64,000 bases of DNA from Carbonactinospora thermoautotrophica (lineage in GTDB: Bacteria > Actinomycetota > Actinomycetes > Streptomycetales > Carbonactinosporaceae): the NCBI RefSeq assembly GCF_001543895.1, contig NZ_JYIJ01000016.1:1-64000 (forward strand). The letters are read 5' to 3'. Position 1 is the first letter of the stretch. Each line of letters opens with the position of its first letter. Shown one piece after another: positions 1 through 64,000 of the stretch. Position numbers and translations under genes: made by a program. The notes beneath the pieces were generated by a model that saw nothing but the letters and a program-made list of their open reading frames with translations, was not told the origin of the DNA and did no database searches.

Positions 1-1
1 C

Positions 2-58
2 GACTCCCACCGCCTCGCCGAAGCCCTCGCCGGCAAGGGGGTGGTCCCGTTGAACTGA
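2..58 (+). CDS. C-terminal end of an unidentified gene (partial)
   Basis: An open frame enters from the left edge and ends at a TGA at 56-58. The 18 visible residues end in AGKGVVPLN and use almost only G/C at third positions, as real genes here do. Too little is visible to name it. It reads toward, and is convergent with, the minus-strand helicase gene that ends at 646. Confidence 0.4.
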   Translation, partial: DSHRLAEALAGKGVVPLN

Positions 59-645
59 CACCCACCGGGACACCAGCCGACCACCCACCCGGACTTCCGG
101 CGACCGCCAGCCCGGACACCTCACGACCACCCACCCGCAGATCTCAATGACCGTTGACAGGCAACGTCGGAAACGACTCAGGTTCGGGTGGGTTCGCCCC
201 CCTTGGGAGGGTGGGGGCTGCCCGATGGCAGGGACGCCGCCCTTGAGGGGGCGTGACCGTGGTGACATGGCGCGTCGCAGGGAGCCGGTCGGGCGGAGTG
301 CCAGGCGAGCCGGGCAGTCAGGGTCCGCTCAGCTCGTGGCGGGCTGACCTGTCCGCCGCCGCGAGGCCGGTACGTCTCCGAAATCGTCGCCGATCCCTGT
401 CCGCCGGCCAGGGGTTCGGGCCGCCCGGGTGGTTCCCCGGCGGCCAGCCTGGCCGAGGGCAGGACCGGTAAAGCCACGGCAGACCAACACCAGCCGCCCG
501 GTCCCGGACGGTCCTGCACCGCCGCGCCACGCCGAGCCGCCGGTCGGGCTCGTTCCGCGTGGGCCGGCCAGAACTCCTCTTCACCCCCAGGCGCTCGCCG
601 GCTGCCCGGACAGCTGCTCAGGACGCGGGCGGGCGCGGTTACGGT
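59..645. other. Intergenic region between convergent genes
   Basis: I see no convincing gene on either strand: open frames here are short and lack a ribosome-binding site or a recognisable motif. The stretch around 190-250 is very rich in G runs and C runs (for example CGCCC near TTGAG and GGGGCG at about 238-252) and could fold into weak hairpins, so it may hold the terminator(s) of the convergent flanking genes. Confidence 0.4.
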
Positions 646-3600
646 TCAGAGGAGCCGCAACTGGCGTACCCGGTTACGGGGCTTTTCCCGGGCGGAGCCC
701 AGCGGGGTGACCAGCGAGGTGTCGATCGCGCGTAGGAACGGCGAGGGCTGCACTGCCCGCCGTGTCCCCTGGCGGGTGCGTTCACGGGCGTAGCTGAGGT
801 ACAGGCAGGACTGGGCGCGAGTCATGCCGACGAAGAAGAGCCGACGCTCCTCCCGGATCTCCTCCTCGTCCTGCTCGTTCGGGCTTCCCGCCGAACCGGG
901 CCAGCGGAGCGGCAGCAGTCCATCCTCGCACCCGACCAGGAACACGACCGGGAACTCCAGGCCCTTGGCGGCGTGCAGGGTGAGCAGCGAGATCCGGTCA
1001 GCGCGCGGGTCCCAGGTGTCGATCTCCACGCCGAGGGCGAGCTCGGCCTGGAACCGGTCCAGGTCGGTGCCGCAGCGCTCGGCGAGCGGGGCCAGCAGGT
1101 CGGCTGCGGCGCGCAGCCGGCTCACCCGCTCCTCGGTCGGCGTGTCGGCCCACGCGAGGGAGACCTCGGTGTCGTCGATCGCCAGCTGCACCGCGGTGCG
1201 CAGCGCCCCGGTCACCGGCCCGGGCGACGACGCGTACACCTCCCCCACGCGCCGTGCCAGCTCGGTGATCTCGAGCCGGTCCGTGAGCCGGGTGTGCGCA
1301 CGCTTCTCGCACGGCATGCCGGCCCGCGCGAACGCCTCGAGCAGCGGCTGCGCCTGGGCATCGGTCCGGTACAGGACGGCGATGTCGGCGAACGAGAGCC
1401 GCCCGTGCCCGGCGAACGTCTCGACGGCACCGGAGTCGAACGAGTGGAACGACGACCCGCCGAGCAGGGCGTCGATGGTCCGGACGACGAACTCGGCCTC
1501 GTCCTGCTCGTTCGCCGCCTCGTACCGTCCCACGACGGTGTGCTGGTCGTCGGCGCGCACCGCTTCGAGCCGCCGGTCACGGACCAGGGTCGTGGGCGCG
1601 ATGGCCTGGAGCGCGCCTGCCACGATCCGCGCCGCGGACCGGTAGTTGCGGGTGAGCTGCACGACGCGGGCCGTCGGGAAGTCCTGCTGGAACCGCAGGA
1701 AGAACCCCACGTCCGCACCCCGGAACCGATAGATGGCCTGATCCGGGTCGCCGATCGCGCACAGGTTGGCGTCCGGGGCGGTGAGCAGGCGCAGCAGGCG
1801 GTACTGCAGCTCGTCGACGTCCTGGTACTCGTCGACGGAGATCCACGGGTAGCGCGCCCGGTACGCGGCGGCCAGCTCCAGGTCCGAACCGAGCAGCGTC
1901 ACCGGGATCGTGATCAGGTCGTCGAAGTCGACCTGGTCGCGGGCGCGCAGCGCCTTGTCGTACTGGTCGAGCAGCTCGGCGGCATCCGGCGGGGGCGCCT
2001 CCCCCAGGGCCCGGGCCCGCTTGGCGGCTGACACCGCCTCCAGGGCCTTGCGGGCCTCGCTGCGCCGGTTCTCCCCCAGCAGGTCGGCCAGGAGCGCCAG
2101 CCGGCCGGCCTCGTCGGCGATGCCGACCGTCTCGCCGAGGCCGAGCCTCGCGGCCTGCTCGCGGACGATCCGCAGGCCGAGCCCGTGGAAGGTGGTGACG
2201 GTGATCCGGTCTGCGGCGTCCGGGACGAGCGCGGCGAGCCGTTCCTGCATCTCCTGCGCGGCCCGCCGGGTGAAGGTGACCGCCAGGCACTCCTCCGGTC
2301 GGGCTGTCCCGGTGGCGACCAGGTGCGCGATCCGGTGTGTCAGGGTGCGCGTCTTGCCGGTGCCGGGGCCGGCGATGATCAGCAACGGCCCGGAGGTCAC
2401 CGAAGCCGCGGCCCGCTGGTCAGGGTCGAGTGCGCCCAGCAGGGTCCCGTCCCCGGCCGCGGGCGTCGCCGCGGATTCGGTGCCCGACTCCAGCTCGGGT
2501 GTCAGCGGCGGCGGGTCCTGCGCGGCGGCCTTCTTCCGCTGTCGCTTCCCGGGCCGTTCGGCGACCAGCCCGGCCGGGTCGAACAGGGTCGGGACCGTGC
2601 CGGGGGATTCCAGTTCCCCGGGCTCGAAGAGTCGGATGACCCCGTACTCCCCGTCGTAGCCGGCCTCGCGGATCACCTGCCCGCGCCGCAGCCGGTCGAT
2701 CGCCTCCGCGAGCAGTGGCGAGCCGGCCCGCCCGATCTCGTCCAGCGGCACCTCGTTGAGGATCCCGAGCTCGGGACCGAGCTTGGCGACCAGGTCGGCG
2801 ACCTCCCCGAGGACCGCCTTGCTCTTCGGGCCGACGTCCAGCAGCTCGCTCACGATCTCCGGCAGCGGGACCAGGCTGCGGTAGTCGGCGGCGCCCTCGG
2901 GACGTACGCCCGCGGGCCGGTCCGCGAGTTCCTCGACCCGGGCGAGCACGCCGACGGTCAGCGGCTTGCCGCAGACCGGGCAGCGGCCCCCGTATCGGCG
3001 GGTCTCGGCCGGCTCGAGCCGGACATCGCACTTGCGGTGCCCGTCCAGGTGGTACTTGCCCTCCTCGGGGAAGAATTCCACGGTCCCGCCGTACCCCTCG
3101 CCGGTCTGGAGCGCCCGGCGCATCGCGAAGTAGTCCAGCTCGGTGTCGAACACGCAGGCCTCGCGTCCCAGCATGGGCGGGGAGTGAGCGTCGGAGTTGC
3201 TGACCAGCCGGTAGCGGTCGAGCGCCGAGAGCCGCCAGTTCATCTCGGGATCGGAGGACAGCCCGGTCTCCAGCGCGAAGATGTGGTCGGCGAGGTCCGC
3301 GTAGCAGTCCGCGACCGCGTCGAACCCCGACTTCGAGCCCAGGACCGCGAACCAGGGCGTCCAGATGTGGGCCGGCACGAGGTAGGAGGCCTCGCCGGAC
3401 TCCAGGGTGATCTCCAGCAGGTCACGCGAGTCCAGGCCGAGGATCGGGCGGCCGTCGGACCGGATGTTGCCGATACGCTCCAGCCGCCGGTTGATCGCCG
3501 CAGCGGTGTCCAGGTCCGGCACGTAGATCAGGTGGTGAACCTTGCGGGTCTTGTCACCCCGCTTGTAGATCGTGCTGACCTCGACCGAGAGCATGAACCG

Positions 3601-3858
3601 GACCGGCGTCCGGCAGGTCGGGGGCAGCGTGCGCAGGATCTGCCGGTCCAGGTCGTCGCGCAGCTTGTACAGCCCGGGCTCGGCCGGCACCAGGTTCTCC
3701 CGCAGGTGTTCGTACCACGCGGGGTGCGTGAAGTCGCCAGTGCCGATGACCATGATGCCCTTGCGCCGCGCCCACCAGGCCAGATGCTCCAGATCACAGT
3801 CCTTGCTACAGGCGCGGGAGTACTTGGAGTGGATGTGGAGGTCGGCGTAGAAGCGCAC
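646..3858 (-). CDS. PHP domain-UvrD helicase fusion protein
   Basis: About 1070 residues in two parts. Residues 1-300 are a PHP-type metal-dependent domain: the start RFYADLHIHSKYSR carries the HxH metal motif (residues 8-10), and NSDAHS lies at 221-226; a CPVCG zinc-ribbon half follows at 293-297. Residues 470-1070 are a superfamily 1A UvrD/PcrA-type helicase: Walker A AGPGTGKT at 496-503, Walker B DEYQD at 676-680, and TLHAAKGLEFPVVFL near the C-terminus. This fusion is a known actinobacterial architecture; a role in DNA repair or replication is inferred from the helicase part. I chose the GTG at 3858 because the conserved PHP motif begins there; a GTG 24 bases upstream (3882) is possible. 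The open frame runs on to 4566 but that extension does not look coding in this frame. Confidence 0.9.
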   Translation of the reverse strand: MRFYADLHIHSKYSRACSKDCDLEHLAWWARRKGIMVIGTGDFTHPAWYEHLRENLVPAEPGLYKLRDDLDRQILRTLPPTCRTPVRFMLSVEVSTIYKRGDKTRKVHHLIYVPDLDTAAAINRRLERIGNIRSDGRPILGLDSRDLLEITLESGEASYLVPAHIWTPWFAVLGSKSGFDAVADCYADLADHIFALETGLSSDPEMNWRLSALDRYRLVSNSDAHSPPMLGREACVFDTELDYFAMRRALQTGEGYGGTVEFFPEEGKYHLDGHRKCDVRLEPAETRRYGGRCPVCGKPLTVGVLARVEELADRPAGVRPEGAADYRSLVPLPEIVSELLDVGPKSKAVLGEVADLVAKLGPELGILNEVPLDEIGRAGSPLLAEAIDRLRRGQVIREAGYDGEYGVIRLFEPGELESPGTVPTLFDPAGLVAERPGKRQRKKAAAQDPPPLTPELESGTESAATPAAGDGTLLGALDPDQRAAASVTSGPLLIIAGPGTGKTRTLTHRIAHLVATGTARPEECLAVTFTRRAAQEMQERLAALVPDAADRITVTTFHGLGLRIVREQAARLGLGETVGIADEAGRLALLADLLGENRRSEARKALEAVSAAKRARALGEAPPPDAAELLDQYDKALRARDQVDFDDLITIPVTLLGSDLELAAAYRARYPWISVDEYQDVDELQYRLLRLLTAPDANLCAIGDPDQAIYRFRGADVGFFLRFQQDFPTARVVQLTRNYRSAARIVAGALQAIAPTTLVRDRRLEAVRADDQHTVVGRYEAANEQDEAEFVVRTIDALLGGSSFHSFDSGAVETFAGHGRLSFADIAVLYRTDAQAQPLLEAFARAGMPCEKRAHTRLTDRLEITELARRVGEVYASSPGPVTGALRTAVQLAIDDTEVSLAWADTPTEERVSRLRAAADLLAPLAERCGTDLDRFQAELALGVEIDTWDPRADRISLLTLHAAKGLEFPVVFLVGCEDGLLPLRWPGSAGSPNEQDEEEIREERRLFFVGMTRAQSCLYLSYARERTRQGTRRAVQPSPFLRAIDTSLVTPLGSAREKPRNRVRQLRLL

Positions 3859-4702
3859 AAGCCAGATCTTGTCACGATCCACCGCCAGCACGCGCCTCGG
3901 GCGGGTGGCGCGGCCGGGTACCGGCCCCGCCTGCCGCACGCCCAGCGTCTTCAGGGAATACCCCCCTCCCGGGGGCTCCCCCGCGATCATCGTCGCAGAG
4001 CGGGCGGGGGGAACGCCACCAGAAGCGCGCGGGTTGTGGATAACCCGGCCGGATCCACCCGGATTCACCCGAAGAGGTGACCCTAAGGGCCTGTCACCAG
4101 GCCTGCGGGGCGTCCAACGCGACCGCCCGTGACCAGACGACGGTCCATGGCGGGGTGGCTGCCCCTCACCAGCTCCCGGTCGCGCAGCGCGGTCCGCGTG
4201 CCCGCGGGCATGACCGGCTGCCCGTCCACGGTGAAGCCTGGAGGGAACCAGGTCGTCCGGGACGGGCGGGAAGCGCCCGAGGGCGGGCCCCTGGCTGCGC
4301 TCGCGGCCGGCGATCCCGGCAGCCCGGGCTGCTCCAGCCGCGGAGCACGGCAGCGAGGCACCGCCGACAGCCCGGGCGGCGCGCCCTCGGCGTCGTACCC
4401 GCCTCAGGTGGCGCCCACGTCCAGCATGGTGGCCCGGAACGTGAACACCGTGGCTCGGCAGAAATCGGCGGCGCGGAAGGGTGACCTGAGCGCCAGCCGC
4501 CGCTGCTGGGCGAAGGCCACCACCTCCCCCATCGGCGCGCCCGAGTCGACGGCGATCGCCACTCACCGGTTGGCCATCGTGTTCTTCCCCATGAGGCCCG
4601 GAACCGCGCCGAGGCCTGCAGTCGTTCCACCCCCGACCCCCGTGTGGATCGAAGCCGTGCCGAGCGTGCGGACACAGCCCCAGGGCAGGAGCGATATCGC
4701 GA
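3859..4702. other. Long gap with possible decayed coding sequence
   Basis: No intact gene is evident in these 844 bases. On the minus strand, one frame between about 4662 and 4083 reads as coding-like blocks broken by stops: a block ending GLMGKNTMANR then TGA (4565-4563), a block from VAIAVDSGAPMGEVV to ATMLDVGAT then TGA, and a third containing FTVDGQPVMPAGTRTALRD. All three use G/C-ending codons almost throughout. I do not recognise the protein. The blocks could be remnants of one gene lost by point mutations, or chance open frame in GC-rich DNA. Confidence 0.35.
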
Positions 4703-5029
4703 TCAGCCGTCGAACCCGGGCTTGTCCGCGGGGAGCTCCAGATCGGTCTTGGCGAGCTCCTCGATGTTCACGTCCTTGAACGTCACGACCTTGACGTTCT
4801 TGACGAAACGCGCGGGCCGGTACATGTCCCACACCCACGCGTCGGACATGGTCACCTCGAAGTAGACCTCGCCGTCGACGGAGTGCACATCCAGCTTGTA
4901 ATGGTTGGCCAGGTAGAACCGCCGCTCCGTCTCGATCACGTACGAGAAGAGCCCCACGACGTCGCGGTACTCCTTGTAGAGCTGGAGCTCCATCTCCGTC
5001 TCGTACTTCTCGAGATCTTCGGCGCTCAT
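4703..5029 (-). CDS. DUF2469 family protein
   Basis: 108 residues, starting MSAEDLEKYETEMELQLYKE, matching the small, acidic DUF2469 family found next to rnhB in Actinobacteria. It has no signal peptide or membrane segment and is probably cytosolic; its function is unknown. A GGGAGC ribosome-binding site lies 7-8 bases before the ATG at 5029. It is the last gene of the minus-strand run that begins at the lepB cluster, 51 bases after the rnhB stop, so it is probably co-transcribed with rnhB. Confidence 0.9.
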   Translation of the reverse strand: MSAEDLEKYETEMELQLYKEYRDVVGLFSYVIETERRFYLANHYKLDVHSVDGEVYFEVTMSDAWVWDMYRPARFVKNVKVVTFKDVNIEELAKTDLELPADKPGFDG

Positions 5030-5080
5030 CGTGCCGCTCCCCTTCTGACTCCTTCACGTCCCCAGCCCGAGGACGGCCGG

Positions 5081-5803
5081 TTACGCGATCTCAGGCACGA
5101 ACTCATTGTCCCGCACCTTGGACGTCTCCACACCGTCCATGACATCACCTGCCGGCTTCAGCCGCGCGGCGCGGGCCACGTTCACGTAGCGCATCCGGTG
5201 CTCCGGACACGGGCCATGCTCCTGCAGCGCCCGCTGGTGGTCGGCGGTCACGTACCCCTTGTGGACGGCGAAGCCGTACCGCGGGTACCGGGCGTCCAGC
5301 TCGGTCATGATCCGGTCCCGGGTCACCTTGGCGACCACCGAGGCGGCGGCCACACAGGCGGCCACCTGGTCGCCCTTCCAGATCGCGAGGCCGGGCACGT
5401 CGAGCCCAGGCACCGGGAAGCCGTCGCTCAGCACGTACGCGGGCCGCACGGCCAGCCGGGCCAACGCCCGGCGCATCCCGGCCAGGTTGCACACGTGCAG
5501 CCCGGCACGGTCCAGCTCACCCGGCGGGATCACCACCACGCTCCATGCCACGGCCCGGCGCGTGATCTCCTCGTAAACCTCCTCGCGTGCGTTCGGGCTG
5601 AGCAGCTTGGAGTCGGTGAGCCCGTCGACCCGGCCACGCCGCGGCAGGATGACCGCGGCGACAACGAGAGGCCCGGCACACGCGCCGCGCCCCGCCTCGT
5701 CCACACCGGCCACTGGCGTGAACCCGCAGCGGGCGAGCGCACGCTCATACCCGTACAGCCCGGCGTCGCGCCGCAGCGCCACGCCCCGCGGCAGCGGGCT
5801 CAC
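5081..5803 (-). CDS. rnhB: Ribonuclease HII
   Basis: 240 residues. Cleaves the RNA strand of RNA-DNA hybrids, removing misincorporated ribonucleotides. The metal-binding acidic pair is in VAGVDEAGRG (D35, E36), followed by TDSKLL and a further conserved region WKGDQVAACVAAASVVAKVTRD in which the family's GD and SVVAKVTRD elements are seen. The GTG at 5803 is chosen because its GTGA overlaps the TGA of the upstream NUDIX gene, a typical coupled arrangement. Length is normal for the family. Confidence 0.95.
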   Translation of the reverse strand: MSPLPRGVALRRDAGLYGYERALARCGFTPVAGVDEAGRGACAGPLVVAAVILPRRGRVDGLTDSKLLSPNAREEVYEEITRRAVAWSVVVIPPGELDRAGLHVCNLAGMRRALARLAVRPAYVLSDGFPVPGLDVPGLAIWKGDQVAACVAAASVVAKVTRDRIMTELDARYPRYGFAVHKGYVTADHQRALQEHGPCPEHRMRYVNVARAARLKPAGDVMDGVETSKVRDNEFVPEIA

Positions 5804-6309
5804 CGGTCGCTCCTCGACTCCCCGAGCCAGCGCGGCCGGGCGGGCGGCCCGTCCCGGAGCAGCTCCGCGACCAGGTCCGCGAGCCCCTCCGGGAACACCG
5901 TCTCGTCGGTGCGCCGCAGCTCCTCCACCGTCCACCAGCGGTGCTGGCCCATGCACACGCGCTCGTACTCGGTGAACCCGCTGGTGTCCACCCGGGTGGT
6001 CCGGGTACGGGCCAGGTGATACGTCTCGTCGGCGAAGTACCGACGGCCGTCGAAAGTGAACCAGCAGTGCCGGGTCCAGATCACCGGACCGAACTCGGCG
6101 TCGGTGATGCCGGTCTCCTCGGCGAGTTCCCGGCGCGCGGCAGCCTCGCGGGTCTCCCCGTCGTCCAACCCGCCGCCGGGCGTGATCCACCAAGTCCCCG
6201 CTCCGCGGTCGCCGGGATCCCAGGTCCGGAACAGCAGGACCCGGTCCGCCGGGTCCAGGAGGACCACCCTCACCGACGGCCGTGCGATCCTGTCCATACC
6301 GCTGACCAT
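5800..6309 (-). CDS. NUDIX hydrolase
   Basis: 169 residues. The Nudix box is complete, spanning GGGLDDGETREAAARRELAE and on to ETGI (GX5EX7REUXEEXGU), with the REL and EE residues that bind metal. Members hydrolyse nucleoside diphosphates linked to another group; the substrate here cannot be told. It overlaps rnhB by four bases and lies 80 bases downstream of the nearest signal peptidase gene. A homologous NUDIX gene follows the signal peptidase cluster in Streptomyces. An alternative start is the second ATG (residue 5, MDRIARP). Confidence 0.9.
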   Translation of the reverse strand: MVSGMDRIARPSVRVVLLDPADRVLLFRTWDPGDRGAGTWWITPGGGLDDGETREAAARRELAEETGITDAEFGPVIWTRHCWFTFDGRRYFADETYHLARTRTTRVDTSGFTEYERVCMGQHRWWTVEELRRTDETVFPEGLADLVAELLRDGPPARPRWLGESRSDR

Positions 6310-6388
6310 CGACCCTTGAGCCTACGCCGCGGACCGCGCGGCCGGGGACCCGGACAGTGATTTGCCGCACCGGCTCTCGGCCCCGAGC

Positions 6389-7129
6389 TCAGCCGTCCTT
6401 GTTCAGGGCGGGCTGCTCGAAGGTGCTGGGCACGGGGAGCCAGCCGGCGTTCTCCGGCCGCCAGATCTTGACGAACGCCCGGCCGACCACGTTCTCCAGC
6501 GGGATCGTGCCGCCGCCCGGATCCGCCATGTGCTTGCTGGAGTCGAACGAGACGGCCCGGTGGTCGCCCATCACCCACAACCGCCCCTCGGGCACGACCA
6601 CGTCGAACCTCACGACGGCGGCCGGGTTTCCCGGGAAGACGTACGGCTCGTCCAGCGGCGCCCCGTTGACGGTCACCCGACCCTGGTCGTCGCAGCACCT
6701 GATCCGATCACCCGGCAGACCGATCACGCGCTTGATCAGGTACTTCTGGTCGGCCGCGGGCATCAGGCCGACGAACATGAGCACGTCCTGCACACCTCGC
6801 GCCACCGGGTTGGCCGGCCGGACCAGCGGGGTGGTCACCCAGCCACCGGGGTCCTTGAACACGATCACCTCGCCGCGCTCGACGTCCTCACCCAGCCAGC
6901 TGCCGAGTTTGTTCACCAGCACCCGGTCGCCGACCTGCAGCGTGTTCTCCATGGACCCCGACGGGATGGTGAACGCCTGGACCAGGAACGTCTTGATGAC
7001 AAACGCCAGCAGCAGCGCGATCGCGACCAGGATCGGCAGTTCGTACCAGAACGACCGCTGAGTCCTGTTCTTCGCCTTCTTCGCCGCGCCGGCTTCCAGG
7101 TTGTCGGCCGCTGCCGCCTGCTCGACCAA
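6389..7129 (-). CDS. lepB: Type I signal peptidase (copy 1)
   Basis: 246 residues. Removes signal peptides from exported proteins at the outer face of the membrane. One N-terminal membrane segment (about 31-50, LPILVAIALLLAFVIKTF) is followed by IPSGSMENTL with catalytic Ser59, and YLIKRVIGLPGD with the general-base Lys133; box E GDHRAVSFDSSKH is present. The TTG at 7129 is preferred: GGAGGA lies seven bases upstream, whereas the open frame extends further without a site. It is most like copy 2 and like the ruined copy just upstream. The C-terminal membrane segment of copy 2 is missing here. Confidence 0.92.
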   Translation of the reverse strand: MVEQAAAADNLEAGAAKKAKNRTQRSFWYELPILVAIALLLAFVIKTFLVQAFTIPSGSMENTLQVGDRVLVNKLGSWLGEDVERGEVIVFKDPGGWVTTPLVRPANPVARGVQDVLMFVGLMPAADQKYLIKRVIGLPGDRIRCCDDQGRVTVNGAPLDEPYVFPGNPAAVVRFDVVVPEGRLWVMGDHRAVSFDSSKHMADPGGGTIPLENVVGRAFVKIWRPENAGWLPVPSTFEQPALNKDG

Positions 7130-7419
7130 TCCGCTCTCCTCCGTCGTCGCCCCGGGACTCGCCGCCCTCCGGCAAGTGTGCAACGAAGCACGTCTGGGGC
7201 GGACACGGATGCTGCTCCGCACGGGGGGCGTGAGTCCCGCTCCTGAGCGAGAAGGACCAGGCAGGCAGCCTCGTTGTCGCGGCACCGGAAGTCACCAAGA
7301 TTTGGATCCATCCGGGTGACGGAGAAACCGTCAGGCGCGGCCGGCGACGCTGCCGGGTCATGCCATTGCCAGGCTGGTCGGGAGTCCTCAGTGCCCTCCA
7401 GGGTCCGCCACCCCCGACC

Positions 7420-7800
7420 GCCCGGGCGACACGAGCACGTCGAACTGCACGACGGCGGCCGGGGTGCGGAAATACGGCTCGTCCAGCGGCGCCCCGTGGA
7501 CGGTCACCCGACCCTGGTCGTCGCAGCACCTGACCCGATCGCGGCCGTTCACGCGCTTGATCAGGCCCTGCTGTCGGAGGACAGCGGCCCGACAGACACC
7601 AGCGTCTGCTCGCCGTAGCGCGGCACCGGGCGGTCTGCCATCCAGCCGCCGGGGATGACGACGCGCCGCGGTTCGGCCCCGAGCCCAGCTTGTCCCCGAG
7701 CGTCCGCTCGGGTGGTGTCCCCCTCGAGCCGGACAGGATCTCGAACGCCTGGGCCAGGAACGTCTTGACCAAACGACCAGCGGCGACCGTGAGCAGCGTC
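7420..7800 (-). pseudogene. Decayed signal peptidase gene
   Basis: Between the intact copies 1 and 2, the minus strand reads LVKTFLAQAFEILSGS at about 7780-7730, clearly the membrane-exit and catalytic-serine region of a signal peptidase (compare LVKTFLVQAFYIPSGS in copy 2). The Met after Ser is lost and frames shift soon after. Farther on, 7460-7560 is nearly identical at DNA level to copy 1 around its RVTVNGAPLDEPY segment (6640-6740), and 7435-7460 matches copy 1 just after its GDH motif. Large internal pieces are deleted, including most of the catalytic-lysine region. It begins almost exactly where copy 2 ends (stop at 7799), so it is a tandem duplicate that decayed. No product is expected. 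Confidence 0.85.
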
Positions 7801-8671
7801 AGGTCGGTGACCCTGATGCGCGGCACGCGGGCATGCGGTGTCGCAGCCGCCGGCGGAGCACCACGACCGGGAGCGCCCCGGCGAAGCCGAGGAGGACCGG
7901 CGCGACTGATCCGGCCCGGTCGGCGGAGGCCAGCGCGGCCTGCTTGAAGGTGTCCGGGACGGGCAGGCTGCGGATCCGGTCCAGCGGCCAGATGATCGCG
8001 AACGCCCGGCCGACCACCTTGTCCTCGGGGATCGTGCCCCCGCCCGGCTCACCCAGGTGCTTGCTGGAGTCGCCGGACACCTCCCGATGATCGCCCATCA
8101 CCCACAGCCGGCCCTCGGGCACGGTGACATCGAACGTGACCGTGGAGGACGGGTTGCCCGGGAAGACGTACGGCTCGTCCAGCGGCACCCCGTTGACAGT
8201 CACCCGACCCTGGGAGTCGCAACAGGCCACCCGGTCCCCACCGACCGCGATCACGCGCTTGATCAGGTCCTTCTGGCTGCTCGGCAGCAGGCCGAAGAAC
8301 ACGAACACGCTCTGGACGCCGCGCACCAGGGGGTTGGCCGGCGGCTCCGGCTCGGTCTGGAGCCAGCCACCGGGGTCGTCGAAGACGACGATCTCGCCGC
8401 GGTCGACGTCGTCGCCCAGCCAGTTGGCGAGCTTGTTCACCAGCACCCGGTCGCCGACCTGCAGCGTGTTCTCCATGGACCCGGACGGGATGTAGAACGC
8501 CTGGACCAGGAACGTCTTGACCAACAGCGCCAGCAGCAACGCGATCGCGACCAGGAACGGCAACTCATACCAGAAGGACCTCTCCTGCCCGCGGCCGTCC
8601 CTGTTCCGCTTCCCGGCCTGCTCCCGGTCGTTCTGCGGGGCATCGGCCCCGGTGTCCACGTCCTTGTCCAC
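7799..8671 (-). CDS. lepB: Type I signal peptidase (copy 2)
   Basis: 290 residues, the longest copy. Membrane segment at about 37-55, IPSGSMENTL with Ser65, DLIKRVIAVGGD with Lys138, and GDHREVSGDSSKH. A second hydrophobic stretch near the C-terminus (VAPVLLGFAGALPVVVL) followed by Arg/His-rich residues suggests that the chain ends back in the membrane, as in several Streptomyces signal peptidases. Its GTG (8669-8671) directly abuts the TAG of copy 3 (TAGGTG), with GGAG upstream, so the two are translationally coupled. Confidence 0.94.
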   Translation of the reverse strand: MDKDVDTGADAPQNDREQAGKRNRDGRGQERSFWYELPFLVAIALLLALLVKTFLVQAFYIPSGSMENTLQVGDRVLVNKLANWLGDDVDRGEIVVFDDPGGWLQTEPEPPANPLVRGVQSVFVFFGLLPSSQKDLIKRVIAVGGDRVACCDSQGRVTVNGVPLDEPYVFPGNPSSTVTFDVTVPEGRLWVMGDHREVSGDSSKHLGEPGGGTIPEDKVVGRAFAIIWPLDRIRSLPVPDTFKQAALASADRAGSVAPVLLGFAGALPVVVLRRRLRHRMPACRASGSPT

Positions 8672-9517
8672 CTAAACTCCGTTCGGCTCACGTCTGCGCG
8701 CGGGTGGCCGGGCGCGCTTGCGCTCCCACCGGCGGCGGGCCGCGAGGACCGGCGTCGCACCCGCGACACCCAGCGCGAACGGGGCGGCATCCACCACCGG
8801 ATCCGCGACCGCGCGGAACGACCGCTGGAAGGTCTCCGGCAGGGGCAGCCCACCCACCCGGCTCGGGGGCCACACGATAAGGATCGCTCGACCCACCACG
8901 CTATCGGTGGGAACCGTTCCCTTGCCTGGAAGGTCCATGTGGTATCGCGAGTCGCCGGACACCTCCCGATGATCGCCCATCACCCACAAGCGCCCCTCCG
9001 GCACTGTCACGTCGAAGGGATCCTTGGAGGGACGGTTGCCCGGGTACAGGTACGGCTCATCCAGCGGCACCCCGTTGACGGTCACCCGACCCTGGGGGTC
9101 GCAGCAGCGCACCCGGTCCCCGCCGACCGCGATCACGCGCTTGATGAGATCCTTCTCGCCGGCGGGCGGCAGCAGCCCGATGAACACCAGCACGCGTTTT
9201 CCGTACGTGAGCAGCGGGTTGGCCGGTTTCGGATCCGGCTGGTCGGGCAGCCACCCGCCGGGGTCACGGAAAACGATCACCTGGCCCCGCTCGACCGGCC
9301 GGCCGAGCTTGTGGTCGAGCTTGCTGACCAGCACCCGGTCACCGACGAGCAGCGTGTTGGCCATCGAGTCGGAGGGGATGTAGAACACCTGGACCAGGAA
9401 CGTCTTGATCAGCAGCGCCAGCACCAGCGCGACCCCGGCCAGGAGCGGCACCTCCCACCAGTGACCCTGCCGGATCCTCCGGGGACGGCGTCGACGCCGG
9501 ACGGCATGCCTACCCAC
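8672..9517 (-). CDS. lepB: Type I signal peptidase (copy 3)
   Basis: 281 residues. A basic N-terminus (RHAVRRRRRPRRIR) precedes a membrane segment at about 23-38; IPSDSMANTL holds Ser51, DLIKRVIAVGGD holds Lys126, and GDHREVSGDSRYH is intact, so it should be active. The C-terminus has a second moderately hydrophobic stretch (APFALGVAGATPVLA) followed by many Arg and Lys. I chose GTG 9517, which overlaps the end of copy 4 by eight bases with GGAG about ten bases upstream; the open frame continues upstream but only as the shadow of copy 4. Confidence 0.93.
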   Translation of the reverse strand: MGRHAVRRRRRPRRIRQGHWWEVPLLAGVALVLALLIKTFLVQVFYIPSDSMANTLLVGDRVLVSKLDHKLGRPVERGQVIVFRDPGGWLPDQPDPKPANPLLTYGKRVLVFIGLLPPAGEKDLIKRVIAVGGDRVRCCDPQGRVTVNGVPLDEPYLYPGNRPSKDPFDVTVPEGRLWVMGDHREVSGDSRYHMDLPGKGTVPTDSVVGRAILIVWPPSRVGGLPLPETFQRSFRAVADPVVDAAPFALGVAGATPVLAARRRWERKRARPPARRREPNGV

Positions 9518-10250
9518 CCCGCCGCTCTCCGGAAGCGTCGACCGCCCGAGAGTTCGCCAGCGGCCAGTACACGAAGGTGACCCGGCCGAACACCCGGTCC
9601 AGCGGCACGACACCGCCGATGCCCGGCACCGGGTACTTGCCGGCGCTCGGCGGCAGGTCCCGGTTGTCGCCCATGAGGAAGACCGCGTCCTGCGGCACCC
9701 TGATCGAGAACGGCGGCATGTCGGCGGACGAGAACCGGGCCACGTAGGGCTCCTCCAGCGGTTTCCCGTTGACGAGAAGCCGTCCCTCGGCGTCGCAGCA
9801 GCGCACCCGGTCGCCGGGTTGGCCGATGACCCGCAGCGCCATGGCGTACTCCGGGTCGTCGACACCGAACCAACGGCTGACCGGGATCAGTTCCTGGGCC
9901 AGGCCCTCCTTCGGCAGCCGCGTCGTCGGGACCGGGGTGAGGACGCCGGCCACGTCCGCGACCACGATGTCGCCGCGGCGCGGATGCGCGTCGCGGTAAG
10001 CCCGCTTGTCGATCAGGACACGGTCGCCGGCGTGCAGGGTGTCGGCCATGGCGTTCTCGGGCACATAGTACGGCTCGACGAGGTACCACTTGAGCGCCGT
10101 TGCCAGGGCGATCGCCAGCACGGCGGCGATGCCGAACCGGATCCAGACCCGGCGGTTCGCGGGTGGACGCGACCGCGGCTCCGGGGCGCCGGCCGGATCA
10201 GCCGGTCCCCCGGAGCCGCGGTCGGGCACGCCCTGGTCGTTGTCGTCCAT
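9510..10250 (-). CDS. Signal-peptidase-like protein lacking the catalytic Ser-Lys pair
   Basis: 246 residues, clearly the S26 signal peptidase fold: membrane segment at about 38-56, RVIGQPGDRVRCCD, LVNGKPLEEPYV and FLMGDNRD. But the motif holding the nucleophile reads VPENAMADTL, with Ala67 in place of Ser, and the lysine position in YAMALRVIG is Leu139. The SxDSR part of box E is also absent (GDNRDLPPSAGKYP). By family knowledge it should not cleave signal peptides. The reading frame is otherwise intact with normal codon use, which argues for a retained non-proteolytic role. First signal-peptidase gene after rplS, 61 bases downstream. Start at ATG 10250 (MDDNDQG). Confidence 0.88.
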   Translation of the reverse strand: MDDNDQGVPDRGSGGPADPAGAPEPRSRPPANRRVWIRFGIAAVLAIALATALKWYLVEPYYVPENAMADTLHAGDRVLIDKRAYRDAHPRRGDIVVADVAGVLTPVPTTRLPKEGLAQELIPVSRWFGVDDPEYAMALRVIGQPGDRVRCCDAEGRLLVNGKPLEEPYVARFSSADMPPFSIRVPQDAVFLMGDNRDLPPSAGKYPVPGIGGVVPLDRVFGRVTFVYWPLANSRAVDASGERRGG

Positions 10251-10311
10251 TGCGGGACGAGCGTAACCGGAGCGGTCGGGTGCTGTGGGCGAACGCCGCC
10301 GAGGGCGCTGC

Positions 10312-10659
10312 TCAGCGCTCCCGCTTCTCCTTGATCTTGGCGGCCTTGCCACGCAGACCGCGCAGGTAGTACAGCTTCGCCCGGCGGACGTCGCCGCGGG
10401 TCACGACCTCGATCTTGTCGATGATCGGGCTGTGCACCGGGAAGGTCCGCTCGACGCCCACACCGAAGCTCACCTTGCGCACGGTGAAGGTCTCGCTGAC
10501 GCCGCGCCCCGACCGGCGGATGACGACACCCTGGAAGACCTGGATCCGGGAGCGGTTACCCTCGACGACCTTGACGTGCACCTTCAGCGTGTCGCCGGGG
10601 CGGAAGTCCGGTACGTCGGTGCGGAGCGATGCGGCGTCGACGCCGTCCAGCAGCTGCAT
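10312..10659 (-). CDS. rplS: 50S ribosomal protein L19 (bL19)
   Basis: 115 residues, standard length. Contains [20 protein letters not shown] and [13 protein letters not shown], typical of bL19, which sits at the 30S-50S interface. Start at the ATG giving [13 protein letters not shown], ten bases after GAGGAA. It follows trmD with a 305-base gap and probably leads the signal peptidase cluster. Confidence 0.97.
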
Positions 10660-10964
10660 TGTCGGTCGCTTCCTCGCGGGTGCCACGGGTCACCCACGGC
10701 ATCTCGATGGGTTCGGGATCTCCCCGCCAGGCGAGCCACCGGGCCGCTCCCCCCATGGCAGGAACGGCCCCTCGGTCCCCCTGACCAGCAGGCGGCCGAA
10801 CTCTCGCGCGGGCGGCAACAGCAGCTCAGTCTGCCACAGGCCCTGAGCTGGACGGAAATCCCGCCGGCACCCGCGGTACCCGGCCGCGCCCGGTGCCGGG
10901 TTCGTCGGACCCGCGGCGGCTCGCCCACCGGCCGCTGCTCGGCACCCGGAGCCGGACGGCGGGG

Positions 10965-11762
10965 TCAGGTGGTGGTCCGGGTGAGGCGCCCTTCGCGCTC
11001 GGTCCAGCCCAGCTCGGCCAGGAGCGCTCGGTCGTGCTCGTCGAGGAGGGCCGGGTCCAGCCGTTCGATGAGGTCAGGGCGGCGCTCGGCGGTGCGGCGC
11101 AGCGCCTGGTCGCGCCGCCACCGGGCGATCTGCGCATGGTGGCCGGACAGCAGGATCGGCGGCACCTCCCGTCCCCGCCAGTTGGCCGGCTTGGTGTACA
11201 CCGGGCCCTCCAGCAGATTGGCCATGGGGCCGGGGGCGAACGAGTCGTCGGCGACGGAGTCGGCGTTGCCCAGCACTCCTGGCAGCAGCCGGCCCACGGC
11301 CTCGACGATCACCAGGACCGCGACCTCCCCGCCGGCCAGCACGTAGTCGCCGATCGACAACTCGTCCACCCGCATCCGGGTGCCGGCCTCCTCGATCACG
11401 CGCCGGTCGATGCCCTCGTACCGGCCGCAGGCGAAAACCAGCCAGGGCTCCTTGGCCAGCTCGATCGCCACCTCCTGGGTGAACAGCCGGCCGCTCGGGG
11501 TGGGCACGATGAGCCGCGGCTGCGGGACGGCGTCCGGCGGGGCGACGGTGTCCAGCGCCCGGCCCCAGGGCTCCGGCTTCATGACCATGCCGGGGCCGCC
11601 CCCGTACGGGGTGTCGTCGACCGTGCGGTGGGCGTCCGTCGTCCACTCCCGCAGATCATGGACGTGTACCTGGAGCAAACCGCGTTCCTGGGCCTTGCCG
11701 AGCAGGGAGACGCCGAGCGGCTCGAGGTACTCGGGGAAGATCGTGATGACGTCGATCCTCAT
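10965..11762 (-). CDS. trmD: tRNA (guanine37-N1)-methyltransferase
   Basis: 265 residues. SAM-dependent SPOUT enzyme that methylates G37 next to the anticodon, preventing frameshifts. Starts [16 protein letters not shown]; the conserved [17 protein letters not shown] loop and the knot region ([22 protein letters not shown]) are present. ATG overlaps the rimM stop by four bases, so the two are coupled. Confidence 0.97.
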
Positions 11763-12337
11763 TCGGGGCGGGTTTCCTCGGCCTCCTGGAGGTTGAGCAA
11801 CCCGGGCGGCGGGTTCAGCACGACGCGACCGGCGTCCAAGTCGACCTCGGGAACGATCTCGGCGACGAACGGCACCAGCGACTCCCGGCCGTGGGCGTCC
11901 TTGACGACCAGCACGTCCTGGGCGGGCAGGTGCAGCACCTCGCTCACCCGGCCCACCTCGACGCCGTCGGCCTGGACCGCGGTGAGCCCGACCAACTGGT
12001 GGTCGTAGAACTCGTCCGGGTCCTCCAGCCGTTCGTCGGCGTCGACCTCGACCAGCAGCAACGTGCCGCGCAGGGCCTCGGCGGCGTTCCGGTCGCGTAC
12101 GCCCTCGAACGACAGCAGCAGCCGGCCGCTGTGCACGCGGCCGGCCGCCACCGTCAGCGGGCCCACATGCGCCGGATCGGTGAGCAGCACCGAGCCCGGC
12201 GCGAAGCGCCTCTCAGGGTCGTCCGTGCGGACCTCGACGGTCACCTCGCCCTTGATCCCATGGGCGCGGCCGATCCGGCCGACGACGAGCCGCAGCGGCC
12301 CGGCACCGGCCGGCCGCGGTTCGTGTTCGGCCTGCAT
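11759..12337 (-). CDS. rimM: 16S rRNA processing factor RimM
   Basis: 192 residues. Helps 30S head assembly by binding protein S19. The N-terminal RimM domain starts [20 protein letters not shown] and the C-terminal PRC-barrel part includes [20 protein letters not shown] and [21 protein letters not shown] at 12337 lies four bases after the stop of the KH-domain gene. Part of the rpsP-KH-rimM-trmD-rplS string. Confidence 0.95.
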
Positions 12338-12340
12338 CAG

Positions 12341-12580
12341 TCAGCGAACCTCGTCGACATCGAGCAGGTCGACGCGGATATTGCGCCCCCCGAGAGCGGA
12401 GATGACGGTCCGCAGCGCTCTCGCGGTGCGGCCGTTCCGCCCGATGACCTTGCCCAGGTCGTCGGGGTGGACACGCACCTCGAGCACACGCCCGCGGCGC
12501 AGGTTGCGCGAGCGGACGCGGACCTCGTCAGGATGCGTGACGATGCCCTTGACGAGGTGCTCGAGGGCTTCCTGGAGCAT
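12341..12580 (-). CDS. KH domain RNA-binding protein (KhpA-like)
   Basis: 79 residues with one KH domain; the GxxG loop is in GKVIGRNGRTARALRT (IGRNG). Small KH proteins of this type bind RNA and always sit between rpsP and rimM in Gram-positive bacteria. I start at ATG 12580 (MLQEALEHLVKGI) since GAGGAG lies six bases upstream; a GTG two codons earlier would overlap that site. Confidence 0.93.
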   Translation of the reverse strand: MLQEALEHLVKGIVTHPDEVRVRSRNLRRGRVLEVRVHPDDLGKVIGRNGRTARALRTVISALGGRNIRVDLLDVDEVR

Positions 12581-12582
12581 GC

Positions 12583-13047
12583 TCACTCCTCGCCGGAGGC
12601 CGCGGCCGGCTCCTCAGCCTTGGTCTGCTCGGCCTGAGCCTTGGCCTCAGCCTTGTCGGCCTTCTTGCCCTTGGCCTTGGGCGTGGTCGCGCCCTCCTTG
12701 GGTTCCTCGGCCGCTTCCCTGGCCGCCTGCTCGAAGACGGCCTTCTTGTCCGGCTTGGCCGGCGCGACCTTCATCGGCTTCGGAGCGGGCTCGCCCTTGA
12801 ACTTCTGCCAGTCGCCGGTGACCTTCAGGATCGCCTTCACCGGCTCGGTCGGCTGCGCCCCCACCGACAGCCAGTACTGGACGCGTTCGGAGTTGACCTC
12901 GATGAACGAGGGCTCCTCGGTCGGGTGGTACTTGCCGATCTCCTCGATCGCGCGACCGTCGCGCTTGGTGCGGGCGTCAGCGACGACGATGCGGTACTGG
13001 GGCGCACGGATCTTGCCCATGCGCTTCAGCTTGATCTTGACTGCCAC
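12583..13047 (-). CDS. rpsP: 30S ribosomal protein S16 (bS16)
   Basis: 154 residues. The first 80 are a standard bS16 core ([32 protein letters not shown]). The remaining 70 are an Ala/Lys/Glu/Pro-rich low-complexity tail, as in other actinobacteria but longer than in most bacteria. GTG start with AGGAG eleven bases upstream. First gene of the ribosomal string; the next gene in the same direction stops two bases away. Confidence 0.96.
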
Positions 13048-13308
13048 GGGAGTGGTGTCTCCTGATCCTCAAACGTGGTTGAGCTGCCGTACACCACGTG
13101 GGGTCAAGGCGTCGGCGGCCCGGCGGACACGGCCCGCGCGGGTGAGAGGGCGCCCTCGCGCGGCCGGGTACTCGACCGGCCATTGTGCCAGATGACAGGC
13201 TGGAACCGTGAATCGGCGCGGCCTGTCGGGCGCCTGGCCGCTCACGGTCAGCGCGGACGCCGTGGTCCCGCCAAGCGCGACACTCGGCCGGGTCGGCCGA
13301 GACTGGGG

Positions 13309-13407
13309 TCACGGCCGGAGGTGGTCCAGGCTCCGGCGTACCGCGGCGAGGTAGGGCCCCTCGTCCTCGGGCCGGGGGACGCGCAGGTACACGCGCGGCG
13401 CGGTCAT
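13309..13407 (-). pseudogene. Possible N-terminal remnant of a GNAT acetyltransferase
   Basis: Eight bases after ffh, an ATG opens a 32-residue frame reading VYLRVPRPEDEGPYLAAVRR before TGA. This resembles the first strand and helix of RimJ/RimL-type GNAT enzymes, then stops. No continuation is found in other frames of the 260 bases up to rpsP. It may be a truncated gene or a chance match; the G/C third-position pattern favours real coding ancestry. The rest of 13048-13415 holds no gene that I can see. Confidence 0.4.
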
Positions 13408-13415
13408 GCGCGGGC

Positions 13416-14939
13416 TCAGCCCTGGGGCGGCAGGAAGTCCTTGAACTCCTTGGGCAGCTGGAAGTTGGCCGGGAGCTGCTGGCCCGCCTCGGCCTGCCGG
13501 GCGAGCGCCGCCTGGATCTCCGCCTCGCGCCGGGCCGGGTTGCCCGAGCGCGCCTTGGCCTTCTTCGCCTTGGCCTTGCCTTTCGCCTTCTTGCCCCGGC
13601 CGAGCCCGGGCATGCCGGGCAGCCCCGGCATCGCGCCCCGGGCCATCTGGTTCATGAACTTGCGGGCCTCGAAGAACCGCTCGACCAGCTGGTTCACGTC
13701 CGAGACCTGGGTGCCCGAACCGCGCGCGATCCGAGCCCGGCGCGACGCGTTGAGGATCTTCGGGTCACGCCGCTCGGCCGGCGTCATCGACTTGATGATC
13801 GCGGCGATCCGGTCCAGTTCCCGGTCGTCGATCTGGTTGATCTGGTCCCGGATCTCGTTCATGCCGGGCAGCATGCCGAGCAGCTTGGAGATCGAGCCGA
13901 GCTTGCGGACCTGCTCCATCTGCTGGAGGAAGTCCTCCAGGGTGAAGTCCTGCTCCGCGCCCGCGAGCTTGCGGGCCATCTCCTCAGCCTGCTGGGCGTC
14001 GAACGCCTTCTCGGCCTGCTCGATCAGCGTGAGGACGTCACCCATCCCGAGGATGCGGGAGGCCATCCGGTCGGGATGGAAGACGTCGAAGTCGTCGAGC
14101 TTCTCGCCGTTGGAGGCGAACATCACCTGGCGGCCGGTGACGTACGCGACCGACAGGGCCGCCCCACCCCGGGCGTCGCCGTCGAGCTTGGTGAGCACGA
14201 CTCCGTCGAAGCCGACGCCGTCCAGGAACGCCTGCGCGGTGGTGACCGCGTCCTGGCCGATCATGGCGTCGACGACGAAGAGGATCTCGTCGGGTCGGAC
14301 CGCGTCCCGGATGTCCGCGGCCTGCTTCATCATCTCCTCGTCGATGCCGAGCCGGCCGGCGGTGTCGACGATCACCACGTCGTACAGCTTCGCGCGGGCG
14401 TGCTCGATCGACTGGCGGGCCACCTCGACCGGGTCGCCGACGCCGTTGCCCGGCGCGGGCGCGAACACCGGCACGCCGGCCCGCTCGCCGATCACCTGCA
14501 GCTGCTGGACGGCGTTCGGGCGCTGCAGGTCGGCGGCGACCAGCACCGGCTGGTGGCCCTGATCCTTGAGCCACTTGGCCAGCTTGCCGGCGAGGGTGGT
14601 CTTGCCCGAGCCCTGGAGGCCGGCGAGCATGATCACGGTCGGCGGGGTCTTGGCGAAGCGCAGCCGGCGCGTCTCGCCGCCGAGGATACGGATCAGCTCC
14701 TCGTTGACGATCTTGATGACCTGCTGGGCCGGGTTGAGCGCCTGGTGCACCTCCGCCCCCCGCGCGCGCTCCTTGACCGCGCTGATGAACTGCCGGACGA
14801 CCGGCAGCGCCACGTCGGCCTCGAGCAGCGCGACTCGGATCTCGCGGGCGGTGGCGTCGATGTCGGCGTCCGACAGGCGCCCCTTGCCGCGCAGGTTCTT
14901 GAAGGTCGCGGTTAGGCGATCAGACAGCGTCTCGAACAC
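13416..14939 (-). CDS. ffh: Signal recognition particle protein Ffh (SRP54)
   Basis: 507 residues. GTPase that binds signal sequences on nascent chains and docks with FtsY. N domain (1-85), G domain with GLQGSGKTTLAGKLAK, DTAGRLGIDEEM and TKLDGDARGGAALS, then the Met-rich M domain (about 320-450) with SKLLGMLPGMNEI and SRRARIARGSGT. The C-terminus adds a Gly/Pro/Met/Lys-rich tail (GLPGMPGLGRGKKAKG), normal in actinobacteria. The receptor gene ftsY lies 7 kb away in the same window. Confidence 0.97.
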   Translation of the reverse strand: MFETLSDRLTATFKNLRGKGRLSDADIDATAREIRVALLEADVALPVVRQFISAVKERARGAEVHQALNPAQQVIKIVNEELIRILGGETRRLRFAKTPPTVIMLAGLQGSGKTTLAGKLAKWLKDQGHQPVLVAADLQRPNAVQQLQVIGERAGVPVFAPAPGNGVGDPVEVARQSIEHARAKLYDVVIVDTAGRLGIDEEMMKQAADIRDAVRPDEILFVVDAMIGQDAVTTAQAFLDGVGFDGVVLTKLDGDARGGAALSVAYVTGRQVMFASNGEKLDDFDVFHPDRMASRILGMGDVLTLIEQAEKAFDAQQAEEMARKLAGAEQDFTLEDFLQQMEQVRKLGSISKLLGMLPGMNEIRDQINQIDDRELDRIAAIIKSMTPAERRDPKILNASRRARIARGSGTQVSDVNQLVERFFEARKFMNQMARGAMPGLPGMPGLGRGKKAKGKAKAKKAKARSGNPARREAEIQAALARQAEAGQQLPANFQLPKEFKDFLPPQG

Positions 14940-15212
14940 GGGTGCGCTTCGCCCCTCAGCAAGCCGTCGGGAAGATTCCGGTCCAGGGTAACCGCTCCGG
15001 CGCGCGCAAACTTCCCCGGAGAACGGCGACGGTCACCGCCCGCGGGCGGTGACCATGCCCGGAGCGGCGCGGAATTCCCGGGTGCAGACGGGATTCACCG
15101 CGGGATGCAGGCCCTGGGGAACCCCGTAGAACAACCCCGTGGCACACCCCCGCGGCGGACGAAGGCCCGCCAGCACACGGCCGCGCAGGGGTTCGACACG
15201 CGAAGGCTCCGG

Positions 15213-19229
<4,017 letters not shown>

Positions 19230-19311
19230 CGCTGACCTCCTTCCCCTGCCCCCGCTGCGGGGGCTCGCGAAGGAGCGTGTCGGCGGCGCGTTTCACCCGT
19301 GGTGCTCGTGT

Positions 19312-19359
19312 GTTTCGCGGCTGTGACGGTTCGCCCGGTCCGGTTACGGGTGCGTAAAC
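19312..19359 (-). promoter_or_regulatory. Putative GlnR operator upstream of amt
   Basis: Read on the minus strand, GTCAC-6 nt-GAAAC occurs at 19327-19312, an exact match to the actinomycete GlnR half-site pair (gTnAc-n6-GaAAc). A second, weaker pair TTTAC-6 nt-GTAAC lies at 19358-19343. They are 83-130 bases before the amt start codon, the position expected for GlnR activation of amt-glnB-glnD under nitrogen limitation. Confidence 0.65.
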
Positions 19360-19436
19360 CGGCGCCTGGCGGATGGCGGCGAGCCGCCACGGAGATCCCC
19401 GGTGGCTGATCTTCGAGGCCGATAGCCTTGGAAAGA

Positions 19437-19463
19437 AATTACGAGACTTCCAGTCTCTGAATT
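19437..19463. promoter_or_regulatory. Palindromic operator in front of the MFS-TetR operon
   Basis: GAGACT-TCC-AGTCTC (19443-19457) is a perfect inverted repeat, and symmetry continues outward to AATT on each side (19437-19440 and 19460-19463), with only two mismatched positions. It lies 24 bases before the ATG of the transporter gene. Such a site is typical for the TetR-family repressor encoded in the same operon. Confidence 0.7.
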
Positions 19464-19486
19464 GGTTCTTTCCAGGAAGGACACCG

Positions 19487-21070
19487 ATGGACCGGACGTA
19501 CCGCCTCCGCTGGGGAACGCTCGCGGTACTCTGCCTCAGCCTGCTGCTCATCGGCCTGGACAACACGGTTCTCAACGTCGCGCTGCCCACCCTCCAGCGA
19601 GACCTGGACGCCTCCGCATCCGAACTGCAGTGGATCGTCGACGCCTACACCCTGATCTTCGCCGGCCTGCTGCTCACCGCCGGGTCGTGGGGCGACAAGT
19701 ACGGCCGGCGCCGCGCGCTCGCGCTCGGCCTGCTGGTCTTCAGCGCGGCGGCAGCCTGGGGCGCCAACTGCGACTCCCCGCGTGAGCTGATCGCGGCCCG
19801 GAGCGTCATGGGGCTCGGCGGCGCCCTGGTCATGCCGAGCACCCTGTCGATCCTCACCAACGTCTTCACCGACCCGGCCGAGCGCAAGCGCGCCATCGGC
19901 GTCTGGGCCGGGGTGTCCGGGATCGGGATCGCCATCGGCCCGGCCCTGGGCGGCTGGCTGCTGGAGCACTATGCCTGGAGCTCGGTCTTCTGGATCAACG
20001 TCCCGGTCGCCGGCCTCGCCCTGCTGCTCACACCGCTGCTGGTCCGCGAGTCCCGAGACCCCCGCGCGCCGCGCCTGGACCTGGGCGGCGCAACCCTGTC
20101 CACAGCGGGCCTGAGCCTGCTCGTGTGGGCCATCATCGAGGCACCTGATCGGGGCTGGGGCGACCGCTGGGTGGTCGGCGGGTTCGTCGTCGCCGCGGCC
20201 GTCCTGGCGCTGTTCGCCCTATGGGAACGGCGGGTCCGAGAACCCATGCTGGACGTCTCCTTCTTCCGCAACCCTCGGTTCAGCGTGCCCGCGATCTCGG
20301 TCACGCTGCTGTTCTTCGCCCTGTTCGGCTCGGTGTTCTTCCTGTCGATCCACATCCAGAGTGTGATGGGGTACTCACCGCTGGAGGCGGGCCTGCGGAT
20401 CCTGCCGATCGCCGCCTCCCTGGCGCCGAGCGCCCCGCTCGCCATGCTCTTCGCCCAGCGCATCGGCGAGAAGATCCCGGTCGTGGTCGGCATGACGGTC
20501 ATCGCTGGCGCGTTCGGCCTGCTGTCACGCACCACGGTCGATTCCGGGTACGGCCACGTGCTGGTGTTCCTGCTGCTGCTCGGCTTCGGCATCGGGTTCG
20601 CCATGAGCCCGGCCACCGAGGCGGTGATGGGCGCCCTGCCGCGGGCCAAAGCGGGGGTAGGCTCGGCGGTTAACGACACGACCCGGCAGGTCGGCGGGGC
20701 ACTGGGGGTGGCGGTGCTCGGATCGATCCTCAACTCGGTGTACACCGGACGGATGGAGGAGAAGGTCGCCGGGCTGCCGCCGGCGGCGGCCGAGGCCGCC
20801 CGGGACAACCTGCAGGCGGCCGTGGCGGTGGCCGGCGAGCTGCCGGTACCGTCAGTGGCTCAGCGGCTGGTGACGGACGCCCAAGAGGCCTTCGTGCACG
20901 CCATGGACGTCACGGTCCTCATCGGCGCGGCGGTCGCGCTGCTCGGGGCGGCCGTGACGCTGGTCTGGCTGCCGCACCACGGCGAGCCCGGGGACGACGT
21001 GCCGGACGAGCCGGTCGCGAACGGGGGACGTGCCGAGCCGGATGAGCGGTTGATGGGATCCAGGATGTGA
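19487..21070 (+). CDS. MFS drug exporter, DHA2 family (14 TM)
   Basis: 527 residues with about 14 predicted membrane segments. LDNTVLNVALPTLQRDLDAS at the start and the motif GDKYGRRRALALG between the second and third segments identify the DHA2 drug:H+ antiporter family (EmrB/QacA type); motif C-like GIAIGPALGGWLLE is also present. Probably exports a toxic compound; the substrate is unknown. ATG 19487 has GGAAGG seven bases upstream. A GTGA overlap links it to the TetR gene that follows, so both likely answer to the palindrome upstream. Confidence 0.92.
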   Translation: MDRTYRLRWGTLAVLCLSLLLIGLDNTVLNVALPTLQRDLDASASELQWIVDAYTLIFAGLLLTAGSWGDKYGRRRALALGLLVFSAAAAWGANCDSPRELIAARSVMGLGGALVMPSTLSILTNVFTDPAERKRAIGVWAGVSGIGIAIGPALGGWLLEHYAWSSVFWINVPVAGLALLLTPLLVRESRDPRAPRLDLGGATLSTAGLSLLVWAIIEAPDRGWGDRWVVGGFVVAAAVLALFALWERRVREPMLDVSFFRNPRFSVPAISVTLLFFALFGSVFFLSIHIQSVMGYSPLEAGLRILPIAASLAPSAPLAMLFAQRIGEKIPVVVGMTVIAGAFGLLSRTTVDSGYGHVLVFLLLLGFGIGFAMSPATEAVMGALPRAKAGVGSAVNDTTRQVGGALGVAVLGSILNSVYTGRMEEKVAGLPPAAAEAARDNLQAAVAVAGELPVPSVAQRLVTDAQEAFVHAMDVTVLIGAAVALLGAAVTLVWLPHHGEPGDDVPDEPVANGGRAEPDERLMGSRM

Positions 21071-21714
21071 AGGCTGGTTCCGAGAACCCTTCCACGCGCC
21101 GTGGACAGCACGACCCGACCCCGGGGGTGGTGCGCCGCCGGGGCCGCCCGCGGGACCGCGACGCGGACGCGCGGATCCGCCACGCCGCGGCCCAGCTGTT
21201 GGTGGAACGCGGTTTCGACCGCATGACGATGGACGAGGTGGCCGAGCACGCCGGTGTGGCCAAAGCCACCGTCTACCGCCGGTACTCCTCGAAGGAGGAC
21301 CTGGCGGTCGACGCGCTGGAAACGCTGTTCGATGTGGAGATCCCGGTACCGGACACCGGATCGCTGCGCGGCGACCTGGAGCGCGTGTACGCGGACGCGA
21401 TCGCGTTCGCCAGCTCCCCGGCCGGGGCCGCCTTCACTCGGCTGGCCGCGATCGAGGCGTGCCGGGACCCGCGGGTGGCCGCGCTGTACCGGCGCATGAT
21501 CGACGACCGCCAGGAGTGCGTCGCCGTGATCTTCGAACGGGCCCGCGCGCGGGGTGAGCTGCGCCCGGACGCCAACCCCATGGCGATCATGGACTGGCTG
21601 CCCGGGATGCTGGTGCTGCGGGTGATCACGAACGCTCCGCTGCCCACGCCCGAGCAGATTCCGGAGCTGGTCGACATGCTGCTGCGCGGGATCGGCTCAC
21701 CGGACCGCTCCTGA
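21067..21714 (+). CDS. TetR-family transcriptional repressor
   Basis: 215 residues. N-terminal helix-turn-helix domain: IRHAAAQLLVERGFDRMTMD followed by EVAEHAGVAKATVYRRYSSK is a textbook TetR DNA-binding segment (about residues 37-83). The C-terminal domain resembles TetR_C ligand-binding regions. GTG start overlaps the stop of the exporter gene by four bases, indicating co-expression; it probably represses its own operon through the 27-bp palindrome at 19437-19463. Confidence 0.92.
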   Translation: MKAGSENPSTRRGQHDPTPGVVRRRGRPRDRDADARIRHAAAQLLVERGFDRMTMDEVAEHAGVAKATVYRRYSSKEDLAVDALETLFDVEIPVPDTGSLRGDLERVYADAIAFASSPAGAAFTRLAAIEACRDPRVAALYRRMIDDRQECVAVIFERARARGELRPDANPMAIMDWLPGMLVLRVITNAPLPTPEQIPELVDMLLRGIGSPDRS

Positions 21715-22023
21715 GCCGAATGTGATCATATAGTTCTTATATATGTATAAGCCGGCTCCGCCGGCTATGGACATCATGACGGGCCCCGGCGACAGTTCCA
21801 GCCGGCTCGCCCCACCGTCCGGGACGTCAGCGGCCTCCTCCAGACCGGCGCGACGGCCGGCCAGCCCGTGCCACAGCGCGCGCCGGTCGTCCGGTCCCAG
21901 CGGATCCTCCGCGGCGGAGGAACTGACCAGCGCCTGGACTTCGCGTACCACGCCCCGGCCGGGCGCCTCGTACTCGAACCGCAGGCGGTCGCGCAGCCAG
22001 GAACAGGGCGCGCGGCTCGGCAC
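21697..22023 (-). CDS. Doubtful hypothetical gene
   Basis: On the minus strand a segment reading RFEYEAPGRGVVREVQALVS and then DPLGPDDRRALWHGLAGRR has strong G/C third-position bias, so it looks coding. A GTG at 22023 would give about 108 residues. However, the frame ends by running through AT-rich DNA (21720-21750), no ribosome-binding site is clear, and I do not recognise the family. It could be a remnant. Confidence 0.25.
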   Translation of the reverse strand: MPSRAPCSWLRDRLRFEYEAPGRGVVREVQALVSSSAAEDPLGPDDRRALWHGLAGRRAGLEEAADVPDGGASRLELSPGPVMMSIAGGAGLYIYKNYMITFGSGAVR

Positions 22024-22245
22024 GCCGACGCACCCGACCCTGCCGGCCCCCACGGTCGACGAGGTGCCCGGCCAGCCGACCGATGCCGAAGATCCCGAAA
22101 CGCACGTCGAACGAGCTTGACCGGTCAGGCGCCTCGATCCGCGGCGGAACGCGGTCCAGGTCGTGCCCGGCACGAGTCGTCGCGACCCGGCCCGACCCTG
22201 GACCCGAAGGACCGCGGGGACGACGATGCGCGCCGCCGACGCGGC
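21715..22245. other. Gap with AT-rich palindrome and hairpin
   Basis: Apart from the doubtful minus-strand frame, no gene is seen here. At 21736-21751 there is CTTATATATGTATAAG, an AT-only palindromic core that stands out in this GC-rich genome, directly followed by AGCCGGC-TCC-GCCGGCT (21750-21766), a hairpin that could terminate the TetR operon or an opposing transcript. Confidence 0.45.
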
Positions 22246-23448
22246 TTACTCGCCGATGAGCGCGTCCACGAAGGCGACCGGGTCGAAGGGCGCCAGGTCG
22301 TCCGGGCCCTCACCGAGGCCGACCAGCTTGACCGGCACACCGAGCTCACGCTGGACCGCGACAACGATGCCGCCCTTGGCGGTGCCGTCGAGCTTGGTGA
22401 GCGTGATGCCGGTGACGTTCACCACCTCGGTGAACACACGGGCCTGGATCATGCCGTTCTGGCCGGTGGTGGCGTCCAGGACGAGCAGCACCTCGTCGAC
22501 CGGAGCCTGCTTCTCCACGACGCGCTTGACCTTGCCCAGCTCGTCCATGAGGCCGGCCTTGGTGTGCAGCCGGCCGGCGGTGTCGATGAGCACCACGTCG
22601 GCCTTGGCGTCGATGCCCGCGCGGACCGCTTCGAAGGCGACGCTGGCCGGGTCCGCGCCCTCCGGGCCGCGCACGGTGTGCGCGCCTACCCGCTCCCCCC
22701 AGGTCTGCAGCTGGTCGGCGGCGGCGGCGCGGAACGTGTCGGCCGCGCCGAGGACCACGCTGTGTCCGTCGGCGACCAGCACCCGGGCGAGCTTGCCGAC
22801 GGTCGTGGTCTTGCCGGTGCCGTTCACGCCGACGACGAGCACGACGCGGGGGCGTGTCCCGTCGGGCTGGACATTCAGGGACCGGTCCAGGTCGGGGCCG
22901 ACCAGCGCGAGCAGCTCCTCGCGCAGCAGCCTTCGCAGCTCCTCCGGAGTGCGGGCGCCGAGGACCCGGACCCGGGTGCGCAGCCGCTCGACCAGCTCCT
23001 GGGTAGGGCGCACGCCCACGTCCGCGGTGAGGAGGATCTCCTCGATCTCCTCCCAGGTCTCCTCGTCGAGCCGGTCCCGGGACAGCAGGGTGAGCAGCCC
23101 CTTGCCGAGGGCGTTCTGCGACCTGGCGAGGCGGGCGCGCAGCCGGACCAGCCGCCCGGCGCTCGGGGCCGGCACCTCAAGCGGCGGCGGGGCGAGCGCC
23201 TCGGAGACGTCGACGGTCTCTACGGTGGGCACCGGCGTGTCCCGCGGCTCCGCCGGCTCCTCGCCGACCGCGGGCTCACGATCCGGCGGCTGCTCGACCA
23301 GGGGCGCCGGGCGTGTCTCGGGCTGGGCGCCCTCGACCGTCTTGCGACGCCGTACCGTGGTGGTGACCAGACCGACGATCGCGATGAGCGCGACGACGGC
23401 GATGATTATGGCGAGGATCAGGTACTCCACGGAAAGCCAGTCTCGCAT
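22246..23448 (-). CDS. ftsY: Signal recognition particle receptor FtsY
   Basis: 400 residues. Membrane-associated GTPase that receives the SRP-ribosome complex. Unlike the E. coli protein it starts with a true hydrophobic segment (about 9-30, ILAIIIAVVALIAIVGLVTT), then an acidic linker (35-95), then the NG domain with GVNGTGKTTTVGKLA, DTAGRLHTKAGLMDEL and TKLDGTAKGG. The membrane anchor is usual in actinobacteria. A later GTG (23430) just before the membrane segment is an alternative start. Confidence 0.95.
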   Translation of the reverse strand: MRDWLSVEYLILAIIIAVVALIAIVGLVTTTVRRRKTVEGAQPETRPAPLVEQPPDREPAVGEEPAEPRDTPVPTVETVDVSEALAPPPLEVPAPSAGRLVRLRARLARSQNALGKGLLTLLSRDRLDEETWEEIEEILLTADVGVRPTQELVERLRTRVRVLGARTPEELRRLLREELLALVGPDLDRSLNVQPDGTRPRVVLVVGVNGTGKTTTVGKLARVLVADGHSVVLGAADTFRAAAADQLQTWGERVGAHTVRGPEGADPASVAFEAVRAGIDAKADVVLIDTAGRLHTKAGLMDELGKVKRVVEKQAPVDEVLLVLDATTGQNGMIQARVFTEVVNVTGITLTKLDGTAKGGIVVAVQRELGVPVKLVGLGEGPDDLAPFDPVAFVDALIGE

Positions 23449-23525
23449 GCCCGCGCAAGGCTCCAGCCAGCGGATCGTCCCGCGGTCCCCCTAGGGCCGG
23501 CCGGTGGCGTGGGCGCACCGGCGGG

Positions 23526-24149
23526 TCAGAACACGAGGCCGACCAGGGCCTGCTGCAGGCTCTCCAGTCCGGTGAACAGCACGCCGGTCATGCCGACCTC
23601 CTCAGCGCCGCGCACGTTCTCCGGACGGTCGTCGACGAACAGGCAGCGCCCAGGAGCGACCCCCAGCCGCTCGGCGGCGGCCAGGTAGATGCCGGGGTCC
23701 GGCTTGGCCATGCCCAGCCGTGCGGAGTTCACCACCAGATCGACCGACTCTTCCACGCCGAGCACCCGCAGGTCCTGTTCCAGCCGGGTGGTGGCGTTGC
23801 TCACCAGCGCGACCGGCACCCGCTTGCGCGCCGTGGCGAGCAGGTCCAGCACCTCCTCGTCGATCCGCCCACGCCCGCGGCTCCACTCCTCGACCACGGC
23901 GCTGGCCCGGTCGATGGTGCCGCAGAAGGGCAACAGGGCGCGGGCCACGCCGGCGAACCACTCCTCGGCTGTGACCCGGCCGAGGACGGCGGGCCGCAGC
24001 CGCTCCGGGTCGAGGGCGACGGAGTGGATCGTGCCGGCTGGCAGCACGTACCGGTGCTCCAGGTCCTGGGCGACGTGCTCCTGCGTGTCCCAGTGCCGAA
24101 GCACCCCGTCCACGTCGCAGAGCAGGGCGTCGTAGGGCAGGGCGGTCAC
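23526..24149 (-). CDS. HAD-superfamily hydrolase
   Basis: 207 residues. Motif I is LLCDVDGVLRHWD (nucleophile Asp, general acid Asp two residues later), motif II ALVSNAT, motif III the Lys in MAKPDPGIY, and motif IV LFVDDRPENV. This is the IA-type HAD phosphatase pattern; the substrate cannot be read from sequence. The GTG at 24149 (VTALPYDALL) has AGGAG nine bases upstream. It lies between ftsY and smc in the same orientation. Confidence 0.9.
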   Translation of the reverse strand: MTALPYDALLCDVDGVLRHWDTQEHVAQDLEHRYVLPAGTIHSVALDPERLRPAVLGRVTAEEWFAGVARALLPFCGTIDRASAVVEEWSRGRGRIDEEVLDLLATARKRVPVALVSNATTRLEQDLRVLGVEESVDLVVNSARLGMAKPDPGIYLAAAERLGVAPGRCLFVDDRPENVRGAEEVGMTGVLFTGLESLQQALVGLVF

Positions 24150-24202
24150 GGGATCGTCTCCTGGGCGCAAGCGATGGTCCGGGGTTATCTTCCAGGACGC
24201 TT

Positions 24203-27200
24203 TTAGACCCTCTCGCGTTCCCGCAACCGCTGGCTGATCACGGTGGTCACGCCGTCGTCCCGCATCGACACGCCGTACAGGGCGTCGGCGATCTCCATGG
24301 TGCGCTTCTGGTGGGTGATGATGATGAGCTGCGAGCTCTCCCGCAGTTCCTCGAAGATCGCGAGCAGGCGCTGCAGGTTGGTGTCGTCGAGCGCGGCCTC
24401 GACCTCGTCCATCACGTAGAAGGGGCTGGGCCTGGCCTTGAAGATGGCCACCAGCAGCGCCACCGCGGTGAGCGACCGCTCGCCGCCGGAAAGCAGCGAG
24501 AGCCGCTTGACCTTCTTGCCCGGCGGACGGGCCTCGACCTCCACGCCGGTGGTGAGCATGTCGTCCGGGTCGGTGAGCACCAACCGGCCCTCCCCGCCGG
24601 GGAACAACCGGGCGAAGACCTTCTCGAACTCCCGGGCGGTGTCCTCGTACGCCGAGGTGAACATCTCTTCCACCCGGGCGTCCACGTCCTTGATCACGGT
24701 GAGCAGGTCGCGCCGGCTGGCCTTGAGGTCCTCCAGCTGCTCGGTGAGAAACCTGTGCCGCTCCTCCAGCGCGGCGAACTCCTCCAAAGCCAGCGGGTTG
24801 ACCTTGCCGAGCAGCGCCAGCGCGCGGGTGGCGTCCTTGAGCCGCTTCTCCTGCTCGGCCCGGTCGTAGGGGCGCGGCTGGTTGGCCGGGTCGTTCTCGT
24901 CACGCGTCTCACCGGGCGGCTGCGGGCTGGGCGGCACCGGCTGGTCCGGCCCGTACTCGCTGATCAGCGACTCGGCGTCGATGCCGAACTCCTCCAGCGC
25001 CTGCTGCTCCAGCTGCCGGATCCGCAGCTGCTGCTCGGTGCGCGCCATCTCGTCGCGGTGGACCGAGTCGGTGAGCTGCTCCAGCTCACCGGACAGCTCC
25101 CGGATCCGGCCGCGCAACTCCTTCAGCTCTGCCTCGCGGGCAGCGCGGGTCCGTTCCAGGCGCTCCCGCTCGGCGGCGGCGCGGGCGAGCGACGCCTCGA
25201 TCCACACCAGCGTCGCCTCGCAGCCCCGGACCACGGCCGAGGCCACGGCCGCCTCCCGGGCCATCCGCTCCCGGCGGGCGAGCGCGCGGGCCCGCGCTGC
25301 GCGCTCCTGCCGGGCGGCCCGGTCCAGGGCGTCGGCGCGGCCGGACAGGCCCCGCACCCGCTCCTCGGCGGTGCGTACGGCCAGCCGCGCCTCCATCTCG
25401 GCCTGCCGAGCCGCGGCGCAGGCCGCGGAGAGCCGGTCGCGCTCCTCGGTGGACGGCTCGCCCATGTCCGGCTCGGCCTCGGCGGCGGCCAGCCGCTCCT
25501 CCAACTGCTCCAACGCGGCCTGGTGTCGGGCCAGCGCCTCGCGCGCGGTCTCGATCGACCGGCCCAGCCGCTCCACCTCACCCGCGGCCGCGCACGCCTG
25601 GCCGCCGAGCCGGCCGAGCTGCTGGGCGACAGCGGAGCGGCGCTTCTCCGCCTCGCGGCGCTGCGCGGCCAGCTCGTCCACAAGCTGCTTGGCCCGCTTG
25701 CGCTCCTCGGCGGCCTCGGCCAGTTCGGCCCGCAACCGCACGCAGCGGGCCTCGGCCTCGGTGAGCCGCTCGGTCGCCTCGTCGACCGCCGCCTGGACCT
25801 CGAGCAGGCTGGGCGCGTCCGCTGAGCCGCCGTGCGCGAACGCGACGCCGAGCAGGTCCCCGTCCCGGGTGACCGCCCGCACGTCGGGGTGGGCGGCGAG
25901 CAGGCGGCGCGCGGCCTCCAGGTCGGCCACGACCGCGACCTTGTGCAGGACGCGGGCGAGCGAGGGCTTGAGCTCCTCAGGAGCTTTCACCAGGTCGATC
26001 GCGTACCGGGCGCCGTCGGGGAGCGCGGGCCACACCTCGTCGTCGTACCGGGCTCGGGCGACCAGGATGCCGGCGCGGCCGGCGTCGTTCTTCCGGAGCA
26101 ACCGCAGGGCGTCCACCGCCCCGTCCACGTCGGCGACGGCGACCGCGTCGGCGCATCGGCCGAGGGCGGCCGCCACCGCCGCCTCGGCACCGGGCGCCAC
26201 CTCGATCAGCGCGGCCACCGCGCCGAGCAGCCCGGACACCTGGTCGCTCGCGGCGAGCAGGGCGCCCGCGCCGTCCTTGCGGCGCAGGCCCAGCTCCAAG
26301 GCCTCCTTGCGGGCTGTCAGCGCCGCCCGCTCCCGCTCGGCGTCCCGCTCGGCCGCGCGCAGCTCGCCGAGCCGCTCCTCGACCTGCGCGAGCCGCTCCG
26401 CGGCCTCCCCGTACATCTGGTCCAGCTCGCCGCCGTCCGCCTCGTCGGTGTCGCCGACCTCGGCGCGCAGCGCCTCGTACTCCCGCTGGGCCTGCTCGGC
26501 CCGCTCGCGCGCCTGATCGTAGGAGTCCTGGAGCCGGCCCAGCTCGGCCTCGGCCGAGGAAACCTTGCCGCGGGCGGTGTTGACCTGGCCGGCCAGCCGG
26601 GCGAGCCCCTCGCGCCGGTCCGCGACGGCCCGCAGCGCGGCCTGGAGGCGCTTCTCCTCCGCGGCCAGCAGGGCCTCCTGCTCAGCCCGGTGACGCACCG
26701 CCTCCTGCAGCGCCCGTTGGGCCTCGGCGACATCGGCCTTGAGTCGCGTCTCCTGCTCACGGATCTGCCGGGCCTCGCGCTCCATGTCCTCCGGGTCCCG
26801 GCCGCGCCGCTCCTCCTCCGGCTGGGATTTCAGGTGCCGCAACCGCTCGGCGGCGAGGCTGGCGGTGCCGCGGAAGCGCTCGTTCAGCGACGAGAGCCGG
26901 TACCAGGCCTCCTGGGCGCGGGCCAGGCGGGGCGTGAGGCTCTGGACGATCGCGTCCAGCTCGGCCTCGTGCCGCTGAGCGGCGGCCAGCTCGGCCTCCA
27001 CGCGGGCGCGCCGCTCCCGGATGAGCCGCTCGTCGGCCAGTTCCTCCTCGAGCTTCCGGCGCAGCGTGACCAGGTCGTCGGCGAGCAGCCGCAGCCGCGC
27101 GTCCCGCAGTTCGGCCTGGTACACGGCGGCCTTGCGCGCGGCCTCCGCCTGCCGGCCGAGCGGCTTGAGTTGGCGGCGCAGCTCGCTGATCAGATCCTGC

Positions 27201-27772
27201 AGGCGGGTCATGTTGGCCTGCATGGAGTCGAGCTTGCGTAGCGCCTTCTCCTTGCGCTTGCGGTGCTTGAGGACACCGGCCGCCTCCTCGATGAACGCCC
27301 GCCGCTCCTCGGGGCTGGCCTGGAGCACCGAGTCGAGCTGGCCCTGGCCGACGATGACGTGCATCTCGCGGCCTATGCCGGAGTCGCTGAGCAACTCCTG
27401 GATGTCGAGCAGCCGGCACGGGTTGCCGTTGATCGAGTACTCGGACCCGCCGTTGCGGAACATGATCCGCGAGATGGTCACCTCGGAGTACTCGATGGGC
27501 AGCGCCCCGTCGGAGTTGTCGATGGTGAGGGAGACCTCGGCGCGCCCGAGCGGCGGCCGGCCGGCGGTCCCGGCGAAGATGACATCCTCCATCTTGCCGC
27601 CGCGCAGGGACTTGGCCCCCTGCTCGCCCATGACCCAGGCGAGCGCGTCGACGACGTTGGACTTGCCGGACCCGTTGGGCCCGACCACGCAGGTGATACC
27701 GGGTTCGAAGCGCAGCGTCGTGGCCGAGGCGAAGGACTTGAAGCCCTTCAGGGTCAGGCTCTTCAGATGCAT
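24203..27772 (-). CDS. smc: Chromosome partition protein SMC
   Basis: 1189 residues. ATPase that loops DNA for chromosome organisation and segregation. Head domain N-half with GPNGSGKSN at 31-39; long coiled coils on either side of a hinge (about residues 510-660, around GALLAASDQVSGLLGAV and DGDLLGVAFAHGG); C-half with signature LSLLSGGERSLTAVALL and Walker B FYVMDEVEAALDD. Start at MHLKSLTLKGFKSF, with GGTGGAG ten bases upstream. scpA/scpB are not in this window. Confidence 0.97.
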   Translation of the reverse strand: MHLKSLTLKGFKSFASATTLRFEPGITCVVGPNGSGKSNVVDALAWVMGEQGAKSLRGGKMEDVIFAGTAGRPPLGRAEVSLTIDNSDGALPIEYSEVTISRIMFRNGGSEYSINGNPCRLLDIQELLSDSGIGREMHVIVGQGQLDSVLQASPEERRAFIEEAAGVLKHRKRKEKALRKLDSMQANMTRLQDLISELRRQLKPLGRQAEAARKAAVYQAELRDARLRLLADDLVTLRRKLEEELADERLIRERRARVEAELAAAQRHEAELDAIVQSLTPRLARAQEAWYRLSSLNERFRGTASLAAERLRHLKSQPEEERRGRDPEDMEREARQIREQETRLKADVAEAQRALQEAVRHRAEQEALLAAEEKRLQAALRAVADRREGLARLAGQVNTARGKVSSAEAELGRLQDSYDQARERAEQAQREYEALRAEVGDTDEADGGELDQMYGEAAERLAQVEERLGELRAAERDAERERAALTARKEALELGLRRKDGAGALLAASDQVSGLLGAVAALIEVAPGAEAAVAAALGRCADAVAVADVDGAVDALRLLRKNDAGRAGILVARARYDDEVWPALPDGARYAIDLVKAPEELKPSLARVLHKVAVVADLEAARRLLAAHPDVRAVTRDGDLLGVAFAHGGSADAPSLLEVQAAVDEATERLTEAEARCVRLRAELAEAAEERKRAKQLVDELAAQRREAEKRRSAVAQQLGRLGGQACAAAGEVERLGRSIETAREALARHQAALEQLEERLAAAEAEPDMGEPSTEERDRLSAACAAARQAEMEARLAVRTAEERVRGLSGRADALDRAARQERAARARALARRERMAREAAVASAVVRGCEATLVWIEASLARAAAERERLERTRAAREAELKELRGRIRELSGELEQLTDSVHRDEMARTEQQLRIRQLEQQALEEFGIDAESLISEYGPDQPVPPSPQPPGETRDENDPANQPRPYDRAEQEKRLKDATRALALLGKVNPLALEEFAALEERHRFLTEQLEDLKASRRDLLTVIKDVDARVEEMFTSAYEDTAREFEKVFARLFPGGEGRLVLTDPDDMLTTGVEVEARPPGKKVKRLSLLSGGERSLTAVALLVAIFKARPSPFYVMDEVEAALDDTNLQRLLAIFEELRESSQLIIITHQKRTMEIADALYGVSMRDDGVTTVISQRLRERERV

Positions 27773-28125
27773 CCGCTGGCACTCCACCTATGGTCGGGCT
27801 CGCAAGCTCGCCCTCCGTGTCGTGGGCTCTCGCGCCCCGCCACCGGCCCGCACCGGGCCGGGTCGTGGTGTCCACGATCCGCCCCAAGACCTTACCGGCC
27901 CGGACGGCTGGGCCAGGAACACGCACCGGCCGAACCACCCGTTCGGGTCTTGACGCCGAGCACCCGGCTGGCCTTCGGAACGGGCCCACCCGGCCCCTCA
28001 CGTCCGGCGGACCGGGCAGTGTCTCAGCGCTGCGGAACGACCGGCTCAGGACCGTGGCGGGCGTCGCGGTGCCGCCGTCCCGGCGCCCCGGACCGGATCA
28101 GCCGGGGAGATGATCCCGGAACGAC
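27773..28125. other. Intergenic region upstream of smc
   Basis: No gene is supported here. The stretch is GC-rich, with the smc promoter presumably inside it, but I cannot identify clear -35/-10 hexamers. Open frames are shadows without ribosome-binding sites. Confidence 0.4.
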
Positions 28126-28150
28126 AAAGGGACGCCGGAGGCGTCCCTTT
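28126..28150 (-). terminator. Hairpin terminator after the small coiled-coil gene
   Basis: AAAGGGACGCC-GGA-GGCGTCCCTTT forms an 11-bp perfect stem with a 3-base loop and A/T pairs at its base, 23 bases past the stop of the minus-strand gene ending at 28173. It ends in a short T run and is nearly symmetrical, so it may work in both directions. Confidence 0.75.
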
Positions 28151-28172
28151 TGTTGGAAGAGCCGAGGCCCGT

Positions 28173-28376
28173 TCAGGTGAGTGCGGGCTCCGGGTGCTGT
28201 ACGTCGAGCGTCTTGAGCAGGTGCTCGCCGTTGGTAGCGGCGCTGAGCGCGTCGTTTTCGGCCTTAAGGCGTACTACTTCACTCTCGAGGTCACGGACAC
28301 GCTGCTGGAGACGCCGCATCTCGGCGATGAGCCGGGGGTCAGGACCACCGACGTAACCGAGAAGCGCCTTCGCCAT
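28173..28376 (-). CDS. Small conserved coiled-coil protein
   Basis: 67 residues, MAKALLGYVGGPDPRLIAEM followed by a coiled-coil stretch (RRLQQRVRDLESEVVRLKAEND, in which heptads are visible). I know this as a small conserved actinobacterial protein near smc; function unknown. The ATG at 28376 is set by GGAGG eight bases upstream. It has its own terminator downstream and a TTGACT that could serve as -35 about 140 bases upstream (near 28513). Confidence 0.8.
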   Translation of the reverse strand: MAKALLGYVGGPDPRLIAEMRRLQQRVRDLESEVVRLKAENDALSAATNGEHLLKTLDVQHPEPALT

Positions 28377-28803
28377 ATGTGGGTCCTCCACATTGAGAGA
28401 CCGACCACGAACCGATCGGAGGGGTCGGAATCAGGATACGGCACCCGGCCAGAACGGCAGTGGGAGGGGTGCATTTGTGCTGTATCCAGATTCGCACTTC
28501 TTACGGGTTCGAGTCAACGGCATCACAGAACGATAACCGGGCCTCACCCGGTTGGGGCAGTTCTTCGCGCTCACCCCGCCTGACGGGCAACGTTCGCGCA
28601 ACACGGGGTCATGTCCCCGAGGCGTGTTTCGTGGCGGCGACGGCCGGAGACCGACGAAAACCAACCGACAAAGACCAACAAACGCGTAGGTTCGTGAGCT
28701 GGCACAAACGCGTCGTCGTGCCGATTCGGGCATGGGCGTGCCGAAACCGTGCTTCGCCGGGGAAAGCCCGCATCCTGCGGGGAGCGGCGAGCCGAACCGG
28801 CCC
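28377..28803. other. Intergenic region between mutM and the small coiled-coil gene
   Basis: 427 bases with no gene I can support. It is less GC-rich than its surroundings, particularly at 28640-28730 where runs such as GACGAAAACCAACCGACAAA occur. It must hold the promoter of the minus-strand gene at 28376; TTGACT on the minus strand near 28513 is a candidate -35 element. No acylphosphatase gene, which sits here in some relatives, was found. Confidence 0.4.
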
Positions 28804-29697
28804 TCACCAACGGGCCCGCCGCGGGCGCGGCTGGCAGCGCGGGCAGGTGTAGCTGGAGCGGTTCATGAACGGATCGCGCCGGATCGGCGTGCCGCAACGC
28901 GCGCAGGGCTCGTTCTCCCGGCCGTACACGTTGAGCGACCGGTCGAAGTAGCCGCTCTCGCCGTTCACGTTCACGTACAGGCTGTCGAACGACGTGCCGC
29001 CCGCGGCCAGCGCCTCCCCCATGACCGCGCGGACCGCGGCCAGCAGCCGGGTCACCTCGGTCCGGGTGAGGGTCTCGGTGGGTCGCGCGTAGTGCAGCCC
29101 GGCCCGCCACAGGGCCTCGTCGGCGTAGATGTTGCCGACGCCGCTGATCAGCGACTGATCCAGCAAAGCGCGTTTGATCCCGGTGCGCCGGCGGCGCACC
29201 GCGGCGTAGAACTCCTCGTCGTCGAACCCCGCCTCCAGGGGGTCGCGGGCGATGTGGGCGATCACCTTCGGCACGCCGTCCGGGGCTGGGGCAGCGGCCG
29301 AGTCCAGCGGCTCGACCGCGAGCCTGCCGAAAGTGCGCTGGTCGACGAAGCGCAGCTCCAACCCGTCGTCGGCGAACGTGAACCGGACCCGCAGGTGCTT
29401 CTCGTCCGGGGTGCCCGGTGGCTGGACGAGCAGCTGGCCGCTCATGCCCAGGTGGGCGAGCAGCGCGTACTCAGGAGCACCCCCGTCGCATGGGCCAAGC
29501 GGCAGCCACAGGTACTTGCCACGGCGGCGGGCGGCCTCGACGCGGCGGCCCACGAGCAGCCCCGCGAAGTCCTCGACCCCCGCGACGTGCTGGCGGATCG
29601 CGCGTGGGTGGGCGACGCTCACCGACGCGATGGTCCGGCCCACGACCCAGCGTTCCAGGCCTCGCCGGACCACCTCGACCTCGGGCAGCTCCGGCAC
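28804..29697 (-). CDS. mutM: Formamidopyrimidine-DNA glycosylase
   Basis: 297 residues. Removes 8-oxoguanine and FaPy lesions. The start [13 protein letters not shown] provides the catalytic N-terminal Pro and Glu; [11 protein letters not shown] is conserved, and the C-terminus has the zinc finger with CARCG and CPRC. GTG start. Followed by a weakly resolved end before the 28377-28803 gap. Eleven bases separate it from rnc upstream, so they are likely co-transcribed. Confidence 0.96.
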
Positions 29698-29707
29698 GGT
29701 GCTCCCG

Positions 29708-30691
29708 TCACTCCCGCCGACCGACGCCGTCGTCGCCGACCGGTTCGGTCCCCTGGCGCCCGGCTAGGTCGGCGCTCTGCTCGCCACCGTGTTCGGTGGC
29801 CTCGATCACGCTGCCCGCCGCGGCGGCGCTGCCCAACTCGGCCACGGACCCGCCGACGGGCTCCCCGCCGTCGCGCTGGTCCGGGGCCGTCTCCGCGCCG
29901 ACGGCGTTGGAGGCCGCTTTACCCGACGCTTTTCTGTCCGGCTTATCCAGCTTGTCCTGCGCTGCGCCGTCGGGCGCTGTGCGGCCCAGCTTGGCACGGA
30001 TGGCGAGCCACGCGGCCTCCGCCGCCTGCTGCTCGGCCTCCTTCTTGCTGCGGCCCGTGCCGGTGCCGTACTCGACACCACCGACCCGCGCGGTCGCGTT
30101 GAAGGTCTTCTGGTGGTCCGGCCCGCTCTCGGTGACCACGTACTCCGGCACGCCCATGCCGGCCTCGGCCGTCAGCTCCTGCAGGCTCGTCTTCCAGTCC
30201 AGGCCGGCGCCGAGCGTGGCCGACTGCTCGATCAACGGGTCGAACAGCCGATGCACGAACCCGGCGGCCTTCTCCAGTCCGCAATCCAGGTAGATCGCGC
30301 CGATGATCGCTTCCAGCGTGTCGGCGAGGATCGAGGACTTGTCACGACCGCCGGTGCCTTCCTCTCCCCGGCCGAGCCGTACGAACAGGCCCAGGTCGAG
30401 CGACCGCCCGACGTCGGCGAGAGCCCGCATGTTGACCACGGCCGCCCGCAGCTTCGCGAGCTGGCCCTCGGGAAGATCCGGGTGCTGGCGGTATAGCGTC
30501 TCGGTGACCACCAGGCCGAGCACCGAGTCGCCGAGGAACTCCAGGCGCTCGTTGGTCGGCAGACCGCCGTTCTCGTACGCGTACGAGCGGTGGGTGAGCG
30601 CCCGCTCCAGCAGTTCCGGATCCACCTCGAGGCCCAGCCGCTTCTGCAGCTCAGAGTACGGCTTGGCCGGTCCGGACGCGGCGGAACTCAC
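29708..30691 (-). CDS. rnc: Ribonuclease III
   Basis: 327 residues, longer than the usual 220-280. Cuts double-stranded RNA, including rRNA precursors. Signature [16 protein letters not shown] with the metal-binding Glu/Asp, and [13 protein letters not shown]; the dsRNA-binding domain runs from about residue 165 to 235 ([10 protein letters not shown] to [14 protein letters not shown]). The last 80 residues are an Ala/Gly/Glu/Asp-rich tail of unknown role. Sits seven bases after rpmF. Confidence 0.96.
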
Positions 30692-30698
30692 GCTGGGA

Positions 30699-30872
30699 TC
30701 AGACGGCCAGGACCTGACGACGGTTGTACGTGCCGCAGTTCGGACACGCGACGTGCTGCAGCTTCGGCTGGCGGCAACGCTCGCAGGCCACCAGCGAAGG
30801 ACGGGCGGCCTTCCACTGGGCGCGGCGGTGCCGGGTGTTGCTGCGCGACATCTTCCGCTTCGGAACGGCCAC
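30699..30872 (-). CDS. rpmF: 50S ribosomal protein L32 (bL32)
   Basis: 57 residues. [20 protein letters not shown] is the typical start; the two pairs CERC and CPNC form a zinc ribbon, so this is the zinc-containing (C+) form. GTG start with AGGAG nine bases upstream. Flanked by DUF177 and rnc, the standard arrangement. Confidence 0.97.
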
Positions 30873-30919
30873 GGCTGCTACTCCTGGTTCTTCTCCGACG
30901 CCGGCGGCGTCAGGTCTCG

Positions 30920-31507
30920 TTAGTCTTCCTGGTCGGCTCCGCTGTCGGCGACAGCGTCGCGGTACTTCCGCAAGGCCGCCCACCGGGGATCGACGGCCTC
31001 GTCGTGATGGTGGTCCCGGACGTCCGCCAGCCGCGCGCCACATACGACGCACAGGCCGGGACAGTCGTCCTGGCACACCGGCTGCAGCGGTAGTGCGAGC
31101 ACCACCGCGTCGCGCAGCGTCGGCTCGAGGTCGAGCAGCTCGCCCTCGAGCCGCAGGGCCTCTTCCTCGTCCTCCGGCTGCGCCTCCTCCGGGTAGAAGT
31201 ACAGCTCCTGGAAGTCGACGTCGAGCATGCGCTCGATCTCGTCCAGGCACCGTACACACTCACCGGCGAGGTGCACCCGGGCCGTGCCCGACACGAGCAC
31301 ACCCTCCATCACCGCCTCGAGCCGCAGGTCCAGCTCAAGCTCGGAGCCCTCGGGCACGCCGATCATGTCGAGGCCGAGATCCGCCGGTGCCGGAACAGTG
31401 CGGGAGAATTTGCGCATCGAGCCCGGTCGACGACCCAACTCGCGGGTGTCGATCACGAGCGGGCTGCGCTGGTTGTGCTTCAGAGTTCTCCTGCTCTCTT
31501 CGGGCAT
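30920..31507 (-). CDS. DUF177/YceD family protein
   Basis: 195 residues. Matches the YceD family encoded just upstream of rpmF in most bacteria and linked to 23S rRNA accumulation. The family cysteines are seen in CVRCLDEI and CQDDCPGLCVVCG. C-terminus is acidic. Cytosolic. Probably co-transcribed with rpmF. Confidence 0.93.
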   Translation of the reverse strand: MPEESRRTLKHNQRSPLVIDTRELGRRPGSMRKFSRTVPAPADLGLDMIGVPEGSELELDLRLEAVMEGVLVSGTARVHLAGECVRCLDEIERMLDVDFQELYFYPEEAQPEDEEEALRLEGELLDLEPTLRDAVVLALPLQPVCQDDCPGLCVVCGARLADVRDHHHDEAVDPRWAALRKYRDAVADSGADQED

Positions 31508-31633
31508 GACGGATCAGCCAATCAAGGGGCCGAGGGGAAAGGTTACCGGAGCGATTGGTCGATTCCCAAACCAAGGCCTTCCCACCCCGGCCCGGGCACC
31601 TGGCGCTGGTTCTACTCGGTTCCCCGCGGGTTG

Positions 31634-32188
31634 CTACTGGTGCTGTCCGAAGTACAGGCTCTGGCTGCCGTCGAACTGCGTGGAGTCGTCGTAGTACCCC
31701 CCTTGGTCCATCGCCTGGACGTGCTCACCGAGCGCGTCCATCTCCTGCCGCCCGGACAACCGCTCACGGCCCTTCTGGACCGTGGCCAGCGTCTTGTTCA
31801 GCACCACCTCAAAGTTCGCCAGCTTCTGGTCGACGTAGTCGTCGGCCTCCTGCCGGATCGCGAAGGCCTCCTGGCGGGCCTGCTCGACGATACGCTGGGC
31901 CTCGAGCTGGGCCTCCCGCATGACCTCCGTGCCTGACAACAGCGAGCCCTGGGCCTCCCGCGCGCCGTTGATGATCCGCTCCGCCTCGCGGCGCCCCTCC
32001 TCGATCACCGCCTCCCGGTCGCTGAGCAGCATCCGGGCGTGGTTGATCTCCTCGGGCAGGGTGTCGCGGATGTCCTGCAGCATGGCGAGGACCTCGGCGC
32101 GGTTGACGATGCACGACGCCGACATCGGCACCGAGCGGGCGTTCTCGATGAGCCCGATCAGCTCGTCGAGTTTCTCTTGCACGTCCAC
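31634..32188 (-). CDS. DivIVA-like coiled-coil protein (SepIVA-type)
   Basis: 184 residues, mostly coiled coil: KLDELIGLIENARSVPMS at the N-terminus, then long charged helices with EAERIINGAREAQ and AQRIVEQARQEAFAIRQEAD. The gene lies between DUF177 and coaD, as does the mycobacterial septum factor SepIVA, which it resembles. Earlier annotation pipelines call such proteins ATP synthase F0 subunit b-like; the lack of a membrane segment argues against that. A role in growth or division is inference from homology. Confidence 0.8.
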   Translation of the reverse strand: MDVQEKLDELIGLIENARSVPMSASCIVNRAEVLAMLQDIRDTLPEEINHARMLLSDREAVIEEGRREAERIINGAREAQGSLLSGTEVMREAQLEAQRIVEQARQEAFAIRQEADDYVDQKLANFEVVLNKTLATVQKGRERLSGRQEMDALGEHVQAMDQGGYYDDSTQFDGSQSLYFGQHQ

Positions 32189-32260
32189 GGACGTACGTCT
32201 CCCTGATCAGTACGGCTGCTACGGCTCTCGTCGACGACCAGAGCCGGTCATGAGGCGGAC

Positions 32261-32737
32261 TCAGCCGGCGAGCCGCTCCTCAAGGCGCTGGCGCACCACA
32301 TCGGGCACGAGTCCTGACACGTCCCCACCGTACGCCACGACCTCCTTGATGAGAGTGGACGAGAGGAAACTGTAAAGCGGGTTGGTCGGCACGAACAACG
32401 TCTCGATTCCGGCCAGCCGATGGTTCATCTGAGCCATCTGCAGCTCGTAGTCGAAGTCGCTGACCGCACGCAGCCCCTTGACGATCGCGGGGATCTCACG
32501 CTCCCGGCAGAAGTCCACGAGCAGGCCCTGGAAAGACTCCACGGTCACGTTCGGGAACTCCTTGGTGACCTCGCGGAGCATGTCGAGCCGCTCCTCGATG
32601 GTGAACAGGCCCTTTTTCGCCGCGTTGATGAGAACGGCCACATACACCTCATCGCACAGCTTGGACGCTCGCTCGATGATGTCGAGGTGCCCGTTGGTCA
32701 CCGGGTCGAACGACCCGGGGCAGACGACTCGTCGCAC
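32261..32737 (-). CDS. coaD: Phosphopantetheine adenylyltransferase
   Basis: 158 residues. Fourth step of coenzyme A synthesis. [20 protein letters not shown] holds the T/HxGH nucleotidyltransferase motif; [19 protein letters not shown] and [17 protein letters not shown] are typical. GTG start. Its first 40 bases overlap the 3' end of rsmD. Confidence 0.97.
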
Positions 32738-33327
32738 CGCTGCATCCCTTCAGGTCGGTTGAACGGCCGAGCGGCGCGACCGTACCAGAGCGTTCCTTCG
32801 CCGTAACGACGGGATCGCAGCGTCTCGTACCCGTCGGGCCAGGCGAAGTCCCCGCCGCGGGTCGCCCGCTCCACCACGACCAGCGCATCCGTGCCCAGCC
32901 AACCATGTCGCGACAAGCCGGCCAGCACCCGCCGGACCTCCTCGTCGCCGAGCGCGTACGGCGGGTCCAGGAAGACGACGTCGTACGGCTCGCCGGGCGC
33001 CTCCTCGACCAGCCGCTCCACCTTGGCGACCCGGACTTCGGCCCCGGGTAGGCCGAGCGCGCGGACGTTCTCCCGGATCACCCGGGCCGCCCGGGCGTCC
33101 GCCTCGACGAGCAGCACGTGCGCCGCACCCCGGGAGAGTGCCTCCAGGCCGACCGCGCCGGACCCGGCGTACAGGTCGGCCACCCGGGCGCCACGCAGCG
33201 GCCCGTGCAGCGCCTCGACCGTGGAGAACAACCCCTCCCGGGCACGGTCGGAGGTGGGCCGGGTGCCCTGGCCGGGCGGCACGGCGAGGCGGCGACCACG
33301 AGCTGCGCCGGCGATCACTCGAGTCAC
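32698..33327 (-). CDS. rsmD: 16S rRNA (guanine966-N2)-methyltransferase
   Basis: 209 residues. SAM-binding motif [20 protein letters not shown] and catalytic motif [11 protein letters not shown] (DPPY) identify RsmD. The last ~20 residues (after YGRAARP) run beyond the usual end and are encoded inside coaD in another frame, giving an unusually long 40-base overlap; a translational coupling between the two is likely. Confidence 0.94.
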
Positions 33328-33392
33328 GGGCGGCTCCGGGGGTAGAGGTTCCTGCGGCTTCCCAGTCTCCCCGGAATAGTGCCGCGAGGAAA

Positions 33393-33415
33393 ATAGTTGA
33401 AGTTTGAACGACTAT
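33393..33415. promoter_or_regulatory. Putative operator upstream of the VOC gene
   Basis: ATAGT and ACTAT flank a 13-base core containing TTGAAGTTTGAA, a direct TTGAA-type repeat, 30-52 bases before the GTG start. This AT-rich block is unlike its surroundings and lies where a repressor such as a MarR-family protein could act. No such regulator gene is adjacent. Confidence 0.4.
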
Positions 33416-33444
33416 CTTCGCCCAGCGTCCTTCCGGAGGCCGTC

Positions 33445-33912
33445 GTGATCCCCGTACGCAGGCTCAACCACGCGGTCCTGTTCGTCCGTGATCTGGGCCG
33501 GTCCGTGGACTTCTACACCAGGGTGCTCGGGTTCGAGGTGATCGCCGACGGCGGCCAGGCCGCCTTCCTGCGCGCCCGCGGCAGCGACAACCACCACGAC
33601 CTCGGCCTGTTCGCCCTCGGCCCGACCGGCCGGCCGCGCAGCCGCGACCAGGTCGGGCTGTACCACCTGGCGTGGGAGGTCGACACGGTCGCGGACCTGG
33701 CCACGGCGCGCCGCGAACTCCTGGAGGCCGGCGCGTACCTGGGCGAGTCCGACCACGGGGCGACCAAGTCCGTGTACGGGACCGACCCGGACGGCAACGA
33801 GTTCGAGATCATGTGGATGCTGCCCCGTGACCAATGGGGCGAGTACGAGCACCGGGCCGTGGTCCGCCCCCTGGATCTGGAACGGGAGATCGCGCGGTGG
33901 CATGAGGGCTAG
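33445..33912 (+). CDS. VOC-fold (glyoxalase/dioxygenase) protein
   Basis: 155 residues. RRLNHAVLFVRDLGRSVDFY with VLGFEV is the N-terminal vicinal-oxygen-chelate module, and GLYHLAWEVD plus DPDGNEFEIMW the second, giving His and Glu metal ligands (His in NHAVLF, His in YHLAW, Glu in EFEI). Such proteins include ring-cleaving dioxygenases and glyoxalases; catechol 2,3-dioxygenase-like activity is possible but not shown. GTG at 33445 chosen for GGAGG five bases upstream. Divergent from rsmD. Confidence 0.85.
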   Translation: MIPVRRLNHAVLFVRDLGRSVDFYTRVLGFEVIADGGQAAFLRARGSDNHHDLGLFALGPTGRPRSRDQVGLYHLAWEVDTVADLATARRELLEAGAYLGESDHGATKSVYGTDPDGNEFEIMWMLPRDQWGEYEHRAVVRPLDLEREIARWHEG

Positions 33913-33992
33913 CCGCCTCCGGGGCGTGGCCGCCCGGTCGCCCGGGCTGGATGGCGACCGCGCGGGCACCGGCGCGAGAAGTGAACGGGCGC

Positions 33993-34730
33993 ATGTCGCG
34001 TGAGCACGCGCTTGCGCTCGCCCTCGGGTTGCTCCTCGTCGCGAACCTGCTGAACAACAGGCTCGCTCCGCGGGCGTACCTGGGCACTTGCCTCGGTACG
34101 ACGGCGCTGCTGGTCGCGGTGGCGCGGCAGGCCGGATGCTCCTGGGCGTGCCTGGGGCTGGGGCAGGACACGCTGGCGCGCGGGCTTGCCTGGGGCATGG
34201 CCGCGTTCGCGCTGGTGGCCCTCGGGTACGGGACGGCAGCCGCGCTGTCGGCCGGGTTGCTCCTCGACCGCCGCGTGGCCGGGCTCGACGCGCGCGGCCT
34301 GCTCTACCAGGTGCTCATCCGGGTGCCGTTCGGGACGGTGCTGCTGGAGGAGATCGCGTTCCGTGGCGTGCTGTACGGCCTCGTCCGGCCCGCTGCGGGG
34401 CCGGTGGCCGCCACGGTGTTCTCCTCGCTGCTGTTCGGGCTGTGGCACGTCCTGCCCTCGCGTACCCTGCCGGCGATCAACCCGGTGCTGTCCCGGGCGA
34501 CCGGCCGGACCGTGCTCGTCGTGGCCGGCGCGGTGATCGTGAGCGCGCTCGCCGGCGTGGTGTTCTGCGAGCTGCTGCGGCGCAGCGGCAGCCTGCTGGC
34601 CCCGGCCGGCCTGCACGCGGCCACGAACACCCTGGGATACCTGGCCGCCTTTGTCGTGACCCGCCAGGTCAGGCCTTGTCCAGGTACTCGACGCGCTCCT
34701 CGTCGAGGAGCTCGTCGAGGGCGGCCCTGA
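33993..34730 (+). CDS. CPBP-family intramembrane metalloprotease
   Basis: 245 residues with about six to eight membrane segments. Catalytic motifs: LLEEIAFRGVLYG (EExxxR), LLFGLWHVLP (FxxxH) and GLHAATNTLG (HxxxN). In bacteria the family cleaves membrane proteins or processes peptides. Start uncertain: ATG 33993 (MSREHALALAL), or a GTG four codons earlier. The 3' end overlaps the convergent recG gene by 62 bases, so the last 20 Arg-rich residues are encoded antisense to the recG end. Confidence 0.85.
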   Translation: MSREHALALALGLLLVANLLNNRLAPRAYLGTCLGTTALLVAVARQAGCSWACLGLGQDTLARGLAWGMAAFALVALGYGTAAALSAGLLLDRRVAGLDARGLLYQVLIRVPFGTVLLEEIAFRGVLYGLVRPAAGPVAATVFSSLLFGLWHVLPSRTLPAINPVLSRATGRTVLVVAGAVIVSALAGVVFCELLRRSGSLLAPAGLHAATNTLGYLAAFVVTRQVRPCPGTRRAPRRGARRGRP

Positions 34731-37700
34731 CCTCGGGGTGGTGGTTCAGGTCAGGGTCGGCCTCGACGAGGGCGGTGGCCTCGCCGCGGGCCTCGCGGAT
34801 CACGTTCTCGTCGCGGATCACCGCGAGCATGCGCAGGCTGGACCGCCGGCCGGACTGGGCGGCCCCGAGGACGTCGCCCTCGCGGCGCTGCTCCAGGTCG
34901 ATGCGGGACAACTCGAACCCGTCCAGGGTGGCGGCGACGGCGTCCAGGCGGGCGCGGGCACCGGTGCCGGGTGCGGCCTCGGTGACGAGCAGGCACAGGC
35001 CAGGCGCCTTGCCCCGGCCCACGCGACCGCGCAGCTGATGGAGCTGGGACACGCCGAACCGGTCGGCGTCCATCACCACCATCACGGTGGCGTTGGGCAC
35101 GTCGACCCCGACCTCGACCACGGTGGTGGCGACCAGGACGTCGATCTCGCCGGCCGCGAAGGCCCGCATGACCTCGTCCTTTTCGTCCGGGGGGAGGCGG
35201 CCGTGCAGGACGCCGAGCCGCAGCCCGCGCAGCGGCCCCTCGGCCAGCATCGGCGCGACGTCAAGCACAGCCAGCGGCGGACGGCGGCCCGCGCCGGTCC
35301 TGTCGTCGCGGGGGGCGCCCTCGAGCGCGTCCTCCTCCGTGCCCTCCTCGTCGCCGATCCGCGGGCACACCACGTACGCCTGGTGGCCGGCGGCGATCTC
35401 CTCACGTATCCGCGCCCAGGTGCGCTCCAGGTACTGGGGCTTCTCCACGGCCGGGACCACGTACGTGGCAATCGGCGACCGGCCGGCGGGCAGCTCGGTC
35501 AGCGTGGAGACCTCCAGGTCGCCGAACACGGTCATGGCGACCGTGCGCGGGATCGGGGTGGCGGTCATGACGAGCACGTGCGGGGGCTGGCCCGCCTTGG
35601 AACGCAGCACGTCGCGCTGCTCGACCCCGAACCGGTGCTGCTCGTCGATCACCACCAGGCCGAGGTCGAAGAACTGCACCGGGTCCTGGAGCAGGGCGTG
35701 CGTGCCCACCACGATGCCGGCCTCGCCGGAGGCGACGTCGAGCAGCGCCTGCTTGCGTTCCCGCGCGGTCTGCGAGCCGGTCAGCAGGGCGACCTTGGTG
35801 CCGCACTCGTCCCCGCCGAGCATGCCGCCCTGGGCGAGCGGGCCGAGCAGCTCCACGATCGACCGGTGGTGCTGCTGGGCCAGCACCTCGGTCGGCGCGA
35901 GCAGCGCGGCCTGCCCGCCGGCGTCTACCACGGTGAGCATGGCCCGCAGCGCGACCACGGTGTTGTGGGTGGGCACGAAGTGGTCGGTGACGTACAGCTG
36001 TTCCGGATGCGCCACCGTGATGCACTGGACGGGCTTGCGGCCCACGTGCTCGACAGCGCGGATCGTCCGGTCGCACGTCACACGCTGGTGGCGTCCCTCG
36101 GCGACGCGGCTGGCCAGGCGGGAGGGCGCGAACCCGAGCGGCAGGCGGAGGGTCACCCGGTGGTAGACGTCGCCGTTCTCGCGGACCGGCCGGTGGCGCG
36201 CCCAGCCGCCCAGCGACTGGGCGAGCCACCGCACGTCGCGGGCCAGCCGCACGGACGCGCTCTGGAAGTCGAGGATGCAGGCCTCCCCGTCGATCGTGCC
36301 CCCGGCGTCGAGCAGGCCCTGCAGGACCGCGTGCCGGACCTTGACCGGCGCGACCAGGTAGGCCGGGGGCACGAACCGCTCGCGGGGCGTCCGCCCGCCG
36401 AGGTCGCGCAGCGCGCCGGTCAGCGAGTCGCAGCCGCGGCGCCCGTCGACGACCGCGTAGCCGCCGGCCCGCTCGCGCGCGTGGCAGGTCCCGGCGAGGT
36501 GCTCGCGGACCACCTCGCCGAGCTCCGGATCGGCCGTGCCGTCGCCGGCGCCGAGGAGGACGCCGAGGACGTACGGGTCGAGCGGCCGTTCCGCGCCGCA
36601 GTCCAGCTCCGGGGCCTGGATCGTCGGAAGGTGCCACTTGGGCGTGCCCGCAGCCGTGCGCAGGTCGTCCTTGATCTGGCGCAGGGACAGCACCATCCAG
36701 GGCTCGCCGCGGTCGCGGCGCGCCGCGGTGTTGACCGCCCAGAGATGGTCCAGGTCGCACTCCACGGCGCTGTCGTCGGACAGCACGACCCGCCACACCT
36801 CCCGCTCACCCTGGGGGAACACCCCGGTGACGACCGTGATCTCCCCGCTGGGCGTGATCACCTGGTCGCCGACCCGGATGTCCCCCATGCGCCGGAAGCC
36901 GGCGGGGGTCAGGACGAGCGCGTCCAGCGGCTGCGCCTTGCCCGAGCCGACCTCCCCCTGGAGCAGGCGGTGCATGGGGTGCTCCTGGGCGAGGTCGCGC
37001 GTGATCGCCGCGCACACCTCCCGCTGGCCCCGGGTGAGCTGGAACGGCAGCCGTTCCTCGAACGCGGCGACCAGGCCGTCCGGCCGGGCGATCCGGGGCA
37101 CGGCCGGCATCCGCCGAAAGGCCGCCCGGCGCCGGGCCAGCGCGACCTGCAGGACGAACGCCTCGTCCCACTTCAGCCGGAGCCGGGCCGCGGCGATGTC
37201 CGCGTGCGACCGGGGCCGGTGGATCTTCTCCAGGGCCGCGCGCAGCTCCAGCAGGCCCCGGCGCTCGCGGATGTCCTTCGGCAGCGGGTCCTCGACCGGG
37301 CCGAGCGTGTCCAAGGCGATGCGGACGCACTGGGCGATCTTCCAGGAGGGGATCGCGGCACTGGCCGGGTACACCGGGATGATCTCGTTGGCAAACGCCT
37401 CCGCCGCGCTCTCCTCGGTGTCGTCGTCCACCAGCATGTAGTCCGGGTGGGCGAGCTGCCGCTTGCCGCGGAACAGGGTCACCTTGCCCGAGAACAACCC
37501 GCGCCGGCCGGGTCGCAGCTGCCGTTCCCGCCAGGCCTGGTTGAAGAACGTCAGCGTCAGCTGGCCGCGCCCGTCGGTGACGACCACCTCGAGGATCGAG
37601 CCGCGCCGGTTGCGCATCTTGCGGTTGGTGACCCTGGCGATCTCCGCCATCACGGTCACGTGCTCGTCGACGGCCAGCTCGTCCAGGTTGGTGAGCTCGC

Positions 37701-37830
37701 CCCGCTCGGCGTACCGGCGGGGATAGTGACGGAGCAGGTCGCCGACCGTGCGCAGGCCCAACCCGTCCCGCAGCACCTTCGCCGTGCGGTCACCGACCAG
37801 GCGGGTGAGAGGCTCGGACAGGTCGGTCAT
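34669..37830 (-). CDS. recG: ATP-dependent DNA helicase RecG, interrupted by an intein
   Basis: 1053 codons. Removing the intein (residues 299-623) leaves 728, normal for RecG, which remodels stalled replication forks. N-terminal wedge/OB domain (about 1-160; HVTVMAEIARVTNRKMRNRR), helicase domain with Walker A split as GEVGSGK / TVVALR, the DEQH box in VVIDEQHRFGVEQR, TATPIPRT, and the C-terminal helicase part LRGRVGRG. The host protein cannot bind ATP until the intein is spliced out. Stop at 34669; the 3' end overlaps the convergent CPBP gene. Eighteen bases separate it from the DAK2 gene upstream. Confidence 0.97.
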   Translation of the reverse strand: MTDLSEPLTRLVGDRTAKVLRDGLGLRTVGDLLRHYPRRYAERGELTNLDELAVDEHVTVMAEIARVTNRKMRNRRGSILEVVVTDGRGQLTLTFFNQAWRERQLRPGRRGLFSGKVTLFRGKRQLAHPDYMLVDDDTEESAAEAFANEIIPVYPASAAIPSWKIAQCVRIALDTLGPVEDPLPKDIRERRGLLELRAALEKIHRPRSHADIAAARLRLKWDEAFVLQVALARRRAAFRRMPAVPRIARPDGLVAAFEERLPFQLTRGQREVCAAITRDLAQEHPMHRLLQGEVGSGKAQPLDALVLTPAGFRRMGDIRVGDQVITPSGEITVVTGVFPQGEREVWRVVLSDDSAVECDLDHLWAVNTAARRDRGEPWMVLSLRQIKDDLRTAAGTPKWHLPTIQAPELDCGAERPLDPYVLGVLLGAGDGTADPELGEVVREHLAGTCHARERAGGYAVVDGRRGCDSLTGALRDLGGRTPRERFVPPAYLVAPVKVRHAVLQGLLDAGGTIDGEACILDFQSASVRLARDVRWLAQSLGGWARHRPVRENGDVYHRVTLRLPLGFAPSRLASRVAEGRHQRVTCDRTIRAVEHVGRKPVQCITVAHPEQLYVTDHFVPTHNTVVALRAMLTVVDAGGQAALLAPTEVLAQQHHRSIVELLGPLAQGGMLGGDECGTKVALLTGSQTARERKQALLDVASGEAGIVVGTHALLQDPVQFFDLGLVVIDEQHRFGVEQRDVLRSKAGQPPHVLVMTATPIPRTVAMTVFGDLEVSTLTELPAGRSPIATYVVPAVEKPQYLERTWARIREEIAAGHQAYVVCPRIGDEEGTEEDALEGAPRDDRTGAGRRPPLAVLDVAPMLAEGPLRGLRLGVLHGRLPPDEKDEVMRAFAAGEIDVLVATTVVEVGVDVPNATVMVVMDADRFGVSQLHQLRGRVGRGKAPGLCLLVTEAAPGTGARARLDAVAATLDGFELSRIDLEQRREGDVLGAAQSGRRSSLRMLAVIRDENVIREARGEATALVEADPDLNHHPEVRAALDELLDEERVEYLDKA
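35962..36936 (-). other. Intein inside recG (class 3 features, LAGLIDADG-type domain)
   Basis: 325 residues inserted between Lys and Thr of the Walker A motif. It starts AQPLDALVLTPAGFRRMGDI (Ala1, not Cys/Ser) and ends VTDHFVPTHN, followed by Thr as the +1 residue. Block B is ECDLDHLWAV, with Trp at intein position 66; block F is VQCITVAHPEQLYVT, with Cys at 305 and Thr at 317. Lack of a residue-1 nucleophile combined with Trp, block F Cys and block G Thr is the WCT signature of class 3 inteins, which use the block F Cys to start splicing. The middle contains LGVLLGAGDG and LQGLLDAGG, the two LAGLIDADG motifs of a homing endonuclease; the second has Gly where the catalytic Asp should be. Frame is intact, so splicing is probably functional. 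Confidence 0.93.
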
Positions 37831-37847
37831 ACGCGTCCCCTACTGGG

Positions 37848-39437
37848 CTATTCCACTCCGATCAGCAACGGATAGCACTCCTGCCCCCCGTGGTACACGA
37901 CCGTGTCCACCTCCGGACGCACGTGGCGCAGGTGGGCGACGATCCGCTCGGTCAGCTCACCGGGCGCGTCCGCCCCGGCGACCAGGGTCACCAGCTCCCC
38001 ACCGCTGGCCAGCATCCGCTCGACCACCTCGATGCCGGCCTGGAGCAAATCTTGCCCGATGAGGGCGACATCACCCTCGATGAGCCCGAGGACGTCGCCG
38101 GCCTGGCACACCCCGGCCGAGGTCCACGCCTCGCGGGTCGCGACGGTCAGCGCGGCGAACCGGGTGGCGCCGGCCGCGGAGGTCATGGCGACCACGTCGT
38201 CGTAGAACCGGCGGCCCGGCTCGTGCACGGCGAGCGCGGCCAGGGCCTGCACCTCGGCCTTGGTGGGGAGGACGGCGACCTGCAGCCCGTCGGCGCGGAC
38301 CTGCTCGGCAGCGGCCTCGGCGACGGCGTGGCTGTCCGGGTCGTTCGGCATGAGCACCACCTCGCGGGCGTGCGCCCGCCGGAGGGCCTCGACGAACTCG
38401 CGGGTGGACGGACGGTGTCCGACACCGGCCCGGATCACGCCCGCGCCGGCGCTCTCGAACAGGTCGGCGAGCCCCGGCCCGTACGCCACGGTGACGACGG
38501 CGCGCTCGGCCAGGTCGCCCTGCTCCCGGCGCGCGGCGGCGTCCCCGAAGTGGGTGATGCGGATCCGGTGCGGCCGGCCCGCCTCGATACCGGCCTCGAC
38601 CGCCGCTCCTGCGTCGTCCACGTGCACGTGCACGTTCCACAGGCCGTCCCCGCCGACCACGACCAGCGAGTCGCCGAGCCGGTCGAGCCGATCCTTCAGC
38701 CGGGGGATCGCCTCGTCGGGGGCGTCGAGCAGGTACATGACCTCGTACGCCGGCCCTTCCCGGCGGTCGCAGCGCGGGCGTTCGGGCACCGGCAGGTGGC
38801 GGGGGCGCTGCTCCGCGTCGGCGTGGCCGGTCACCACCTCGACGAGCGCGTCGAGCAGCACGCACAGCCCCTGGCCGCCCGCGTCCACCACACCGGCCCG
38901 ACGCAGCACCTCAAGCTGCTCCGGGGTGCGGGCCAGGGCCTCCCGAGCTCCGTCGGCGGCGGCGCGGGCGACCGTGGCCAGGTCCTCCGAACCGGTGTCC
39001 TCCGCCGCCTCAGCGGCGGCGCGGGCGACCGTGAGGACGGTTCCCTCGACCGGGTGAACGACCGCCGAGTAGCCGAGTTCGGCGGCCCGGTGCAGCGCCT
39101 TGCGCAGGGTGACTCCGGTCGGGTCGGCCTCCGCGCCCAGCACCTCGGCGAACCCGCGCAGCAGCTGGCTCAGGATGACCCCGGAGTTGCCGCGGGCCCC
39201 CATGAGCGCGCCGTGCGTGATGGCCCGCGCCATCTCGGGCAGGGTCGCAGGAGCGGGCGTCCCGTCCTCCGGCTCCAGGGCCTGGACGACCGCCTCCATG
39301 GTCAGGAACAGATTGGTGCCAGTGTCGCCGTCCGGCACCGGGTACACGTTGAGCGCGTCGATCTCTTCCCGTGCCCGGCCGAGCGCCTCCAGGCTCACCC
39401 GGCACCAGCGGCGGACGGCCGAGGCGTCGAGCGACAC
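37848..39437 (-). CDS. DAK2 domain protein, FakA-like
   Basis: 529 residues. N-terminal dihydroxyacetone-kinase L-type domain: NVYPVPDGDTGTNLFLTMEA holds the metal/ATP-binding Asp residues, with GARGNSGVILSQLLRGF and GGQGLCVLLDAL. The C-terminal half is the DegV-like/FakA tail. In Firmicutes FakA phosphorylates fatty acids bound to FakB; no fakB is seen in this window, so the role is inferred. GTG start with GAGGAGG six bases upstream. Lies between rpmB (divergent) and recG, as in Streptomyces. Confidence 0.88.
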   Translation of the reverse strand: MSLDASAVRRWCRVSLEALGRAREEIDALNVYPVPDGDTGTNLFLTMEAVVQALEPEDGTPAPATLPEMARAITHGALMGARGNSGVILSQLLRGFAEVLGAEADPTGVTLRKALHRAAELGYSAVVHPVEGTVLTVARAAAEAAEDTGSEDLATVARAAADGAREALARTPEQLEVLRRAGVVDAGGQGLCVLLDALVEVVTGHADAEQRPRHLPVPERPRCDRREGPAYEVMYLLDAPDEAIPRLKDRLDRLGDSLVVVGGDGLWNVHVHVDDAGAAVEAGIEAGRPHRIRITHFGDAAARREQGDLAERAVVTVAYGPGLADLFESAGAGVIRAGVGHRPSTREFVEALRRAHAREVVLMPNDPDSHAVAEAAAEQVRADGLQVAVLPTKAEVQALAALAVHEPGRRFYDDVVAMTSAAGATRFAALTVATREAWTSAGVCQAGDVLGLIEGDVALIGQDLLQAGIEVVERMLASGGELVTLVAGADAPGELTERIVAHLRHVRPEVDTVVYHGGQECYPLLIGVE

Positions 39438-39522
39438 GGCGACCTCCTCGCGGGACGGGACTCGGTTGGCGTTGGCAGGCTACCGAGACGTGCGGCGGCT
39501 CACGCTCAGGACGGCGGTCCGA

Positions 39523-39552
39523 TTGGCCTGAAGCCGAGCGGTCCGGTAGCCT
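39523..39552 (+). promoter_or_regulatory. Putative rpmB promoter
   Basis: TTGGCC (39523-39528) and TAGCCT (39547-39552), 18 bases apart, match the actinobacterial housekeeping sigma pattern and lie about 105 bases before the rpmB GTG. A second TAGCCT on the minus strand at about 39482-39477 could be the -10 of the divergent DAK2 gene. Confidence 0.45.
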
Positions 39553-39656
39553 GCTGAGGTTGGTTGCCCGGGTCGCCCGGGCCGTACGCGTACACCGCAT
39601 GAGTCTCATCGCGGCCGGTCCGCGGACCGGCTGAGGATCGAAACGGAGTGTCACCC

Positions 39657-39842
39657 GTGGCTGCCACCTGCGACGTCTGCGGCAAGGGTCCGGGCTTCGG
39701 CAACAACATCTCCCATTCGCACCGCCGCACGCGGCGCCGCTGGAACCCGAACATCCAGAAGGTTCGCACGCTGGTCGGTCGCACGCCGAAGCGGATAAAC
39801 GTCTGCACCTCCTGCCTGAAGGCGGGCAAGGTCGCGCGCTGA
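39657..39842 (+). CDS. rpmB: 50S ribosomal protein L28 (bL28)
   Basis: 61 residues. CDVCGKGPGFGNNISHSHRR at the start and CTSCLKAGKV at the end give two CxxC pairs, the zinc-binding form. GTG start with GGAG eight bases upstream. Followed by a strong hairpin shared with the convergent thiD gene. Confidence 0.97.
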   Translation: MAATCDVCGKGPGFGNNISHSHRRTRRRWNPNIQKVRTLVGRTPKRINVCTSCLKAGKVAR

Positions 39843-39870
39843 CCCCGCAGCCGCAGCACGAGTTCGCGTC

Positions 39871-39902
39871 AGGGGCTTCGCACCGGGCGGTGCGAAGCCC
39901 CT
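39871..39902. terminator. Bidirectional terminator between rpmB and thiD
   Basis: AGGGGCTTCGCACC-GGGC-GGTGCGAAGCCCCT: a perfect 14-bp stem with a 4-base loop. It lies 29 bases after the rpmB stop and 23 bases after the thiD stop on the other strand. No U tract is present, which is common for actinobacterial terminators. Confidence 0.8.
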
Positions 39903-39924
39903 GGTCGTCTCCGGCGTCGGTGTG

Positions 39925-40719
39925 CTAACGCCAGCGCCAGCCGTGATCGACCGGGCCGATGCCGGCGCCGAGCGGGAAGCCCTCCCGGACCGCGCCGGTC
40001 ACGTACTCCTTGGCCTTGCCGACGGCGGTCACCACGTCGTGGCCGAGCGCCAGGTACGAGGCGATCGCGCTGGCCAGGGTGCAGCCGGTGCCGTGCGTGT
40101 GGCGGTTGTCGTAGCGGGGGGCGCGGAACCAGTGCTCACGCTCGCCGTCGAACAGCAGGTCGACGGCCTCGTCCCCACTCAAGTGGCCGCCCTTGACCAG
40201 CACCCAGCGCGGGCCGAGGGCCTTGACCGCCTCGGCCGCCTCGCGCATCTGGGCCGGGTCCCTCACCTTGACGCCGGTGAGCTGCGTGACCTCGTACAGG
40301 TTCGGGGTCACCAGGGTGGCCGCCGGGAGCAGCCTCTCCTTGACCGTCTTGACCGCCTCGGGCGCGAGCAGGGAGTCGCCGTGCTTGGAGACCCCGACCG
40401 GGTCGACGACGACCGGGGCGTCGAGGCCGGCGAGCAGCTCGGCCACGGTTTCCACCAGTAGTGCGGAGGCGAGCATGCCGGTCTTGACGGCCTGCACGCC
40501 GATGTCGCTGACCACGCTCTCGAACTGGGCGCGCACCGCCTCAGCCGGTAGTTCCCAGTACCCCTGCACGCCGAGCGAGTTCTGAGCGGTCACGGCGGCG
40601 ATCACGCTCATGCCGTGGACGCCGAGGGCGAGCATGGTCTTCAGATCGGCCTGGATGCCGGCACCGCCGCCGGAGTCCGAGCCGGCGATCGTGAGCACGC
40701 GAGCAGGGGTAGCGGTCAT
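39925..40719 (-). CDS. thiD: Hydroxymethylpyrimidine (phosphate) kinase
   Basis: 264 residues. Phosphorylates HMP and HMP-P for thiamine synthesis. [20 protein letters not shown] binds substrate, and [12 protein letters not shown] and [20 protein letters not shown] (anion hole and catalytic region of ribokinase-fold kinases) are clear. Lies directly downstream of thiL, so the two thiamine genes form a small operon. Confidence 0.96.
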
Positions 40720-40740
40720 GCCTGTCAGCTTAGGGTCTTG

Positions 40741-41691
40741 CTAGGCGAAGTGGTTCCAACCGCCGCTGCCGGCCCAGGGCCGCCCGTCGACCGTGACCCC
40801 CTCACCCGCGGCGACGCGGCCGATCACCCGCCAGTCCGCGGGCAGCGCGGTCCCGGCCGGGAAGGTGGCCGCCATCGCGTGGTCCTCTCCTCCGGTCAGC
40901 ACCCACTCCAGCGGGTCGGTCGCGCACTCCGCGGCGAGCCGGGCCATGGCGTCGGGCACGGCCAGCGCGGCCCGGTCCAGGACGATGGCCACGCCGCTGG
41001 CGTGCGCGACGTGGCCGAGGTCCTGGAGCAGCCCGTCGCTGACGTCGATCAAAGCGGTGGCGCCGAGACCAGCGGCGGCCGGGCCGGCCGCGTAGGGCGG
41101 GTCCGGACGCCGGTGCGCGGCCACGTACGCGCCGTACTCGGTCTCCGGCAGCCCGTGCTCGAGCACGGCGAGCCCGGCGGCCGAGTACCCCAACCGGCCA
41201 CAGACGGCGACCAGATCACCCGGACGCGCGCCCGCGCGGGTGACCGCAGGCCGGCCGCGCAGGTCGCCGAGGGCGGTCACCGCGATCGTGACGGCGTCGC
41301 CGCGGACCACGTCGCCGCCCGCGACCGAGGCGCCGACGCGCCGGCACTCGTCGCGCAGCCCTTCGGCGAGCCCCAGCGCCCAGTCCACGGGCAGGTCCGG
41401 CGGAGCTGCCAGGCCGACCAGCAGCGCGGTGGGGTGCGCGCCCATCGCGGCCACGTCGGCGAGGTTCTGGGCGGCGGCCTTGCGGCCGACGTCGTACGCC
41501 GAAGACCAGTCGCGACGGAAGTGCCGTCCCTCCACGAGCAGGTCGGTGGTCGCGACGACCCGGCCGTCGGCCGCCCGGATGACCGCGGCGTCGTCCCCCG
41601 GCCCGAGCAGCACCTCCTCGCCCTGCGGATAACGGGCAGTCAGCTGGTCGATGAGTCCGAACTCGCCGAGCTGTGCAACGGTCTCGTCCAT
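40741..41691 (-). CDS. thiL: Thiamine-monophosphate kinase
   Basis: 316 residues. Converts thiamine monophosphate to the active diphosphate. AIR-synthase-like fold with [33 protein letters not shown], and [17 protein letters not shown]. Start at ATG 41691 ([12 protein letters not shown]); an in-frame ATG at 41712 lies inside a direct repeat and would add seven residues. 21 bases upstream of thiD. Confidence 0.95.
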
Positions 41692-41703
41692 CGTGCCGCA
41701 TCT

Positions 41704-41768
41704 ACTTTCCATAGGGGACTTTCCATGGGGACGCGATAGGTTCCCTCCATAAGGAGGCGATAGGTTCC
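41704..41768. repeat. Two kinds of direct repeat between thiL and the Lrp-type gene
   Basis: ACTTTCCATAGGGG (41704-41717) is followed directly by ACTTTCCATGGGG (41718-41730); then GCGATAGGTTCC occurs at 41733-41744 and again at 41757-41768, 24 bases apart. The block fills the divergent promoter region of thiL and the AsnC/Lrp gene and could be a repeated protein-binding site or a product of slippage. Confidence 0.75.
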
Positions 41769-41809
41769 ATCTCCAGCAGATCGGTTGTTTCGCTCTGGAG
41801 GGCGCCGTG

Positions 41810-42043
41810 ATGGTCCAGGCCTACATCCTGATCCAGACCGAGGTCGGCAAGGCCGCGCAGGTGGCCCAGGAGATCTCGAAGATCGAAGGCGTCACGCAGG
41901 CGGAGGACGTCACCGGACCGTACGACGTCATCGTGCGCGCCGAAGCCCGCAGTGTCGACGAGCTGGGCAAGCTGGTCGTGGCGAAGATCCAGAACGTGGA
42001 GGGCATCACCCGGACGCTGACCTGCCCGGTCGTCCATCTGTGA
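41810..42043 (+). CDS. Stand-alone AsnC/Lrp ligand-binding (RAM) domain protein
   Basis: 77 residues, only the C-terminal effector-binding domain of Lrp/AsnC regulators: VQAYILIQTEVGKAAQVAQE and DVTGPYDVIVRAEARSVDEL. There is no DNA-binding helix-turn-helix, so it may sense an amino acid and act through partners. Start at ATG 41810 (MVQAY); GGAGGG lies seven bases upstream; a GTG one codon earlier is possible. Overlaps the DUF3515 gene by four bases. Confidence 0.9.
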   Translation: MVQAYILIQTEVGKAAQVAQEISKIEGVTQAEDVTGPYDVIVRAEARSVDELGKLVVAKIQNVEGITRTLTCPVVHL

Positions 42044-42510
42044 GCACGCGTGTCCGCTGGGTCATCGCCGCGGTGGCGACGGCCACGGTACTCGCTGCCC
42101 TCGGCCTGGTCCTGTGGCAGGAACGCCCGGTCCGGATCACGGTGCCCGCGCCGCCGCCGGCCGACGCCGCCCGCGCCTGCGCGGCGCTGCACCACGCCCT
42201 GCCCCGGAAGCTGGACGGCCAGGACCGCCGCCGGGTCACCACCGACTCGCCGCTGGTGGCGGCCTGGGGCGACCCGCCGATCGTGCTGCGCTGCGGGGTG
42301 CCGGTGCCGGCCGCCTACCAGCCCACCAGCCAGGTCGTCACGATCAACGGCGTGGACTGGTTCCCCGAGCAGCTGACCCGGGGTTACGTGTTCACGACCG
42401 TCGGGCGGGTGGCCAACGTGGAGGTCAGCGTGCCGGACGCGTACGCACCCGAGGTCAACCCGCTGGTCGACCTGGCAGGCGCGGTCGCGGACAAGGTGCC
42501 GAAGCGTTAG
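42040..42510 (+). CDS. DUF3515 family membrane-anchored protein
   Basis: 156 residues. A single N-terminal membrane segment (VIAAVATATVLAALGLVLW, about 9-27) anchors an extracellular domain; CAALHHALPRKLDG, AWGDPPIVLRCGVPVPAAY and VDWFPEQLTRGYVFTTVGR are family features. Function unknown. GTG overlaps the stop of the Lrp-type gene. Its last bases overlap the convergent ddl stop by four. Confidence 0.88.
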   Translation: MSTRVRWVIAAVATATVLAALGLVLWQERPVRITVPAPPPADAARACAALHHALPRKLDGQDRRRVTTDSPLVAAWGDPPIVLRCGVPVPAAYQPTSQVVTINGVDWFPEQLTRGYVFTTVGRVANVEVSVPDAYAPEVNPLVDLAGAVADKVPKR

Positions 42511-43634
42511 CGAAGCAGGCTGTTCCGGCGGCGCAAAGCGGCCTGGATGAGGCGGTCCACGAGGGTCGGGTAGTCCACGCCGCTCGCCTGCCACATGAGC
42601 GGGTACATCGAGTACGGCGTGAAGCCCGGCATCGTGTTGATCTCGTTGACCAGCAGGGTGCCGTCGGGTGCCAGGAAGAAGTCGACCCGGGCCAGCCCCT
42701 CGCAGGACATGGCCTCGAACGCGGCGACCGCGAGCCGCCGAACCTCCCTGGTGGTCGCCTCGTCCAGGTCGGCCGGTACGTCCAGGTCGGTCGAGTCGTC
42801 CAGGTACTTGGCCTGGAAATCGTAGAACTGGTGATCGCCCCGCACCCGGATCTCGGCCGGCACGCTCGCCTCGGGGGTGCCGTCCTCGGCCTCGAGCACC
42901 CCGCACTCGATCTCGCGCACGGGCGTGATCCCCTGCTCGACCAGCACCTTGGGGTCGTGCTCGCGGGCCGCCTCGATCGCCGCGCGCAACTCCTCCCAAC
43001 TGGATACCTTGCTGATGCCGATGCTGGAGCCGAGCCGGGACGGCTTGACGAACACCGGCGGCTCCAGCTCCTCCTGTACCCGGCGCAGCACGGCGTCGGC
43101 GTCGCGTTCCCACTCCCGCGGCCGGACCGCCACCCAGGGCACGACCGGCAGGCCGTGGGAGGCGAAGACGCGCTTCATGTACTCCTTGTCCATGCACAGC
43201 GCGCTGGCCAGGACGCCCGAGCCCACGTACGGGACGCCGGCCAACTCCAGCAGGCCCTGGATCGTGCCGTCCTCCCCGTAGGGGCCGTGCAGGAGCGGGA
43301 ACACCACGTCGACCTCGCCGAGCGTCTTGGGCACAGCGCCCGGCTCCTGGACGATGAGCTCGCGGACCGTGGGGTCGTTGCTCAGGGCGACGAGCTGGTT
43401 CGAGGGCTCGACGCTGGGCAGCCGGCCGTCCGTGATGGCCAGGCGTTCGGGCCGGTCCTCCTCGAGGACCCACCGGCCGTCCTGGGTGATCCCGATCGGG
43501 ATCACCTCGTACTTGCTCCGGTCGATCGCGGACAGCACGCTGCCCGCGGTCACGCAGGACACCGCGTGCTCCGAGCTGCGACCGCCGAAGACGACGGCGA
43601 CACGGGGCTTGCGCTGGGTGCTGTGCTCACTCAT
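42507..43634 (-). CDS. ddl: D-alanine-D-alanine ligase
   Basis: 375 residues. Makes the D-Ala-D-Ala dipeptide of peptidoglycan. VAVVFGGRSSEHAVSCVTAG, HGPYGEDGTIQGLLELAGVP, VKPSRLGSSIGISKV and LLVNEINTMPGFTPYSMYP are the ATP-grasp ligase motifs. Tyr in GEDGTIQG context and EINTMPGFT agree with D-Ala-D-Ala rather than D-lactate specificity, though this needs the omega loop: YDFQAKY is the normal D-Ala type. Start MSEHSTQRKPRV, eight bases after GGTAGGG. Confidence 0.95.
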   Translation of the reverse strand: MSEHSTQRKPRVAVVFGGRSSEHAVSCVTAGSVLSAIDRSKYEVIPIGITQDGRWVLEEDRPERLAITDGRLPSVEPSNQLVALSNDPTVRELIVQEPGAVPKTLGEVDVVFPLLHGPYGEDGTIQGLLELAGVPYVGSGVLASALCMDKEYMKRVFASHGLPVVPWVAVRPREWERDADAVLRRVQEELEPPVFVKPSRLGSSIGISKVSSWEELRAAIEAAREHDPKVLVEQGITPVREIECGVLEAEDGTPEASVPAEIRVRGDHQFYDFQAKYLDDSTDLDVPADLDEATTREVRRLAVAAFEAMSCEGLARVDFFLAPDGTLLVNEINTMPGFTPYSMYPLMWQASGVDYPTLVDRLIQAALRRRNSLLR

Positions 43635-43751
43635 CGCGCCGACCCTACCGGAAGGATGTTGCCGCGGTGTCACCCCCATGGTGCCCACACCGCCCGGAAA
43701 CGGTTGCCGGGATTCGGCCGTACGGCGTACCCGGTCGCCCGCCACCCGACC

Positions 43752-44771
43752 CTAGAGCGCCCAGCGCTCGGGCTTGGCGGACCGGGCCATCAGCTCCCGC
43801 AGCATCTGCCGGGGGGACTTGCCGTCGTGGACGATCGCCACCACGGTCTCGGTGATCGGCATCTCCACGCCGTGCCGGCGGGCCAGCTCCAGCAGCGACT
43901 CGCAGGACTTCACCCCCTCGGCGGTCTGCCGAGTGACCGCGACGACCTCCTGGAACGTCATGCCCCGGCCCAGGTTGTACCCGAAGGTGCGATTGCGCGA
44001 CAGCGGTGAGGCGCAGGTGGCCACCAGGTCCCCGAGACCGGCGAGCCCGGAGAACGTGTGCGGGTCGGCGCCGAGCGCCGCACCGAGCCGCGTGGTCTCC
44101 GCGAGCCCGCGGGTGATCAGGGAGGCCTTGGCGTTGTCGCCGAGACCCATGCCGTCCGCGATGCCGACCGCCAGCGCGATCACGTTCTTCACCGCGCCGC
44201 CCAGCTCGCAGCCGACGACGTCGGTGTTGGTGTACGGCCGGAAGTACGAAGTGTGGCAGGCCTTCTGGAGCCGGCGCGCCACCTCCTCGTCGGTGCACGC
44301 CACCACGGTGGCGGCCGGCTGGCGCTGGGCGATCTCCTTGGCCAGGTTGGGTCCGGTGACGACCGCGACCCGGGTCTCGGGTACGCCGGCGACCTCGCGG
44401 ATGACCTCGCTCATCCGCTTGCAGGTGCCCAGCTCCACGCCCTTCATGAGGCTGACCAGCACGGCGTCAGGCGGCAGCAGGGGCGCCCACCGCGCCAGCT
44501 GCTCGCGCACGGTCTGGGACGGCAGGGCGAGCACGACGAAATCGGCGTCCGCGAGCGCCTGGGTCGGGTCGGTGGTCGCCCGGATCCGTTCTGGCAGTTC
44601 GATCCCTGGCAGGTAGTCGGGGTTCTCGTGCTTGGCGTTGATCGCGTCGACCAGCTCGGCGCGCCGGCCCCACAGGCGTACCTCGCCGCCGGCGTCGGCC
44701 AGCACCATGCTGAAGGCGGTGCCCCAGGAGCCGGTGCCGAACACCGCGGCCCGCGTCACGCGTTCACTCAC
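43752..44771 (-). CDS. gpsA: Glycerol-3-phosphate dehydrogenase (NAD(P)+)
   Basis: 339 residues. Reduces dihydroxyacetone phosphate to sn-glycerol 3-phosphate for phospholipid synthesis. AAVFGTGSWGTAFSMVLADA is the Rossmann nucleotide-binding motif; VTGPNLAKEIAQRQPAA and the catalytic Lys in GGAVKNVIALAVGIADGMGL are present. GTG overlaps the plsC stop by four bases: its product is the substrate of acyltransferases such as PlsC, so the pairing makes sense. Confidence 0.96.
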   Translation of the reverse strand: MSERVTRAAVFGTGSWGTAFSMVLADAGGEVRLWGRRAELVDAINAKHENPDYLPGIELPERIRATTDPTQALADADFVVLALPSQTVREQLARWAPLLPPDAVLVSLMKGVELGTCKRMSEVIREVAGVPETRVAVVTGPNLAKEIAQRQPAATVVACTDEEVARRLQKACHTSYFRPYTNTDVVGCELGGAVKNVIALAVGIADGMGLGDNAKASLITRGLAETTRLGAALGADPHTFSGLAGLGDLVATCASPLSRNRTFGYNLGRGMTFQEVVAVTRQTAEGVKSCESLLELARRHGVEMPITETVVAIVHDGKSPRQMLRELMARSAKPERWAL

Positions 44772-45523
44772 CGGCGCCCCCTCTGCCGCTTGGCCGGGTT
44801 GCCGGTCTCCGGGACGCCGGTCTTGCGCATGTCGTACCGCTCCGGCGGAGCCTTCTCGCCGCGCAGCTCCTCCAGCTGCTCGACGATCGCGGCGACGATC
44901 TTGTCCGTGGCGGCGCGCAGCACCGGGCCGGTCAGCTCCTGGCCCGCGAACTCCGACAGGTCCACCGGCGGCCCGGCCTTGATCCGCATGGTCTTGCGCG
45001 GGAGCAGCTCGAGCTTCTTGCTGTACGGAGACAGCACCTCCTGCGGGCCCCACTGCGCGATCGGGATCACCGGCGCTCCGGTGGTGAGCGCGACGCGGGC
45101 CACGCCGGTCTTGCCGACCATCGGCCAAAGATCCGGATCACGGGTGATCGTCCCGTCCGGCAAGATGATCACGCACTCGCCCCGGCGCACGGCGGCGACC
45201 GCGTCCCGCAGCGACCGGGCGGCGTCCTTGGTCCCCCGGTAGGTGGGGATCTGGCCCATGCTGCGCAGGATCGACCCCAGCACCGGGATCGTGAACAGGC
45301 CCGACTTGGCCAGGTACCGGGGCAGCCGGCCGTTGTCGTACAGGAAGTGCCCGAGCGCGATCGGGTCGAAGTAGGAGATGTGGTTGGCGGCCACGATGAA
45401 CCCGCCCTCGCGCGGGATGTGCTCGGTCCCCCGCCAGTCCCGTTTCGTGAGTAGCATCAGGAGCGGTCGCAGCAGGAGAGCCGCGAGCGCGAACCAGAAT
45501 CCAGTCTTGCGTGGGCGGGGCAA
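44768..45523 (-). CDS. plsC: 1-acyl-glycerol-3-phosphate acyltransferase
   Basis: 251 residues. Block I FIVAANHISYFDPIALG contains the HxxxxD catalytic pair, block II GQIPTYRGTKDA, and block III LPDGTITRD, where Asp replaces the usual Glu of the EGT motif. A membrane-associating segment is at about 8-25 (ALAALLLRPLLMLL). The best start is TTG at 45523 because AAGGAGG lies eight bases upstream; an ATG 13 codons earlier lacks a site. Coupled to gpsA. Confidence 0.9.
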   Translation of the reverse strand: MPRPRKTGFWFALAALLLRPLLMLLTKRDWRGTEHIPREGGFIVAANHISYFDPIALGHFLYDNGRLPRYLAKSGLFTIPVLGSILRSMGQIPTYRGTKDAARSLRDAVAAVRRGECVIILPDGTITRDPDLWPMVGKTGVARVALTTGAPVIPIAQWGPQEVLSPYSKKLELLPRKTMRIKAGPPVDLSEFAGQELTGPVLRAATDKIVAAIVEQLEELRGEKAPPERYDMRKTGVPETGNPAKRQRGRR

Positions 45524-45630
45524 CGAGCCGTCCTCCTTCGCTCCAAGCCACGGGTTGAGCATCCCTCATCCTGGCGTATCCGCGCCGGACGCGGTGGTCG
45601 CCACAGTGGGAGGTTGCCGTTGGGTTGCGT

Positions 45631-45710
45631 GCTTCCGCGCGTGGCTCTGGCTGTCGCGGGCCTTCGCCCTTCAGCCCACAAGCCGCGCACGGGCGTCGCT
45701 CGCAGTTTCC
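45631..45710. repeat. Dispersed intergenic repeat, copy A
   Basis: Contains CGCGGGCCTTCGCCCTTCAG and GCGCACGGGCGTCGCTCGCAG, nearly identical to the tandem units at 48727-48992. It lies between the divergent plsC and cofC genes, in the same orientation as the other copies. Confidence 0.75.
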
Positions 45711-45752
45711 TCCCACCGGGATCCGGTGTCGAGGAACTACGAGGATCACAGT

Positions 45753-46427
45753 ATGGTCTTCCCGACAAGTACCGCCCCGCCGTCCTGGTGTCTGGTGGTA
45801 CCCGTGAAACTGCTCGCCCACGCCAAGACCCGGCTCGCCGGCCTAGCCGGCGCGCGCCGCGCCGAGCTGGCCCTGGCGTTCGCCGCGGACACGATCACGG
45901 CCGCCCTGCGCTGCCCCCGGGTGGTCGAGGTGATCGCGGTGAGCGACGATCCCCGGGCTCGGGAGCTGCTGACCGGGCTCGGCGCGACCGTGGTTCCGGA
46001 CGAGCCGGACGCGGGCCTGAACCCGGCGCTCGCCCACGGCGCCGCGGTGGCCAGCGAGCGCCGTCCCGCCTGCGGGGTCGCCGCGCTGTCCGCGGACCTG
46101 CCGGCGCTGCGCCCGGACGAGCTGGCCCGCGCCCTGGACGCCGCCGCCGGCCATCGGCGCGCCTTCGTGCCCGACGCGGCCGGGGTGGGTACCACGCTGC
46201 TCGCCGCGGCCCCGAGGGCGCCGCTGGAGCCGGCGTTCGGCGGCCGGTCCCGCGACCGCCACCGCCATCAGGGCGCGTACGAGCTGGTCCTGCCCGGCAT
46301 CGACTCGGTCCGCCGCGACGTGGACACCGAGGCCGATCTGGCGGCCGCGCTCGCGCTCGGGGTGGGCGCGCGCACAGCCGCCGTGCTGGCCGAGCTGGGT
46401 GGGTCGCCGCGCCCGGCTGAGCCGTGA
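45753..46427 (+). CDS. cofC: 2-phospho-L-lactate / phosphoenolpyruvate guanylyltransferase (F420 synthesis)
   Basis: 224 residues. Makes the GTP-activated precursor of coenzyme F420. CLVVPVKLLAHAKTRLAGL is the nucleotidyltransferase N-terminus, VPDEPDAGLNPALAHGAAVA and ALSADLPALRPDEL the nucleotide and metal region, and FGGRSRDRHRHQGAYEL the substrate part. In actinobacteria the substrate is probably phosphoenolpyruvate (the enzyme is then called FbiD). ATG 45753 with GAGGA ten bases upstream. Confidence 0.9.
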   Translation: MVFPTSTAPPSWCLVVPVKLLAHAKTRLAGLAGARRAELALAFAADTITAALRCPRVVEVIAVSDDPRARELLTGLGATVVPDEPDAGLNPALAHGAAVASERRPACGVAALSADLPALRPDELARALDAAAGHRRAFVPDAAGVGTTLLAAAPRAPLEPAFGGRSRDRHRHQGAYELVLPGIDSVRRDVDTEADLAAALALGVGARTAAVLAELGGSPRPAEP

Positions 46428-46479
46428 ACGCACCGGTCGGCGGGAACACCCAGGGTCTCCCGGCACTAGGCTGGCGGCC

Positions 46480-46695
46480 ATGCAGGGCACGGTACGGAGC
46501 TTCGATCCGGAGACCAGGTCGGGGACGGTGCTGCTCGACGACGGCACCGAACTGCCGTACGACGCGGCGGCCTTCGACGCGAGCGGGCTGCGGCTGCTGC
46601 GGTTCGGGCAGCGGGTACGCCTGCGCGTCGCCGGTGAGGGCGCGCAGCAGCGGGTGACGTTCCTGACCATCGCGACCCTGCCGGACCCGCGATGA
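46480..46695 (+). CDS. Cold-shock-like OB-fold protein
   Basis: 71 residues. MQGTVRSFDPETRSGTVLLD and FDASGLRLLRFGQRVRLRV follow the five-strand cold-shock layout, but the aromatic RNA-binding motifs RNP1/RNP2 are weak (no KGFGF). Nucleic-acid binding is therefore uncertain. Its stop overlaps the next ATG by four bases, so both are made together after cofC. Confidence 0.75.
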   Translation: MQGTVRSFDPETRSGTVLLDDGTELPYDAAAFDASGLRLLRFGQRVRLRVAGEGAQQRVTFLTIATLPDPR

Positions 46696-47075
46696 CCGCG
46701 CTGCGACTACGCCGCGTGCCGGGTCGGTACGCGATCTGCCGGCTCGCGCCCGACGCGGCGGTGCCGGGCTGGGCCGCCGGGGAGCTGGTGAGCGTGACCC
46801 GCACCCGGGACGAACTGTCGATCGTGTGCGCGGCGGAAGGGGTGCCGGACGGGGTGACCCGGGAAGGGCCGTGGGTGGCCTGGCGGGTCGAGGGCACCCT
46901 GGACCTCTCCCTCACCGGGATCCTCGCCCGGCTGGCCGTGCCGCTGGCCGAGGCCGGGGTGAGCCTGTTCGCGGTGTCGACGTACGACACCGATCACATC
47001 CTGGTCCGGGAGCCCGACACGGATGCCGCGGTCGAGGCCTGGCGCTCGGCCGGCCACGGAGTGACCGCAGGGTAA
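46692..47075 (+). CDS. ACT domain-containing protein
   Basis: 127 residues. TRTRDELSIVCAAEGVPDGV and LARLAVPLAEAGVSLFAVST followed by YDTDHILV is the ACT fold of amino-acid-binding proteins of the CASTOR-like type. Probably an amino acid sensor; ligand unknown. ATGA overlap with the preceding small gene. Confidence 0.85.
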   Translation: MTALRLRRVPGRYAICRLAPDAAVPGWAAGELVSVTRTRDELSIVCAAEGVPDGVTREGPWVAWRVEGTLDLSLTGILARLAVPLAEAGVSLFAVSTYDTDHILVREPDTDAAVEAWRSAGHGVTAG

Positions 47076-47221
47076 CCGCGGCGGAACAGCGCACCTGGGC
47101 GACCAGGAAGCAGCAGACCCCGGTCACGTTCCCGAGGGCTACCGCGCGACCATGCGGATCGGCTTCCTGGCGGTCTCCTCCTCACCCACGGGAACCGGTG
47201 CCCCCGAGACACACCGGCGGC

Positions 47222-47635
47222 TCACTTGCTCGTCGTGGCTTTGGTCCTCCTGGTGGAGACGATCGCTGTCTTCTTGGCGCTCACGGCGGCCTTCTTCGGC
47301 GACTCCGCGACCGCGCCACCCTGGTCGGCGCCGCGGGTCATGGCCTCGGCCGGCAGTTGCCGCGCGCCGCTCACGTAGTCCTTGAAGCTCTGGCTCGGCT
47401 TGAACCTGGGCACCGCGGTCTCCTTGACGCGGACCCGCTCGCCCGTGGCGGGGTTGCGGGCGTACCGGGCCGGCCGCTCGACCCGCTCGAACACCCCGAA
47501 CCCGGAGATCGACACGCGCTCGCCGCTGACGACAGCGCGGGTGATCTCCTCCAGGACGCCCTCCACGGCCTCGCCGGCCGCCCTCTTACTGCCGAAGCGT
47601 TCGGCGAGGACGTCGATCAGCTGCGACTTGTTCAT
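47222..47635 (-). CDS. hupS: HU-family DNA-binding protein with basic tail (HupS-type)
   Basis: 137 residues. Residues 1-90 are HU: MNKSQLIDVLAERFGSKRAA, SGFGVFERVERPARYARNPA, and the DNA-wrapping arm with KETAVPRFKPSQSFKDYV. The last 45 residues are a Lys/Ala/Ser/Thr-rich, histone-H1-like tail (SPKKAAVSAKKTAIV), the form that Streptomyces calls HupS. Compacts the nucleoid. The 86 bases before it include a hairpin that ends the preceding gene. Confidence 0.93.
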   Translation of the reverse strand: MNKSQLIDVLAERFGSKRAAGEAVEGVLEEITRAVVSGERVSISGFGVFERVERPARYARNPATGERVRVKETAVPRFKPSQSFKDYVSGARQLPAEAMTRGADQGGAVAESPKKAAVSAKKTAIVSTRRTKATTSK

Positions 47636-47716
47636 TGCTGCGCCTCCGGAAACGGTAATGGACAGAATGTCCGGCTTGCTGGCAAATTAGGCCACCGTAG
47701 TAGCGAAAACAATCAT

Positions 47717-47737
47717 CAAAGGTGCGAATCACCTTTG
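47717..47737 (-). terminator. Terminator between a small hypothetical gene and hupS
   Basis: CAAAGGTG-CGAAT-CACCTTTG is an 8-bp perfect stem with a 5-base loop, nine bases after the stop of the minus-strand gene at 47746. On that strand it is followed by ATGATTGTTTT, a T-rich tail. Confidence 0.7.
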
Positions 47738-47745
47738 TGTCGTAG

Positions 47746-47991
47746 CTAATTCTCGCTCCCGGACACTCCACGCGAAAGCCTCTCGCGTGTCTCCACGTCG
47801 GTCAGCAACCGTTCCAGTCGGCGGGCGGCGCGGGGCACGTCGCGTTTGGCCAGGTTGGCGATCGCGATGAGCCGCCGGCCCAGGGCCTCCTTGGCCGCCT
47901 CGTCACCGGGCAGGGCGCGGACCCGGCGGTGGGCCTCCCGCAGCCGGGCCGCGAACTCCTCATACCGCTTCTGCTCGTCGAAGTCCTCCAC
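47746..47991 (-). CDS. Small hypothetical helical protein
   Basis: 81 residues, charged and helical (EEFAARLREAHRRVRALPGD, RRLIAIANLAKRDVPRAAR). I do not recognise the family. GTG at 47991 has GGGAGG only one base away, too close for a normal site, so the true start is not settled. Lies downstream of leuD in the same direction, separated by a dispersed repeat, and has its own terminator. Confidence 0.6.
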   Translation of the reverse strand: MEDFDEQKRYEEFAARLREAHRRVRALPGDEAAKEALGRRLIAIANLAKRDVPRAARRLERLLTDVETRERLSRGVSGSEN

Positions 47992-48017
47992 ACCTCCCTA
48001 TGTTCCCGCTGTCGATC

Positions 48018-48098
48018 GCGTCTCCGCCCACGCGCGCCGCTGCCCTGGCGGGCCTGCGCCCTCCAGCCCAGCGGACACGCGCGGGCGCAGCTCGCGGG
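48018..48098. repeat. Dispersed intergenic repeat, copy B
   Basis: TCTCCGCCCACGCGCGCCGC, GGCGGGCCTGCGCCCTCCAG and GCGCAGCTCGCGGGCC align with the tandem units at 48727-48992 along their whole length, with about a quarter of positions changed. It sits between leuD and the small hypothetical gene. Confidence 0.65.
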
Positions 48099-48100
48099 CC

Positions 48101-48700
48101 TCAGCGGCGGACCGGCAGGGTGGTCGGCTTCCAGGTGGGCCGCTTCTCCTCGTACGCGGCGATGTCCGCCTCGTGGCGCAGGGTGAGGCCGATGTCGTCC
48201 AAGCCCTCCAGGAGCCGCCAGCGGGTGTAGTCGTCGATCTCGAACGGGGCGACGATCCCACCGGCCCGTACCTCCCGCGCCACCAGGTCCACGGTCACCT
48301 CGGTGGCCGGGTCGGCCTCGACCAGCTCCCACAGCCGCTCGACGGTCTCCTGGGGTAGCTGCACGGTCAGCAGGCCGCCCTTGAGCGAGTTGCCGCGGAA
48401 GATGTCGGCGAACCGGGGCGAGATCACGGCCTTGAAGCCGTAGTCCTGCAACGCCCACACCGCGTGCTCGCGGGAGGAACCGGTGCCGAACTCGGGCCCG
48501 GCGATCAGGATCGTGGCGCCGGCGTGCTCGGGCTTGTTCAGCACGAACTCCGGGTCGCTGCGCCAGGCGGCGAACAGGCCGTCGGCGAACCCGGTGCGGG
48601 TGACGCGCTTGAGGTACACGGCCGGGATGATCTGGTCGGTGTCGACGTTGCTGCGCCGCAGCGGCACGGCCCGGCCGGTGTGGACGGTGAACTTCTCCAT
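48101..48700 (-). CDS. leuD: 3-isopropylmalate dehydratase small subunit
   Basis: 199 residues. With LeuC isomerises 2- to 3-isopropylmalate, and citramalate to erythro-methylmalate in the CimA route. [20 protein letters not shown] and [20 protein letters not shown] are the swivelling-domain motifs. GAGGAG lies eleven bases before the ATG. Separated from leuC by the tandem repeat block. Confidence 0.96.
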
Positions 48701-48726
48701 GGGTCTGCGTAACTCCTCAGCGGGCG

Positions 48727-48992
48727 GATGCTCGATTGCTCGTCCGCCCGCGCGCGGCTCGGCCTGGGCCTTCGCCCTCCGGCTCCAAGGACGCGCACGG
48801 GCGTCGCTCGCGGTGTTTGATGGCTCGCTCCGCCCGCACGCGGCCCTGCCTTCGCGGGCCTTCGCCCTCCGGCTCCAAGGACGCGCACGGGCGTCGCTCG
48901 CGGTGTTTGATGGCTCGCTCCGCCCGCACGCGGCCCTGCCTTCGCGGGCCTTCGCCCTCCGGCTCCAAGGACGCGCACGGGCGTCGCTCGCG
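48727..48992. repeat. Tandem 90-bp repeat between leuC and leuD (three units)
   Basis: TTCGCCCTCC recurs at 48771, 48861 and 48951, an exact 90-base period. The second and third full units are identical over their length; the first is partly diverged at its left end. Each unit carries GATGGCTCGCTCCGCCCGCA, GCGGGCCTTCGCCCTCCGGC and GCGCACGGGCGTCGCTCGCG. The unit is a multiple of three, so frames stay open across it on both strands, but no ribosome-binding site supports translation. Related single copies lie at 45631, 48018 and 52215. Confidence 0.95.
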
Positions 48993-50390
48993 TCACAGGT
49001 CGGCGGGAGAGGCGAGGTGGCCGGCGACAGCCGTGGCCGCGGCGACCGCCGGGGACACCAGGTGGGTCCGACCGCCCTTGCCCTGCCGGCCCTCGAAGTT
49101 GCGGTTGGACGTGGACGCGCTGCGCTCGCCGGGCTTGAGCTGGTCAGGGTTCATGCCCAGGCACATCGAGCAGCCGGCGTGCCGCCACTCCGCGCCCGCC
49201 TCGGTGAAGACCTTGTCCAGGCCCTCGGCCTCGGCCTGCAGACGCACCTTGACCGAGCCGGGGACGACCAGCATGCGCACGCCGTCGGCGACCTTACGGC
49301 CCTTCAGGACCTCGGCCGCGGCGCGCAGGTCCTCGATGCGGCCGTTGGTGCAGGAGCCCACGAACACGGTGTCGATCCTGATGTCGCGCAGCGGCGTGCC
49401 GGGCTTGAGGCCCATGTACTCCAGCGCCCGCTCGGCCGCGGCCCGCTCGACCGGGTCGGTGAACTCGGCCGGGTCCGGCACGCTCGCCGACAGCGGTGCG
49501 CCCTGGCCCGGGTTGGTGCCCCAGGTGACGAACGGCGACAGTTCCGCAGCCTCGATCACGACCTCCTTGTCGAAGGTCGCGTCGTCGTCGGTGCGCAGGG
49601 TCTTCCAGTACTTGACCGCGGCGTCCCAGTCCGCGCCCTGGGGGGCGTGCGGGCGGCCCTTGAGGTACGCGAAGGTGGTCTCGTCCGGGGCGATCATGCC
49701 GGCGCGGGCGCCCGCCTCGATCGACATGTTGCAGATGGTCATCCGCGCCTCCATGGACAGCGCGCGGACGGCCTCGCCGCGATACTCGATCACGTGGCCC
49801 TGGCCGCCGCCAGTGCCGATCTTCGCGATGATCGCGAGGATGAGGTCCTTGGCGGTCACGTCCTGGGGCAGCCGGCCGTTCACGGTGACGGCCATGGTCT
49901 TGAACGGCCGCAACGGCAGGGTCTGCGTGGCCAGCACGTGCTCGACCTCGCTGGTGCCGATGCCGAAGGCCAGTGCGCCGAACGCGCCGTGCGTGGAGGT
50001 GTGGCTGTCGCCGCAGACGATCGTCATGCCGGGCTGGGTCAGACCCAGCTGCGGGCCGATGACGTGGACGATGCCCTGGTTCTCATCCCCCAGCGGGTGC
50101 AGCCGGATGCCGAACTCCGCGCAGTTGCGCCGCAGCGTCTCGATCTGCGTGCGCGACACCGGGTCGGCGATCGGCTTGTCGATGTCGAGCGTGGGGGTGT
50201 TGTGGTCCTCGGTGGCGATGGTGAGATCCGGGCGGCGGACCTTGCGGCCGGCGAGCCGGAGTCCCTCGAACGCCTGCGGACTCGTCACCTCGTGAATGAG
50301 ATGGAGGTCGATGTACAGCAGGTCGGGCTCGCCTTCGACACGTCGCACGACGTGCGCGTCCCACACTTTCTCCGCAAGTGTGCGTCCCAT
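48993..50390 (-). CDS. leuC: 3-isopropylmalate dehydratase large subunit
   Basis: 465 residues. Aconitase-fold subunit holding a 4Fe-4S cluster: [15 protein letters not shown] gives one Cys and [14 protein letters not shown] the other two. [20 protein letters not shown] is conserved. Start [15 protein letters not shown], with GAGGAG eight bases upstream. Divergent from ndgR, whose operator lies between. Confidence 0.97.
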
Positions 50391-50463
50391 CGGATCTCCT
50401 CTGCCGCGTGCCGACGCTGGCACACGCTCCTAACCTTCTGCACGAGCTGCTCGCGATTGCCTC

Positions 50464-50490
50464 TTGCGTCTCGCCATCTGAGACAGGCAA
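50464..50490. promoter_or_regulatory. Putative NdgR operator and ndgR promoter
   Basis: GTCTC-7 nt-GAGAC (50468-50484) is flanked by TTGC on the left and GGCAA on the right, making a 27-base imperfect palindrome in the leuC-ndgR divergent region. This fits the NdgR/LtbR-type site known upstream of leuCD in actinomycetes. For ndgR, TTGCGT (50464-50469) and CAATAT (50488-50493) are 18 bases apart and would place the transcript start at or near the ATG (50500), a leaderless mRNA. Confidence 0.7.
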
Positions 50491-50499
50491 TATCAGAGC

Positions 50500-51222
50500 A
50501 TGGACAACTCCAACTCTAGCGGAGTCGGCGTACTCGACAAGGCGGCCAGCGTGTTGAACGCCCTAGAGGCAGGTCCCGCGACGCTGGCGACCCTGGTGCA
50601 GATGACCGGTCTCGCTCGACCGACCGCGCACCGGCTCGCCGTCGCTCTCGAGCACCACCGGCTGGTCGCCCGCGATATGCAGGGGCGGTTCATCTTGGGC
50701 CCACGGCTGGCCGAGCTTGCGGTCGCAGCGGGCGAGGACCGGTTGCTCGCCGCGGCCGGGCCGATCCTCACGCACCTGCGTGACGTCACCGGCGAGAGCG
50801 CGCAACTGTACCGCCGGCAGGGCGACATGCGCGTGTGCGTCGCGGCGGCCGAACGCCTGTCCGGCCTGCGGGACACCGTCCCGGTGGGCGCGACGCTGCC
50901 GATGAGCGCGGGCTCGGCCGCTCAGGTGCTGCTCGCCTGGGAGGAGCCCGAGCGGCTGCACCGTGGACTGCAGGGCGCCCGGTTCACCGCCACCACGCTC
51001 GCCGGCGTGCGGCGGCGAGGTTGGGCGCAGAGCGTGGCGGAGCGCGAGCCGGGCGTGGCCTCGGTGTCCGCCCCGGTGCGGGGTCCCGGCAACCGGGTCG
51101 TGGCCGCCGTCTCGGTGTCCGGCCCGATCGAGCGGCTCACCCGCCAGCCAGGCCGGCTCTTCGCGCCGGCGGTCGTCGAAGCGGCCCAACGGCTGACCGA
51201 GGCCGTCCGGCGCGCCGGCTGA
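50500..51222 (+). CDS. ndgR: IclR-family regulator NdgR
   Basis: 240 residues. N-terminal winged helix (VLDKAASVLNALEAGPATLA, TGLARPTAHRLAVALEHH) and a C-terminal IclR effector domain. IclR proteins divergent from leuCD in actinomycetes (NdgR in Streptomyces, LtbR in Corynebacterium) control leucine and other amino acid genes; context makes this assignment firm. No ribosome-binding site is visible before the ATG, in line with leaderless translation. Confidence 0.92.
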   Translation: MDNSNSSGVGVLDKAASVLNALEAGPATLATLVQMTGLARPTAHRLAVALEHHRLVARDMQGRFILGPRLAELAVAAGEDRLLAAAGPILTHLRDVTGESAQLYRRQGDMRVCVAAAERLSGLRDTVPVGATLPMSAGSAAQVLLAWEEPERLHRGLQGARFTATTLAGVRRRGWAQSVAEREPGVASVSAPVRGPGNRVVAAVSVSGPIERLTRQPGRLFAPAVVEAAQRLTEAVRRAG

Positions 51223-51578
51223 CGCCGGGCCCTCACGGTGGAACGAGCGGTCAACGGCGACCGTCTCTCCCCCTATACGCACCCGTGCCTGCTACGACCG
51301 CCTCCGAACTCGACGGCCGCGACGGGTCGCCGCATCCTGGTCTGCCCGTCGAACTCGACCGGGCCCGGGCGGACGCGTCCCGCCCGCAGGCGGGCCGCAG
51401 CGGCCTGCTCACCGAACCTGCCGGGCACACTCGGTACTCACCGCACCGTCCAGATCGCGCAGGGCCGGCGTTCCGCCCTACGCGTGATCGCTCGACTCGC
51501 TCACCGGGAGCGTCCCGGTGAGCATCACCGTACGGAACCGCCGGGAGGCGACCGCACGGCGTGCCGTGCCGGAAACGT
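51223..51578. other. Intergenic region after ndgR
   Basis: 356 bases without a gene I can support on either strand; open frames here lack ribosome-binding sites. It separates the plus-strand ndgR from the minus-strand tRNA cluster. Confidence 0.4.
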
Positions 51579-51606
51579 GAAGGCCCCCGCGAGCGCGGGG
51601 GCCTTC
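51579..51606 (-). terminator. Terminator of the tRNA cluster
   Basis: GAAGGCCCCCGC-GAGC-GCGGGGGCCTTC, a perfect 12-bp stem with a 4-base loop, five bases beyond the encoded CCA of the first tRNA-Glu. Confidence 0.85.
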
Positions 51607-51614
51607 GCTCCTGG

Positions 51615-51687
51615 TAGCCCCGACCGGATTCGAACCGGCGCTACCGCCTTGAGAGGGCGGCGTGCTAGACCGCTACACAACGGGGCC
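51615..51687 (-). tRNA. tRNA-Glu (CTC), CCA end encoded
   Basis: 73 bases. The minus strand folds as a cloverleaf: acceptor GGCCCCG with CGGGGCT, anticodon loop CCCTCTCAA (anticodon CTC, Glu), T-loop GGTTCGAATCC. The 3' CCA follows in the DNA (51614-51612). It differs from the second copy by one D-arm base. gltX, its synthetase gene, is 670 bases away. Confidence 0.95.
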
Positions 51688-51770
51688 TCGTGGTGTCGCC
51701 GCACCCCAGGATATCCAGGGCCGCGTATCCGACATGCGCCGCCTGGGTATGACCCGGGACCGGGCTACAC

Positions 51771-51802
51771 AGAGCCGGGCCCTCCGCGAAGGACCCGGCT
51801 CT
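51771..51802 (-). terminator. Hairpin between the two tRNA-Glu genes
   Basis: AGAGCCGGG pairs with CCCGGCTCT, continued by CCT/AGG after one mismatch, around a 6-base loop. It lies five bases after the second tRNA-Glu, so each tRNA-Glu seems to have its own terminator or processing hairpin. Confidence 0.7.
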
Positions 51803-51807
51803 CCCTG

Positions 51808-51880
51808 TAGCCCCGACCGGATTCGAACCGGCGCTACCGCCTTGAGAGGGCGGCGTGCTAGGCCGCTACACAACGGGGCC
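51808..51880 (-). tRNA. tRNA-Glu (CTC), CCA end not encoded
   Basis: 73 bases, identical to the other tRNA-Glu except in the D arm (CCTAGCAC instead of TCTAGCAC). Anticodon CTC. After the discriminator A the DNA reads CAG, so CCA has to be added enzymatically. Confidence 0.95.
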
Positions 51881-51900
51881 AGAGCGGTGAAGAACCGCAG

Positions 51901-51972
51901 CTGGGGTACTAGGACTCGAACCTAGACTAACGGAGCCAGAATCCGTCGGGCTGCCAATTACCCCATACCCCA
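51901..51972 (-). tRNA. tRNA-Gln (CTG)
   Basis: 72 bases. Acceptor TGGGGTA pairs with TACCCCA, discriminator G; anticodon loop GATTCTGGC gives CTG (Gln); T-loop GGTTCGAGTCC. CCA not encoded. It is the first tRNA of the minus-strand Gln-Glu-Glu series. Confidence 0.95.
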
Positions 51973-52214
51973 TCGCCTCTGCCCGGCTTCGCGGGCGGCG
52001 ACGGGGAGTAAGGATAGCCGAGCCCGGACACCATCTCCAAAACAGCTGCCGCTCCAGCCCGCTCAGGGTGCAGTTTTCGCAGGCCACACGGTCTTTCCGA
52101 ACTTCTCGAGCAGCCCGGGCGGCGCGAGCCCGCCCCACCGGTACACAGCACCCGGGCAGGCCGCCCCGCCCTGGTCGGCCTTCACCCCCACCCAACAGAC
52201 TGCGCGGGCGCCGC

Positions 52215-52302
52215 CCGCGGTGTTCGACCGCTCGCTCCACCGCCCGCGGCAACGCCACTCGCGGGCCTCCGCCCCCGGGCACGCGCAAGCGACGCTCGCG
52301 GT
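52215..52302. repeat. Dispersed intergenic repeat, copy D
   Basis: GTGTTCGACCGCTCGCTCCA, CGCGGGCCTCCGCCC and GCGACGCTCGCGGTT follow the order of the tandem 90-base units, with a shortened middle. It lies between the gltX terminator and tRNA-Gln; the rest of 51973-52323 holds no gene. Confidence 0.65.
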
Positions 52303-52323
52303 TCCCCTCCCGTGGCAGAAAAG

Positions 52324-52355
52324 CCAGCGGGTGAGCCCGAAAGCTCACCCGCTGG
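52324..52355 (-). terminator. Terminator of gltX
   Basis: CCAGCGGGTGAGC-6 nt-GCTCACCCGCTGG, a 13-bp perfect stem starting three bases after the gltX stop. On the minus strand it is followed by CTTTTCT, a short U tract. Confidence 0.9.
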
Positions 52356-52357
52356 TC

Positions 52358-53869
52358 TCACCCGTCTATGGAGTCCAGCGCCCGCCGAATCCGGCCCAGC
52401 GTACGGTCCCGGCCCAGCAGTTCCAGCGACTCGAACAGCGGCGGCGACACCCGCCGGCCGGTAACGGCCACCCGGACCGGGGTGAAGGCGTGCTTGGGCT
52501 TCAGCCCCAGCCCCTCGACCAGCGCCTCCCGCAGGACGCCCTCGATGGCGTCCTTGGTCCAGGCGTCCAACCCGGTGAGGGCCTTGTGGGCCGCCTCCAA
52601 CGCGGGCCGGGCGTCCGGGGTGAGCACCTTGGCCGCGTCCTGCTCGTCGACGGCGAACCGGTCCTCGTCGAGGAACAGGAAGCCGAGCATGCCCACCGCG
52701 TCGGACAACACCACCATCCGCTCCTGCACCAGGGGCACGGCGGCGATCAGGGTCTTCTCCTGCTCGGGCGTGATCTCCTTGCCGAGCACGCCGGCGCCCT
52801 GCAGGTACGGGACGATGCGACGGGCCAGGTCCTCGGTGTCGAGCTGGCGCAGCCGGGCCGCGTTGATCGCCTCGCACTTCTTCATGTCGAAACGCGCCGG
52901 GTTGGGGTTCACGCGGGAGATGTCGAACTTCTCGACCATCTCCGCCAGCGTGAACAGCTCCCGGTCGTCCCCGATCGACCAGCCCAGCAGGGCGAGGTAG
53001 TTGAGCAGGCCCTCGGGCAGGAAGCCGCGCTCCCGGTACAGGTTCAGCGACGACTCCGGGTCCCGCTTGGACAGCTTCCGGTTGCCCTCGCCCATCACGT
53101 ACGGCAGGTGGCCGAACTCCGGCAGCGTGCCGTCGCTGACCCCGATCGCGGCCAGCGCCTCGTACAGCGCGATCTGCCGCGGCGTGGAGGACAGCAGGTC
53201 CTCGCCGCGCAGCACGTGGGTGATCCGCATGAGCGCGTCGTCGACCGGGTTGACCAGCGTGTACAGCGGGTGGCCGTTGGCCCGCACGAGCACGTAGTCC
53301 GGCACGTGCTCGGCCTCGAAGGTCACCTCGCCGCGGACCAGGTCGGTGAAGGTGATCGTCCGGTCCGGCATCCGGAACCGCACGACCGGCTCGCGGCCCT
53401 CGGCCCGGTACCGGGCGACCTGCTCATCCGTGAGCTCCCGGCAGTGCCCGTCGTATCCAGGCGGGCGGCCCTCGGCGCGCGCCCGCTCGCGGCGCTCCTC
53501 CAGCTCCTCCGGCGTGCAGTAGCAGTGGTACGCATAGCCGCCCTCGAGCAGCTTGCGGGAGACCTCGGCGTAGATCTCCATCCGCTGCGACTGCCGGTAC
53601 GGGCCGTACGGGCCACCCACCTCGGGGCCCTCGTCCCAGTCCAGGCCGAGCCAGCGCATGGCGTCGAGCAACGCCTGGTAGGACTCCTCCGAGTCACGGG
53701 CGGCGTCGGTGTCCTCGATCCGGAACACGAACACGCCGCCGTGGTGGCGCGCGAACGCCCAGTTGAACAGGGCCGTACGGATGATGCCCACGTGCGGGTT
53801 GCCGGTCGGGGACGGGCAGAACCGCACGCGGACCCGGCGGGAAACATCAGCGGAAGCCGCGTCAGTCAC
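52358..53869 (-). CDS. gltX: Glutamyl-tRNA synthetase
   Basis: 503 residues. Class I synthetase that charges tRNA-Glu (and tRNA-Gln for the amidotransferase route used by actinobacteria, which usually lack GlnRS). [19 protein letters not shown] holds the HIGH-like motif, and GNRKLSKRD (265-269) is the KMSKS motif. Its start overlaps the stop of the fumarylacetoacetase-family gene by eight bases. Close to two tRNA-Glu genes and one tRNA-Gln. Confidence 0.96.
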
Positions 53870-54641
53870 GGGAAACCACTCGATTCGACAGAGTTCCGAT
53901 GCCTTCGATCGTCACGGCGACCTCGTCGCCCGCCCGCATAGGGCCGACCCCGGCGGGGGTGCCGGTCAGGATCACGTCGCCGGGCAGCAGCGTCATGACC
54001 TCGCTCACGTACGAGACCAGGGTCGCCACGTCGAACACCATCTGCTTGGTCGAGCCGGACTGCTTGACCTCGCCGTTGAGCGTGGTGGTGATGGCGAGGT
54101 CGGCCGGGTCGAGGTCGGTCTCGATCCACGGGCCCAGCGGGCAGAAGGTGTCGAAGCCCTTGGCCCGCCACCACTGCCCGTCCCGGCGCTGCAGGTCCCG
54201 CGCGGTCACGTCGTTGGCGCAGGTGTAGCCGAAGATCACCTCGGCCACCCGCTCCCGGGGCACCTCGCGGCACACGCGCTTGATCACGAGCGCCAGCTCG
54301 CCCTCGAACTGCAGGTCCTGGGTCTGCCGGGGGTACACGATCTCGGCGCCGGGCCCGATCACCGACGTGTTCGGTTTGAGGAACACCAGCGGCTCGGGGG
54401 GCACCTCACTGCCCATCTCGGCGGCGTGGTCGGCGTAGTTGCGGCCGATCGCGAGGACCTTGCTGCGCGGGATCACCGGCGCCAGCAGCTTGACCTCGGC
54501 GAGCCGGTGCCGCTCACCGGTGAACTGCAGCGCGGTGTACAACGGATCCCCGTGGACGACCGCGATCTCCTCCTCCCCGGGCGGTCCTTCGACCACGCCG
54601 TACCGGAGGGTGTCGTCCTTGCTGAACCTGGCTATGCGCAC
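53862..54641 (-). CDS. Fumarylacetoacetate hydrolase family protein
   Basis: 259 residues. [38 protein letters not shown] and [14 protein letters not shown] are the FAH-family metal and catalytic regions; Glu and Asp ligands are in FEGELA and the following segments. Members cleave or decarboxylate 2-keto acid substrates (for example in aromatic degradation or oxaloacetate decarboxylation); the substrate is unknown. GTG at 54641 ([10 protein letters not shown]) chosen by family start. Overlaps gltX, so they share a transcript. Confidence 0.88.
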
Positions 54642-54810
54642 GATTGACGGAAGCCTCGTGGAGACGGATGAGTTCACTCCCCAATCTACCGGGCGTCCTG
54701 GTCCGGTCCTGGAGCCGCGCGGCCGGCAGCGTCCCCGTCGTCCGTCCCTCACCGTCGCGGCACCGCCCCCGGCGTCTTGCGGCCTTCGGTGATCCCCCAC
54801 CGGTCGCCGG

Positions 54811-55119
54811 TCAGCCGACCAGCCGGGTCACCGAGACGCCGAGGGCGACGCGGCGGGCAGGCCGACCGCCGCGAGGTACGCGAGCGCGGGTGTCGCGCAG
54901 CACGCACTTGCCGCGCTCCCGGCCCGCCCGCCGGCCCCGGGCGTACCCGGCGAAACCGATCGCGGCGAACGCCAGAGCGGGCCGAGCAGCCAGCCGAGGA
55001 TGCCGCGGGTCCCGTAACTGCCACGTCTCGCCCAGGCCGGGGTTGTCGGCCGGGTCCAGGTGCCGCGACCAGCCCGACAGCCGTGCGCAGGCCGCGCCCC
55101 CGGGGAGCGGCGTGGTCAT
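54811..55119 (-). CDS. Small hypothetical protein coupled to cimA
   Basis: 102 residues. The ATG overlaps the cimA stop (ATGA), and codons end in G/C through most of the gene. A short hydrophobic stretch (LAARPALAFAAIGFAGYARG, about 48-67) could be a membrane segment; the end is Arg-rich. In a different frame the region after GKCVLRD would read ALAYLAAVGLPAASPS and then stop, so a frameshift near the end is possible. Family not recognised. Confidence 0.5.
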   Translation of the reverse strand: MTTPLPGGAACARLSGWSRHLDPADNPGLGETWQLRDPRHPRLAARPALAFAAIGFAGYARGRRAGRERGKCVLRDTRARVPRGGRPARRVALGVSVTRLVG

Positions 55120-56711
55120 CGCGCCCCATGCCCCTGACGCAGCAGGCCGTACGTGACGGCGTCCTCCAGAGCCTGCCAGGAGGCGGCGATGACGTTCTCG
55201 TCCACGCCGACCGTCGACCACTCGGTCTCCCCGTCGGTGGTCTCCATGAGGATCCGGATGACCGCGCCAGTGCCGTGCGAGCCCTCCAGAATGCGGACCT
55301 TGTAGTCGACCAGCTCCAGCTGCGCCAGGTCCGGGTACATCCGCTCCAGCGCGAGCCGCAGGGCGCAGTCCAGCGCGTTGACCGGGCCGTTGCCCTCGGC
55401 GGTGGCGACGATCCGCTCGCCCTTGGCGTGCAGCTTGACGGTGGCCTCGCTGACCGGCTCGCCGGAATCCCCCCGCTGCTCGACGATGACCCGCCAGGAC
55501 TCCAGCTCGAAGAACCGCGGCCGGGAGCCGTCCAGCTCCTCGCGGAGGAGCAGCTCGAAGGAGGCGTCGGCGGCCTCGAACGTGAAGCCACGCGCCTCCA
55601 GGTCCTTCACCCGCTCGACGATCCTGCCCAGGGTCTGCTTCTCGCCGGACAGGTCGAACCCCAGCTCCTTGCCCTTCAGCTCGACCGAGGCGCGGCCGGC
55701 CATGCCGGAGACCAGCACGCGCATGTCGTTGCCGACCAGGGCCGGGTCGACGTGCTGGTACAGGTCGGGGTCCACCTTAATGGCGGAGGCGTGCAGGCCG
55801 GCCTTGTGGGCGAAGGCCGAGGTGCCGACGTACGGCTGGTGGGTGGCCGGGGTCAGGTTGGCGATCTCGGCGATCGCGTGGGCGATCCGGGTCGCCTGCT
55901 CCAGGCACCCGGGCGGCACGACCTGCAGGCCCATCTTGAGCTGCAGGTTGCCGACGACCGAGAACAGGTTGGCGTTGCCGACCCGCTCGCCGTACCCGTT
56001 GGCGGTGCACTGCACGTGGGTGGCGCCGCTACGGACCGCCGCGATGGTGTTGGCGACCGCGCAGCCGGTGTCGTCCTGGGCGTGGATGCCGAGCCGCACC
56101 CCGGTCGCGGCCAGCACCTCGGCGACGATCTCCTCCACCTGGAACGGCAGCATGCCGCCGTTGGTGTCGCACAGCACGACCACGTCCGCCCCGGCCTCGG
56201 CGGCGGTCTCGACGACGCGGGTCGCGTACGCCGGGTCGTACCGGTACCCGTCGAAGAAGTGCTCACAGTCCAGGAACACCCGCCGTCCCTCGGCGCACAG
56301 GTGGCTGACGGTGTCCCGGATCATCTCCAGGTTCTCCTCCGCGGTGGTGCGCAACGCCCGCTCCACGTGCCGGATGTCGGACTTGGCGACCAGGCAGACG
56401 GCCGGGGCCTCGGCGTCGCGGAGCGCTGCGACCAGCGGATCGTCGGCCGCCCTGCCGCCGGCGCGGCGGGTGGAGCCGAACGCGACGAGCTGCGCGTGCT
56501 TCAGCTCCAGCTCGGTGCGGGCGCGCCGGAAGAACTCGGTGTCCTTGGGGTTGGCCCCCGGCCAGCCCCCCTCGATGAACCCGACCCCGAAGTCGTCCAG
56601 GTGCCGCGCGATCGCGAGCTTGTCGGCCACGGAGAGGTTGATGCCCTCGCGCTGCGCGCCGTCGCGGAGGGTGGTGTCGAAGACGTGGAAGCTGTCGTCG
56701 AGAGGTGCCAT
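55116..56711 (-). CDS. cimA: (R)-citramalate synthase
   Basis: 531 residues. Condenses pyruvate and acetyl-CoA to citramalate, a threonine-independent route to 2-ketobutyrate and isoleucine. HVFDTTLRDGAQREGINLSV is the HMGL-like active site; HAQDDTGCAVANTIAAV has the metal-binding His residues; the C-terminal LeuA allosteric domain (about 400-515) allows feedback control by isoleucine. Length and DGAQREG rather than DGEQ indicate CimA (TIGR00977 type), not LeuA. Start MAPLDDSFHVFD with GAGGAG eight bases upstream. Preceded by a terminator and leader peptide. Confidence 0.92.
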   Translation of the reverse strand: MAPLDDSFHVFDTTLRDGAQREGINLSVADKLAIARHLDDFGVGFIEGGWPGANPKDTEFFRRARTELELKHAQLVAFGSTRRAGGRAADDPLVAALRDAEAPAVCLVAKSDIRHVERALRTTAEENLEMIRDTVSHLCAEGRRVFLDCEHFFDGYRYDPAYATRVVETAAEAGADVVVLCDTNGGMLPFQVEEIVAEVLAATGVRLGIHAQDDTGCAVANTIAAVRSGATHVQCTANGYGERVGNANLFSVVGNLQLKMGLQVVPPGCLEQATRIAHAIAEIANLTPATHQPYVGTSAFAHKAGLHASAIKVDPDLYQHVDPALVGNDMRVLVSGMAGRASVELKGKELGFDLSGEKQTLGRIVERVKDLEARGFTFEAADASFELLLREELDGSRPRFFELESWRVIVEQRGDSGEPVSEATVKLHAKGERIVATAEGNGPVNALDCALRLALERMYPDLAQLELVDYKVRILEGSHGTGAVIRILMETTDGETEWSTVGVDENVIAASWQALEDAVTYGLLRQGHGAR

Positions 56712-56739
56712 CTCCTGGTCTCCTCGGGGGTCTGCTGAC

Positions 56740-56771
56740 AAACAAAAAACCTCTCGCGGGGTGCGAGAGGT
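56740..56771 (-). terminator. Attenuator-type terminator in the cimA leader
   Basis: On the minus strand ACCTCTCGC-5 nt-GCGAGAGGT is followed by TTTTTTGTTTG, a textbook intrinsic terminator, ending 29 bases before the cimA start codon. Upstream of it, GCGCGTCGAC and GTCGACGCGC (56816-56807 and 56783-56774) form a second perfect 10-bp stem. A strong terminator placed between promoter and gene suggests that cimA expression is set by antitermination. Confidence 0.85.
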
Positions 56772-56795
56772 CTGCGCGTCGACGGTGAGGATGGT

Positions 56796-56849
56796 TCAAC
56801 CTCGGTGTCGACGCGCCCGGCTGATAATCAGGCCGAGCTGGTGCTGCAC
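56796..56849 (-). CDS. Putative cimA leader peptide
   Basis: A 17-codon frame from GTG to TGA, encoding (M)QHQLGLIISRARRHRG. It has Leu, Gly, Leu, Ile, Ile in a row (residues 5-9) and ends inside the first leader hairpin. Ribosome stalling at Leu/Ile codons would change folding of the leader. TATTTT on the minus strand near 56911 is a possible -10 element for this transcript. A clear ribosome-binding site is not seen, so the peptide is inferred from codon content and position. Confidence 0.5.
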   Translation of the reverse strand: MQHQLGLIISRARRHRG

Positions 56850-57361
56850 GAGGCCAGTCTGCCATGCCTGCCCCCGGCACGGGCTCGGCGTCTCACATGG
56901 TGGGCAAAAATACCCCGTACGACGGACGCTCGGCGAATCGGGTGACCCGCGCACCCCCGCCCCTCCCGGGGCCGTGTGACGGCGCTTGGCCGAACGGCTT
57001 CCGGGTGGCCAGGCGGCGGTTCACGACCGCCGCGCCGGTCGACCCCGCCCCCTGCCGCGCTCAGCCGGCCGAGAGATGGCGGGTAGGCCTCTCCGCGGGA
57101 AGACGACTCGCGGCAGGCGCGCAGCTCGGGCATGGCGCCCACCCTGGACGTCGGCCCGGGGCACGCGTACCACCCGGTCGCCTGGCGCACCCCGGTGCCC
57201 GGCCCGTCCAGCATGCACCCGGCAGCGCCCGGTACGGGAGCGCCCGCCACCGTTGGGTGGGCCGCTCCGTCGCCGGCACGCACCCGGCCTCGGCGAGCCG
57301 CACGGCGCTCGTGAGACCGGGTGCCCCGGCTCGATGGCGTCGCGCCCGTGAGCGCCTCCGG
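56850..57361. other. Gap between ilvE and the cimA leader
   Basis: No convincing gene. The left part must contain the cimA promoter: the minus strand has TATTTTTG near 56911-56904 in otherwise GC-rich DNA. Open frames such as the one with ATGWYACPGP at about 57190 have no site and do not match a family I know. Confidence 0.4.
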
Positions 57362-58474
57362 TCAACAGATCTTGTGCATCCAGCCGTGCGGGTCGGGGGC
57401 GGTGCCGCGCTGGATGTCGAGCAGCGCCTTGCGCAGCCGCATGGTGACCGGGCCGGGCTCGCCGTCGCCGACGGTCCAGGAGCCACTGGCCGCCTTGACC
57501 GAGCCCACCGGCGTGATCACGGCGGCGGTGCCGCAGGCGAAGACCTCGGTGATGGTGCCGTCCTGGTTGCCCTGCCGCCACTCGTCGGTGGAGATGCGCC
57601 CCTCCTCGGCCTGGTAGCCCAGGTCCCGGGCGAGGGTGAGCAGGGAGTCCCGGGTCACGCCGGGCAACAGGGTGCCGGTGAGGGCGGGGGTGAGCAGCCG
57701 GGCGTTCTCGCCTGAGCCGTACACGAAGAACAGGTTCATCCCGCCCATCTCCTCGACCCAGCGGTGCTCCACCGCGTCGAGCCAGACGACCTGGTCGCAG
57801 CCTTCTTCGATGGCCTGGGCCTGGGCGATGAGGCTGGCGGCGTAGTTGCCCGCGCACTTGGCCTCACCGGTACCGCCGGGCGCGGCCCGGGTGTAGTCCT
57901 CCGACAACCAGACCGAGACCGGCTTCACCCCGCGCGGGAAGTAGGCGCCGGCGGGCGAGGCGATGAGCAGGAAGAGGTACTCGCTGGCCGGCCGCACCCC
58001 CAGGCCGATCTCGGTCGCGAACATGAACGGCCGCAGGTACAGGCTGTGGTCGGGGCTGGTCGGGACCCAGTCGCGGTCCTGACGGACCAGGGCCTCGATG
58101 GCCTCGACGAACAGGTCCTCCGGCAGCTCGGGCATGGCCATGCGCCGCGCGGAGCGCTGGAAACGACGCGCGTTGTCCCAGGGCCGAAAGACGGCGATGG
58201 AGCCGTCCTCCTGCCGGTAGGCCTTCAGCCCCTCGAAGATGGCCTGGGCGTAGTGCAGGGCCATGGTGGCCGGGTCGAGCTCCAGCGGCGCGTACGGACG
58301 CAGCTGGGCGTCGTGCCAGCCACGGCCCTTGCTCCACTGGATGACGACCATGTGGTCGGTGAAGTGCTGGCCGAAGCCGGGGTTGGCCAGGATCTTCTCC
58401 CGTTCGGACGCGGCCAGCGGCTCGTTCGTCGGCTTGAACTCGATCGTGACCGCTCCGTTGGCATCAGTGGTCAT
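57362..58474 (-). CDS. ilvE: Branched-chain amino acid aminotransferase
   Basis: 370 residues. PLP enzyme for the last step of valine, isoleucine and leucine synthesis. The PLP lysine is in [34 protein letters not shown] and [15 protein letters not shown] are fold-IV class II BCAT signatures, and [16 protein letters not shown] closes the active site. Length normal. ATG 58474. An AACGTTAAC palindrome lies about 70-90 bases upstream. Confidence 0.96.
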
Positions 58475-58544
58475 GGCAGGGGTCCCTCACCGTGATCTCG
58501 TGACCGGGCCGCGCCACCGGCGGACCCCGACGAATCATCGACTG

Positions 58545-58563
58545 AACGTTAACGGACGTTAGC
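58545..58563. promoter_or_regulatory. AACGTTAAC motif upstream of ilvE
   Basis: GAACGTTAACGGACGTTAGC (58544-58563) contains two ACGTTA(A/G)C half-repeats. The same AACGTTAAC core makes a perfect palindrome at 60190-60205 upstream of the leuB region. A shared regulator site is a reasonable guess. Confidence 0.45.
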
Positions 58564-58696
58564 GGATGATCCCAGGATTCGGACCGGGGCGACGCATGGC
58601 AAGTCCCGCCGGGAAGCTGGCGGTCTGCGTCACCCGGGTGACGCAGACGGACACGCTGACGCGCCGGTCCGGCGGACGCGAGAGTAAACCGGCGCG

Positions 58697-59758
58697 TCAG
58701 CCGGCTACTCGGGCTGCGATGGCGTCGCCGATCTGGCTCGTGGACCGCTGCTGCCCGCCCCGCTCAGCGAGGTCGGCGGCGACGGCCGCCTCGATCCTGC
58801 GAGCGGCGTCGGTCAACTCCAGATGCTCCAGCATCAGGGCGACCGAGAGCACGGTCGCGGTGGGGTCGGCCTTACCGGTGCCGGCGATGTCCGGCGCCGA
58901 GCCGTGGACGGGCTCGAACATCGACGGGTTCGCACCGCTCACGTCGAGGTTGCCGCTGGCGGCCAAGCCGATGCCGCCGGTCACCGCGGCGGCGAGGTCG
59001 GTGATGATGTCGCCGAACAGGTTGTCGGTGACGATCACGTCGAACCGGCCGGGATCGGTGGTGAGGAAGATCGTGGCCGCGTCCACGTGCAGGTAGTCGG
59101 TGGTGACGTCCGGGAACTCCTCGCCGACCCGCTGGAAGATCCGGTACCAGAGCCCGCCGGCGTGCACGAGCACGTTCGTCTTGTGCACCAGGGTGAGCTT
59201 CTTGCGCTCGCGCGCGCTCGCCCGCCGGTACGCGTCCCGGACGACGCGCTCGATGCCGTAGGCGGTGTTGACGCTGACCTCGGTCGCGATCTCGTGCGGG
59301 GTGCCGGTGCGCAGGGAGCCGCCGTTGCCCACGTACGGGCCCTCGGTGCCCTCGCGGACGACGACGAAGTCCACCCGGTAGTCCGGGCCGCGCTCGTCGA
59401 GGCGGGCCTGGATCGGCGAGGTCACCCCCGGGTACAGCCTGGCCGGGCGCAGGTTCACGTGGTGGTCGAACGCGAACCGCAGCTTGAGCAGAAGCCCCCG
59501 CTCCAGCACGCCGCTCGGCACGCCCGGGTCGCCGATGGCGCCGAGCAGGATCGCGTCGTGGCCGCGCAGCTCCTCGAGCACCGTGTCGGGCAGCGTCTCG
59601 CCGGTCCGGTGCCAGCGGCGCGCGCCCAGGTCGTACTCGGTGATCTCGAACTTCACGTCGCCCGGTACCGCGGCGTGGAGGACCTTGAGCCCCTCGGCCA
59701 CCACCTCAGGGCCGATGCCGTCGCCGGGAATGACTGCCAGATTGACGCTGCGAGCCAT
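58697..59758 (-). CDS. leuB: 3-isopropylmalate dehydrogenase
   Basis: 353 residues. Oxidative decarboxylation of 3-isopropylmalate in leucine synthesis (and of methylmalate in the CimA pathway). [20 protein letters not shown], the substrate-binding region [31 protein letters not shown] and [20 protein letters not shown] (NAD site) are typical. ATG 59758. Confidence 0.96.
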
Positions 59759-59790
59759 GGCGGGAGCCTACCTTGAGTCTCAGGCACCGG

Positions 59791-59821
59791 ACGAGGCTGT
59801 CCGGATGGTGGACAGCCTCGT
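59791..59821 (-). terminator. Hairpin in the leuB leader
   Basis: ACGAGGCTGTCC-7 nt-GGACAGCCTCGT, a 12-bp perfect stem 33 bases before leuB and 23 bases after the small frame at 59844. No T run follows on the minus strand. It may terminate the small gene's transcript or regulate leuB. Confidence 0.6.
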
Positions 59822-59843
59822 CGTACGCCGAACCGGATGGGGG

Positions 59844-59918
59844 TCAACGGCCGCCGTTGTCACGACGGTCCAGGGCCTTCTGCAGGGCCTCGGCGGCCTG
59901 CTTGTGCACCTCGGTCAT
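59844..59918 (-). CDS. Small 24-residue peptide upstream of leuB
   Basis: MTEVHKQAAEALQKALDRRD then NGGR. GGAG lies eight bases before the ATG and codons fit the genome. The peptide is an amphipathic helix with only two Leu, so it does not look like a classical leucine leader. It sits just upstream of the leuB leader hairpin. Could be a small protein or a leader. Confidence 0.45.
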   Translation of the reverse strand: MTEVHKQAAEALQKALDRRDNGGR

Positions 59919-60464
59919 GACGTGCTCCGTTCCGTACGAGGACTGTGCTTGCGCACGCGCACGCGAGGAGGGCATGGGATCGCCATGCCGAGAGGTCCGG
60001 GGATGGTGGACGCGAACGGCGTGCCGCACGTGAGAGGTTCGGGGTGACCTGCGGTGACTGGTGAGTCCACTGATCCTCGCTCCCGTCGCCAAAGGCTGTA
60101 TGGCCAGCGCCGATACCCGCGACGGGGAGCCGGCCTCGGTGTCAGGCCCCGTCGCGGCGGCTAAGGATCAGTACGAAGAACCGCATCGCTAGTTAACGTT
60201 AACTAACGACCTTGGCTTTGTCTCGGCACACCGGGAACTATCTCACGATTCGAGACATATCCGCTCCGTCGACCGGACCCAAGCCACAGGCGAACTCGGT
60301 CTGGGCACGGCATGCGCCTGGTCGCGCCGCCGCCCGCGCCCGGTCCTCCCTCGTCACCCAGGTGGACGCGGCATCTTCCCAAGCACCGTCATCGGGCGCC
60401 TGCGGTGCCTCCCGGATGCGCCGGGCACCGGCCGGCCGCCCGATCACCGTACGGGCGCCTTTAC
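59919..60464. other. Long intergenic region between serA and leuB, with TTAACGTTAA palindrome
   Basis: No gene is supported over these 546 bases. TAGTTAACGTTAACTA (60190-60205) is a perfect 16-base palindrome, AT-rich in a GC-rich context. It lies about 270 bases upstream of the 24-residue frame and shares AACGTTAAC with the site upstream of ilvE. Confidence 0.6.
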
Positions 60465-60506
60465 ACGTTCATGGGCTGTGCCCGGCCGGGCACAGCCCAT
60501 GAACGT
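60465..60506. terminator. Perfect 42-bp palindrome, likely serA terminator
   Basis: The 21 bases ACGTTCATGGGCTGTGCC plus CGG are followed directly by their exact reverse complement, ending in CATGAACGT at 60506. The fold would be a 19- to 21-bp stem almost without loop. It lies 21 bases after the serA stop (minus strand). No U tract follows on either strand. Confidence 0.8.
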
Positions 60507-60527
60507 CGCGCGAAAGCCGCTCGGCGG

Positions 60528-62117
60528 TCACTCCACCAGGTCGACGACCCGGCCGTTGGAGGCGTCGATCGCCTTCATGATCTCGGCGAGCACCGGCTGC
60601 GGGATCGCGGAGTCGACGGTCAGCGCCATCAGCGCGTGGCCGCCCTTGAAGTCCCGGCTGACCTGCATGCCGGCGATGTTGATGCCGTGGTCGCCGAGGA
60701 CGCGGCCGACGATGCCGACGATGCCGGGCCGGTCCTCGTACCGGAAGAAGGCCATGTGCTCGGTGGGCTCCAACTCGATGTCGAAGCCGTCGATCTCGAC
60801 GATCTTCTGGATGTGCTTGGGCCCGGACAGGGTGCCGGAGACCGAGACGACCTTGCCGTCGGGCAGGGTGCCGCGCACGGTGACGAGGTTACGCCAGTCG
60901 GGGCTTTCCGCATTGGTGGTCAGCCGCACCTCGACGCCGCGCTCCTGGGCGATGACCGGCGCGTTCACGTACGACACGGTGTCCTCGACCACGTCGGTGA
61001 ACACACCCTTGAGGGCGGCCAGCTCCAGCACCTTGACGTCGTGCTGGGTGATCTCGCCGCGGACCTCGACGTCCAGCTGGGCGGCCACGCCGCCGGCCAG
61101 CGCGGTGAAGATGCGGCCCAGCTTCTCAGCCAGCGGCAGGCCCGGGCGCACGTCCTCAGCGATGGTGCCGCCCTGGACGTTGACCGCGTCCGGCACCAGC
61201 TCCCCGGCGAGCGCCAGCCGGACGGAGCGGGCCACGGCGATGCCAGCCTTCTCCTGGGCCTCGTGGGTGCTGGCGCCCAGGTGCGGGGTCACCACGACGT
61301 TGTCGAACTCGAACAGCGGGCTGGAGGTGCACGGCTCGCTGGCGAACACGTCGATGCCGGCGCCGGCGACCCGGCCCTCCTTGATCGCGATGGCGAGCGC
61401 GTTCTCGTCGATGATGCCGCCCCGCGCGGCGTTGACGATCCGGACGCTCGGCTTGACCAGCCGCAGCTGCTCCTCGCCGATCAGGCTCACCGTCTCCGGC
61501 GTCTTCGGCAGGTGGATCGAGATGAAGTCGGCCTCGCGCAGCAGCTCCTCTAGCGTCACCAGGCGCACGCCGAGCTGCGCGGCACGGGCGGCCTGGACGT
61601 AGGGGTCGTACGCGAGGATCTTCATGCCGAACGCGGCGAGCCGCTGGGCGACGAGCGCGCCGATCCGCCCCAGGCCGACGATGCCGACGACCTTGTCGAT
61701 CAGCTCCACGCCGGTGTACTTGCTGCGCTTCCACTCCCCGGACTTGAGCGCGGCGTTCGCGGCGGGGATGTTGCGGGCGCACGCGAGCAGCAGGGCCACG
61801 GCGTGCTCGGCGGCGCTCACGATGTTCGAGGTGGGCGCGTTGACGACCATGACGCCGGCCTTGGTGGCGGCGGCCACGTCGACGTTGTCCAGGCCGACTC
61901 CGGCCCGGGCTACCACGCGGAGCCGTTTGGCGGCGGCGATGGCCTCCGCGTCGACCTTGGTCGCGGACCTGATCAGGATCGCGTCCACATCGGCGATCGC
62001 CGGGAGCAGCTCGTCACGGTTGGCACCGTCGCAGTAACGGATCTCGAAATCGGGGCCGAGGGCTTCGACGGTTGCGGGAGACAGCTCTTCAGCGATCAGG
62101 ACGACAGGCTTACTCAC
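60528..62117 (-). CDS. serA: D-3-phosphoglycerate dehydrogenase
   Basis: 529 residues. First step of serine synthesis from 3-phosphoglycerate. NAD-binding domain with VVGIVGLGRIGALVAQRLAA, catalytic His in VVTPHLGASTHEAQEKAG, and INAARGG-like VNAARGGIIDENAL; then an intervening domain and a C-terminal ACT domain (from about 455; FFRYEDRPGIVGIVGRVLGD) for serine feedback inhibition. The long form of the enzyme, as in Mycobacterium. GTG start (VSKPVVLIAEEL) with AAGGA upstream. Confidence 0.97.
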   Translation of the reverse strand: MSKPVVLIAEELSPATVEALGPDFEIRYCDGANRDELLPAIADVDAILIRSATKVDAEAIAAAKRLRVVARAGVGLDNVDVAAATKAGVMVVNAPTSNIVSAAEHAVALLLACARNIPAANAALKSGEWKRSKYTGVELIDKVVGIVGLGRIGALVAQRLAAFGMKILAYDPYVQAARAAQLGVRLVTLEELLREADFISIHLPKTPETVSLIGEEQLRLVKPSVRIVNAARGGIIDENALAIAIKEGRVAGAGIDVFASEPCTSSPLFEFDNVVVTPHLGASTHEAQEKAGIAVARSVRLALAGELVPDAVNVQGGTIAEDVRPGLPLAEKLGRIFTALAGGVAAQLDVEVRGEITQHDVKVLELAALKGVFTDVVEDTVSYVNAPVIAQERGVEVRLTTNAESPDWRNLVTVRGTLPDGKVVSVSGTLSGPKHIQKIVEIDGFDIELEPTEHMAFFRYEDRPGIVGIVGRVLGDHGINIAGMQVSRDFKGGHALMALTVDSAIPQPVLAEIMKAIDASNGRVVDLVE

Positions 62118-62280
62118 GGGAGATTCCTTCGCGGTGTGGCGGTGGTTCGAAAGGCCGCGGCGGAGAAACACGACGCTGTGCCCTGGCGCCTATAGAACAT
62201 GAGTTTATCCCCGCCGGTGCGAAGGTCTTCATACCGGCTGATCAATCATCCTCCGAACGTTGGACCCCGCGAGCTGAAAC

Positions 62281-62305
62281 GGGCCGCGCACGCGGTGCGC
62301 GGCCC
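62281..62305 (-). terminator. Hairpin after the secreted-protein gene
   Basis: GGGCCGCGCAC-GCG-GTGCGCGGCCC, an 11-bp perfect stem with a 3-base loop, five bases after the stop at 62311. Confidence 0.8.
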
Positions 62306-62310
62306 GGCGC

Positions 62311-62964
62311 TCAGCTGAGCAACTTGTCCACGGCGATGCGGGCGGTCCGCTTGAACGCCCGCACCGGGGCTTCCGCAGGCTCACCCATCTGGCCCAGCTC
62401 GACCACGGTCACCGTGTCCCGATCGCGACCGACCGCGTACAGGCTGATCGTCGGCTCGCTGTCCGGCAGCGTCGTGAACACCCCGTACACGCGGGCGCCG
62501 TCGGCGACGTCCAGCTCCCCGTAGTAGAGCCACCGCGCCCTGCCTTCGGGGTACTGCTCCCGCCAGCGCTGGGCGCACCGCTCCACCGCCTGGGCGGCTT
62601 CCTTGGCGATGAGCCACGCACTGTCCTCGTCGCGCAGCGACACCACGACCTGGGTGGCGGAGGCGTCGTACTCGCTTTGGAACTCCCGGTGCAACGCACC
62701 CCGCGCGGGCAGCACGCCCTCCACACAGAACGGCTCGACTTCCGGCAGCCCCGGCGACACCGGCCCGGCCTGCCAGGTGCCGTACCGCTCTTGCGGCAGT
62801 TCGGACGGCTCCAGCAGGTCCGGCGCGCCCGACGTGCGGATGGCCGACGCGCTCGCCCCGGCCGCGAAGACCGGGCCGGCGGTTCCCGCGGCGAAGGGGG
62901 CGATGCCGAGAGCGATAGCCGCTGCGCAGGCCGTGGCACGACGGGCTCGCGATGGCGTTCGCAT
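62311..62964 (-). CDS. Secreted protein of unknown function
   Basis: 217 residues. An N-terminal signal peptide is clear: RTPSRARRATACAAAIALGI ending near FAAGTAGPVFAAGASA, with an Arg-rich front and an AxA cleavage site around residue 34. The mature part has two Cys (FCVEG, ERCAQRW) and resembles the extracellular sensor domains seen next to actinobacterial kinases or in stand-alone proteins (LYYGELDVADGARVYGVFTT, VTVVELGQMGE). Function unknown. Confidence 0.8.
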   Translation of the reverse strand: MRTPSRARRATACAAAIALGIAPFAAGTAGPVFAAGASASAIRTSGAPDLLEPSELPQERYGTWQAGPVSPGLPEVEPFCVEGVLPARGALHREFQSEYDASATQVVVSLRDEDSAWLIAKEAAQAVERCAQRWREQYPEGRARWLYYGELDVADGARVYGVFTTLPDSEPTISLYAVGRDRDTVTVVELGQMGEPAEAPVRAFKRTARIAVDKLLS

Positions 62965-63180
62965 GAATCATCCCCCGTGGGTTCCCGTGCGCGCTCGCAC
63001 ATTTCATCTCGTTGGACGTTAGACGCCCAACCCCGGGGAGAGGTTGTCTCACCGCCCGCGGGATTCGCCCGGACGGGGAAACCGACCACGTGGAAACCCG
63101 ACGGAAACCTCGCCCTGAGGGGCGCCCCGGGGCCGAAGCAGCCGGCCAACCCGGACAGCCGGACCCCGACCCGGCGTGCC

Positions 63181-63705
63181 CTACGGCTGGGCGTCGCGCA
63201 TCCGGAAGCACGGCGAGGTGACGGACAGGCTGATCGCGGTCGGTGGACTGGTCGATTCGAAGCTCACCTCGTAGCCGTCGGCCTCATTGCGGGCCGTCAC
63301 CACGGCCGAGTCGCGCTCCGGCCAGGTGCGGAAATCCTTGATCCGGTAACCCCGCCGGATGAGGTGATCTCGAACCCGCTCCGCCAACACCACCTGCCGC
63401 TCCGGTGGCACGTCCCGGATCTGGTAGCCGTGGTAAATCGAGAAGATCTCCTCCGAGAGCTCACCCATCCGACCCTCGCAGGGCGCCTCCTCGGTGCCGG
63501 TGTATTCGTGCGGGTACTCACCACCGACCGCACGCAACACATCCTGGGCGTACTGGTCGGCGATCGCTCTGGCCTGTTCCCTGCTCATCGCCCGCATAGC
63601 GTCATTCTCCCCAGACCCGCAACCGACGAGCGCCAGCAACGCCAGCACGCAGAACGTGCCTAGAACAGCGCCTAGAACACCTCGCCCGCCCCGCCCGCCA
63701 GTCAT
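63181..63705 (-). CDS. Putative lipoprotein
   Basis: 174 residues. GAVLGTFCVLALLALVGCGS gives a lipobox (LVGC), so it should be lipid-anchored outside the cell. The mature part starts with EQARAIADQYAQDVLRAVGG and has two further Cys. Family not recognised. ATG 63705 has GGAG nine bases upstream and overlaps the stop of the hydrolase gene by four bases, so the two are co-translated. Confidence 0.75.
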   Translation of the reverse strand: MTGGRGGRGVLGAVLGTFCVLALLALVGCGSGENDAMRAMSREQARAIADQYAQDVLRAVGGEYPHEYTGTEEAPCEGRMGELSEEIFSIYHGYQIRDVPPERQVVLAERVRDHLIRRGYRIKDFRTWPERDSAVVTARNEADGYEVSFESTSPPTAISLSVTSPCFRMRDAQP

Positions 63706-64000
63706 CCCGACGGGCTCCAATCCTCCGGCCTCTCGCCATGCTCCAGACTGACCTCCTGGTACTTGCCCACGACGATGCGCGCCTGGTTACGCAGGCTCTC
63801 GCTGTTGTCCTTCCAGTAATCGCTGTGCCCTTCGGTATCGACCACGTACCGGTTCGCACCGAAATCCTTCTCGTGCGGCTCCGGCCCGTGCGAGAAGTTG
63901 CCGAGGAATCCGGACACGCGGTCACCCTCGGCCGAACCCGCCCAGACATGGCGCCGTTCGATCTGCAACTGGTCGATGTTGTCCACGCGCATCCCTGGAC
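63702..64000 (-). CDS. DUF1023 alpha/beta hydrolase (C-terminal part)
   Basis: The last 99 or so residues of a gene that enters from the right edge. The end with VWAGSAEGDRVSGFLGNFSH, GANRYVVDTEGHSDYW and SESLRNQARIVVGKYQEV is the C-terminus of actinobacterial DUF1023 hydrolases, whose catalytic His lies in GHSDYW. Upstream codons read PGM, as in the family's SPGM segment, so translation starts outside the window. Probably secreted or membrane-linked; substrate unknown. Confidence 0.8.
   Translation of the reverse strand, partial: PGMRVDNIDQLQIERRHVWAGSAEGDRVSGFLGNFSHGPEPHEKDFGANRYVVDTEGHSDYWKDNSESLRNQARIVVGKYQEVSLEHGERPEDWSPSG

Follow-up and report, generated by a model that had tools for sequence, protein, structure and literature searches.

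A predicted non-catalytic signal peptidase I paralogue in the rplS-lep locus of Carbonactinospora thermoautotrophica, and recurrent dead copies in Actinomycetia

The first gene after rplS in Carbonactinospora thermoautotrophica, here termed P0001, encodes a member of the signal peptidase I family that is predicted, with very little room for doubt, to have no signal-peptidase activity; judged from alignment, its active site is lost and its scaffold is preserved. The pattern of these losses, together with the analogy of dead copies in a separate lineage (family f36), indicates that P0001 is probably kept by selection as a protein. By analogy with characterised homologues, we lean towards the view that it is a pseudoprotease whose role would be to bind, without cleavage, either exported chains or the active copies. 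In the housekeeping lep locus, retained dead signal peptidases are a real and recurrent phenomenon, and residue and tree comparisons point to at least three independent losses in Actinomycetia including that of P0001, two of which converge on the same Ala/Leu pair.

Results

The rplS-lep locus

Carbonactinospora thermoautotrophica, of which strains UBT1, H1, P1-2 and StC have been described, was previously named Streptomyces thermoautotrophicus (PMC9977764, PMC4735515). Its genome of 5.13 Mb is assembled in 19 contigs, encodes two large carbon monoxide dehydrogenase subunits scoring above the family cut-off, and is the sole representative of its family among the genomes compared. The window, by which we mean the whole stretch of 64,000 nucleotides analysed, is one end of a contig. 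Separately from the lep genes, it holds a long minus-strand frame (646-4566) in which a PHP-like domain joined to a UvrD-like helicase was recognised by eye.

Minus-strand P0001, P0002, P0003, a broken remnant and P0004 occupy the interval between rplS and rnhB. P0001 (9510-10250, minus strand) lies next to rplS (50S ribosomal protein L19; 10312-10659, minus strand), its upstream neighbour, and encodes 246 aa from an ATG start to a TAG stop with zero internal stops. In G+C-rich DNA an open frame by itself says little about whether a gene is present, and long wrong-frame ORFs were also listed in the window; P0001 is regarded as a gene because it matches family profiles over its full length, namely PF10502 (Peptidase_S26; residues 37-229, 100.5 bits, cut-off 22.9) and TIGR02227 (signal peptidase I; 103.1 bits, cut-off 47). 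All four intact proteins of the cluster exceed the cut-offs of both profiles. The G+C content of P0001 by codon position (0.75/0.51/0.91) resembles that of nearby ffh, glnD and trmD, and the normal frame, length and codon use ascribed to the gene in an earlier sequence-only reading hold. The ATG has no clear Shine-Dalgarno sequence upstream, and scans for sigma-70 promoters and terminators, which are uninformative at high G+C, returned none.

The three other intact copies are of the active type, with both Ser and Lys, as the sequence-only reading had stated, and with a box E of the form GDHRxxSxDS. P0002 (8672-9517, minus strand) starts at a GTG that overlaps the stop of P0001 (GGAG...GTGGGTAG), and this overlap, with GGAG upstream, means that the two genes are probably translationally coupled. 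P0003 (7799-8671, minus strand) starts at a GTG immediately after the P0002 stop, and P0004 (6389-7129, minus strand) at a TTG after GGAG, read by eye. Between P0003 and P0004 lies a decayed lepB remnant (about 7280-7793, minus strand), 67-81% identical in nucleotides to P0003 and P0004, which consists of pieces in two frames with stops and large deletions. The remnant and P0001 show opposite patterns, the remnant having kept its catalytic Lys codon and lost its frame.

Loss of catalytic residues in P0001

Box B of P0001, EPYYVPENAMADTL (residues 59-72; 10035-10076, minus strand), aligns with EPFQIPSGSMMPTL of E. coli. Alanine had been read at the nucleophile position in VPENAMADTL, and it is indeed Ala67 (codon 10050-10052) that takes the place of the nucleophile Ser, with no Ser, Thr or Cys at that position; the first Ser of the box, also conserved, is Glu65. 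Box D reads AMALRVIGQPGD, and the reported replacement of the general-base lysine by leucine was recovered as Leu139 (codon CTG, 9834-9836, minus strand), with neither Lys nor His there. Box E had been called degenerate, and rightly so: GDNRDLPPSAGKY (residues 194-206; 9633-9671, minus strand) was aligned with GDNRDNSADSR of E. coli, and against the GDHRxxSxDSR pattern the box reads GDNRDLPPSAGK, in which GDNR is retained and the Ser, Asp, Ser, Arg and His columns are gone. Among these are the Ser and Asp with a supporting role for the lysine and the active site (S200P, D202S). With both dyad residues, nucleophile and general base, missing, and with them the first box B Ser and the lysine-supporting residues of box E, P0001 is predicted to be non-proteolytic.

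The distribution of losses was assessed by aligning P0001 with 226 different active (Ser/Lys) Actinomycetia copies, a column being counted as conserved at ≥85%. P0001 retains 35 of the 47 conserved columns, and its 12 losses are Q59E, F61Y, S65E, S67A, V80I, F98A, K139L, S200P, D202S, S203A, R204G and H206Y. Box B, the lysine and box E together have lost 10/16 conserved columns, against 2/31 elsewhere (Fisher p 7e-5); counting the four boxes in full gives losses of 11/26 against 1/21 (p 0.006). These p-values are indicative, since the column set, though it matches the known boxes, was picked post hoc. The columns retained include Arg92-Gly93, Arg140-Val141, Gly146-Asp147, the Cys151-Cys152 pair, Asn161-Gly162 (VNG), Glu167, Tyr169, Val185-Pro186, Gly194-Asp195 and Trp229-Pro230.

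Predicted structure

The AlphaFold2 model of P0001 (39 sequences) has a mean pLDDT of 77.6 and a pTM of 0.72, and is poor at residues 105-130. It shows the strands of a signal peptidase and a single N-terminal transmembrane helix (residues 33-56; 10083-10154, minus strand; pLDDT 90-96 at residues 31-60), so that P0001 is predicted to have both the N-terminal anchor and the beta fold of the family. Among solved structures, Foldseek matched the model best to the signal peptidases of E. coli and S. aureus and to SipA (4n31), with E values for signal peptidases down to 7.5e-8. SipA was the best non-catalytic structural match (TM-score 0.70-0.75 on the SipA length, rmsd 4.2-4.9), and P0001 shares with SipA-type pseudoproteases a signal peptidase fold, here predicted, that is without the Ser-Lys dyad. 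By alignment with E. coli, P0001 retains the cleft-side residues Pro64, Met68, Leu72, Met193 and Gly194; Tyr61 and Val63 are conservative, and positions 137-138 (Met, Ala) differ.

Relatives and placement of P0001

P0001 groups in the tree with the Streptomyces copies that are first after rplS (100/99), which share its locus position. This is the SipW position of the SipW/X/Y/Z cluster. Grouping with the paralogues of the window itself is not rejected by the AU test (p 0.25); position and tree favour an origin from the first copy, the one at the SipW position. The end branch of P0001 is the longest in the tree, at 2.2 changes per column, or 2.95 after other long rows were removed. Identity to the Streptomyces first copies is at most about 43%, and no closer orthologue was found in 395 genomes of the class, in 394 of the order or in GTDB genome contigs.

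Conservation of Ala/Leu in the first gene after rplS of related genomes, which the sequence-only reading had offered as a check on its interpretation, did not materialise: unlike P0001, the first copy has Ser and Lys in 17/17 of the Streptomyces and Kitasatospora-type clusters examined. Four f3 clusters carry two lep copies each, both Ser/Lys. Ser/Lys in these first copies is, taken literally, the sign that the earlier reading had named as refuting it; because P0001 has the longest end branch, Ser/Lys in Streptomyces at such a distance does not point to recent loss.

Dead second copies in family f36

When catalytic residues were surveyed in 265 signal peptidase ORFs from Actinomycetia loci, 252 had Ser/Lys, and the dead ones outside the window, setting aside ORFs cut by the locus end and the remnant, all belong to family f36. 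In genus g93, 4/4 genomes have Ala/Leu in the second lepB after rplS (L165:5122-6018, L166:4188-5129, L265:1698-2492 and L266:2406-3194). This second copy is dead in 10/10 genomes of genus g108 (L162:3786-4784, L267:1746-2372, L269:801-1634, L270:1515-2678, L271:1865-2746, L272:1873-2637, L273:2835-3695, L274:828-1700, L275:1817-2851 and L276:2750-3508), where the pairs are Ala/Met (two), Gly/Met, Ala/Ala (two), Ala/Val, Ser/Glu (two) and Ser/Gly (two). These 14 copies form one clade (95/84). Among the other f36 genomes examined, a dead second copy occurs only in one g87 genome (L164:2837-3571; Ser/Glu, the Lys being replaced), on a long branch apart from the clade of 14. Each of these f36 genomes also carries the active first copy, one of them on another contig.

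Between the closest dead f36 pairs dN/dS (Nei-Gojobori) is 0.09-0.34 at a dS of about 0.85-1.3, compared with 0.05-0.14 for active copies, and it rises for more distant, saturated pairs. Dead lep-locus copies can therefore be retained by selection over long periods while their catalytic residues vary freely. Like P0001, the dead f36 copies are in frame and share a tandem lep arrangement with an active copy, and four of them have exactly Ala/Leu; unlike P0001, they are second copies of a separate lineage and mostly keep box E (GDxRxxAxDSR).

Two further cases differ at the nucleophile position. The third tandem lepB of Bdellovibrionales-type loci (L058:6814-7545, L063:6674-7384, L065:6654-7403) has Ala there with the Lys kept (KIPTEAMVPT and similar), and an acidobacterial signal peptidase-like ORF (L067:5689-6573) has Gly, again with the Lys kept.

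Discussion

Retention of P0001 and its alternatives

The proposal that P0001 is kept as a non-proteolytic protein is strongly supported in its second half, the catalytic residues being gone; the retention part is probable and draws on the loss pattern and the f36 analogy. The main rival, which we regard as unlikely though deserving serious weight, is that P0001 is decaying: catalysis became dispensable given the other copies, with too little time since then for the frame to have been disrupted. Three active copies would make a fourth redundant, the cluster already contains one remnant, and both the Ser/Lys state of all related first copies and the very long branch of P0001 speak against retention, the latter fitting relaxed constraint as well. 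Decay nevertheless accounts poorly for losses concentrated in the active site with 29 of the 31 other conserved columns kept, as neutral drift that took 10 of the 16 catalytic columns would hardly have spared the others (binomial 8e-11, assuming equal loss rates). Such drift should also have yielded stops and frameshifts, according to a crude model with assumed indel ratios.

It is improbable that the frame is maintained only for translational coupling to P0002, the protein itself being idle. The stop-start overlap, the GGAG just upstream of it and the active copy that directly follows are what such an arrangement would look like, but coupling needs an open frame and not the retained Cys151-Cys152, VNG, Glu167, Tyr169, VP and WP residues. 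Still less credible is that P0001 remains a protease with relocated catalytic residues such as Glu65 or Ser202. The catalytic residues of a pseudoenzyme may, in principle, have shifted to other positions, and Glu65 is two residues from the former nucleophile; against this, no Ser, Thr or Cys stands at the nucleophile, no Lys or His at the base, and the box E support is missing, and in SipA the residues at the two former catalytic positions contribute nothing to activity (PMC4049620). Sequencing or assembly error, for which no support was found, can in practice be dismissed, since twelve conserved columns differ across separate boxes with the frame intact and codon positions normal.

A possible role at the secretion exit site

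On the preferred reading, P0001 would be a membrane-anchored signal peptidase fold that should be unable to cut by the known mechanism, since it has neither the dyad of nucleophile and base nor the supporting residues of box E. Its scaffold and most of its hydrophobic cleft-side positions appear to be retained. The best understood precedent is SipA of S. pyogenes, in which Ser and Lys are replaced, the fold and cleft are kept, and the protein is required for pilus polymerisation (PMC4049620). We take P0001 as a candidate binding protein at the secretion exit because SipA is its nearest understood relative, with the fold and cleft but without the dyad. Its most likely binding targets, on the outer side of the membrane, would be the signal-peptide region of an exported chain or the active peptidases encoded next to it, and P0001 may act as a holder, assembly factor or modulator at the secretion exit site, as proposed for SipA; the stop-start overlap suggests that it would be made together with P0002. 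We infer its expression, its binding and the partner that it would serve. A specifically SipA-like binding of clients or partners is a tentative suggestion from analogy, and the chaperone or regulator of active copies envisaged by the sequence-only reading is plausible on the same grounds.

The two proteins differ in that the dyad is replaced by Asp and Gly in SipA and by Ala and Leu in P0001, the box E Ser being replaced in both, and in that SipA, which has homologues in pilus islets, is encoded with pilus genes and P0001 in the housekeeping rplS-lep locus. A pilus operon with sortase and pilin genes was not found at the P0001 locus, where the neighbours are rplS and the lepB copies, and the one sortase detected in the genome is on another contig; a pilus role for P0001 is thus without local support. 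A role as an inhibitor decoy (an arylomycin sponge) was also considered. P0001 has Glu59-Pro60-Tyr61 (10068-10076) where the active copies have Gln-Ala/Val-Phe, and Pro60 occupies the position at which Pro lowers arylomycin binding in signal peptidases, which disfavours such a role, the active copies having Ala or Val.

A further precedent, SpsA of S. aureus, is also without the two catalytic residues and is dispensable, SpsB being the active, essential enzyme (PMC12445088). In its missing residues SpsA is like P0001, but it comes from a different phylum. The spsA and spsB genes are neighbours in S. aureus, and SpsA has no known function. Non-catalytic signal peptidases are already known; a search of the open-access literature turned up no account of such dead proteins in Actinomycetia, nor of a dead copy in their housekeeping lep locus that recurs and is under selection in one clade.

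Implications

Bacterial signal peptidase I is normally viewed as a stand-alone enzyme. The present findings suggest that its fold has a second, non-cutting job outside pilus operons, for which the f36 pairs and P0001 provide concrete, testable cases: dead copies beside live ones, of at least three origins in Actinomycetia, with purifying selection measurable in one clade. A broader and so far speculative idea is that Actinobacteria repeatedly convert one tandem lep copy into a non-cutting subunit that partners an active copy. If true, the signal peptidase system of some bacteria would consist of two parts, a live subunit and a dead one, and the latter might, for example, hold substrates or regulate its active partner.
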